From positions 1 to 46,845 of the forward strand of contig JAJZJF010000008.1 in the NCBI GenBank assembly GCA_021810245.1: 46,845 nt of DNA, written 5' to 3'. Of this stretch, positions 1-46,845 are shown piece by piece (position 1 is the stretch's first letter; every line of letters starts with the position of its first letter). Position numbers and translations under genes: made by a program. Origin of the DNA: a bacterium. GTDB taxonomy: Bacteria > Elusimicrobiota > Elusimicrobia > UBA1565 > UBA9628. The notes beneath the pieces are model-generated. The model had not been told where the DNA came from. It worked only from the letters and a program-made list of their open reading frames with translations, and did no database searches.

Positions 1-5
1 CAAAA

Positions 6-1562
6 TTGGCCGATATTCAATCGCGGGACCCGCGGTTTTTTGAGGAGGGATTTCTAAACCATGCCAAAGGCGCTTTCATAAAAATTCAATCGGCGTGGGC
101 GGCCCAAGACATGTCGGGGGCGCGGGCTCTCATTTCCGACGGAGTGTTTATTCGATTCTCTTCTCAATTAGCGCTTCAAAAATCCAACGGCGTCAAAGAA
201 ATCATGGAGAATTTAGAAGTGCTGAGAGAGTCCATCCTGGCCGTTGATTCCACCTCATTTTTCGACGTGATCCACGTTTCTTTTAACGCTTCTTGCGTCA
301 ATTATAAGGTCTACGCGGACACCGGCCTTTATTTTGACGGGAATAAAAGCCCCGAGGAGTTTTCCGAGGTCTGGTCTTTTGTGAGAAGGAAGGGGGCTAA
401 GACCTTGGAGCGTGGTTCGCTAGAGGGGGCTTGTCCCAATTGCGGGGCTGTCCAAAAAGCGAGCTCCGTTCAATGCGAGGCCTGCGGTTCCTTTCTCAAT
501 AGCGGGGAAAACGATTGGGTTTTGGCCTTAATCACCCAAGATGCCGAGTGGAGAATGGCCAAGCCCGAGTCCCAGGTCATCGGTTGGGATAATTTCATCA
601 GTTCCGACGCCGCGATGGATTTGATTTCGCTTGAAGACAGGGTCTCCATTCTTTTTTGGAAAATGAGGCAGGCCTATCATCTCAAAAACGCGGATTTTAT
701 TGCGCGCTTTGCCTCTGATTCGTATCTCGAAGGCTTTAAAAAAGAAATCGCCTCCGCACTTCCAAAGGCGTATTTTAATGAAGCTGTCGGCGCGGTTGAG
801 GTCTTGGAGCTTGAGAGAAAACCAAATTTTGAATGGGCACACGTCTCTGTCCGATGGATGGCCGATGAGTTCGCCTACAATCAACAAACGAAAAAATATG
901 ATCCCTTGGGCAAGGTTTTTCGCGATTGGGTGTTTAATGTCAAGCGTAAAAACGGGGTTCAAAGCAATCCCAAAACCGTCCTTAATTTCTTCGGCTCTTT
1001 TCATTGCCAAGGTTGCGGAGCCGCTCTTGCCGATGGAGATTCCCCAACCTGCCAATACTGCGGGCGAACTCTCAACGACGGGGCCTATGATTGGGTTCTG
1101 GACTCGGTCGTTTCCCATTCCCAATGGAAACCCTCGGTTGACAGTCTCCCGCCAGAGGAACAAGAGCTTTATGAAATCCTTCATTCCGGTCTTGACCCAC
1201 AAACGTTGATTAAGGTCTTGGTCGCGGTTTTGGCCGCGGATGGCGTCGATCCTCAGGAAATGAAATTGGTTTCTCAACTGGCTGATCGCGCACATATTCC
1301 GATGGATTTCGTGCTCAATTGTGTTGACGCGGCCAAATCTGGTAAATTGGAAGTCGCCTTGCCCCAAAACCAAACAGAAGCTCGGCGTTATTTGAGCGCG
1401 ATGGCGGTTTTGGCGATTACGGGAAATGGAAAGGGCAATGGCGAGAAAGCCCTCGAGGTTTTTGGGGCGCGCTTTAATATGCAAAAAGCGGATATTGATT
1501 TAATCATCAATGAAGAACACTCTCATCTTTACGAAAAGGCAAGAAAGGCGGCGTTTGCCTAG
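6..1562 (+). CDS. Tim44-like domain protein with two CxxC-CxxC zinc ribbons and a TerB-like C-terminus; 5' end possibly truncated by the window
   Basis: Two Tim44-like repeats each followed by a zinc ribbon (CPNCGAVQ..CEACG; CQGCGAAL..CQYCG) and a helical TerB-like tail (LVAVLAADGVDPQEMKLVSQLADRA). Start is TTG with the frame open to the window edge. Confidence 0.7.
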   Translation: MADIQSRDPRFFEEGFLNHAKGAFIKIQSAWAAQDMSGARALISDGVFIRFSSQLALQKSNGVKEIMENLEVLRESILAVDSTSFFDVIHVSFNASCVNYKVYADTGLYFDGNKSPEEFSEVWSFVRRKGAKTLERGSLEGACPNCGAVQKASSVQCEACGSFLNSGENDWVLALITQDAEWRMAKPESQVIGWDNFISSDAAMDLISLEDRVSILFWKMRQAYHLKNADFIARFASDSYLEGFKKEIASALPKAYFNEAVGAVEVLELERKPNFEWAHVSVRWMADEFAYNQQTKKYDPLGKVFRDWVFNVKRKNGVQSNPKTVLNFFGSFHCQGCGAALADGDSPTCQYCGRTLNDGAYDWVLDSVVSHSQWKPSVDSLPPEEQELYEILHSGLDPQTLIKVLVAVLAADGVDPQEMKLVSQLADRAHIPMDFVLNCVDAAKSGKLEVALPQNQTEARRYLSAMAVLAITGNGKGNGEKALEVFGARFNMQKADIDLIINEEHSHLYEKARKAAFA

Positions 1563-1582
1563 AGAGAAATAGGAGAAAATCC

Positions 1583-2722
1583 ATGGCGATTATCGATGTC
1601 GTGAAATTTGACGGCGATCCGAACCTTTTGGTCTGGAAATATCCCTCGGACCAATTGAGCTGGGGCAGCCAGGTCATCGTTAATGAGTCCCAAGAGGCGG
1701 TTTTCTTTAAAGGAGGAAGAGCCTTGGACGTGCTCGGCCCCGGGACCCACACCTTGGAAACGGCCAATCTTCCTATTTTGCGGGTCTTGGTCAATGTTCC
1801 ATTCGGCAATCGGACGCCTTTCGCGGCCGAAATTTACTATGTCAACCGCGTCTCCGTCCTTAACTTGAAATGGGGAACCCAGGAACCCATTCCGGTTCTT
1901 GATCCCAAATACAATGTTTTTCTCCCCGTCCGCGCGTTCGGCCAGTTTGGAATTCGCGTCGCGGATTCACGGCGCTTTATCGTTCAGTTGGCCGGAACAG
2001 TGAAAGAATTTACCGCCGAGGCGGTCAATGAGTATTTCCGCGGGGCTTTGATTACCAAGGCCAAGGATTCCATCGCCCAATCCATCATTAAAGAGAAAAT
2101 ATCCCTGCTTGAGATTAGCGCGTCTCTGGAAGTGTTGTCCTCCGCGATTGCGGCTAAATTAAAAGATGATTTCGCTCGTTTTGGCGTCTCTCTTGAAACT
2201 TTTTATTTAAATTCCATCAACGTTCCGGAAGACGATCCCTCCGTCGTCAGCCTTAAAAAGGCCTTGGCTGAAAAAGCGGAGGTTCAAATCCTGGGCGATC
2301 AGTCCTATAAAACGGTGCGCAGTTTTAACACGATGGATGATGCCGCGAAAAACGCCGGCATGGCGGGCGGCATGGTCGGCATGGGTCTTGGAATGGGGGC
2401 TGGCCTTGGTTTTGGAGCTCCCATGGGGCAAGCGATGTCTCAAGCGATGGGAGGCGGCGCCGCTGTTTTGCCGGCCCAAACCGCCGTTTGCCCCCAATGC
2501 CACGCTCAGATATCTCCCACCAGCAAATTTTGCGGGGTTTGTGGATCTCCGGTAATACTGGCTACCGCCCATTGCCCTTCTTGCGGATCCGATGTTCCGG
2601 CGGGAGCGCAATTTTGTTCTTCCTGCGGAAAAAGGCTGTCGCAATCGCTTTGCCCGCAATGCCATGCGCCCAATTCCCCGACGGCTAAATTCTGCCTTAG
2701 TTGCGGCGCGACACTACATTGA
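1583..2722 (+). CDS. SPFH domain protein (YdjI/virion-core-like) with C-terminal double zinc ribbon
   Basis: N-terminal SPFH-like sequence (MAIIDVVKFDGDPNLLVWKYPSDQLSWGSQVIVNESQEAVFFKGG), Gly/Met-rich linker, then CPQCHAQISPTSKFCGVCG, CPSCGSDVPAGAQFCSSCG and CPQCHAPNSPTAKFCLSCG. Confidence 0.8.
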   Translation: MAIIDVVKFDGDPNLLVWKYPSDQLSWGSQVIVNESQEAVFFKGGRALDVLGPGTHTLETANLPILRVLVNVPFGNRTPFAAEIYYVNRVSVLNLKWGTQEPIPVLDPKYNVFLPVRAFGQFGIRVADSRRFIVQLAGTVKEFTAEAVNEYFRGALITKAKDSIAQSIIKEKISLLEISASLEVLSSAIAAKLKDDFARFGVSLETFYLNSINVPEDDPSVVSLKKALAEKAEVQILGDQSYKTVRSFNTMDDAAKNAGMAGGMVGMGLGMGAGLGFGAPMGQAMSQAMGGGAAVLPAQTAVCPQCHAQISPTSKFCGVCGSPVILATAHCPSCGSDVPAGAQFCSSCGKRLSQSLCPQCHAPNSPTAKFCLSCGATLH

Positions 2723-2734
2723 GATTGCCCTTTT

Positions 2735-3577
2735 ATGAAACCATTTACATTTCTTGCGCGCCGTTTTGTAGCCGGAGACACAATTGAAGAAGCCTTGGAG
2801 GTGGTCAAAAAACTCAATTCCAAGGGAATAAAGGCGACCCTGGATTATTTGGGCGAGGATTGCTCTCGAGAGGCGGACGCCCAGCGTTCTTGCGATGAGT
2901 ATATTTCCCTCCTTACAAAAATTGCCGAGGCGCGGGTTGATTCCAATGTCAGCTTAAAAATCAGCCAATTAGGTTTTAATTTTAATCCAAAATTGGCGCG
3001 CGAACTTTTGGAAAAAATTGTCGACGAAGCCGCCAAGCGCGATAATTTTGTCCGAATCGATATGGAGGGTTCAGCTTTGACCCAGCCGACCCTGGATTTA
3101 TTTAAAGACGTGTTTTCAACGCGCAAAAACGTCGGTATCGTCATTCAAGCCTACCTAAGAAGAAGCGAAAAAGACATTCAAGAACTAGTCTCTTTAAAAG
3201 CGCGGGTTCGCCTGTGTAAGGGGGCTTATAAAGAGCCGGATTCCATCGCTTTTCCGGACAAGAAAGAGGTCAACTTAAATTATGACCGATTGTCCCAAAT
3301 GCTGCTCAAGGCTCCGCTTCCCGCTTTTGCGACCCACGATGATGAGCGCATTAAGGCGGCTGTTTCTGCCGCCGAGAGAGAAGGAATCTCAAAAGACCAC
3401 TATGAGATTCAGATGCTTTACGGGCTCAGGCCCAGGCGTTGGGAGGAGTTGATTTCAGAGGGGCATTCCGTTCGTGTTTATATTCCCTATGGAACCCATT
3501 GGTTCCCTTATTTTTATCGGCGTTTGCGCGAACGCAAGGAAAACCTATTTTTTGTCGCGAGAAATTTCTTTGATTAA
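2735..3577 (+). CDS. Monofunctional proline dehydrogenase
   Basis: PRODH-like TIM barrel: FVAGDTIEEALEVVKKLNSKGIKATLDYLGE, VRIDMEGSALTQPTLDLF, RVRLCKGAYKEP, THDDERIKAA, YEIQMLYGLRPRRWEEL, VRVYIPYGTHWFPYFYRRLRERKEN. Confidence 0.88.
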   Translation: MKPFTFLARRFVAGDTIEEALEVVKKLNSKGIKATLDYLGEDCSREADAQRSCDEYISLLTKIAEARVDSNVSLKISQLGFNFNPKLARELLEKIVDEAAKRDNFVRIDMEGSALTQPTLDLFKDVFSTRKNVGIVIQAYLRRSEKDIQELVSLKARVRLCKGAYKEPDSIAFPDKKEVNLNYDRLSQMLLKAPLPAFATHDDERIKAAVSAAEREGISKDHYEIQMLYGLRPRRWEELISEGHSVRVYIPYGTHWFPYFYRRLRERKENLFFVARNFFD

Positions 3578-3585
3578 TCTATGCT

Positions 3586-3619
3586 ATAATAAATGACTGA
3601 CTAGTCAGTCATTTATTAT
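3586..3619. promoter_or_regulatory. Perfect 34-bp palindrome, probable TetR operator
   Basis: ATAATAAATGACTGACT|AGTCAGTCATTTATTAT equals its reverse complement; overlaps a TATAAT hexamer (3585-3590) and the first two bases of the tetR ATG (3618-3620). Confidence 0.9.
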
Positions 3620-4205
3620 GGTTTTGGATTTATCGATTAAAAAGCGGCGCATCCTTGAATCCACGCGCTCGATGCTCGTTAAAAAGGGGATTTCGGGCTG
3701 GACCTTGGATGATGTCGCCCATAAAGCCGGGGTGGCCAAGGGAACGCTTTTTCTTCACTATAAAAACAAGGAAGAGCTTCTCTCCGCAGCCTATCTTGAT
3801 CTTTCCGATTCCTTGGAGTCGGCGCTTAGGAAAATCTCCGAATCAACTTTAGAGGGCATTTCGCTTTTAAAAACCACGGCTGAATCCATTTTGTCTCATC
3901 TCGACACCAATAGCGATTTTCTGATGCGGGTGGGGCCGGATCGTTTTTCCGGCTGCGGCCAAAAATCCTGCCGAAAACTGGCCAAGAGAATCGCCGGAGA
4001 CATGGGATATCTGTCTCAGATTCTTTACCGCTTTTCAAAAACCTCTGGAATCAAGATGAAAGATCCTAAACGCACCGCCTGCGTTTTTTTTGGCCTTTGC
4101 CGGGCTTCTCTTCTTTACCGTTTGTTTTCGGGTAAAAAAGAAGACCTGCCTCGGCGCGCGGATTCCGTGGTCGATTTTTTCCTCAACGGAGTGAGAACTC
4201 GGTGA
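3618..4205 (+). CDS. TetR/AcrR family transcriptional regulator
   Basis: N-terminal HTH: KKRRILESTRSMLVKKGISGWTLDDVAHKAGVAKGTLFLHYKNKEELL. Confidence 0.92.
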   Translation: MVLDLSIKKRRILESTRSMLVKKGISGWTLDDVAHKAGVAKGTLFLHYKNKEELLSAAYLDLSDSLESALRKISESTLEGISLLKTTAESILSHLDTNSDFLMRVGPDRFSGCGQKSCRKLAKRIAGDMGYLSQILYRFSKTSGIKMKDPKRTACVFFGLCRASLLYRLFSGKKEDLPRRADSVVDFFLNGVRTR

Positions 4206-5569
4206 AAAAGGCGTTTGCGGCTTTAGCGCTGATCTTTTGCGGGTTTTATCCTTGTTTCGCTTGGGCACAAGCGGCGGCCCGGGTTCCCAGCGCCCAAGTT
4301 TTGGATGATAACTCGCATTTTCCCGTTCGCCCCATCACCTTGGATGAGGCCTATCGCCTGACTATTAAAAGAAGCGAAACCTTCGCGGAATCAAAAGAAG
4401 CCGTCAAAAGCGCCTTAGGACAAGTGGAACAGCTGATTTCCGCTCTTCTCCCCCATGTTTCTTTTGGAGCGACGCAGTTTCTCCAAGAAAGCCCCAATAT
4501 TCCAGGTCTTTCTTTTATCGATATCACTAACTATCATGAGGAGTCCTTCAGCGCGACTCAGACGATCTTTGACGGTTTTCGGGAATATTTGGCTTATAAA
4601 GTCGGAAAATTGGGGGTGCGCGCGGCAAAACTGGCCAAAGATCGGGCGGAATCTCTCCTGTATCAAAGCGTGGCCCAGGCCTATACCAACCTCTTGATGT
4701 ATCAAAAACAAATCAAGATTCAAAAAGACACCATTGTCACGATGCAAAATCAAGTGGATTTTCTCAAATATTGGAAGAGAATCGGGCGGGCTAGGGACTC
4801 GGACGTGTTGTCGGCCGCTTCTCAATTGGCCCAGTTTGAATCCCAATTAGAATTGACGAGAGGTCAAGAAGCCGTCAGTCAGGAATTGATGCGTTTTTTA
4901 ACGGGAGATGACGCCGAGTTTATCCCTCAAGAAATTTCCCTGCCTGCCTTGCCCTCAAGGCAGCCTTTTTTAGTCAGGGCCGAACATCGGGAAGACGTGG
5001 AAGCTGCAAGAGCTAATTTTGAATCGGCCGAAGCTCAAACCTCCATTTATCGCCGTAGCCGCCTTCCGACCGTGACCGCGGGGGGCGATTATTTTCTTAA
5101 TAACGTTCCATTTGCCAGCAATACCCATTACGACGGGAATTTTAATCTTTCTTTTCCCATTTTTGACGGCGGCCTTATCTCCGGCGAGGTCAAACAATCC
5201 AAAGCTCAGGAAAAATCGGCTAAACAGGCGTTGTCTTTAGCCGAGAGAACAGCCAGAAATGACGTCAACACCGCTTATAGCGCTCTTCATTGGACCTTGC
5301 GCGCGGTAAATGCCTTGGATAAAACCGCGAAACTTGCCGCTCAAAATGTCGAAGCGGAAAAATCGGATTACAAGAAAGGGCTAGTGACCAATCTCGATGT
5401 TTTAACCAGCATCACGACTCTTCTCAATGATCGAATGGTTCTTAACCAAAACCAGCAACAAGCCATTTACGCTGCGGTTCAACTCAAGGTCGCGGCGGGC
5501 GGGCCCTCCAACAAGGAAGCGGAAGTGCGCCAAGCGCTTGGCGAAACTCAGGGCAAGGTAAAACAATGA
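4202..5569 (+). CDS. TolC-family outer membrane efflux protein (OMF1)
   Basis: Signal peptide followed by TolC-type repeats (LTLDEAYRLTIKRSETF, NDVNTAYSALHWTLRAVNALDKTAKLAAQNVEAEKSDYKKGLVTNLDVLTSITTLLNDR); 4-nt overlap with tetR and the next gene. Confidence 0.88.
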   Translation: MKKAFAALALIFCGFYPCFAWAQAAARVPSAQVLDDNSHFPVRPITLDEAYRLTIKRSETFAESKEAVKSALGQVEQLISALLPHVSFGATQFLQESPNIPGLSFIDITNYHEESFSATQTIFDGFREYLAYKVGKLGVRAAKLAKDRAESLLYQSVAQAYTNLLMYQKQIKIQKDTIVTMQNQVDFLKYWKRIGRARDSDVLSAASQLAQFESQLELTRGQEAVSQELMRFLTGDDAEFIPQEISLPALPSRQPFLVRAEHREDVEAARANFESAEAQTSIYRRSRLPTVTAGGDYFLNNVPFASNTHYDGNFNLSFPIFDGGLISGEVKQSKAQEKSAKQALSLAERTARNDVNTAYSALHWTLRAVNALDKTAKLAAQNVEAEKSDYKKGLVTNLDVLTSITTLLNDRMVLNQNQQQAIYAAVQLKVAAGGPSNKEAEVRQALGETQGKVKQ

Positions 5570-8500
5570 CCATTTCAGATTACTCGATTGAAAATCCAGT
5601 TTTCGCCTGGTGTTTGATGACGGCCTTGATTGTCTTTGGAATCATCGGATTTTCCCGCATGGGAGTCAGCCAAATGCCGGACGTGGATTTCCCGGTTTTG
5701 ACGGTCACCGCGACCTGGGAAGGAACCGATCCCATGACCATGGAGTCGGCGGTCACGGATGTCTTGGAAAATCAATTCATGACGATTCCGGGGCTTGAAC
5801 TCGTTCAGTCGACGACTCAGGAGGGACAATCCAATATCACCTTGCAATTTACCCTGGGGACCGACATCAATGGCGCGATGGTTCAGGTTCAAAACGCGAT
5901 TTCGGCGGCTCAGAGATATTTGCCGCCGATCGGCGAAGGCGGCATGGATCCTCCGGTCATTGCTCAATTTAACGCGAACAGTCAGCCAATACTCTGGACC
6001 GCGCTGATGGAACCGTCGGCTAAAAATGTCGATTTTTATTCCACTTACAAAGCGGGACCGGTCTTGCGGCCCCTGATGTTGACCCTGCGCGACCATTATC
6101 AAGACTATATTACCTCTCTGCCGGGAGTGGGAAGCGTGTTTTTGGGCGGATATATTTTGCCGGTGATGCGTTTATGGATTCATACCAATAAACTCAGAAA
6201 AATTGAGATGACGCCGATGGATGTCATGGACGCGGTCAATAAAGAGCATATGCTCGCTCCCTCCGGATACATGGACAACGGTCCGGTGGAAAGTAACGTT
6301 CGCGCGATTACCGAGGCTAACACGGTTGATGAGATGAGAAATTTGGTCATGCCGACCCGCAACGGGGTTCCGGTTTGGAGACCTCTCAAACTCAAAGATG
6401 TGGCTGATGTTGAAGAAGGGACCGATGATATTCGCCGTATTTCCCGCATGGATGGAATTCCCTCAGTTGGAGTCGGCGTTCTTAAATCTCCCGGCGCCAA
6501 CGCTGTGGAAGTGGGGCATGAAGTCAAAAAGAAGGTCAAGGAATTAGCCCATCGCCTGCCCAACGGCATCACCGTCAAAATCGTGACGGACACAACCATC
6601 TTTATCGAGCAGGCGGTGCATCAACTCCTCAGAACTCTCACGGAATCTTGCGTAACCACCTCGGTGGTTTGCTTGCTATTTCTCGCCAGCTTCGCCTCGG
6701 CTTTTAATATTCTTCTCGCGATTCCGACCGCGCTTTTAGGGACCTTTATCGTCCTTTATTTTCTTGGGTTTACCATTAACAGCTTTACCATGCTGGCCTT
6801 GTCTCTATCGGTGGGAATTGTCGTTGATGACGCGATTATGGTTTTGGAAAATATTGTACGCCATATAGACGATGGCATGGGGCGGGTTCAAGCTTCCATT
6901 GTCGGGGCCCGAGAAATCACCGGAGCGGCGGTCGCCGCGTCCTTGGCCATTTTCGCGGTGTTTGTCCCCGTCGTTTTCATGCAGGGAATCATCGGACGAT
7001 TTTTCTATCAATTTGGAGTGACGATGTCGGTCGCAGTTCTCTTTTCGCTTCTAGAGGCTTTGACCTTGACCCCGATGCGCTGTTCTCAATTTCTGACGCC
7101 CAAATCTTCCACTTCAAAGATCGACAACGCCATTGAGGCCGTCATCGGCTATTTAAGGAATATTTACCGCAAATCGCTCCAGAAAACGCTCAAGCATCCC
7201 TATTGGATGATCGCTTCCGCCTGGATCGTGTTTGGTCTCTCTTTTATCGCTCTTAAAGGGGTTCGCAAGGAATTTATTCCGCCACAGGATCAAAGCCGCT
7301 TCATGGTGCAGATTCAAACGCCGATTGGGTCTTCCATGGAATTTACCGATAAGGTCATCAAAAAAGTGGAAAATTTCTTAAAGAATCGTCCCGAGATTAA
7401 AGACTACTACGCGGCTATAGGCGGGTTTCAAGGCGGGCTCGTCAATCAGGGAATGATGTTTGTGACGATGAAAGATCCTCCGGTGCGTCCCTTGGCTCCG
7501 CCATTTAAAAAGGTTCCGACGCAACAGCAGTTTCAGCCTTTTTTAAGAAAATTTATTCAAAAGCTTCCCGGGGTTTGGACCGTATCCATCCTGGATCTTT
7601 CCTTGACCGGGTTTTCCGCGCAAAGGGGCTATCCGATTGAATTTGCCGTTCAGGGTCCCGATTGGGGCAAAATTGCCGATCTATCCGATGCCTTGATGAA
7701 AAAAATGTCTCAATCGGGACTTATGACCAGCATCACCAGCGACTACGAGCCCGGCATGCCGGAGATTCGGGTCGTCCCTAATAGGGCCAAAGCGGCGGCT
7801 CACGGAGTCAATGTTGCCGATATCGCCCAGACCTTGAACGCCGCCGTCGGAGGGCTTCGCTTCGCCAAATACACCGATGCCGAAGGCCACAGAGACGATA
7901 TTCAAATTAAATTGGTCGATCAAGACAACGATGTTCCCGCCGACATCGGAAAACTGTGGATTCGCAATAATCAGGGCGAGATTGTCCCTCTTAAAAAAGT
8001 GGTGGATATCATCAAGGATAAAACTCTTTTGCAGGTCACTCGCTACAATAGAGAGCGCGCGGTCACAATCTTTGCCAATATCAAGCAAGGGAAATCAGCG
8101 GCGGACGCGATCGATTTCATCAAAGAGACGGCCAAAAAAATGTTGCCGCCGGGATATCACATCATGCTCTCCGGAAACATGAAAGCTTTTAAGGAGTCTT
8201 TTCAGAGCTTGATTGTCGCTTTAATTTTAGGGCTTTTTGCGGCTTATATGATTTTGGGGACCCAGTTTCGCAGCTTTATCCATCCCATGGTCATCATGAT
8301 CAGCCTTCCCTCGGCTGTCGCCGGATCTTTTTTTGCGATGAGAATCGCGGGGGTTTCCTTAAATATTTATAGCTTAATTGGACTCATTTTGGTTTTGGGA
8401 ATCGTCAAGAAAAACACGATCTTGATCGTGGACTTTACCAATCAGAGACGGCGGCAAGGGAAGGGCGTCATTGACGCGCTTTTAGACGCGGGGCCGGTTC

Positions 8501-8766
8501 GGCTTCGCCCGATTTTGATGACCTCTCTTGCGACTTTAGCCGGAGCGGCTCCCGCCGTTTTTGCCTCAGGCGCCGGAGAGGAGACCATTCGTCCGATGGG
8601 AGTCGTTGTCTTTGGCGGGGTCCTTGTCTCAACCTTGATGAGCCTTTATGTTTGCCCCTCTTGGTATCTCGTTTTGTCGCGTTTTGAAAGTCATAAACAT
8701 GACGATGAACTGAAAGATGCGATGAGATTATTGGGAGAATTGCCCGCTGAAAAGGCGGCGGCTTAA
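5566..8766 (+). CDS. RND efflux transporter, HAE1-like inner-membrane pump
   Basis: 1066 aa; TM4 motif SVGIVVDDAIMVLEN and TM10 motif LGIVKKNTILIVDF; MTISDYSIENPVFAW N-terminus. Confidence 0.95.
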   Translation: MTISDYSIENPVFAWCLMTALIVFGIIGFSRMGVSQMPDVDFPVLTVTATWEGTDPMTMESAVTDVLENQFMTIPGLELVQSTTQEGQSNITLQFTLGTDINGAMVQVQNAISAAQRYLPPIGEGGMDPPVIAQFNANSQPILWTALMEPSAKNVDFYSTYKAGPVLRPLMLTLRDHYQDYITSLPGVGSVFLGGYILPVMRLWIHTNKLRKIEMTPMDVMDAVNKEHMLAPSGYMDNGPVESNVRAITEANTVDEMRNLVMPTRNGVPVWRPLKLKDVADVEEGTDDIRRISRMDGIPSVGVGVLKSPGANAVEVGHEVKKKVKELAHRLPNGITVKIVTDTTIFIEQAVHQLLRTLTESCVTTSVVCLLFLASFASAFNILLAIPTALLGTFIVLYFLGFTINSFTMLALSLSVGIVVDDAIMVLENIVRHIDDGMGRVQASIVGAREITGAAVAASLAIFAVFVPVVFMQGIIGRFFYQFGVTMSVAVLFSLLEALTLTPMRCSQFLTPKSSTSKIDNAIEAVIGYLRNIYRKSLQKTLKHPYWMIASAWIVFGLSFIALKGVRKEFIPPQDQSRFMVQIQTPIGSSMEFTDKVIKKVENFLKNRPEIKDYYAAIGGFQGGLVNQGMMFVTMKDPPVRPLAPPFKKVPTQQQFQPFLRKFIQKLPGVWTVSILDLSLTGFSAQRGYPIEFAVQGPDWGKIADLSDALMKKMSQSGLMTSITSDYEPGMPEIRVVPNRAKAAAHGVNVADIAQTLNAAVGGLRFAKYTDAEGHRDDIQIKLVDQDNDVPADIGKLWIRNNQGEIVPLKKVVDIIKDKTLLQVTRYNRERAVTIFANIKQGKSAADAIDFIKETAKKMLPPGYHIMLSGNMKAFKESFQSLIVALILGLFAAYMILGTQFRSFIHPMVIMISLPSAVAGSFFAMRIAGVSLNIYSLIGLILVLGIVKKNTILIVDFTNQRRRQGKGVIDALLDAGPVRLRPILMTSLATLAGAAPAVFASGAGEETIRPMGVVVFGGVLVSTLMSLYVCPSWYLVLSRFESHKHDDELKDAMRLLGELPAEKAAA

Positions 8767-8786
8767 AAAGGGGACTGTCCCCTTTT
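8766..8786. repeat. Palindromic repeat AAAAGGGGAC-T-GTCCCCTTTT (copy 1)
   Basis: Perfect inverted repeat with 1-nt centre, beginning on the last base of the RND stop codon; could also act as a hairpin terminator/attenuator. Confidence 0.85.
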
Positions 8787-8796
8787 CCTTTTCGCT

Positions 8797-10152
8797 ATGA
8801 CAAAGAAAGATAAAATAAGGCTTAAAAAAAGGGACTGTCCCCTTTTTCTGCTCTTGATTTTGATTTGGCCGTTAAATTTGTCCGCGGAAAACTCCGTGCC
8901 GCTTGACCTCTCCATCCAGCAAGCCATTGCCATGGCCATCAAAAACAATCTGACAATGAAACTGGCCAAGGCTCAAACGACGGAATCCCGTTCCCAGGTC
9001 CTTCAGGGCGCTTCGGCCCTTTTGCCCCAGGTCATTGGGACGATGTCGGAAAATAGAACCTACAAACTCAATCTCGCGGCTATGGGCTTTACTCCTGGTT
9101 TATTGCCCGGAATTCCCGGCTCTATCGGACCTTATAATGTGTTTGACGCGCGGCTTCATTTAGTCGACAATGTGCTGGATTTGAGCGCAGTCCAGTCTCT
9201 TAGAGCGGCCCGAAGGCAAAATGAAATGGCAGTTTTGGGAGAAAAATTAGCCGCGGAACAAGTGGCCGCCGCCGCCGCATTGGCATATGTCGACGATCTG
9301 AGGACCCAAAAAGAAATTATCGCGGCCAAAGCGGATGAAACCTTGGCTTTAGAGCTTTTGAAATTGGCCCAGGACAAGGTCAATTCCGGAACCGCAGACC
9401 CTATTGATCTGGCTCGGGCAAAAACCAGCCAATCACAAGCGCATCTTAGAGTCATCGTCGCCGATCTTGCCGCCCAGAAAGCCGACATGAGGCTTAAACA
9501 CATCATTGGCATTCCCTTGGGACGCCCTATTATTCTTCAAGAGCGGCTAGGTGTCATTTCAAAATCGGCGCCGCCCTTGGCTGATTCCTTATCCAAAGCC
9601 TATTCCGCGCGCCTGGAAATTCAAGTCGAGAAAAAGAGCCTTGAAAGCGCGAAATTGACCTTGAGCGCCGCTCATTTATCGAGAATTCCGACGGTCACGA
9701 TTAACGGCGATTACGGGCTCAGCGGCATTACCCCGACACAAGATGACATTCCCACGGGGAATTTGGGAGCGGGACTTATGTGGAGGTTTTTTACCGGCGG
9801 ACAAATCCGTAGCCAAGCAACTGCGGCGATTTCTCAAATGGAGCGAGCGGCCGCCGAATTTGAAGACACCAAGGTCCAAATAGATCAAGACGTCAGAACG
9901 GCTCTTTTGGAACTCCAGGCGGCTGAGGAAGAAGTTGAAACCAGTTCTCAAACAAAAAAACTGGCAGAGCTTGAGCTCAATCTAGCCGAGAATCGTTTTA
10001 AAGCCGGCATCGGGGACAATCAAGAACTGGTTCGCGCGCAAGATTCAATGGCTGAAGCCAGGAACGCCGTCGTCGGGGCCATCGCGGCCGACAACAACGC
10101 CTGGATTCACTTGTTTTTGTCCTTGGGCAAAGCCCAGCAATTCGGATTTTAG
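8797..10152 (+). CDS. TolC-family outer membrane efflux protein (OMF2)
   Basis: Signal peptide MTKKDKIRLKKRDCPLFLLLILIWPLNLSAE, then paired TolC repeats (LDLSIQQAIAMAIKNNLTMKLAKAQTTESRSQVLQGASALLPQV; LAELELNLAENRFKAGIGDNQELVRAQDSMAEARN). Confidence 0.88.
   Translation: MTKKDKIRLKKRDCPLFLLLILIWPLNLSAENSVPLDLSIQQAIAMAIKNNLTMKLAKAQTTESRSQVLQGASALLPQVIGTMSENRTYKLNLAAMGFTPGLLPGIPGSIGPYNVFDARLHLVDNVLDLSAVQSLRAARRQNEMAVLGEKLAAEQVAAAAALAYVDDLRTQKEIIAAKADETLALELLKLAQDKVNSGTADPIDLARAKTSQSQAHLRVIVADLAAQKADMRLKHIIGIPLGRPIILQERLGVISKSAPPLADSLSKAYSARLEIQVEKKSLESAKLTLSAAHLSRIPTVTINGDYGLSGITPTQDDIPTGNLGAGLMWRFFTGGQIRSQATAAISQMERAAAEFEDTKVQIDQDVRTALLELQAAEEEVETSSQTKKLAELELNLAENRFKAGIGDNQELVRAQDSMAEARNAVVGAIAADNNAWIHLFLSLGKAQQFGF
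8824..8847. repeat. Palindromic repeat AAAAAAAGGGAC-T-GTCCCCTTTTT (copy 2, one mismatch)
   Basis: Same GGGACTGTCCC core as copy 1, centres 60 bp apart; lies in-frame inside the next CDS. Confidence 0.8.
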
Positions 10153-10167
10153 AGGTGAAAGGTAATC

Positions 10168-11097
10168 ATGGAAACGACTAAAGACGCTCAAGGATCGTTA
10201 GACGCCCGCGGCCATTCAAACGCCGGAACGGTTCCTCAGATGAAAAAATCCCATCAAAAGCGTTTGATTCAAATTGGAATTGGAATCGGGTCGGTTTTGT
10301 TGGTCGCCGGGCTTTGGTACTACTTTTATTGGAGCTTTCATCAAGACACCGACGACGCTTTTATCGACGGGCACATCTTCATGATCAGCCCCAGCGTCCC
10401 GGGACCCGTGATTAAAATTTACGTTGATGACAATCAATTCGTCAAGAAGGGAGATCCCCTGGTTGAAATCGATCCACGCGAATACGAAGCGCGTCTCAAT
10501 CAATCGCAAGCGGAAGTGGCCGCATCTTCTGCTTCGGCTCATCAGGCGGAACTCGATTTGGCGCGCTACGCCAAGCTCTATCATGAGAACCAAATCTCTC
10601 AACAAACCTACGATCACGCCCGAGCGGCCGTGGACGTGGCCAAGGCCCAGCTTCAGCTCGCGCTTAAAAAAGAATCGGCGGCCGAGCTTAATCTCGCTTA
10701 TACCCATGTCAATTCTCCTTCCGATGGCTATGTCACTAAAAAAACAGTGGAGCTTCAGGACTATGAGGATCCCGGGCAAACCATGCTGGCCATCGTCAGC
10801 CCGGATGTTTGGGTCACCGCAAACTTTAAGGAGACAGAACTTCACGGCATGAAAAAAGGCGATCCCGTGGAAGTTTCCGTAGACGCTTATCCTGGAAAGG
10901 TTTTTAAGGCCCATGTAGACTCCATTCAGGATGGTAGCGGATCGCGTTTTAGCCTATTTCCGCCTGAAAACGCGACGGGTAATTATGTCAAGGTCGTTCA
11001 GCGGGTGCCGGTTAAAATCGTTTTTGATGGACCCGTCTCTTCTCGCCCATTTTTAGCCCCGGGAATGTCGGTCATCCCCGTTGTTAAGCTCAAATGA
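10168..11097 (+). CDS. emrA: HlyD/EmrA-family membrane fusion protein
   Basis: Single N-terminal TM, YFYWSFHQDTDDAFIDGHIFMISPSVPGPVIKIYVDDNQFVKKGDPLVEIDPREYEARLNQSQAEV; C-terminal VKLK after LAPGMSVIP. Confidence 0.88.
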   Translation: METTKDAQGSLDARGHSNAGTVPQMKKSHQKRLIQIGIGIGSVLLVAGLWYYFYWSFHQDTDDAFIDGHIFMISPSVPGPVIKIYVDDNQFVKKGDPLVEIDPREYEARLNQSQAEVAASSASAHQAELDLARYAKLYHENQISQQTYDHARAAVDVAKAQLQLALKKESAAELNLAYTHVNSPSDGYVTKKTVELQDYEDPGQTMLAIVSPDVWVTANFKETELHGMKKGDPVEVSVDAYPGKVFKAHVDSIQDGSGSRFSLFPPENATGNYVKVVQRVPVKIVFDGPVSSRPFLAPGMSVIPVVKLK

Positions 11098-11098
11098 G

Positions 11099-12664
11099 AT
11101 GAGCTCCTCTGCCCAAAATTCTCACTGGAAGCCTCGGCATAATCCCTGGCTGATTGCGGTTTCAGTTTTACTGGCCACCTTTATGGAGGTGTTAGACACA
11201 TCCATTGCCAATGTGGCCTTGCCCCATATCGCGGGAAGCCTTTCAGCCTCGGTTTCGGAGGCTACCTGGGTCTTGACGAGTTATTTGGTCGCTAACGCGA
11301 TTATTTTATCCGCGACCGGGTGGCTCAGCAGTTATTTCGGGAGAAAAAATTATCTTGGGTTTTCAGTCATTCTGTTTGTCGTCGCGTCCGCTTTTTGTGG
11401 GATGGCGCACAGCCTGGGTCAAATTGTTGTCGCCCGGGTGCTTCAGGGTATCGGGGGTGGCGGGCTTCAGCCCTTGTCCCAAGCGATTTTACTTGAAAGT
11501 TTTTCGCCTGAAGAGCGGGGACCGGCCATGGCGGCATATGGAATGGGGATTGTCGTCGCGCCTATCCTGGGCCCAACCCTTGGCGGCTGGCTGACCGACA
11601 GCTATTCCTGGAGATGGATTTTTTATATCAATATCCCCATTGGTATCGCCGGACTCATCATGCAAGACCTTTTTGTCGAGGACCCTCCTTACATTAAGGC
11701 CGCGAGAGCCCCCAAAATTGACTATCTCGGTTTCGGCCTCATGGCCGTTGGAATCGGGCTTTTACAAATTATTCTGGATAAGGGTCAAGAGGTGGATTGG
11801 TTTTCCGCCCACTGGCTGCGCTGGTGCGCCGCGATTTCCGCAATCTCAATTATTTTGTTTATCTGGCATGAACTGAGAACCCGCCATCCGATTGTCAATT
11901 TGAGAGTTCTCAAAAATCGAAATTTTGCCGTGGCGACTTTCTTGGTCGCGATACTCGGAGCCATCCTTTATGGAAGCACCGCGACTCTCCCCATTATGCT
12001 TCAGGGACTGATGGGATATACTGCTTTAGCGAGCGGCTGGGTTATGACACCACGAGGCATCGGCTCGCTGCTATCGATGATTATTGTGGGGCGACTGGTG
12101 AAGAAAGTCGATGGCCGATTGCTAATTGCGATTGGATTTTCGGTCATCGCCCTGACCTCTTGGGCCCTCAGCCGCCTTAATTTCAATATTGCCCCATCCA
12201 ATATTCAAATTCCCCTGATTTTAAACGGCTTTGCCAACGGATTTATTTTTGTTCCTCTGACGGTGGTTGGATACGCGACTTTAAGGCAGGACGCGATTTT
12301 TCAGGCGACAGGAATCTACAACTTAATGCGAAATACCGGAGCTTCGATAGGAATCTCGGTGTTAATCGCGATGCAAGACCGTTCGGCCCAGGCCCATCAG
12401 GTCTATCTTTCCGGTCATCTAACTTCCCTGAGCCCCAATCTCCGCAATTTTATGCATCTCGTTGAAAGATCTCTTCCCGGTTCTCATCAATCCGCGTTTC
12501 ATGTGGCACAGGGAGTGGTTTACCAGCTTTTAATTCAACAGGCGACCTTTTTATCTTTTATGGACGTCTTTCGCTGGATGGCCGAGGCCTCTTTTATCTG
12601 CATGTTCGCCATTGCCCTGTTCAAGAAAGCCGCTCCCCCGGCGCACGTCTCAATAGTGGATTAA
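11099..12664 (+). CDS. emrB: DHA2-family MFS drug transporter (EmrB/QacA-like)
   Basis: 14-TM MFS, FMEVLDTSIANVALPHIAGSL and GGGGLQPLSQAILLESF; ORF-track start 11081 is TTG, the ATG at 11099 just after the emrA stop is more likely. Confidence 0.9.
   Translation: MSSSAQNSHWKPRHNPWLIAVSVLLATFMEVLDTSIANVALPHIAGSLSASVSEATWVLTSYLVANAIILSATGWLSSYFGRKNYLGFSVILFVVASAFCGMAHSLGQIVVARVLQGIGGGGLQPLSQAILLESFSPEERGPAMAAYGMGIVVAPILGPTLGGWLTDSYSWRWIFYINIPIGIAGLIMQDLFVEDPPYIKAARAPKIDYLGFGLMAVGIGLLQIILDKGQEVDWFSAHWLRWCAAISAISIILFIWHELRTRHPIVNLRVLKNRNFAVATFLVAILGAILYGSTATLPIMLQGLMGYTALASGWVMTPRGIGSLLSMIIVGRLVKKVDGRLLIAIGFSVIALTSWALSRLNFNIAPSNIQIPLILNGFANGFIFVPLTVVGYATLRQDAIFQATGIYNLMRNTGASIGISVLIAMQDRSAQAHQVYLSGHLTSLSPNLRNFMHLVERSLPGSHQSAFHVAQGVVYQLLIQQATFLSFMDVFRWMAEASFICMFAIALFKKAAPPAHVSIVD
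12602..12664 (+). repeat. 63-bp exact direct repeat, copy A (3' end of emrB)
   Basis: atgttcgccattgccctgttcaagaaagccgctcccccggcgcacgtctcaatagtggattaa, identical to 23808-23870. Confidence 0.97.
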
Positions 12665-12806
12665 CATTCGCGAGGAAACGATGGGATCGCTTTATTGCCG
12701 CGACACTTTTTATCCATGGACATCGTCAAATTGAATAGCTAGAAACTAAAAAGAGCGTGTTGAGTTGAGAAATTAACCATGCGTTCGTTCTATCAATGGA
12801 GGTAAA

Positions 12807-13328
12807 ATGAAAAAAACATCAAAAGTGTTAGCGATGGGTTTGTGTGTTGGAATTATGTCTGTTACGGTTGTTGGGGTCAAAGCGCAGGATCAGGGGTCGG
12901 CAACGCCCACCTCCGCTTCTGCGCCAGCAACGCGGGGCAAACATCACCACAAGTGGGCGTGCGCGGCAGATATTAAGAATCTGTGTCCAGACGCCAAAAG
13001 CTTCAAAGCGAAAAGACAATGCTTGAAAGAGAATAAGGATCAGCTCTCAAGCGCCTGTAAGGCACAAATGAAAAAAATGCATGCAAAAATTGCGGGCCTC
13101 AAAGAGGCGTGCCAGGCCGATGTCTCGCAGTTTTGCTCGGACGCGAAAGGTGGACGGGCAATTGGAAAGTGCTTAAAACAGAATGAAGCCAGTCTCTCGG
13201 CCTCCTGCGTCGCGGCCAGAGCGAAGATGAAAAGAGCCTGGAAAAAACATCACCATAAAAATGGCGATGGGGGTCAGTCGCAGGGGACTCAAAATCAGGC
13301 GCCGGCGAGTCAGACAACACAGCAGTAA
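12807..13328 (+). CDS. Secreted Cys-rich repeat protein with His clusters
   Basis: Signal peptide; two Cys-rich GLG1-type repeats (CAADIKNLCPDAKSFKAKRQCLKENKDQLSSAC; CQADVSQFCSDAKGGRAIGKCLKQNEASLSASC); HHHK and KKHHHK stretches. SD tggagg before the ATG. Confidence 0.8.
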   Translation: MKKTSKVLAMGLCVGIMSVTVVGVKAQDQGSATPTSASAPATRGKHHHKWACAADIKNLCPDAKSFKAKRQCLKENKDQLSSACKAQMKKMHAKIAGLKEACQADVSQFCSDAKGGRAIGKCLKQNEASLSASCVAARAKMKRAWKKHHHKNGDGGQSQGTQNQAPASQTTQQ

Positions 13329-13340
13329 TTTCACTCTGTT

Positions 13341-13389
13341 CTCTGGCTCCCCCGCGCTTTTGCGCGCGTTGTGTGTGGGGGAGCCAGAG
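13341..13389. other. Strong stem-loop: 13-bp perfect stem CTCTGGCTCCCCC/GGGGGAGCCAGAG with a nested GCGC-TTTT-GCGC hairpin
   Basis: Arms 13341-13353 and 13377-13389; inner hairpin 13354-13365. No U-run follows, so not a classical terminator. Confidence 0.85.
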
Positions 13390-13967
13390 CGGGGTTTCCT
13401 ATTAGCGATTTTGATTTAATTCGGCGAGCGGGTGATGGCGATTCCGAGTCATATGCGGAATTGGTTCGCTCTCATTACCCTAAAATATTTTGTCTTTGTT
13501 TTTCCCTTCTTAAAAATCAGGCCGCGGCCGATGACGCGGCCCAGGACGTGTTTTTGAATGCCTATCGCGCAATCAAAACATTTCGAGGGACTTCTTCATT
13601 TTCAACCTGGTTGCATCGCATCGCGGCCAACCGCTGTCTCGATCTTTTGCGGCGCAGGGTCCGTGAAAAAGAAGAGTCCCTTGAGGCGCTTGCCGAATCG
13701 CGGGAACATGGAACGCGCCAGTTTCAAGATCAATCAGGAAATCCGGATCAGTGTCTTGAAGATGCGGATTTGATTGAAAAAGTGATGAGCCATTTGTCTC
13801 CTGATTACAGGCTCATTTTAACTTTAAGAGAACGACAAGGTTTGAGCTACCAGGAATTATCTGAGACTCTGGAGTGCAGCCTTGATGCGGTCAAGGCGCG
13901 ATTGCGGCGAGCGCGTTTGGAATGTGAGGAAATTATGCGGCACTTTTCTACAGTCAAACTCGTCTAA
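13371..13967 (+). CDS. ECF-type RNA polymerase sigma factor (start codon uncertain)
   Basis: Sigma-70 region 2 (DLIRRAGDGDSESYAELVRSHYPKIFCLCFSLLKNQAAADDAAQDVFLNAYRAIKTFRGTSSFSTWLHRIAANRCLDLLRRR) and region 4 (DYRLILTLRERQGLSYQELSETLECSLDAVKARLRRARLE). Confidence 0.93.
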   Translation: MCGGARAGFPISDFDLIRRAGDGDSESYAELVRSHYPKIFCLCFSLLKNQAAADDAAQDVFLNAYRAIKTFRGTSSFSTWLHRIAANRCLDLLRRRVREKEESLEALAESREHGTRQFQDQSGNPDQCLEDADLIEKVMSHLSPDYRLILTLRERQGLSYQELSETLECSLDAVKARLRRARLECEEIMRHFSTVKLV

Positions 13968-13971
13968 TTCA

Positions 13972-14445
13972 ATGAATCCCATGAAACATCAAGAATTTGT
14001 GAGAGATTTGGGGGCTTTTTATGACCGGGAATTGTCCGTGTCGCGAATGGCTGAAGTGCGCGCCCATATTCAAGATTGTGCGTCTTGCAGAGAAGCTCAT
14101 GAACATTGGGAGAAAATAGCTCAAAGCTGTTTTCCCGAACCCGCGCCATTGAGCAAAGCCCAGACCGAGATGTTTATTCGCCGAGTTATGTCTCAGGTCA
14201 AACCGCCGCAGAAAAAACGATTTCTCTTTCCGGAATTAAATTTGTGGAAATTTTTAGTTCCAGCTTTAAGTTTTTGCGTCGTTCTTTTCGCCATTTTTTC
14301 TATTTTTGAGCGCACGGATTACCCCACTTCAATGGACGCTCTTTTGTTGATTGATCCCCAAAACAAGAGTGTCGCCGAATTGATTTTGCCGCCGGATGCA
14401 ACTCGAGAAAATAATCTCTTGGCGTCGGTCATGGAGGGAAAATGA
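13972..14445 (+). CDS. Zinc-finger (HxxxCxxC) anti-sigma factor with one TM segment
   Basis: HIQDCASCREAHEHWE motif after the sigma gene, then TM (FLVPALSFCVVLFAIFSIF). ORF-track start 13882 overlaps sigma; ATG 13972 (or 13981) more likely. Confidence 0.85.
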   Translation: MNPMKHQEFVRDLGAFYDRELSVSRMAEVRAHIQDCASCREAHEHWEKIAQSCFPEPAPLSKAQTEMFIRRVMSQVKPPQKKRFLFPELNLWKFLVPALSFCVVLFAIFSIFERTDYPTSMDALLLIDPQNKSVAELILPPDATRENNLLASVMEGK

Positions 14446-14807
14446 GAATCGCGTGGAATCAGGTTTTGTCCGCTTTTTTGATTGGATGTTTATTGGGGAC
14501 GCTTTTCGGAATCAGGCATGAGAAAAAAGTTTTTCACCAGTTTTGGGATCATGGCCCGAACACCCAGAAAGTTTTGTCAAAGTTAAGTAAAAAACTCGAT
14601 CTCAGCGCTCAACAAGAAGACCAGGTTCACGCGCTCTTAGAAGAAAAACGCCAAAAACTGATGTCGTTACACCAAGAAATGACCGCTCAATTCGACGCCA
14701 TTCGACTCTCGATGAGATCCGATATGATGAAGATCTTGAGTCCGGACCAGCAAAAAAAATTCATCGAAATGACCCAGCGATGGGATGAGCGTCGAAAAAA
14801 GCGATAG
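14442..14807 (+). CDS. Membrane-anchored periplasmic helical protein, Spy/CpxP/CnrX-like (heavy-metal sensor class)
   Basis: N-terminal TM, then amphipathic helices LSKKLDLSAQQEDQVHALLEEKRQKLMSLHQEMTAQFDAIRLSMRSDMMKILSPDQQKKFIEMTQRWDERRKKR; ATGA overlap with anti-sigma. Confidence 0.72.
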   Translation: MRIAWNQVLSAFLIGCLLGTLFGIRHEKKVFHQFWDHGPNTQKVLSKLSKKLDLSAQQEDQVHALLEEKRQKLMSLHQEMTAQFDAIRLSMRSDMMKILSPDQQKKFIEMTQRWDERRKKR

Positions 14808-14815
14808 AATTAATA

Positions 14816-16054
14816 ATGCGCGCCATTCAATCTCTTCGAGAAAAAGTCTCTTTGGGGGCCAATAAAATTTCTCAGCGTCCCCTCTGGCAAAGGCGGGCGC
14901 TTTTGTCTGCGCTGATTGGTTGTCTTGTGATCGGGGCGCTCTTTATTGCCGGGCGCTTTAAAAGCGCCAAACACGTTCAGCTTGGGGTTTCAGTTGGAGT
15001 GGCGAAAGCGTTTCTTGGGGATATCTCGGTTTATCTTGATGAATTAGGAACAGTGACGGCGTATTATACCGTCAATATCCAGCCGCGCGTGAGCGGACAG
15101 ATCATGAAGGTCGATGTGAAAGAGGGTCAATATGTTCATGCGGGACAAGAGCTCGCCTTAATTGACCCGAGACCCTATCAGGCCGCGCTGGATCAAGCTC
15201 AAGGAGCGCTCTCCCGCGATCAGGCCCTTCTTGCCGATGCGAAATTGGATTTAGAACGTTATAAAAAACTTTTGGCGCAAGATGCGATCCCTTCGCAACA
15301 ATACGACACGCAAAATGCCACCGTGGGACAAGATGAAGGAACAGTCGAAAGCGATCAAGCGGCGGTTGAAACGGCGAAACTCAACCTGATTTACGCGCAT
15401 GTGACTTCTCCAATTGATGGGCGCGTGGGATTACGCTTGGTTGATCCAGGAAACGTGATTTATACCACGACAGCCAATGGCGCCGGCGGGATTTTCGTCG
15501 TGACCAAAATGCAGCCGATCACCGTTGTCTTTACTCTCCCCGAAGAAGATATCCCAAGGTTAATGAAAAGAATGAATCATCTTAAGCCGGGGGAGAAATT
15601 AATTGTTGAGGCCTATAGCCGCGATGGGTCCCAGCTATTGGAAAAAGGGACGCTTTTGGCTTTAGACAGCTCGATTCAAGTCAATACGGGGACGCTCAAC
15701 CTTAAAGCGGAATTTGGCAATAAAGAGGGATTGCTTTATCCCAACGAGTTTGTCAACGCGCGGCTCTATCTTGAAACGGAGCATCACCAAACGATCATCC
15801 CGGCCGCCGCGGTTCAAAGCGGTCCAGAAGGGTCTTTTGTCTACATCGTTGGTCAAAATAACACGGTTGAAACCAGGAGCGTCAAAGTCGGCATTGCCAA
15901 TGGGAGCAATGTCTCGATTATCGATGGGCTTCAAGCGGGAGAAACGGTTGTCACCGATGGGGTCGATTTTATAAGGCCGGGAAGCGCGGTGCGAGTGGCT
16001 TCTCCGGGATTTCAAAGCCAAAAGTTCCATAAAAAAGGATCGCAAAACGAGTGA
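14816..16054 (+). CDS. mdtA: RND efflux periplasmic adaptor (MdtA-like)
   Basis: HlyD/AcrA fold motifs: QPRVSGQIMKVDVKEGQYVHAGQELALIDPRPYQAALDQAQGAL, LNLIYAHVTSPIDGRVGLRLVDPGNVI. Confidence 0.9.
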   Translation: MRAIQSLREKVSLGANKISQRPLWQRRALLSALIGCLVIGALFIAGRFKSAKHVQLGVSVGVAKAFLGDISVYLDELGTVTAYYTVNIQPRVSGQIMKVDVKEGQYVHAGQELALIDPRPYQAALDQAQGALSRDQALLADAKLDLERYKKLLAQDAIPSQQYDTQNATVGQDEGTVESDQAAVETAKLNLIYAHVTSPIDGRVGLRLVDPGNVIYTTTANGAGGIFVVTKMQPITVVFTLPEEDIPRLMKRMNHLKPGEKLIVEAYSRDGSQLLEKGTLLALDSSIQVNTGTLNLKAEFGNKEGLLYPNEFVNARLYLETEHHQTIIPAAAVQSGPEGSFVYIVGQNNTVETRSVKVGIANGSNVSIIDGLQAGETVVTDGVDFIRPGSAVRVASPGFQSQKFHKKGSQNE

Positions 16055-19000
16055 ATCCATCGCGGATTTTTATCCTGCGACCGGTCGCCACATCTTTGCT
16101 CATGGCGGCCGTTATTCTGATCGGAGTAATCGCTTTTAAGCAACTCTCAATCTCGGCGCTTCCTGAAGTCGATTACCCCACAATTCAAATTCAAACCTTT
16201 TACCCCGGAGCCAGTCCCGATGTCATGGCGGATGCCGTGACGGCTCCACTGGAAAAGCAATTCGGTCAAATTCCGGGGTTAAGCCGCATGACCTCCAACA
16301 GCTCTTTCGGGAGTTCCATTATCGCTCTTCAATTTGATCTTTCCATTAATATTGACGTTGCCGAGCAAGAGGTTCAGGCGGCAATTAACGCGGCTGGAAG
16401 TTATCTTCCCGCGGATCTCCCCAATCCCCCGATTTACAGTAAGGTCAACCCCGCCGATATGCCAGTTTTGACATTGGCTCTCACCTCCAAGACCTTGCCG
16501 CTGACCGAAGTAGAAAAAATGGCCGAAACAAGACTTGCCATGAAAATATCCCAACTCCCGGGAGTGGGGTTGGTCAGTATTAGCGGAGGCCAACGCCCCG
16601 CTGTTCGCGTTCAAGCGAATCCCGTTGCGTTGGCTTCTGATAGCATGAGCCTTGAGGATTTGCGCACGGCTCTTGGCCAAGCCAATGTCGATATGGCGAA
16701 GGGAAATTTTGACGGCCCAGATCAAGACTGGACAATTGAAGACAATGACCAGCTGCTGACCGCCGAAGACTATAAACCCATTATCGTCGCTTATCGCAAC
16801 GGCTCTCCGATACGCTTAAGAGACGTGGCGACCGTTATAGATGGAGCTGAAAACTCAAGAGAAGCCGCTTGGTTTAATGAAACTCCGGCCATTCTCCTTA
16901 ATATTCAACGCCAGCCCGGCGCCAACATCATCAACCTCGTCAACAGAATTAAAAAAACCCTCCCTCAACTCAAGACTTCTCTCCCCGCTGGAATCGATGT
17001 TCAGTCCGTCTCTGATTCAACCATTACGATTCGAGCTTCGGTGGGAGATGTCGAGTTTGAACTGCTTTTGGCCGTCATTCTCGTGATCCTGGTCATCTAC
17101 TTTTTTTTAAGAAACGCGTCCGCCGCCGCGATTCCCGGTATCGCCGTCCCTCTTTCCATCATTGGGACATTTGGAGTGATGTATCTCTTTAACTATAGCC
17201 TTGATAATCTTTCTTTGATGGCGCTCACCATTTCAACCGGCTTTGTGGTTGACGACGCGATTGTGATGGTCGAAAATATTGAGCGCTATATCGAAGCCGG
17301 AGATCTTCCGCTTCAGGCAGCGCTTAAAGGAGCTGGAGAAATTGGATTTACCATTGTGTCTCTGACCGTCTCTTTGATTGCCGTTCTGATCCCGCTTCTT
17401 TTTATGGGAGACATCGTGGGAAGGCTTTTTAAGGAATTCGCGGTGACGCTTTCGGTCACCATTATTATCTCCGCTCTAGTCTCGTTAAGTTCGACTCCCA
17501 TGATGGCCTCGAAAATTCTGCGCCGCAAAAAGGCGGGTGAGCCGCAAAACGCGGTCCTTGGTTTTTTTGAGAGAACGTACGATCAGAGTTTCAATCTTTA
17601 TGAGCGCTATTTGAAAATCGTTTTAGTGCGTCAAAAAGAGACGATGCTCGTTTTTTTTGCGACATTGGTTTTGACGGGGCTTCTTTTTTGGTTTGTCCCT
17701 AAAGGTTTTTTGCCGACACAGGATACTGGAGCTTTGCTGGGAATATCCGAGGCCCCGCAAACAATTTCTTTTAATGAAATGGCGCGCCGCCAGCAAGAAT
17801 TATCAAGCGTCATTTTAAAAGATCCCGCAGTCCAAAATCTCACCTCGTTTATCGGGATCGATGGAACCAATATCACCGAAAACAGCGGTCGCATCCAAAT
17901 TAATTTGAAGCCGATCGGGAGCCGTTCTTCCGCATCCGAAGTTATTGAGAGACTCACTGCGGAGCTGGGCTCGGTTCCGGGCATCACTCTTTATCTTCAA
18001 CCCGTTCAGGAGTTGACGGTGGCCGATCAAGTCAGCCGCACTCAATATCAATACACTCTTGAAGGTCCCGATCCGAAGGTCGTCGATCTGTGGGCCAATA
18101 AGCTTTTTGCTTTATTTAAGACCATTCCCAACCTTGAGGATATCGCAACAGATCAGCAAAATCAGGGTCTCGCTCTTAAACTCGATATCGATCGCGACAC
18201 CGCCTCGCGGCTTGGAATTCTTCCTCAGACCGTTGACAATATTCTCTACGACGCGCTGGGACAACGCCAAGTTTCAACCATTTTCACGGCTTCAAATCAA
18301 TACCATGTGATTTTAGAAAGCCTCCCGCAGTGGAGGCAAAACATCGAGGATTTAAGCCGGGTTTATGTTCCGACCGCTTCTGGGCCGCCTCCGCCGCCCA
18401 GTGGCATGGCGATGGGGAATTCCCCATCGCCATCATCGGGTGAAACGCCAACTCCTCTAAGGGCGATCACTCGCGTTGAGCAGCTTTCAGCGCCGCTAGT
18501 CATCAACCATCAGGGACAATTTCCAGTCGTGACGCTCTCTTTTAATTTATCTCCGCGCGCTTCTCTGGGAGCGGCGGTTACGGCGATTAATCGCGCGGTT
18601 TCAGCTGCGGGTTTGCCCAAAAGCCTCTCGGCCGGATTTACCGGAACCGCTCAGTCCTTTGAGTCCTCTTTGTCGAATGAATGGATTTTAATTTTAGCGG
18701 CCATCGTGACTGTCTACATCGTCTTGGGGGTTCTTTATGAAAGCTATATTCATCCGCTGACGATTATATCGACTTTGCCTTCGGCCGGAGTGGGGGCTCT
18801 TGCATCCTTAATTATTTGCGGGCAGGATTTTGACATTATCTCTCTCATCGGCATTATCTTGCTCATTGGCATTGTTAAAAAGAACGCCATCATGATGATT
18901 GATTTTGCCCTGGAGGCCGAGCGCGTGGAAAAAAAATCTCCGCGAGACGCGATTTATCAGGCCTGCCTTTTGCGGTTTAGACCGATTATGATGACGACTA

Positions 19001-19218
19001 TGGCGGCGCTTTTGGGCGCGATCCCGCTCGCGTTGGGGTCCGGAATGGGAGCGGAGCTCCGCAGGCCTTTGGGGGTTTCCATTATCGGGGGGCTTTTAAT
19101 TAGCCAGCCGATGACTCTTTTGACCACTCCCGTCATTTATCTTCAATTTGATCGGCTCAAAAACTGGGTGATTGAACGAAGAAGGATCGCCAGGATTTTA
19201 AGAGAGGCTGCCGTTTGA
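16051..19218 (+). CDS. mdtB: RND multidrug transporter subunit (MdtB-like)
   Basis: 1055 aa; STGFVVDDAIVMVEN (TM4), IGIVKKNAIMMIDF (TM10), N-terminal NPSRIFILRPVATSLLMAAVILIGVIAF. Confidence 0.92.
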   Translation: MNPSRIFILRPVATSLLMAAVILIGVIAFKQLSISALPEVDYPTIQIQTFYPGASPDVMADAVTAPLEKQFGQIPGLSRMTSNSSFGSSIIALQFDLSINIDVAEQEVQAAINAAGSYLPADLPNPPIYSKVNPADMPVLTLALTSKTLPLTEVEKMAETRLAMKISQLPGVGLVSISGGQRPAVRVQANPVALASDSMSLEDLRTALGQANVDMAKGNFDGPDQDWTIEDNDQLLTAEDYKPIIVAYRNGSPIRLRDVATVIDGAENSREAAWFNETPAILLNIQRQPGANIINLVNRIKKTLPQLKTSLPAGIDVQSVSDSTITIRASVGDVEFELLLAVILVILVIYFFLRNASAAAIPGIAVPLSIIGTFGVMYLFNYSLDNLSLMALTISTGFVVDDAIVMVENIERYIEAGDLPLQAALKGAGEIGFTIVSLTVSLIAVLIPLLFMGDIVGRLFKEFAVTLSVTIIISALVSLSSTPMMASKILRRKKAGEPQNAVLGFFERTYDQSFNLYERYLKIVLVRQKETMLVFFATLVLTGLLFWFVPKGFLPTQDTGALLGISEAPQTISFNEMARRQQELSSVILKDPAVQNLTSFIGIDGTNITENSGRIQINLKPIGSRSSASEVIERLTAELGSVPGITLYLQPVQELTVADQVSRTQYQYTLEGPDPKVVDLWANKLFALFKTIPNLEDIATDQQNQGLALKLDIDRDTASRLGILPQTVDNILYDALGQRQVSTIFTASNQYHVILESLPQWRQNIEDLSRVYVPTASGPPPPPSGMAMGNSPSPSSGETPTPLRAITRVEQLSAPLVINHQGQFPVVTLSFNLSPRASLGAAVTAINRAVSAAGLPKSLSAGFTGTAQSFESSLSNEWILILAAIVTVYIVLGVLYESYIHPLTIISTLPSAGVGALASLIICGQDFDIISLIGIILLIGIVKKNAIMMIDFALEAERVEKKSPRDAIYQACLLRFRPIMMTTMAALLGAIPLALGSGMGAELRRPLGVSIIGGLLISQPMTLLTTPVIYLQFDRLKNWVIERRRIARILREAAV
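18406..18433. repeat. Perfect 28-bp palindrome inside mdtB
   Basis: ATGGCGATGGGGAATTCCCCATCGCCAT is its own reverse complement. Confidence 0.95.
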
Positions 19219-22200
19219 ATCTTTCCGAAATTTTTATCCATCGCCCCATCGGGACGACGCTCCTCACTCTTGCGCTTGCATTATTGGGGATCACCGGATT
19301 TTTTCTTTTGCCTGTTTCGCCGCTGCCTCAAGTTGATTTTCCCACCATTTCCGTTTCTGCCAGCCTTCCGGGAGCTAGCCCCGATATCATGGCCTCATCG
19401 GTCGCCACTCCTCTTGAACGGCAATTGGGAAACATTGCCAGCGTTTCCGAGATGACATCCACCAGCTATCAAGGTTCCACCAGCATCACCTTGCAGTTCG
19501 ATCTCTCCAGAAATATCGACGCAGCCGCGCGCGACGTTCAAGCCGCCATCAACGCCGCTCGCGCCAATTTGCCGGCCGATTTGCCTAATAACCCCACCTG
19601 GCGCAAGGTCAATCCCGCGGATGCGCCGATTTTAATTTTAGCGCTGACATCGGACGCCGCGACCAAGGCTCAAATGTATGACGCGGCCTCGACTGTTCTC
19701 CAGCAAAAACTTTCCCAAGTTCGCGGAGTGGGACAGGTCATTGTCGGTGGCAGCTCTCTCCCGGCTGTTCGAGTGGAACTCAACCCCGCGATGACAAGCA
19801 GTTTGGGCTTGAGTCTTGAAAGCCTCAGGTCTATTCTTTATAACTCCAATGCCAATGAGCCGAAGGGCAGTATTTCCGGAGCTCAAAAGAGTTGGGTGAT
19901 TGAGGCCACCGATCAACTTTTTAAAGCCAAAGATTATCAACGCCTGATTGTCTCTTATAAAAATGGGAATGCCGTGAGGCTTTCCAGCCTCGGAGATGTC
20001 GTCGATTCCGTCCAGGATTTAAGGAATGCCGGGTTCGCCAATAAAAAACCGGCGGTGCTTCTCATTCTCTTTAACCAACCGGGGGCCAACATTATTAACA
20101 CGGTCGATCGCGTGGACGCGTTAATTCCCCAACTCCAGGCAGCCATTCCGGCTTCTATTCGGCTTTCGACCATTATGGATCGAACGACCACGGTGCGCGC
20201 TTCGGTTAAAGACGTTGAACGCACCCTCATCGTTTCTATTGTTTTAGTTATTTTCGTCGTCTTTTTGTTTTTACGAAACCTTTCTGCCACCTTGATTCCG
20301 GCGGTTGTTGTCCCGCTTTCACTCATTGGAACATTTGGCGCGATGTATTTGCTCGGCTATTCTATCGACAATCTCTCCTTGATGGCTTTGACGATTTGCA
20401 CGGGTTTTGTGGTTGACGATGCGGTCGTTGTCATTGAAAACATCACGCGCTATATCGAGAAGGGCTTTTCGCCTCTAGAATCGGCTCTCAGGGGATCGGC
20501 GGAAGTCGGCTTTACCGTGCTGTCGATTAGCATCTCTCTCATTGCCGTTTTTATTCCTATTTTAATGATGGGGGGAATTGTCGGCCGGCTTTTGAGAGAA
20601 TTTGCGATGACTCTTTCCGTCGCGATTTTGATTTCAATGGTCATTTCATTAACGACAACTCCCATGATGTGCGCCCATCTTCTGAAACCGGCCGGAAAAA
20701 TCAAGAAAAGCCGCTTAAACGAAGAGGTCGAGGGTTTTTTAAATCGCGTCATTGAAAGCTATGGGCGCGGCTTGGAATTTACGCTCAGGCATAAAGGGAA
20801 GGCCCTTCTCAGCGTGATTGGCGCGGTGGTCACCAGCGCGCTTCTTTTCATCTTCATCCCTAAAGGATTTTTCCCGCAGGAGGATACGGGAAGAATGATG
20901 GGAGGAATCCAGGCGGACCAAAATACTTCTTTTCAGGCGATGCAGAAAAAGCTCAAAGAGTTTGTTAATGCCGTTTTATCGGATCCGTCCGTCGTCAGCC
21001 TTGCCGCTTTTGCCGGTGGGTCCGGAGGAACAAACACGGCGCGCATGTTTGTGGGGTTAAAACCGGTGGGAGAGCGTCCGCCCATTGCCGCGGTGATGGC
21101 TCGCATCAGAAAAAAAACGGCTGGAATCGCGGGCGCGCGACTTTTTATGCAGCCGGTTCAAGATATCCGAATTGGCGGGAGAATGACGAATGCCCAGTAT
21201 CAGTATACCTTGCGCAGCGCGGATCTCGGTCTTTTGACTCAATGGGCGCCAAAACTTCTTTCTGAGATGCGAAAACTCCCGGAAATCACCGATGTCAATT
21301 CCGATCAGCAAAATAGCGGCCTGGCTGAATGGGTCTATATTAATCGCGATCAGGCTTCGCGTTTTGGATTGACGGCAAGCGCTATCGATAATGAGCTTTA
21401 TGACGCTTTTGGTCAGCGGCCGGTCTCAACTATGTACACTCAAATGAATCAATACTTTGTTGTGATGGAAGTCGCCCCTCGGTACTGGCAATCCCCGGAA
21501 ACCTTGAAAAATCTCTATATTGAAACGCCGCAGGGAGGAGAAGTTCCGTTGTCCTCTTTCGCTCAAATCGGCCCGGCCCATACTCCGCTTGTCGTCAATC
21601 ATAGCGGGCTTTTTCCTTCCGTCACGGTTTCATTTAATCTCAGGAGAGGCTTCGCGCTTGGGCAGGCTGTCGATGCCGTAGAAGAAGTCCAAGCGCAAAT
21701 GAGAATGCCCGCATCCATTATTGGGCAATTTTCAGGAACAGCCCAGGCGTTTAAGGCTTCCTTGGCCAATGAATTTTCGCTGGTCATGACCGCATTGCTT
21801 GCGGTCTATATTGTTTTGGGAATTCTCTATGAAAGCTATATTCATCCCCTAACGATTATTTCAACCTTGCCTTCAGCCGGGACTGGAGCGTTGCTCGCTC
21901 TTTTAATTACCCACACGGATTTAAGCATTATCGCTCTCATTGGGATTATTCTCTTGATCGGAATTGTCAAGAAAAACGCCATTTTGATGATTGATTTTGC
22001 CATTGAAGCGCAAAGAAACGAAGGCAAAAATCCCCTGGACGCGATTAGAGAGGCGGCGCTCCTTCGTTTTCGCCCCATCACAATGACGACGCTGGCGGCG
22101 CTTTTTGGAGCGATTCCCTTGGCGCTGGGATCCGGCACGGGATCGGAGCTCAGAAGACCGTTGGGAATTGCCATTATGGGGGGCTTGATTGTCAGTCAAA

Positions 22201-22319
22201 TGTTGACCCTCTTTACAACGCCGGTTGTCTATCTTTATATGGAGGATTTGCGGGAATGGCTGAGAAAGATGTCTTTGTTTCTTAATCCATTTGGCAAAGT
22301 GAGAATTCATGAAAGCTAA
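19215..22319 (+). CDS. mdtC: RND multidrug transporter subunit (MdtC-like)
   Basis: 1034 aa; CTGFVVDDAVVVIEN, IGIVKKNAILMIDF; paralogue of the upstream MdtB; 4-nt overlap. Confidence 0.92.
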   Translation: MNLSEIFIHRPIGTTLLTLALALLGITGFFLLPVSPLPQVDFPTISVSASLPGASPDIMASSVATPLERQLGNIASVSEMTSTSYQGSTSITLQFDLSRNIDAAARDVQAAINAARANLPADLPNNPTWRKVNPADAPILILALTSDAATKAQMYDAASTVLQQKLSQVRGVGQVIVGGSSLPAVRVELNPAMTSSLGLSLESLRSILYNSNANEPKGSISGAQKSWVIEATDQLFKAKDYQRLIVSYKNGNAVRLSSLGDVVDSVQDLRNAGFANKKPAVLLILFNQPGANIINTVDRVDALIPQLQAAIPASIRLSTIMDRTTTVRASVKDVERTLIVSIVLVIFVVFLFLRNLSATLIPAVVVPLSLIGTFGAMYLLGYSIDNLSLMALTICTGFVVDDAVVVIENITRYIEKGFSPLESALRGSAEVGFTVLSISISLIAVFIPILMMGGIVGRLLREFAMTLSVAILISMVISLTTTPMMCAHLLKPAGKIKKSRLNEEVEGFLNRVIESYGRGLEFTLRHKGKALLSVIGAVVTSALLFIFIPKGFFPQEDTGRMMGGIQADQNTSFQAMQKKLKEFVNAVLSDPSVVSLAAFAGGSGGTNTARMFVGLKPVGERPPIAAVMARIRKKTAGIAGARLFMQPVQDIRIGGRMTNAQYQYTLRSADLGLLTQWAPKLLSEMRKLPEITDVNSDQQNSGLAEWVYINRDQASRFGLTASAIDNELYDAFGQRPVSTMYTQMNQYFVVMEVAPRYWQSPETLKNLYIETPQGGEVPLSSFAQIGPAHTPLVVNHSGLFPSVTVSFNLRRGFALGQAVDAVEEVQAQMRMPASIIGQFSGTAQAFKASLANEFSLVMTALLAVYIVLGILYESYIHPLTIISTLPSAGTGALLALLITHTDLSIIALIGIILLIGIVKKNAILMIDFAIEAQRNEGKNPLDAIREAALLRFRPITMTTLAALFGAIPLALGSGTGSELRRPLGIAIMGGLIVSQMLTLFTTPVVYLYMEDLREWLRKMSLFLNPFGKVRIHES

Positions 22320-23766
22320 ATTTTTATTGAGTGGAATGATTTTGGCGGCAATCGTATCCGCCTGCGCCCCCACTTACCGGCCCCCGATCGTTCCAATGGC
22401 TCCATCTTACAAAGAGCTTCCCCGCGCCTCAACGGGCACCTGGGTCGTGGCGAGCCCAACCGAGAGTTGGCCCCAGGCCCCCTGGTGGGAGATTTTTGGC
22501 GACCCACGATTGAATGATTTGGAAATCAAGGTCTCTTCTGCCAACCAAAATATTGTTGGAGCCAGAGCCCAACTCAAAGAAGCGCTTGAAGAGGTCAATG
22601 TTGACTGGGATAGCTTTTTCCCCACTCTGCCGGCGGCGGCCATGGTTCAACGCTCTTATGCTTCGCAAAATTTCACCGCCGTCCAAAGCGTTTACTACGA
22701 TAATTTCGAACTTTACGGCAGACCTTCGTGGATTATCAACCCGTTTACGGCCTATGACACTTATCAAGCCGCCAAGGCCTCGGCTCAGGCCAGCGCTGCG
22801 GCCTATCAAAACACGATTATCACCATGCAGGAAACCTTGGCGATCGATTATTTCAACTTGGAGTCCACCGATATGCAGATCGCGGTGATGAATGAATCGA
22901 CCGGAGACTACTCGCAGGCTTTAACCCTGACCGTTAATCGTCATCGCGGGGGGGTGGCTTCGGATGCCGACATTGTCCAGGCCAAGGCGCAGCTGGAGGC
23001 CGCCGAAGCACAAGCCAGCGCTCTGGCCATCGCGCGGGCGCAATATGAACATGCCATCGCGGTTCTTGTCGGGGAATCGCCTTCAAGCTTCTCTTTAAGC
23101 TCGGGGGCAATTGCCGGGGCTCCGCCTCCCATTCCTGTTTCCGTTCCATCCGCTCTTTTACAGCGCCGCCCCGATATCGCGGAGGCTGAAAGGCAAATGG
23201 CTGTCGCTAATGAGAATATCGGACTTGCGCGGGCGGCGTATTTCCCCAGTTTGTCTTTGACGGCCCAGGGTGGAAATAAAAACGTGTCCTATATTGACCT
23301 GTTCACTCTACCCAGCGAGTTCTGGTCTTTGGGAGTCACCGCCACCGGAAATCTCTTTGAGTTTGGAGTCAGGAGGGCGGAGATTAGACAGGCGCATGCG
23401 GCTTATGACGTGGCTGTCGCCGCTTACCGCCAGACGACTCTTTCCGCATTTCAATCCGTCGAAGACGCGCTATCCTCCTTGTCGTTTTTGGCGCAAGAAG
23501 AGTCTCAACAAGACGCGGCGACTCAGGATGCGGAAAAATCCGTCGATCTTGAGACGGCCATGTACAAAGGAGGAACCGTCGACTATTTAAACGTCATCCA
23601 AGTTCAAACCATCATGCTTCAAGATAAACTTTCCTCCGTTTTGGATCTTGGAAACCGAATGCAGCAGGCGGTGACATTGATCGCGGCTCTTGGCGGCGGT
23701 TGGGACGCCTCAAGACTGCAGTTTCCACAAATTAAAAAAACGGTTAAAAGAAAAAAGTTAAAATAG
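22309..23766 (+). CDS. NodT/OprM-type outer membrane factor lipoprotein (OMF3)
   Basis: Lipobox-like VSACAPTYRPP; PWWEIFGDPRLNDLEIKVSSANQNI; ALLQRRPDIAEAERQMAVANENIGLARAAYFPSLSLTAQGG. Confidence 0.92.
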   Translation: MKAKFLLSGMILAAIVSACAPTYRPPIVPMAPSYKELPRASTGTWVVASPTESWPQAPWWEIFGDPRLNDLEIKVSSANQNIVGARAQLKEALEEVNVDWDSFFPTLPAAAMVQRSYASQNFTAVQSVYYDNFELYGRPSWIINPFTAYDTYQAAKASAQASAAAYQNTIITMQETLAIDYFNLESTDMQIAVMNESTGDYSQALTLTVNRHRGGVASDADIVQAKAQLEAAEAQASALAIARAQYEHAIAVLVGESPSSFSLSSGAIAGAPPPIPVSVPSALLQRRPDIAEAERQMAVANENIGLARAAYFPSLSLTAQGGNKNVSYIDLFTLPSEFWSLGVTATGNLFEFGVRRAEIRQAHAAYDVAVAAYRQTTLSAFQSVEDALSSLSFLAQEESQQDAATQDAEKSVDLETAMYKGGTVDYLNVIQVQTIMLQDKLSSVLDLGNRMQQAVTLIAALGGGWDASRLQFPQIKKTVKRKKLK

Positions 23767-23807
23767 ACTGCCGAAGACAAGATTATGAGCAAGCGGGCGA
23801 TTTTCCT

Positions 23808-23870
23808 ATGTTCGCCATTGCCCTGTTCAAGAAAGCCGCTCCCCCGGCGCACGTCTCAATAGTGGATTAA
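23808..23870 (+). repeat. 63-bp exact direct repeat, copy B (fragment of emrB 3' end)
   Basis: Identical to 12602-12664 (63/63); similarity resumes after a gap as CTTTTTATCCAT (23872-23883 vs 12706-12717). Confidence 0.97.
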
Positions 23871-24159
23871 TCTTTTTATCCATTCCCACCAATGCTCGCT
23901 CGTCGGAATGGCGCCATTTCAAGCATCTCTCGTTTAGAGAGAAGTGAATTTTAGAACCTTTGCAGATGTCTGGAAATTTACGAAAAAATTGCCTCCCCAT
24001 CGTCGATGAATATCGAACTTGGCTGACGAGGGAGCACGCGACTCAAGCGGCAGGACTAAGCTGTTTTTTGTAGCCAGCATGAGCGGGTTATTTATGTTTG
24101 CGATAACGGAGCTTAAAGCAAACATCCTAAAACCAAGGACTTGTTAGGCTGATTTGCTA

Positions 24160-24188
24160 TTGACAATATGTCTTTTATAGACTACACT
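24160..24188 (+). promoter_or_regulatory. Sigma-70-like promoter of the toxin-antitoxin operon
   Basis: TTGACA (24160-24165), 17-bp spacer, TACACT (24183-24188); toxin ATG at 24204. A GTCT-TTTAT-AGAC dyad (24170-24182) lies in the spacer. Confidence 0.7.
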
Positions 24189-24203
24189 TAGAGTAAGACA
24201 CCC

Positions 24204-24536
24204 ATGCAGCCACGACAACGCAAGGTCTTTCACTACGTAAGCATGGATGGTAAAGACATTTTTGGAGAATGGCTAGGTGGGCTTAGGGATATCTCGGCGC
24301 GAGCGGCAATTCTAAAACGCATTGACCGCGTTGAGGAAGGAAATTTTGGGGATCATCGTTCTGTAGGCGGCGGTGTTTGGGAAATTCGCATCCATGAGGG
24401 TCCCGGCTACCGCGTCTATTACGGCGAAGATGGACCAAAAATTGTCTTACTTCTTTGCGGGGGAGACAAGAAGACGCAGAGAAAGGATATTGGAAAGGCG
24501 CAAAGATTATGGGCTGATTACAGGAGGCTCAAGTGA
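24204..24536 (+). CDS. RelE/HigB-superfamily toxin (addiction module killer protein type)
   Basis: GEWLGGLRDISARAAILKRIDRVEEGNFGDHRSVGGGVWEIRIHEGPGYRVYYGEDGPKIVLLLCGGDKKTQRKDIGKAQRLWADY. Confidence 0.9.
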   Translation: MQPRQRKVFHYVSMDGKDIFGEWLGGLRDISARAAILKRIDRVEEGNFGDHRSVGGGVWEIRIHEGPGYRVYYGEDGPKIVLLLCGGDKKTQRKDIGKAQRLWADYRRLK

Positions 24537-24895
24537 AGCAAATGGTCTCGCATCATAAATATTTAATGAATCACCTCGCTGACCCGGTGGAAGCCGCCGC
24601 TTATCTTAACTCTGTCGCGGAAGATGGGGAGATTCAACCTCTTCTTAAGGCTCTTCGCAACGTGGTCGAAGCTCAAGGCGGGATTGGCGGGTTGGCAAAA
24701 AAAACAAAACTCAGTCGGACGACTCTTTATAAAACCCTCTCATCCAAGGGCAATCCGGCAGTCATTACTTTAAATACGATTTTGTCGGTCTATAACATCC
24801 AGATGAGATTTTCCTCCATAACGCCAGAAGAATCATCGCATCTTCGGCAAGCGGCATCTTCTAGGCGCCATAGCGCCTTATACGCGACCCCATAG
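24533..24895 (+). CDS. HTH antitoxin partner (addiction module antidote / HigA-like)
   Basis: DPVEAAAYLNSVAEDGEIQPLLKALRNVVEAQGGIGGLAKKTKLSRTTLYKTLSSKGNPAVITLNTILSVYNIQMRF; 4-nt overlap with the toxin. Confidence 0.9.
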   Translation: MKQMVSHHKYLMNHLADPVEAAAYLNSVAEDGEIQPLLKALRNVVEAQGGIGGLAKKTKLSRTTLYKTLSSKGNPAVITLNTILSVYNIQMRFSSITPEESSHLRQAASSRRHSALYATP

Positions 24896-25001
24896 AATAT
24901 TTCTCGGGTTTCCTATAACCGACTGTAGCGCCGAATTCCAGTTATTTAGGAAGGTCTCAAAGCCCTCTTGCCACGAGTTTCGATACTCCCCCAACCAAAT
25001 C

Positions 25002-25073
25002 CTCCGGGCGTAGGACTCGAACCTACAACCTTGCCGTTAACAGCGGCCTGCTCCACCATTGAGCTAGCCCGGA
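25002..25073 (-). tRNA. tRNA-Asn (anticodon GTT), CCA not encoded
   Basis: Minus strand TCCGGGC TA GCTC AATGGTG GAGC A GGCCG CTGTTAA CGGCA AGGTT GTAGG TTCGAGT CCTAC GCCCGGA G: full acceptor, D and T stems; top anticodon-stem pair mismatched (G-A). Confidence 0.93.
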
Positions 25074-25097
25074 ATAAAACCATGTGGCCCCCACGAG

Positions 25098-25108
25098 GGG
25101 ACCGTCCC
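25098..25108. repeat. Third, divergent copy of the GGGAC-N-GTCCC palindrome
   Basis: GGGAC-C-GTCCC within aggggaccgtccctacctttttatt, between tRNA-Asn and the prepilin peptidase stop. Confidence 0.5.
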
Positions 25109-25143
25109 TACCTTTTTATTCTATCAGATGGCGAGAGGCTCGG

Positions 25144-25938
25144 TCAAAATCGAAAAGGAAATCCAAAGGGCAGGATATAGAATAAATTAAAAATCGCCGC
25201 GGCGCTCAAAAAAGGCCCGAAGGGAATTGGGTCAGAGCGCGTGACCTTGCCCCTGATAATGAGGGCAATGCCGTAGAATGTTCCCAAAAGAGAGCCGATC
25301 ATTAAACAATTAAACGCCCCCAAGGCGCCGGATAAAGATCCGACCGCGGCCAGAAGTTTAATATCTCCTCCTCCCAGCGCTTCTTTTTTAAATATCTTTT
25401 CGCCTATCCAGGCGATAGCGGCGCAAATGAGAAAGCCTGCCAGGGCGCCTCTAAAACTAATCCATAATTTCATCCACCAGGCGGCTTTTCCAAACAAGGG
25501 ATTAAAGGGAGACGATAAAAACCCCAAGACGACGAGTCCCAGGGATAAAATGTCGGGAATTAAAAAAGTCTCAAAATCGATAAGAGAAATCGCTGTTAAA
25601 GCGGAAGAGAAAATCAAGGTCGAAATAAACCATATGGGGGCCGCTTTCCAACGCTGCCAAAGCGCGACCGATAAGATTCCTAGTCCGATCTCAATAGCCG
25701 GATAGCGCGGCGAAATAAATCCATGGCAGTGGCGGCAATGGGCTTTGAGGATGAGATAGCTAAACACCGGAACGTTGTCATAGAAAGCGATAGGGTGTCC
25801 GCATTGAGGACAATGGGAAGCTGGGAAAACGGGAGATTCTTCCTTGGGGAGGCGGTAAATCAGAACATTGGTGAAACTGCCGACAATAAGACCCAAGATA
25901 AAAACAAACAAATTGGGAAACCATTCTTGAGAAATCAT
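25144..25938 (-). CDS. pilD: Prepilin peptidase / N-methyltransferase (A24 family)
   Basis: LIVGSFTNVLIYRLPKEESPVFPASHCPQCGHPIAFYDNVPVFSYLILKAHCRHCHGFISPRYPAIE; ISLIDFETFLIPD; GEKIFKKEALGGGDIKLLAAVG. Confidence 0.93.
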   Translation of the reverse strand: MISQEWFPNLFVFILGLIVGSFTNVLIYRLPKEESPVFPASHCPQCGHPIAFYDNVPVFSYLILKAHCRHCHGFISPRYPAIEIGLGILSVALWQRWKAAPIWFISTLIFSSALTAISLIDFETFLIPDILSLGLVVLGFLSSPFNPLFGKAAWWMKLWISFRGALAGFLICAAIAWIGEKIFKKEALGGGDIKLLAAVGSLSGALGAFNCLMIGSLLGTFYGIALIIRGKVTRSDPIPFGPFLSAAAIFNLFYILPFGFPFRF

Positions 25939-26654
25939 ATTTTGAAATCTTCTCCTAGATAGAGGCGGCGGGCCTCGGGGTCATTTAAGAGCTTGTCGGA
26001 ACTTCCATCGACTAAAATTTTTCCATCGTAGATGAGATAGGCTCTTTCGATGATGGGGAGGGTTTCCCGAACGTTATGATCAGTGATCAAAACCCCGATG
26101 CCTTGGTTTTTAAGCTTGGTGATGATGGATTTTAGTTCTGAAACCGTAATGGGGTCGATTCCCACAAAGGGCTCGTCAAGCAAAATTAATTTTGGATTTG
26201 AAATCATGGCGCGGGCGACTTCTAAACGCCTTTTCTCGCCGCCCGACAATGAAGAAGCCAGCTGCTTTCGGCGCGGCCATAAGCCGAACTCATCAAGAAG
26301 TTCTTTAGTGCGGCGCAATTGCTCAATGCGGCTTTTGGATATTCTCTCTAAAATCGCGCGCAAATTTTCCTCGACCGTCAGCCCCCGAAAAATAGTCGGC
26401 TCTTGGGCGAGATAACTGAGGCCCTTTCTTGAGCGCAGATACATCGGCAGCTTGGTCACGTCTTCATCGTCGATCATGATGCGGCCCGCGTTGGGGCGAA
26501 TAAAACCGGCAAGACTGTAAAAAGTTGTCGTTTTTCCGGCCCCATTGGGGCCCAGAAGGCCCACGATTTCGCCGGATTGGACATAGAGAGAAACTCCCTT
26601 GACAACTTCTCTTTCTCCGTATTTTTTGCGGATATTGTCGGCGGCCAGTTTCAT
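25935..26654 (-). CDS. lptB: LPS export ABC transporter ATP-binding protein
   Basis: MKLAADNIRKKYGEREVVKGVSLYVQSGEIVGLLGPNGAGKTTTFYSLAGFI..SSLSGGEKRRLEVARAMISNPKLILLDEPFVGIDPITV. Track start 26768 lies inside lptA; ATG 26654 gives ATGA coupling. Confidence 0.95.
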   Translation of the reverse strand: MKLAADNIRKKYGEREVVKGVSLYVQSGEIVGLLGPNGAGKTTTFYSLAGFIRPNAGRIMIDDEDVTKLPMYLRSRKGLSYLAQEPTIFRGLTVEENLRAILERISKSRIEQLRRTKELLDEFGLWPRRKQLASSLSGGEKRRLEVARAMISNPKLILLDEPFVGIDPITVSELKSIITKLKNQGIGVLITDHNVRETLPIIERAYLIYDGKILVDGSSDKLLNDPEARRLYLGEDFKI

Positions 26655-27445
26655 TTTTTTGATTTCCCTTTGCCTGGTTTTGTTTTTTTCTTTTTGCGCT
26701 TTTTTGAATTTTTGAAAACCATCCATCCCCGCGCGTGGCCAAGCGCGATATAGCGGCTTTCCCCGCAAACATCGCTTCCATCAGAGCCTTCCTGACTTGA
26801 AGGGTGGGGCTCGAACATTTTAAGCTCATTGGCCTTGACCGCTCCGGTCCAATCCTTGGGGGCTTGGCGAAATTTGACGGCCACAGGCCGGCTTCCGCTT
26901 AAAGTGACGCGACGAAGCGAACACCCGGGCTTATCTCCGGGGTTTTCCAAAATAACGCTTTTATCCGACCAGCTTTCGGTTTGTAAATTTTGGGCGTGGA
27001 CATGCCCATTTAAAATCGTTTTTGAAGTCCCAACCCAGCTGACCTTATCGGCAGTCGCGTGCCCGGGGAATTCATTTAAAGGCTGGCGAATCAGAAGAAC
27101 TTGCTTTTGTTTTGCGCTGGGTTTTAGCCAACCCTTTTGAGTGGCTTGATTGTATCCGCCTCTGTCTCCGTAGGCCTTGAGGATGGTTCCGGAATCCTCG
27201 ATATGAGAGGCCTTGACATGGCCTTTAAAAAGCCAGTTTTGGAGGGCGTGGTCAAAGCGTGCCCAATTTGACCATATTTGATTTGGTCCCGAGTGGTAAT
27301 GGACGTTTCCGGAAAAATTTTCAATCGTGTCTTTGCCGCGTTTGACATCCCATTCTTTGCTGGTGACTACCGCTCCGACTACTTTTTCCGCGCAGGCTTT
27401 TTTAAAAGAAGGCAAGAGAAGAATGGCGAAAATCAATGTTTTCAT
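26651..27445 (-). CDS. lptA: LptA/OstA-like periplasmic LPS transport protein with Lys-rich C-terminal tail
   Basis: Beta-jellyroll-type repeats (FSGNVHYHSGPNQIWSNWARFDHALQNWLFKGHVKASHIEDSGTILKAYGDRGGYNQ); position between lptC and lptB. Confidence 0.78.
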   Translation of the reverse strand: MKTLIFAILLLPSFKKACAEKVVGAVVTSKEWDVKRGKDTIENFSGNVHYHSGPNQIWSNWARFDHALQNWLFKGHVKASHIEDSGTILKAYGDRGGYNQATQKGWLKPSAKQKQVLLIRQPLNEFPGHATADKVSWVGTSKTILNGHVHAQNLQTESWSDKSVILENPGDKPGCSLRRVTLSGSRPVAVKFRQAPKDWTGAVKANELKMFEPHPSSQEGSDGSDVCGESRYIALGHARGWMVFKNSKKRKKKKTKPGKGKSKK

Positions 27446-27972
27446 TGTTTGCCGGGAGAAGATTTCACGAAGCTTTGCTGATGAAAAATCTTGATTTGAG
27501 ACAGATCTTCAGAAGCTTTCAGTCCCTGACCGTAGGTCGTCCCTGAGGGGCGCACGACCTTTACTTTCCTTTGAGTCAAAAACTGGTGTTGGGCCGCGGA
27601 ATAAAAAAGCTGTGAGGTGTAGAGCTGATTATTATCGCTTAAAGAGACGGCGACGACATCGCTGGACAAAACTACGTCATGGGTTTCGGTTTGGACGACC
27701 CCGGTTTTAGATTTGACCTTGGTGTCGGGGAGGTTATTCTTATAAAACAGCATATGGGGATTGGTCAGATAAGCCTTGTTTTTCTCTTCCGCTAAAATCG
27801 CGCGGTCGGCGATTAAATGCCATATCTTTGTGTTGAGATCCGATTGGTCCATCACAAAATTACTCATAATTTGGCGCGGCTCTTGCTCGATGGCATCTTT
27901 CTGTTTCTTGCATGCCGATGAAAAACAGAACGGAATTAAAAATAAAAAAGCGCCGAAGCCCTTTCGGATCAC
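27442..27972 (-). CDS. lptC: LPS export periplasmic lipoprotein LptC
   Basis: Signal/lipobox (FCFSSACKK), MSNFVMDQSDLNTKIWHLIADRAILAEEKNKAYLTNPHMLFYKNN; adjacent to lptA/lptB. Confidence 0.8.
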   Translation of the reverse strand: MIRKGFGAFLFLIPFCFSSACKKQKDAIEQEPRQIMSNFVMDQSDLNTKIWHLIADRAILAEEKNKAYLTNPHMLFYKNNLPDTKVKSKTGVVQTETHDVVLSSDVVAVSLSDNNQLYTSQLFYSAAQHQFLTQRKVKVVRPSGTTYGQGLKASEDLSQIKIFHQQSFVKSSPGKQ

Positions 27973-28309
27973 GGATGAGAGGGAGGCGGCGAAGGCATTG
28001 GAGACGCAGTAGGCGCTGGAGAAGACTCTGGAGGAGGAGTTAATTGGTCTTCTTCAAGATATTTGGGCCCCTTGCGGAGCCAAGGCGTCACCTCAATAGG
28101 GATCTTTCGGATATCGTAGGGCCTGGGAAGCTGCTTGAGAAGAAATGTCACCGTGTAATAAAAGGCGGTGACGCAAACATAGATAATCCCAAGGGTTTTT
28201 AAATGCCATTTCGCGTCCGGAAACCAGGCGGGCGGCAAGGACATTTCCCGCCCGCATTTCTTGCAGACCTTGGCCTTGTCTTTATTGTCATGATTACAGT
28301 TCGGGCATT

Positions 28310-28313
<4 letters not shown>
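27969..28313 (-). CDS. Small zinc-ribbon, single-TM protein with Pro-rich tail (unknown function)
   Basis: MKCPNCNHDNKDKAKVCKKCG, TM LGIIYVCVTAFYYTVTFLL, tail TPPPESSPAPTASPMPSPPPSHP; 4-nt overlaps with kdsA and lptC. Confidence 0.75.
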
Positions 28314-31521
<3,208 letters not shown>

Positions 31522-31525
<4 letters not shown>

Positions 31526-32526
31526 GGGATAATACTCTCGATTTCTTCTATCGTTGTAGTCGCGGTCCCTAGTTTCCCGACGACGATGCCTGCCGCGTAG
31601 TTGGAAAGCAGAGCGGCCTCGGTCATTGAGGCGCCGCTGGCCAAGGCCAGGGTCAGGGTCGCAATGACGGTGTCTCCGGCTCCGCTGACATCAAAAACTT
31701 CGCGGGCTTGAGCCGGAACATGAACGGTGGATTTTGATTTTTGAAAAAGGCTCATGCCTTCAGGACCTCGCGTAATTAAAGCTGAATCGGAGTTAAGGGT
31801 TCTAATGATATCGCGACCGAGTTTTTCTAGTTCTTCTTCTCCGGGTTTTGGAACGCGCCGCATGCCGTTCCAGGCTTCGTGCAGATTGGGCGTGACGCAG
31901 GTCACTTGGCGATATCTTTTGAAATGCTCGATTTTAGGATCAACGATGACGGGAATCTGGGCCCGGCGCGAAAGAGAGATGGCGGTTTTAAGAATTTTCG
32001 GGGTCAAAACCCCCTTGCCGTAATCCGACAAAATGACCGCCTCGGATCTTTTAATTCCGGATTGAATTTGAGATAAAATCAAGGCTTCGGTTTTTCCCGA
32101 CACCGGAGAAACGGATTCTCGGTCATAGCGCACGACCTGTTGCCTTTCGGCGACCACGCGGCATTTTTGGGAGGTGACCCGCGCGGGATCTTTAACAATC
32201 CCCGTAGTCCCGATTTTTGAGCTTGCGAAATGAGATTGGAGTTCAACTCCGGAAGAGTCTTCTCCAATGACGCCGATGATCTCGACTTTGGCCAAAAGAG
32301 TGGCGAGATTGGACGCGACATTTCCAGAGCCTCCGGGGACAAAAGATTCTTCTTTAACCTGGACGATAGGCACCGGAGCTTCGGGTGAGAGGCGGCTGAC
32401 GCTCCCGCGAATATAATGGTCCAGCATCACATCGCCGATGACCAAAATACGGCGATCCTTGAATCGTCGGGGAATTTGTTTAAGCTTACGTCTCTCCTCA
32501 AGCGAGGGGAACATTTCGGATTTCAT
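31522..32526 (-). CDS. rfaE1: D-glycero-beta-D-manno-heptose-7-phosphate kinase (stand-alone kinase domain)
   Basis: RILVIGDVMLDHYIRGSVSRLSPEAPVPIVQVKEESFVPGGSGNVASNLATL; VFDVSGAGDTVIATLTLALASGAS. Confidence 0.93.
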
Positions 32527-32558
32527 TGTATCATTTTCCTTGCTCGAATCGCCTGGAA

Positions 32559-33239
32559 TTAATCGCCATCGTCGGCCCCAATTTTAAAGGAGATAGCTTG
32601 ACGGATTTTAACCGCGACGGGCTTGTCACCAACATAAGCTGGGGTAAAGCGAAGGAGTTTTGCGGCTTTGATGGCTGCCGCGTCAAAATCGGAACCTCCG
32701 GATTTGACGAGGTTTACGCCGACGACATGTCCAGAGGAGTCCAAATGGATATCTAAGACGACGGTGGATTCAATATGCTTAAGCCGCGCCTGTTCCGGGT
32801 AGAATTTTTTGAGCAGCGCCTGAAGCTGATTGAGATTAACCAGTTGGGGATACCTTGAGACTTGAAGGCCGGTTCCGGAAGAGGCAGGGCCGGACCCTGA
32901 GCTCTTTGCGGCTAAAGGGTTAGGGTGGGGCTGGGGAATTTCCGCCGGAGCTGATTGCGTCTTTATCGCCGGAAGAGGCTTTTGTTGGGGAGATGGCTTG
33001 ACCCATTCCTTTTTGGGAATGGGTTTGGCCGCGGCATGAGGCGTTCCCGATTTTTTTAAAGGTCCCAAAGACACAGTTGAGGTCAGATCAATTTCCATCG
33101 TCGGTTTTTCCGCTGGCATCCAAGAGATTTTTCCCAAATTAAATAAAATTAAGTGGAACAAAAAAGACAAAGCCAGCATTTTCCACAGCAGGGTATCCTC
33201 ATCCCAAAAATGGGATTTGAAATCGCGCAAAAGGGGCAT
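32559..33239 (-). CDS. tonB: TonB-type energy transducer
   Basis: N-terminal TM, Pro/Lys-rich linker, C-terminal domain IESTVVLDIHLDSSGHVVGVNLVKSGGSDFDAAAIKAAKLLRFTPAYVGDKPVAVKIRQAISFKI. Confidence 0.9.
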   Translation of the reverse strand: MPLLRDFKSHFWDEDTLLWKMLALSFLFHLILFNLGKISWMPAEKPTMEIDLTSTVSLGPLKKSGTPHAAAKPIPKKEWVKPSPQQKPLPAIKTQSAPAEIPQPHPNPLAAKSSGSGPASSGTGLQVSRYPQLVNLNQLQALLKKFYPEQARLKHIESTVVLDIHLDSSGHVVGVNLVKSGGSDFDAAAIKAAKLLRFTPAYVGDKPVAVKIRQAISFKIGADDGD

Positions 33240-33248
33240 TTTACTTAG

Positions 33249-33529
33249 GCTCTGTGACAGAATAATATGGACATTTGGAGGCCCAGTGTTGCGACAATTT
33301 CGAGGCGCGACGAACGAGCATAGCTTAAGCTATGTGAATGAGAAGCAACGAAGAAATTGGCCGACAATGGGCCTCCCCTCAAGCGTTCTGTGTTCGAGAG
33401 GGGCCGCGCGCTTTCGGGCTGCAACTTCGTCGTTCGTCGCTCACATAGACTCGCTATGCTCGCTCCTCTCTCCTCGTTTTGCTCCAAAATCGCGCGGCCA
33501 AATTTGTTCATATTATTCTGTCACAGAGC
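33249..33529. mobile_element. MITE-like non-autonomous element, 281 bp, with 21-bp perfect TIRs and 5-bp CTTAG flanking duplication
   Basis: TIR GCTCTGTGACAGAATAATATG at 33249-33269 and its reverse complement at 33509-33529; CTTAG at 33244-33248 and 33530-33534; internal hairpins 33277-33376 and 33402-33499; no transposase ORF. Confidence 0.85.
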
Positions 33530-33928
33530 CTTAGGTTCGACTTCGGTGGCGACCTTAGAAATTCCGGCGCCTTTGAGCAAATCAAGCAAGTGGGCGACAT
33601 CGCCCCAGGAAACTTGCTTATCCGCGCCTAAGGTCACCTTGACATTTGGGTCGGCGTGAGCCATCTGCCCGAGATTGAGCGCGAGCTCTTCGGGAGTGAC
33701 CTTGACCTGGTTTAAGCGGAGAGTTTTATCGGCTGAAAGAGTGACATGCTGGCTGGGGGTCGGGGTTTCCTGTGAATGAGCCACGCGAGGCAAGCTCAGG
33801 TTTAAAGAACGGTGGGCGATTAAATGCGCGGTGGCCATGAAAATGATCAACAAGACCAAGACGATGTCGACTAAGGGAGTGACGTTGATTCCGGTAATCG
33901 ACTCTTCGTTTTCCGTTATTCCAGCCAT
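33521..33928 (-). CDS. exbD: Biopolymer transport protein ExbD/TolR
   Basis: ITGINVTPLVDIVLVLLIIFMATAHLIAHRSLNLSLPR; VTLGADKQVSWGDVAHLLDLLKGAGISKVA. Terminal codons lie in the MITE TIR. Confidence 0.93.
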   Translation of the reverse strand: MAGITENEESITGINVTPLVDIVLVLLIIFMATAHLIAHRSLNLSLPRVAHSQETPTPSQHVTLSADKTLRLNQVKVTPEELALNLGQMAHADPNVKVTLGADKQVSWGDVAHLLDLLKGAGISKVATEVEPKAL

Positions 33929-34548
33929 TATTTGTCAGCGACGTTTAAAATGAATTGTTTTCCGAATTGATCGGCGTCTATTAAGATATCCTTGATTTTT
34001 TTCTGGATGTAATTGTAAGACGCGACGCAGGGAAGGGCCACCATGATGCCGACCGCGGTCGCAACCAAGGCTTCAGCCAATCCCGCCATGACGACTTGGG
34101 GCCCTTGACCGGCGGAGATGGCGAGACTTTGGAAGGCGTGAATAACGCCCAGAACCGTTCCCAAAAGCCCGATGAAAGGGGCATTATTTCCCAAAGTGCC
34201 TAGGATGAGGACGCGTTTTTCGAGCCTGCGTTTTTGAAGGGTTAGCCCAGTCTCAAGGCGTTCATTGAGAATTTCTCGTCCGCGAGAGGCGTGTTCGATC
34301 AGATCCTCGATTAAGGGGTAAAGGACCGATTCCGGTTTTAAAATTTCAAGAATTGTCTTTGGCTGTTGAGACTCTAGTTTCTGATCTAGTTGTGGAAGGA
34401 TTTCTTTTTGGTAACGTTCTTGGCGCAAGATGACGACGATTCTTTCCAAGATGACCCCGGCGGAGAGAATGGAAAATCCCAAGAGAAGATAAATAACCCA
34501 ATTTCCTCCGGAGGCGGCCAGCGACTGCAAAAATTCAAGATGACCCAT
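33928..34548 (-). CDS. exbB: MotA/TolQ/ExbB proton channel protein
   Basis: LGTLGNNAPFIGLLGTVLGVIHAFQSLAISAGQGPQVVMAGLAEALVATAVGIMVALPCVASYNYI. Confidence 0.94.
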   Translation of the reverse strand: MGHLEFLQSLAASGGNWVIYLLLGFSILSAGVILERIVVILRQERYQKEILPQLDQKLESQQPKTILEILKPESVLYPLIEDLIEHASRGREILNERLETGLTLQKRRLEKRVLILGTLGNNAPFIGLLGTVLGVIHAFQSLAISAGQGPQVVMAGLAEALVATAVGIMVALPCVASYNYIQKKIKDILIDADQFGKQFILNVADK

Positions 34549-34574
34549 ATCCTCTCCTCAGTTCTGACATAATC

Positions 34575-35633
34575 TTACTCAATCGGGGTGTGTAAATCTT
34601 GGAAAAATAAAAGCCGGCCTTGTCGGGGATCGCAAATCCAAACCCCATCGTGATCGTCGACCGTCACGCAATGGGCCCCATGGGTTGTAGGCATGGTTTC
34701 TTCAACATAAAGTCCGCCATTTCCTAAGACATGAATGATCGCCATCGTTCCGCTGTTGGAGCCGGGCATATAAAGATGAGAGAGGATAGGATTATAAGCG
34801 ATGATATCCACTCCGCGGCCCGAGTGAACTTCTCCAAGGACTTTCCCTCTATGGGCGGCGTCTAAGGTCTCGGCTTTTCCTTCGGCGCAGCCGACAAAGA
34901 CAAATTGTTTTTTGGGATCCAAGGCTATCCCGTGAGAATTCACGCAATGATTAGGCCAGCGGGCGATTACCCTTTCCGATTTGAGATCGATTTCTAAAGT
35001 TTCGCTGGAGATTGAATTGGTGAAAGCCTTGCGGTTTCTATTGTCAATCACGAGGGATTCCGGGCCGTTTTCAATAGGGATGAACTTTAAGTGCTTAAGA
35101 GGGGGGTCTTTGCGAGGTTGAAGCAGAAAGATTTCGATGCGTTCATCCCGCGGCTCTGTGACCCAAACCTCATCGTTAAAAGACACGTAGCGGACATAGT
35201 CCGGCTCTCCCGCAAGCGGAACAGAGGCGAGAATTTTCCGCGATTTGGCTTCGATGAGGCTGAGTTTCATTGAGGTCCTATCGGTTGCGAAGATAAAGCG
35301 CTTGTTGGAATCAGCCGAGGTTACGCCCTCGCTGTGCCCGCCGTAATATTCCAGATGGACGCTAAATCCTTCAATCTCGGAAATGGCATGGCTTTGGGGA
35401 TTGACCAGAAATAGATCTCCCATGCGCCCCCCTGGAACCAACACTTCTTTGAGTTTAGGAGCAAACTGCATGTCGTCAAATCCAACGCCGGTGGTCGCGC
35501 CGGGAATGGGAATAGGAGCGACATGGCGCGGGCTTTCGTCATAACTAAATCCATCCGCAAAAGCGGCTTGAGGCAATATCCAAATAAAAAAGAAAAGGAT
35601 GCCCGCTTTTGAGCTTGGCCTTGATGGAATCAT
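34575..35633 (-). CDS. Secreted YncE-like beta-propeller protein
   Basis: Signal peptide; repeated blades (RFIFATDRTSMKLSLIEAKSRKILASVPLAGEPDYVRYV; KKQFVFVGCAEGKAETLDAAHRGKVLGEVHSGRGVDIIAYNP). Confidence 0.75.
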   Translation of the reverse strand: MIPSRPSSKAGILFFFIWILPQAAFADGFSYDESPRHVAPIPIPGATTGVGFDDMQFAPKLKEVLVPGGRMGDLFLVNPQSHAISEIEGFSVHLEYYGGHSEGVTSADSNKRFIFATDRTSMKLSLIEAKSRKILASVPLAGEPDYVRYVSFNDEVWVTEPRDERIEIFLLQPRKDPPLKHLKFIPIENGPESLVIDNRNRKAFTNSISSETLEIDLKSERVIARWPNHCVNSHGIALDPKKQFVFVGCAEGKAETLDAAHRGKVLGEVHSGRGVDIIAYNPILSHLYMPGSNSGTMAIIHVLGNGGLYVEETMPTTHGAHCVTVDDHDGVWICDPRQGRLLFFQDLHTPIE

Positions 35634-35657
35634 TTTTACATTGTATCAATTGGATGA

Positions 35658-37979
35658 TTAGCTTCCAAAAGGAACGGAGATTTTCATGTAGAGGTTTCTC
35701 CCCGGCTCGACAAAGCCGAATTGTTTGTCATAAACGCTCATGGAATCGGCGTAGGCTTTATTGAGGAGGTTGTCGGCGCCGAAATCAAAGCTGAGCGGGT
35801 TTTGCATGACCAGGATTCTCCAGCCAAAGCTCAAGCCAAAAATAGTGTAGCCGCCGGTGGGCGTGTCGATGAGGTTCTTAGTGGATGGAGGCCCCGGTTG
35901 GTTTTGAGCGAGAACGATGTGAGTGTTGGCTCCGAAATAGGGATGATAAAAATCCCCCAACTTTTTCTTATGAATTTTAAAGCTCAATAAGAAGCGGTCG
36001 GCCGGAATAAAAGGAATTGATTGCCCAGTCGATATGTTTTCGGCGCGAATATGGTCGTAGCCTTCCTTCAGTTCCAGCCACTGAAGGGCGTCTTCGTCCA
36101 AGCGAACCGTAGCCCCTTGAAGGATAGAATTTCCCTGGGTGGTTTGGAAAACCGGCAAGGTGTTTCCGGTATAGACATCAGTCGCATTTAGATTGGTCGG
36201 TTGCGCGTAGATGTAATTGTTAATATGGTTATAGAAATAGTCGACGTTTGAGCGAAAATGAGATGAAACCCAGCGCAAAGAGGCATCTGAATCCATCGAA
36301 GTTTCCGGTTGAAGATTGGGGTCTCCCACCGCGAACTGGCCGGTTCCCTCGTGTTCTCCAAAAGCGAAGAGCTCAAACTCATCGGGATTTCGATATCCCC
36401 GTCCCACATTGACGGCAAAAGCGAGGGGTTTTATGATATGCCAGACTCCCCCCAAGGCGCCGGTCAAGGCCTCGTAATTTCTGGTTTGAGCTTGAATGGA
36501 TGAGAGCCCGTTGGCCGCGGCCAATGCGGCATTAGAGGTCATATTCGCGGATTGATAGGAATCGGCATTGAGCTGATTTTCATCGCCTCTGATTCCGGCG
36601 GTCAATTTGACCGATCCAAAATGCGCCTCTTCATAGGCGTATTCTCCATATTCATTCCAATTCGTCGATGGAATCAGTTGGTCGATTCCCCCGGCCAATT
36701 CATTTTTATTGTCTGAAGTAAACCCGAAGGTTCCCTGAAACGGGCCGATTTGTTTTTGATGCGCTTTGATATTAACGGTGTAACTCGTTTCGATCCAGTT
36801 GGCCTCAAGGGATGGAGGAGTAGGGAAACCTCCTACTATGCCACTATTGCTATTAACGTAGCCGTTATATTCCTCGCGGTCGACGCGGTCGTATCCCGCG
36901 GTAACTTCATAATTAAAAAGCCCATCTGTTTTAATATCGGCGTGGATATTCCCATTGTCATGGGCCAAATCTTGGAATTCATTGTCGGTTTGGGTTGCCG
37001 ATTCATCCAACTGCAAATGCTTCGTGAAATGACTGTAATCCATCGTCAGATCGCCCCAATCCTTGGTGACTCCAATTTCGCCTGAGCCATTGACCTCTTT
37101 GGAGGCGGTGTTGGCAATGGTTCCATTGGGAGTGTAAATATTCCCCGCCTGATGTTCGCTGAGATCGCTTCTCCATCCCCAATCGCCTTGGGCTCCTTGT
37201 AAAACCACGCCTTCGGCCGCGCTTTGATTGACCGATTCAACATCGGTAACGATCTTTCCCGATAAAGGCCCGGCTCCTAACGCGGCCGAAGGCAGAGGAG
37301 CTTTGTTGACCGAGATAACGCCTCCCAAGGCATCCGAGCCGTACATCAGCGTTGCGGCTCCTCTTAAAACTTCGATTCTGTCCGCGGTCAATGTGTCTAT
37401 TTCCGGGGCATGTTCCTCTCCCCAAGCCAAGGATTCGCTTCGGACCCCATCTTCGACGATGACGAGATCTTCTGAATTAAGCCCGTCGACGGAGGGCTTT
37501 GAGACGCTGGGGCCGACCGTGATCATGTTGACCCCCGGCTCGTTTTTTATCGCGTCCATGACATTTTCGCGAGCTTTTTGCTCTAGTTGATGTCCTTGAA
37601 GAACGGTGACATTGGCGGGGGTGGTTAAAACCGGGCTAGGCGTGGGTTCCGCTGAAATGGTGATGGGTTGGGCCGCCAAGGCGCTTTCGCTAAGCGTCAC
37701 CTTAACAGGGACCGGGCTTGGGACAAAAATGGTCTCAGAATGATCGGCATATCCTAAACGATGAAATCCCATCGCGTAATTTCCCGGCGGTAGATCGATA
37801 TGAAAGGTTCCCGATGAATCCGTGAGAACCCCTTTTTGGAGGGCCGGAACGGTCACCTGGACATTTGACAAGGGTTTATTTTCGTCGTTATAGACAGTTC
37901 CTGAAAACATGTCGCTATAACTTGAACGGACAAGACTGATCAGTAAAAGAGCCGTTAAAATCTTCTTTTTTTTTCGCAT
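35658..37979 (-). CDS. TonB-dependent outer membrane receptor with N-terminal carboxypeptidase-regulatory-like domain
   Basis: FSGTVYNDENKPLSNVQVTVPALQKGVLTDSSGTFHIDLPPGNY; plug domain VNMITVGPSVSKPSVDGLNSEDLVIVEDGVRSESLAWGEEHAPEIDTLTADRIEVLRGAATLMYGSDALGGVISV; C-terminal ...YMKISVPFGS. Confidence 0.94.
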   Translation of the reverse strand: MRKKKKILTALLLISLVRSSYSDMFSGTVYNDENKPLSNVQVTVPALQKGVLTDSSGTFHIDLPPGNYAMGFHRLGYADHSETIFVPSPVPVKVTLSESALAAQPITISAEPTPSPVLTTPANVTVLQGHQLEQKARENVMDAIKNEPGVNMITVGPSVSKPSVDGLNSEDLVIVEDGVRSESLAWGEEHAPEIDTLTADRIEVLRGAATLMYGSDALGGVISVNKAPLPSAALGAGPLSGKIVTDVESVNQSAAEGVVLQGAQGDWGWRSDLSEHQAGNIYTPNGTIANTASKEVNGSGEIGVTKDWGDLTMDYSHFTKHLQLDESATQTDNEFQDLAHDNGNIHADIKTDGLFNYEVTAGYDRVDREEYNGYVNSNSGIVGGFPTPPSLEANWIETSYTVNIKAHQKQIGPFQGTFGFTSDNKNELAGGIDQLIPSTNWNEYGEYAYEEAHFGSVKLTAGIRGDENQLNADSYQSANMTSNAALAAANGLSSIQAQTRNYEALTGALGGVWHIIKPLAFAVNVGRGYRNPDEFELFAFGEHEGTGQFAVGDPNLQPETSMDSDASLRWVSSHFRSNVDYFYNHINNYIYAQPTNLNATDVYTGNTLPVFQTTQGNSILQGATVRLDEDALQWLELKEGYDHIRAENISTGQSIPFIPADRFLLSFKIHKKKLGDFYHPYFGANTHIVLAQNQPGPPSTKNLIDTPTGGYTIFGLSFGWRILVMQNPLSFDFGADNLLNKAYADSMSVYDKQFGFVEPGRNLYMKISVPFGS

Positions 37980-38053
37980 ATTTACCTTTTAAACGGATGT
38001 TTTTAAATCGCTAGCGCCAATGAAGGCGTTATGAGTCTTTAGTTTTGAGAATT

Positions 38054-38323
38054 TTAAGCGTGCGCGATGGGGGGAGCGCGCGCCGCTAAATCGTAGAGGC
38101 GGCCAAAGATCGGGAGTTCAAAATTTTCGCTTTCAATGGACTGTTCGAATGTCGTAGTCGGAAGTTTTGGAACGTGATGGAGCGGGGCGCGGGAGTGAAT
38201 TTGAGCCTTGACCAAACAGAGGGGGCAATCGGCCCCGCTTTTTTGAAGGTGGTGATGGAAAGATTCAATTCCAATGCAAGCAAAAAACCCCAAGGTCAAA
38301 ATCAACAAGAGAATGCGCTTCAT
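38054..38323 (-). CDS. Small secreted HHH/CxxC protein (DUF2946-like)
   Basis: MKRILLLILTLGFFACIGIESFHHHLQKSGADCPLCLVKAQIHS: signal sequence, HHH and CPLC; upstream of a TonB receptor gene. Confidence 0.6.
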   Translation of the reverse strand: MKRILLLILTLGFFACIGIESFHHHLQKSGADCPLCLVKAQIHSRAPLHHVPKLPTTTFEQSIESENFELPIFGRLYDLAARAPPIAHA

Positions 38324-38369
38324 GGTTAATCTAAAGGCGATTCTAGCATAAGTTCGGTTTTCTCCGACT

Positions 38370-39881
38370 TTAGCGAGAACTTGATTCCGGGGTTATGCGG
38401 TTTTTGTGCCGCGCGGATAGGGATTTTTCCGCGCACATCGCAAAAACATCGCGGACAAGGACCGGTTCAGTCGTCGATTTTTTTGCGTTTTGAAATGTTT
38501 TGTAGCCATCGCCGCCCTGGGCTAAAAAATTGAGCGTCGCCGCGCTGTAGGAAGCGCCCAAGACCAGCGGCTTTTCATCGATCCAAATATCTTCCACTCG
38601 CTTTGTGGCGGGCGCCTTGGGGTTGTATTTGAAACGGATTCCGCTGACTTGAATTATCCCCTGATTGCCGCTGACTCCCTGTTCTAATATTTCTTGAACT
38701 TGCCTACCGCTGAGGCTCATTGTCGTTATATAGTTGTCAAACGGCATCAGATCGAAAATATCTCGCCAGGTGACCGGACCTTGGGGCAAATCGGCGCGCA
38801 GGCCGCCGCTATTTTGGAAGGCGATATCGGTTTTGGCCCAGGAGCGCAGGCAATCCGCCGCCCAGTCTCCCAGGGCCGATTCCCGAACAAAATTTCTTTT
38901 AAGCCTGCGCGGGGACTCTCCTAATACTTGGCTCATTTTTTTGCCTATTTCTTTTTGATACCGGGTGAGAATTTGACGCACTTGGGGATCGGAGCCCATT
39001 TTTCGGGGGTTGATTTTGATGACGCGCGCTTTTGATCGAACGACTTTTTTGGTTAAGGGATTTATCCACAAAGTCACCTTGCCGACATGAGTGAGATAGC
39101 TTCCGGTCTGAACGATCAGCGTGTGATTAATGGGATCGCGAACCCCTTTGGGTAACAAGGTATGGGAATGGCCGCCGACGATGAGATCAATTCCGGAGAC
39201 GTGAGAAGCGATAAAGCGGTCGTCTTCAAAGGGAGCGCTCTTGGGAGTTTGAATGCCGACATGGGTGACGGCGATGATGACGGTCGCGCCTTCTTTTTTT
39301 AAATCGCGAACTTCGTCTTTGGCTTCGTCGATTTCGCGCCTAAATTGAAGCCCCGCGATATTTTTGTGAAAAGTGAGATTGGGCATATTCGTCGTCAAAA
39401 GCCCGAAAATGCCGATTTTAACTCCGGAGATGTTTCTGATGATAAAAGGCTTTAGATAAGAAACCCTTTTTCCGGTTTTTTTAGAATAGACGTTGGCGCC
39501 TAAAACCGGCATTTTGAGCGCATGAACCAAGATTTTGAGCTGGTCTTCTCCGAAATCGAAATCATGGTTGCCGACCTCGACTACGTCGTAGGGAATGGCG
39601 TTAAAAATAGAGACCAGGGCTTTTCCCTTGGTGAGGCTTCCCTCCGGGGTTCCCTGGAACCAATCTCCGGCATCAATCAAAAGTTTTGGGCCTGGAGCTT
39701 TTCTGAAATAACTCGCTAAAACATCCGCGCCGCCAATGAGCTTTTTCCGCGAGTTTGTCCGGGCGAGAATCCAACCGTGAATATCATTGGTGTGGTAAAT
39801 AAAAATGCGCAGGTCCTTGGCGGAAGCCCGCGCCGATAAAAACAAGCAGGCAATCAATATGAATCCCGATGTTTTTCTCAA
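38370..39881 (-). CDS. UshA-like bifunctional metallophosphatase/5'-nucleotidase
   Basis: IFIYHTNDIHGWILARTNSRKKLIGGADVLASYFRK, GNHDFDFGEDQL, GGHSHTLLPKGV, FQNSGGLRADLPQGPVTWRDIFDLMPFDN. Confidence 0.92.
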   Translation of the reverse strand: MRKTSGFILIACLFLSARASAKDLRIFIYHTNDIHGWILARTNSRKKLIGGADVLASYFRKAPGPKLLIDAGDWFQGTPEGSLTKGKALVSIFNAIPYDVVEVGNHDFDFGEDQLKILVHALKMPVLGANVYSKKTGKRVSYLKPFIIRNISGVKIGIFGLLTTNMPNLTFHKNIAGLQFRREIDEAKDEVRDLKKEGATVIIAVTHVGIQTPKSAPFEDDRFIASHVSGIDLIVGGHSHTLLPKGVRDPINHTLIVQTGSYLTHVGKVTLWINPLTKKVVRSKARVIKINPRKMGSDPQVRQILTRYQKEIGKKMSQVLGESPRRLKRNFVRESALGDWAADCLRSWAKTDIAFQNSGGLRADLPQGPVTWRDIFDLMPFDNYITTMSLSGRQVQEILEQGVSGNQGIIQVSGIRFKYNPKAPATKRVEDIWIDEKPLVLGASYSAATLNFLAQGGDGYKTFQNAKKSTTEPVLVRDVFAMCAEKSLSARHKNRITPESSSR

Positions 39882-40825
39882 GAGCTTTTGTCCTTTTTTT
39901 TGAGGCAGAGCTTCCAGAAATCTTTAAAATCATCGGGAATCGGCGCGCGAAACGAAACCTTTTTGCGGGCGCGCGGATGAGAGAGGGCGATCTCAAAGGC
40001 GTGGAGCATCAGTCTTGGCGGCGCGGGAGATTCTGATCCTTTGTCAAAGAGAAAATCGCCGGCGACCGGGTATCCCGCAAATGCTAAATGCGCGCGAATT
40101 TGGTGCGTTCTTCCGGTCAGTGGGCGAGCTTCGATTAAGGCGGCATCAGGCGCGGATTTTAAAATTTTAAATCCCGTTTCGGCGGGTTTTCCAAATGGGG
40201 TGGCGACAAAATTGCGGGACATCCCGGCGTGACCAATAGGGGCTGTCACCCGCAGGCGTTTCTGCCGGGGGTTTCCCCTGGTAATCGCGAGATATGTTTT
40301 TTGAAGGAGATGCTCCTTGAACTGTCGGCGCAGATTTTTTTCGGCGTCCTCGTTTTTGGCGAGCAGAAGAACTCCGCTGGTTTGTCGATCGAGCCGGTGA
40401 ACGATTCCGAGTCTAGAGACTTTCTTTTTAGCGATTTGGGGCCTTAAGTGGTAGAAAATTCCGGCGATGCTGGGCTCTTTTTCCGAGAGAACGGTTTCGG
40501 GATTGTTGAGCCAGGAGTTGTTTAACGGATGCATGATGATTCCCGTGGGCTTATTGATGACGATGATGTCCCGGTCTTCATGGAGAATCCAGTCTTCCGC
40601 GTTAATAGAAGGCCAGGAGTTAAGCGAAAAAGAAGCCTCAATTTTCTCTCCGCTCTTGAGTTTGAAATTGGGTTTTTGCGCGCGGCCGTCGACTAATACC
40701 TTTCCGTCTTCGATGAAGGTTCTTAAGACGGTGCGTGAATAATCAGTCAGGCGGGCGGCGAGAAAACGGTCAAGTCTCAGACCCGGAGTTTCACAGATAA
40801 AAGTAAAAGAGCGCGCCTCAGACAT
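39878..40825 (-). CDS. RluA/RluD family pseudouridine synthase
   Basis: S4 domain then GIVHRLDRQTSGVLLLAKNEDAEKNLRRQFKEHLLQKTYLAI and ARPLTGRTHQIRAHLAFAGYPVAGD. Confidence 0.94.
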   Translation of the reverse strand: MSEARSFTFICETPGLRLDRFLAARLTDYSRTVLRTFIEDGKVLVDGRAQKPNFKLKSGEKIEASFSLNSWPSINAEDWILHEDRDIIVINKPTGIIMHPLNNSWLNNPETVLSEKEPSIAGIFYHLRPQIAKKKVSRLGIVHRLDRQTSGVLLLAKNEDAEKNLRRQFKEHLLQKTYLAITRGNPRQKRLRVTAPIGHAGMSRNFVATPFGKPAETGFKILKSAPDAALIEARPLTGRTHQIRAHLAFAGYPVAGDFLFDKGSESPAPPRLMLHAFEIALSHPRARKKVSFRAPIPDDFKDFWKLCLKKKDKSS

Positions 40826-41612
40826 TTTGGGTTTTAATTCCGTTTTTAGCGAGCGCGATGAGGGCGGCTAAAAAGCATCCCAAAGCGACCCATTGCGACA
40901 CCCATAAGGACATAAAAGACCATCCGCGATCGTCTCCGCGGACAAACTCAATTAAAAAGCGCGCGAAAGCGTAGGTCAGCATATAGGTCCAAAACGCGGT
41001 CCCGGGCTTGATTTCTTTTTTTTCGATGCGCGGAATCAGCCAAAACGAGATAAAAAGGAAAATGGAGAAATCCGCCGCGGATTCGTAGAGTTGGGTCGGG
41101 TGCAAGGGAATTCCCCACAGGTCCGGAGGCGTGACGCTGGCCGGGCTTCCGCCTAAGCGCACTCCCCAGGGAAGTTGCGTGGGTTTTCCGTAGCAACAAC
41201 CGGCGGCCAAACATCCCCAGCGTCCGATGGCTTGCCCCAAAGGCAAGGCGGATGCGAAGTAATCGGCTGAAGGCAAAAATGGAATTTTAAAGCGCTTTAA
41301 AAAGAAAATGGCGGCGGCGATTCCACCGATAAACCCGCCGTAGAAAACGAAGCCATAGCGGAAATCTCTAAAAAAGTTCAGTTCGCCGGAGCGAAACGCG
41401 TTCCACTCAACTAAAATAAAAAGGAGTTTACCCCCGAGGATGGCTCCAAAAAAAATTCCGTAAATCAAGGTCCAAAACTTTTCCTCGGTCATGCCGGGCA
41501 TTTTCGAGATTTTGCGCTTCACCCAAAAGACAGCAGAAATATAGGCCAAGGCGACTAAAACTCCGTAGGTCGGGATTTTGATGAAGCCGAGGTTAAGCAG
41601 AATGGGATGCAT
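40818..41612 (-). CDS. lgt: Prolipoprotein diacylglyceryl transferase, paralogue 2
   Basis: IKIPTYGVLVALAYISAVFW; YGFVFYGGFIGG; IGRWGCLAAGCCYGKPTQLPWGV; HPTQLYES; FLIEFVRGD. Confidence 0.92.
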   Translation of the reverse strand: MHPILLNLGFIKIPTYGVLVALAYISAVFWVKRKISKMPGMTEEKFWTLIYGIFFGAILGGKLLFILVEWNAFRSGELNFFRDFRYGFVFYGGFIGGIAAAIFFLKRFKIPFLPSADYFASALPLGQAIGRWGCLAAGCCYGKPTQLPWGVRLGGSPASVTPPDLWGIPLHPTQLYESAADFSIFLFISFWLIPRIEKKEIKPGTAFWTYMLTYAFARFLIEFVRGDDRGWSFMSLWVSQWVALGCFLAALIALAKNGIKTQNV

Positions 41613-42384
41613 GGCGAGTCCTCCAAAGAATAATTCCGGCGATCACTATTTGAATCAGACAAAAGGCTTGGACCTGGGTCATTGGCAGGCTTGACATCCA
41701 CAAAGCGTCTCCGCGATAGAATTCAAGAATATATCTTAAAACCCCGTAGCCGCCAATATAGGCCGCGCTTAAAACTCCGGGACGAATCTTGCCGCTTTCC
41801 AGGCGCTTGAGAAAGAAAAAATAGAGAATAAAGAATATCCCCAATTCCCCAAAGGCTTCATAGAGTTGGGTGGGGTGAATGGGAATTCCCAAAAGATCGC
41901 GCTCAACTAAGGACTGGGGATTGGTGAATTTAACGCCCCAGGGCTTTGCGGTCGGGATTCCATAACAACATCCTGCGGAAAAACATCCCAGGCGTCCAAA
42001 AAAGTGCCAGAGAGGAGCGGCTTGACAGACATAATCGAGCGTCCTTAAAAATTGCAGTTTGAGAAATCTCGCGTAGAGGTAAATTCCCAGGATAACGCTT
42101 AAAATCGCCCCCATGACGCAGAAGCCGCGATTAAGAGAAAAAAGATCGCTAAAAAACGCGCGCCCGAACCAGGGATCATATTGAAAAACATAGAGAATGC
42201 GCCCCCCGAGAAAGCCGGAGATAATCAAGGTGTTGACCAGTATCCAGACATCGTCTTCTCTTTTAAGCCCCATGGGCTTCCAATGTTTAAGCCAGAAGAT
42301 GGTCGCAAAGACCCCGCCCAAGGCGATTAAAGCGCCATAACTATAGATTCGGAAATGGCCTAAAGACAGAAGAACAGGATGCAT
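41593..42384 (-). CDS. Prolipoprotein diacylglyceryl transferase-like, paralogue 1
   Basis: FRIYSYGALIALGGVFATIFW; GRLGCFSAGCCYGIPTAKPWGV; HPTQLYEAFGEL; YILEFYRGD; 20-nt overlap with paralogue 2. Confidence 0.85.
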   Translation of the reverse strand: MHPVLLSLGHFRIYSYGALIALGGVFATIFWLKHWKPMGLKREDDVWILVNTLIISGFLGGRILYVFQYDPWFGRAFFSDLFSLNRGFCVMGAILSVILGIYLYARFLKLQFLRTLDYVCQAAPLWHFFGRLGCFSAGCCYGIPTAKPWGVKFTNPQSLVERDLLGIPIHPTQLYEAFGELGIFFILYFFFLKRLESGKIRPGVLSAAYIGGYGVLRYILEFYRGDALWMSSLPMTQVQAFCLIQIVIAGIILWRTRHASHSA

Positions 42385-42393
42385 AGTATGATT

Positions 42394-42693
42394 TTAAGAA
42401 TTATTGGGAGGGGTGAAGCGATACTCGATTTCTCCTTTTTTGATGAAGTCTAATTCCTTCCTCGCTTTTAGTTCCAAAACCGAAGGGTCGGACAATTCCT
42501 TAAGCTCTCGCGTCTTATCTTGAATTTCCTTGGAAAGCAGGGCTTTCTGCGCGTTAACTTTATGCAGTTCCAGCCAATTTCGGGTTAAGAGGCGAAAACC
42601 CCGGTTGACAAAAAAAATGGCGATAAAGAGGATGATCCACGCCCAACGCTTCCAGCTTTTATTGAGTTTATATTTTTTTGCGTTGTAAGACAT
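42394..42693 (-). CDS. FtsB/DivIC septum formation initiator family
   Basis: Short, one TM, coiled coil (LHKVNAQKALLSKEIQDKTRELKEL), LKARKELDFIKKGEIEYRF; adjacent to eno as often seen. Confidence 0.8.
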   Translation of the reverse strand: MSYNAKKYKLNKSWKRWAWIILFIAIFFVNRGFRLLTRNWLELHKVNAQKALLSKEIQDKTRELKELSDPSVLELKARKELDFIKKGEIEYRFTPPNNS

Positions 42694-42746
42694 CTGAAAT
42701 CCGGCAAGCGTACAAGCCCTCCCCCGATAATTTTAGAAAGCGGAAT

Positions 42747-44045
42747 TTATGCGACAGCTTTCATTCTAAACGGAGCGAGACCCGAATAAATTGATTGATC
42801 CGCTAATTCTTCCTCGATGCGAATAAGTTGGTTATATTTGGAGAGGCGTTCCGAGCGGCAGGGAGCCCCCGATTTAATGGCTCCGGCGTTTAAGGCGACC
42901 GCCAAATCGCCGATATAAGAATCTTCCGTTTCCCCCGAACGATGAGAGATTACGCAGGAAAACCCGGCTTTCTGGGCTTGAAGGACGGTTTCAACCGTTT
43001 CGGTGAGCGTTCCAATTTGATTGAGCTTAATTAAAATTGAGTTGGCGGCGTTTTCCTTGATGCCCTTCGCCAAGCGTTGAGGATTGGTCACGAAGATATC
43101 ATCGCCGATAATTTTGCATCTAGATCCCAATTCCGCCGTGAGGGCTTTCCAGCCGGACCAATCGTCTTCCGAGAGAGGATCTTCCAGCGAAATGAGCCCG
43201 TATTTTTCAATCCAGCCCTTGTAGCGCGCGGTCATCTCACTTGCGCTGAGAGTTTTTGACTCAAAGGTGTAGTTCCCATCTTCGCAAAATTCGCTGGCCG
43301 CCGCGTCCAAGGCGATCTTAATTTTTCCCTCGTATCCTGATTGGAGGATGGCGTCTGACAGCAAACCCAAAACCTCTTCATGAGTCTTGATGTGGGGGGC
43401 AAAGCCGCCTTCATCTCCAACGCCGACGGATAATTTTTTAGACGCCAGGATTTTCTTAAGAGTCTGATAGGTTTCAGACGCCATTCGGAGGGCTTCGGAA
43501 AATGAAGAGGCTCCGGTTGGAACCAGCATGAATTCTTGAATGTTAAGCCCGCTGTCGGCATGCTTGCCTCCATTGATGACGTTGAGCATCGGGGTCGGAA
43601 GAATCCATGAGTTAAGTTTAAGATTGAAAGCTTCGCGGATATAGCGGTAAAGTGGAATCTTGAGAGACGCGGCGGCGGCGCGAGAAGCGGCGAGAGAAAC
43701 AGAGAGTATCGCGTTGGCGCCCAATTTCGATTTATTGGCGCTTCCATCAAGGTTGATCATGGCCTCATCAAGGCTTTTCTGATCGCCTGCGTTTTTCCCT
43801 TTGATCGCGGAGGCGATTTCCTCATTGACAGAGTGGAGGGCTTTGTTGACCCCCTTTCCGTGGAAATAGTTTTTGTCGCCGTCGCGAAGCTCGACTGCCT
43901 CGTGAGTTCCTGTGGACGCTCCGCTAGGAACCATCGCGCGTCCAAACGAGCCGTCTTCCAGGACGATATCGGTTTCCAAAGTCGGAAGGCCTCGGGAGTC
44001 AAAAACTTGACGAGCCTTGATCGATTTGATGGATAGATTTTTCAT
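42747..44045 (-). CDS. eno: Enolase
   Basis: IKARQVFDSRGLPTLETDIVLEDGSFGRAMVPSGASTGTHEAVELRDGD; SHRSGETEDSYIGDLAVAL. Confidence 0.98.
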   Translation of the reverse strand: MKNLSIKSIKARQVFDSRGLPTLETDIVLEDGSFGRAMVPSGASTGTHEAVELRDGDKNYFHGKGVNKALHSVNEEIASAIKGKNAGDQKSLDEAMINLDGSANKSKLGANAILSVSLAASRAAAASLKIPLYRYIREAFNLKLNSWILPTPMLNVINGGKHADSGLNIQEFMLVPTGASSFSEALRMASETYQTLKKILASKKLSVGVGDEGGFAPHIKTHEEVLGLLSDAILQSGYEGKIKIALDAAASEFCEDGNYTFESKTLSASEMTARYKGWIEKYGLISLEDPLSEDDWSGWKALTAELGSRCKIIGDDIFVTNPQRLAKGIKENAANSILIKLNQIGTLTETVETVLQAQKAGFSCVISHRSGETEDSYIGDLAVALNAGAIKSGAPCRSERLSKYNQLIRIEEELADQSIYSGLAPFRMKAVA

Positions 44046-44049
44046 GGGC

Positions 44050-45525
44050 TTATTGCTTTTTACTTAGGAGATTTTTTCCGGCGCCAATTAACGCGGCGAG
44101 TTTTTGGGAGGTTGAGGCCTCGGCATAAATTCTAAAAGCCGACTCGGTTCCCGAGGGGCGAAGACCCAGCCAGCTGCCGTCTCTGAGGATGAATTTAAAT
44201 CCATCCGATTCGTCAATTCTCCAGACCGACCCCCCCGCCAAGTCAAGAGGCGGTTTGGTGTGGAGGCGATCTTCAAGCTCTAGGCGCTCTCTTAAATGCG
44301 GCATATGAAAGTTAATTCGCGTATTGTGGAAAGCCCCGACTTTTTTGAAAAGCCGATTGCGCAATTCCGTTATGGATTTTTTCTCAATAGCGACCATTTC
44401 GGCGACCAAGAGACAAGCTAAAATTCCGTCTTTGTCGGGAACATGATTGCGGATGCTTAGTCCGCCGGATTCTTCTCCGCCTAAAAGGTATTGCCCCGTT
44501 CTTAACAATTCGCCAATAAATTTAAAACCCACCGGAGTTTCGCGGATATCAAGGCTGTGGGATTTCGCGACCGCGTCGACAAAATGAGAAGTCATCACGC
44601 TACGCGCGATTTTTCCTTTCATTCCGCGATTAGAGACTAAATGTTCGAGCACCAAGGCCAAAATTTCGTTGGCGGAAATCCAGGTTCCTCCAAAATCCAA
44701 GATTCCAAAGCGATCGGCGTCCCCATCGCAGGCAAGCCCCAGATGAAGGCGATTTTTTTTGACTAAGCCGGATAATTCCGACAAATTTTCCGGAGCCGGC
44801 TCCGGGGAATGTCCATTGTAGAGTACATCGCGGTTTTCATGAAGCGCGCTGACGGCGACTCCGCAATTTTCCAGAAAGGGGCGCAGGTAATGCCGGGCGG
44901 CGCCGTGCATTGCGTCAACTCCTATCTTGAGACGAGCTTTTTTTATTGCGTTGATGTCGATGATGGATGAGATATGCTTAAAATAGGAGGTTCTAAAATC
45001 AGAGGTCTCTGTCCAGGCTTCCTGAAGGGCCTTTTCAAAAGACATGACTTTTATATCGTGGCTTTGGATGAGTTCAAGTCTTCTCTCAATGTCGCTGGTC
45101 ACATCCGGCGGGGCTGAACCGGCCCAGAATGGCATCCACTTAAACCCGTTGTATTGCGGAGAATTGTGTGAAGCGGTAATGACCACGCCTCCCACGGCCT
45201 TGTGGGAGAGAATGGCGTGCCCGACAACCGGAGTCGGCGTATCGGCGTTGGCGAGAATCGTTTTTATGCCTTCGAGCGCGAATACTCCGGCGACTTCGCG
45301 GGCGAATTCCTCCGAGAGAAACCGCCCGTCAAAACCAATGACGACTAAGGGCAACCGCGGCAGGGAATTTCCACCCACGAAAGATTTATATTCCGCGCTC
45401 AAAACCCCATATTCGGTGTTTTCTTTAATATGATTGGCCAGGGCGGAGGCGACTTTCCGCACGTTGAAGAAATTAAATTCATCGGCGATGACGGCTCGCC
45501 AGCCGGATGTTCCAAATCGAATCAT
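44050..45525 (-). CDS. Phosphoglucomutase/phosphomannomutase family protein
   Basis: IRFGTSGWRAVIADEFNFFNV; GVVITASHNSPQYNGFKW; ACDGDADRFGILD; GGEESGG; LRPSGTESAFRIYAEA. Confidence 0.95.
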   Translation of the reverse strand: MIRFGTSGWRAVIADEFNFFNVRKVASALANHIKENTEYGVLSAEYKSFVGGNSLPRLPLVVIGFDGRFLSEEFAREVAGVFALEGIKTILANADTPTPVVGHAILSHKAVGGVVITASHNSPQYNGFKWMPFWAGSAPPDVTSDIERRLELIQSHDIKVMSFEKALQEAWTETSDFRTSYFKHISSIIDINAIKKARLKIGVDAMHGAARHYLRPFLENCGVAVSALHENRDVLYNGHSPEPAPENLSELSGLVKKNRLHLGLACDGDADRFGILDFGGTWISANEILALVLEHLVSNRGMKGKIARSVMTSHFVDAVAKSHSLDIRETPVGFKFIGELLRTGQYLLGGEESGGLSIRNHVPDKDGILACLLVAEMVAIEKKSITELRNRLFKKVGAFHNTRINFHMPHLRERLELEDRLHTKPPLDLAGGSVWRIDESDGFKFILRDGSWLGLRPSGTESAFRIYAEASTSQKLAALIGAGKNLLSKKQ

Positions 45526-45625
45526 AAAAGCCTCTCTTATCTATGCGAACTGAACTATGGTATCAAAAAGGAAGAAACGCCACAAACAAGGGCTTGGACC
45601 TAAGAAGCGCGGGGAAAATTCGATT

Positions 45626-46845
45626 TCAAAGAATCGCCGCGAACGCTCCGACGATCATGCCTAAAACAGCGCCTAAGCCGGAGCCTGAGATTCCAGAAAT
45701 AAACGTGTGCCATGCCAAGAGAGGCGCGGGAATCTTTTTCTGTTCATTATTGCTAAAAGAGTCCACGAAACTATAAATCGCTCCCATAATGCCTCCAGCC
45801 AGCGCTCCTTTGCCCATCCAGTTGAGCAAATGCGGCGCCGCGGCGTCACTGTATGAAAGAGCCATAGTTGCCGCGTGGGCCGTCGCCGGGGCAAGCATCG
45901 CGCCGATTCCAAGGCCGAGAAACATTCCCACGAGCATATTGACAGATGAATCTTGTCCCTTGGGCGTCATGGCCGCGCCGATACCCGCTCCCAAAATGAC
46001 TCCGACGACGGCCAAGGGGGCCAGATGAGACGCCGCGATCATTAAAGCGATAAACGAAACGGCGAACGCGATTTTTCCTAGGGAGGAGTCTTGGGCGTTC
46101 GCCAAAGACTCCTTTTTCCCTGAGAGAGCGTCGGGCGAGAAAACTTTTTCAAGGGAGGCAGAAAGACTCGTCGAGCTGTCCGCAAAAGCGGAAGACAGCG
46201 TTTTCCACGCCGCGATATCATCGGAAGAAGCCTTGTTGTTTGACAAGGCGTCCGCGATTTGAGCGCTCACGACAGACATATCCTTTAAGTCTTGCGCCGC
46301 CGCTTGTCCGGCTTCTTTTAGTTGCGCCCATTTCGCCGCGTCTATTTGAACGTTTTTTCCCTCTAAACCCTTCGCGACATCAATGATATTCGCAACGGCG
46401 GGAATCAATACATTTTTAGCCTCTCCCGCGATGCTGCCGGCGGTCATCGATAGATTTCCCAAGGCTTCTGAGTCTACCCCGCTAGGATCGGTCTTTAAAT
46501 CCCTGACAACATCTTGAGCGCTTTGATAAACGCCCATTTTTTTGATCATGAAGCTGACGGTTTGAGCCTCATTGAGCGCTCTTTGAATAGCGGTTTCGAG
46601 CACCGCTCCATCGTTGTTAGAGTTAGGCGCAGGTGGCTCGGCTTGAGCTACGCCTGAGGAGTTGGGGCTGGAGGCTTGGGATAAATAATTTTTAAGGACA
46701 AATTTCTTGCGCGCGGCAAAATTAAAGGAAGAGGCCCTGGTTTTCGCGTAGGCCGGAGCAAGTTTTGAGCCGTCAAAGAGGCGGGTAAAACCGCTAATCT
46801 TATCCGATATGGAATCGGAAACTTTTTGAGAAACCGCCGCGTGGA
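45626..46845 (-). CDS. Uncharacterised Gly/Ala-rich multi-TM protein; 5' end beyond the window
   Basis: ORF-track start (46603) is an internal GTG; reading upstream in the same frame gives ...HAAVSQKVSDSISDKISGFTRLFDGSKLAPAYAKTRASSFNFAARKKFVLKNYLSQ... with no stop to the window edge. C-terminus has glycine-zipper-like hydrophobic segments. Confidence 0.7.
   Translation of the reverse strand, partial: HAAVSQKVSDSISDKISGFTRLFDGSKLAPAYAKTRASSFNFAARKKFVLKNYLSQASSPNSSGVAQAEPPAPNSNNDGAVLETAIQRALNEAQTVSFMIKKMGVYQSAQDVVRDLKTDPSGVDSEALGNLSMTAGSIAGEAKNVLIPAVANIIDVAKGLEGKNVQIDAAKWAQLKEAGQAAAQDLKDMSVVSAQIADALSNNKASSDDIAAWKTLSSAFADSSTSLSASLEKVFSPDALSGKKESLANAQDSSLGKIAFAVSFIALMIAASHLAPLAVVGVILGAGIGAAMTPKGQDSSVNMLVGMFLGLGIGAMLAPATAHAATMALSYSDAAAPHLLNWMGKGALAGGIMGAIYSFVDSFSNNEQKKIPAPLLAWHTFISGISGSGLGAVLGMIVGAFAAIL

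Follow-up and report, generated by a model that had tools for sequence, protein, structure and literature searches.

The window, a stretch of 46,845 nucleotides that constitutes contig C151 of a draft Elusimicrobiota genome (G000; 2.03 Mb in 152 contigs), carries exbD (33,521–33,928; Pfam PF02472) and tonB (32,559–33,239; Pfam PF03544) on its minus strand, and the Pfam matches agree with the identities first given to the two genes. Base 33,928 is common to exbB and exbD, as had been noted before. Between exbD and tonB, two genes of a TonB operon for iron or vitamin uptake, lies an element of 283 bp (33,248–33,530, no strand assigned) with paired inverted repeats, a duplicated TTA at its borders, an empty site in a sister species and many homologous copies elsewhere. 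Its left terminal inverted repeat, GGCTCTGTGACAGAATAATATG (33,248–33,269, plus strand), is 22 bp long, starts with GG and has its exact reverse complement in the right terminal inverted repeat (33,509–33,530, minus strand). The two copies of the TTA target-site duplication occupy 33,245–33,247 and 33,531–33,533 (plus strand). The interior is made up, on the plus strand, of hairpin arm A (33,277–33,376; GGAGGCCC...GGGCCTCC, with GCATAGCTTAAGCTATG at its apex), a variable linker with a small hairpin (33,377–33,401) for which two outer pairs are predicted and whose length differs from copy to copy, and hairpin arm B (33,402–33,499; GGCCGCGCG...CGCGCGGCC).

The original prediction had described a 281-bp unit with perfect 21-bp inverted repeats, flanked by a 5-bp duplication. 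Direct reading confirmed the repeats and flanks as given: GCTCTGTGACAGAATAATATG stands at 33,249–33,269, its exact reverse complement at 33,509–33,529, and CTTAG at both 33,244–33,248 and 33,530–33,534. The inverted-repeat pair had no match in 100 shuffles with up to three mismatches allowed, which makes a chance origin negligible. Elsewhere, copies that share these ends vary in the bases at the place of the outer C and G of CTTAG, whereas TTA or TAA is duplicated (for example, GTTA...TTAC at locus L091 and ATAA...TAAC at L090); the unit is therefore 283 bp long, with 22-bp repeats and a 3-bp duplication. In the window, a host C before the TTA and a host G after it match the ends of the element and so mimic a 5-bp repeat. 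Thus, the insertion and its perfect end repeats stood, their lengths were revised, and the 5-bp duplication was rejected in favor of the TWA seen at the other copies. The inferred empty site is identical under either duplication.

That empty site, GAACCTAAGTAAAATG, which had been predicted from the window, was found exactly at the junction in sister genome G004, with 93% identity across the junction. The exbD-tonB junction is also empty in G002, with one base changed, and in G001 and G003 it is diverged yet uninterrupted; none of the four further congeneric genomes examined thus has an insertion there, and the contrary possibility, that sister genomes would carry the same spacer without empty sites, did not hold. 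ExbD ends in EPK-stop in G004, G002 and G003, which lack the insertion, whereas the exbD frame of the window ends in EPKAL-stop: the right inverted repeat supplies GCT CTG TGA, lengthening the C-terminus by two element-derived residues (Ala-Leu) and providing the stop codon, as anticipated. The insertion point lies just before the TAA of exbD, near the 3' end of the gene. The presence of an element inserted between exbD and tonB is confirmed, and the interpretation first given to it is supported. The start of tonB, formerly one base past the exbD stop, is now a few nucleotides from the duplicated TAA of the element, and the bases directly before its ATG (CCTAAGTAAA) are the same as before the insertion, because CC is by coincidence provided anew by the element end, and TAA by the duplication. 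Since 283 bp plus the duplication now separate the two genes, any translational coupling between them was, judging from the sequence, probably lost through the insertion. No outward promoter was found in the element, and its one weak terminator-like site is not above chance level.

In a blastn search with the element, 23 of 57 close genomes had matches, as did 54 of 295 sampled across Elusimicrobiota; the latter represent many families, and three of them lie outside the class. No match was found in plasmids and phages, nor in viral contigs in one exact-pattern scan. Many copies with target duplications are present in related genomes, and the window copy is therefore not a solitary one, as it might have been. 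Full copies are 263–286 bp long, have paired end repeats and occupy dispersed sites, with several subfamilies residing side by side within one genome. The outer ends are variable (GGCTCYGTGACAG, GGGCTCGCAACG, GGCGCTGTCAAG, GGACCTGCGTCA and others), and the conserved parts include AATAA and a large share of the interior. Among 60 paired copies, the duplication was TTA in 30, TAA in 29 (59 together) and TCA in one; the copy finder demanded equal 3-bp flanks, with T-N-A at first favored and later required and other cases uncounted, and the tally is a measure of consistency rather than an estimate of how frequently duplications decay. G000 harbors a second full copy, 82% identical and with a different end sequence, between pilT and rsfS (contig C86; L007, about 1376–1665), a site that is empty in G002 and G004. 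The upstream frame runs into this copy and stops inside its end (...VRNEII-stop). The copy has no clean TWA duplication, which counts against the explanation by a TWA-duplicating MITE. At L120 (around 350–630; G003, contig C24), the conserved interior is joined to quite different ends (TGTAGCGTTCCGAAAATAAC) with CTAG flanks, possibly an end swap onto the same core.

Alignment of 41 full copies (mean column identity 73%) yielded a consensus fold with an end-to-end stem formed by the inverted repeats, arm A, the small linker hairpin and arm B. The arms are covarying stems and inverted homologues of each other, and the element, compared from end to end with its own reverse complement, is 68% identical to it. 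At L041 (2001–2157; G004, contig C17), a short copy seems to have half of arm A joined to half of arm B near a CATAG palindrome, as template switching might produce. In the window copy, an 88-amino-acid open frame (33,245–33,511, minus strand) runs from an ATG in one inverted repeat to the duplicated TAA before tonB, and most reading frames are open 2–3 times more often than in shuffled sequences. A coding function was rejected; copy lengths are spread over all three phases, and no coding frame is conserved.

The strength of the structure (z -7.35) and the abundance of covariation, with at least one double compensatory change in 60 of 86 pairs, are what one would also see in a structured RNA, or in an element that regulates the operon in cis. 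Either of these, in place of a transposon, is nevertheless highly improbable: copies stand at unrelated sites with a duplicated TWA, and the empty sites in sister genomes largely refute the idea. When a structure acts as RNA from one strand, G-U pairs should be tolerated above A-C. For pairs predicted from both strands, 95% were Watson-Crick and G-T and A-C mismatches were nearly equal in number (43:45), which does not indicate a one-strand RNA, although transcription of copies from either strand could also even out the two classes and would blunt the test. Rfam gave no match for the window element; of six other loci, one had matches, all of them below threshold and attributable to chance. The absence of a strand preference in the changes within the arms fits a DNA structure better than a one-strand RNA, either a hairpin or cruciform or the outcome of palindrome correction in replication, which can produce the same compensatory changes without selection. 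The palindromic arms equally recall REP/RAYT-type repeats moved by a Y1 tyrosine transposase instead of a DDE enzyme, and low-copy Y1 genes (PF01797) occur in many of these genomes. G000 itself has a single RAYT-like one (L259, 1471–2109; contig C34), with no element copy near it, and one Y1 gene, in G005, adjoins a copy. However, this is the sole case among 15 Y1 gene loci, PF01797 had no match in G004 or in the copy-rich G003, and Y1 enzymes are not expected to come with target duplications or long inverted repeats. Y1 genes do not track the copies, the RAYT link is unsupported, and mobilization of this kind is very unlikely.

A full-length insertion sequence (IS) with the same inverted repeat, which the original prediction proposed to look for, was not found in the related genomes searched. 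A search of the ends in 22 loci disclosed no partner IS, and none of the matches listed showed two end patterns spaced as in an IS. That no autonomous element with the same ends was recovered counts against the MITE explanation, although such a partner is a usual rather than an essential trait of MITEs. Multi-copy IS assemble poorly in draft MAGs, and many of the genomes searched are draft MAGs, which limits these searches. The 3-bp duplication recalls the IS5 group with IS1031 and PIF-Harbinger, which make 3-bp TNA/TWA target duplications. However, PF01609 was absent from six copy-bearing genomes (G000, G001, G003, G004, G005 and G006) and PF13359 from all 57 genomes, and the ends were matched to no such IS; the element was therefore not classed as an IS5/IS1031- or Harbinger-derived MITE, the TWA duplication being shared but no transposase of the group with matching ends being found.

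Taken with the empty sites, the 60 paired copies with their duplications, the dispersed matches and the lack of a conserved frame, these comparisons lead us to regard the element as very probably a MITE-like transposon that is non-autonomous and that duplicated 3 bp, TWA, at its target. A transposase that is absent from, or unrecovered in, the window genome presumably acted on the 22-bp ends. Insertion with duplication of TWA at or near a stop codon would leave copies that are harmless and survive, and slippage between short repeats may then tend to remove the palindrome. The products would be palindromes of 33–55 bp or 19-nt one-end scars that act as spacer and start codon of the next gene.

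Many copies are positioned at the ends of genes. Compared with a control made up of every TAA or TTA site within 20 stretches from the genomes that hold them, with open reading frames (ORFs) called by a simple program, 15 of 55 copies were located exactly on an ORF stop codon, as opposed to 1.6% of control sites. With genome-matched expectation, 15 of 53 were exactly on a stop (1.31 expected) and 28 of 53 at a stop or up to 15 nt before it (2.73 expected); in this count the window copy was assigned manually to 'near stop', the caller having picked a spurious spanning frame. Every site counted is a separate place, although the sequences of related copies are not fully independent. Termination at these sites is either preserved by the duplicated TAA or taken over by a stop from the element end, and the upstream protein is consequently the same or changed by few residues. 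Survival of harmless insertions surely contributes to this location, and we infer that it is the main cause, possibly with a real target preference in addition. Active targeting beyond survival, a refinement compatible with the MITE explanation, is suggested by the copies that interrupt no called ORF, of which 15 of 37 lie exactly on a TAA stop (4.26 expected). We nevertheless consider it doubtful: selection also acts on intergenic promoters and leaders, so that gene ends could be favored by survival alone, ORFs were called in a simple way, and the C86 copy is at a gene end yet not on a TWA stop.

Shortened forms point to the fate of inserted copies. Minimal palindromes that consist of nothing but the two ends and retain the TWA duplication measure 33 bp (L186 and L195), 46 bp (L171) and 55 bp (L175), and a further one of about 45 bp is present in G001 (L276). 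On contig C67 of G000 (L008, 4463–4488), a one-end 19-nt scar separates genes that, from our reading of the sequence, we take to be glgP-like and RNase D-like, in the arrangement TAA-GGCTCTGTGACAGAATAAT-ATG, and the ATG of the inverted repeat is the start codon of the RNase D-like gene. The corresponding junction in G004 and G002 is TAAATG, and the insert is absent in G001 and G003 too. The same arrangement, TAA-19 nt-ATG, stands before two genes of G003, radA and one resembling an esterase (L277, 3000–3025, and L088, 3810–3834), indicating that the outcome recurred. Such scars likely arose by loss of the DNA lying between the inverted repeat's ATG and the ATG of the gene, the states seen at C67 being the empty and the scarred one.

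The literature searched, which was covered in part, yielded no description of MITEs in Elusimicrobiota, and a MITE-like family spread through this phylum is apparently undescribed. As passages of PMC10969869 describe them, bacterial MITEs such as Chunjie of Geobacter are likewise small and non-coding, have paired inverted repeats and a target duplication, and occur as many dispersed and partial copies, mostly intergenic. Compared with the MITEs of those passages, the present element differs in its 3-bp TWA duplication, GC-rich two-arm interior, enrichment at stop codons, phylum-wide occurrence and the lack of a partner IS among our searches. The 3'-UTR location of QMITE2 of Coxiella offers a precedent by description, although stop-codon precision is unmentioned in the passages of PMC10969869 concerned. 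CIR of Caulobacter and Brucella, likened here by description only, also have two long hairpin arms with a linker and a phylogenetically conserved structure, but are set apart from repeats with a stem between the 5' and 3' ends, such as the present element has, and carry the GANTC motif as their hallmark (PMC2229807). The Correia/NEMIS elements of Neisseria are similar in their inverted repeats of about 24 bp, near-gene insertion and long stem-loop in the transcript, and differ in their TA-type termini, promoter and IHF motifs and RNase III processing (PMC2229807). Since each trait has a precedent (the arms in CIR, the 3'-UTR location in QMITE2, the partial copies in Chunjie), the element appears, as far as these passages go, to belong to a known kind and to be unusual in the way its traits are combined.

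A wider scenario would have a phylum-wide family whose double-hairpin DNA is recognized by an undescribed transposase that actively targets TAA stops, spreading through compact genomes without breaking genes and leaving scars reused as start-codon regions; we consider this version unlikely as a whole. The family provides clean pairs of empty and filled sites from a little-studied phylum, and it exemplifies a mobile element of dense operons, in which the ends double as stop codons, the target duplication copies a stop, and remnants become the start-codon regions of downstream genes. The combination of covariation at the DNA level with a missing transposase poses a testable question: what moves the element.
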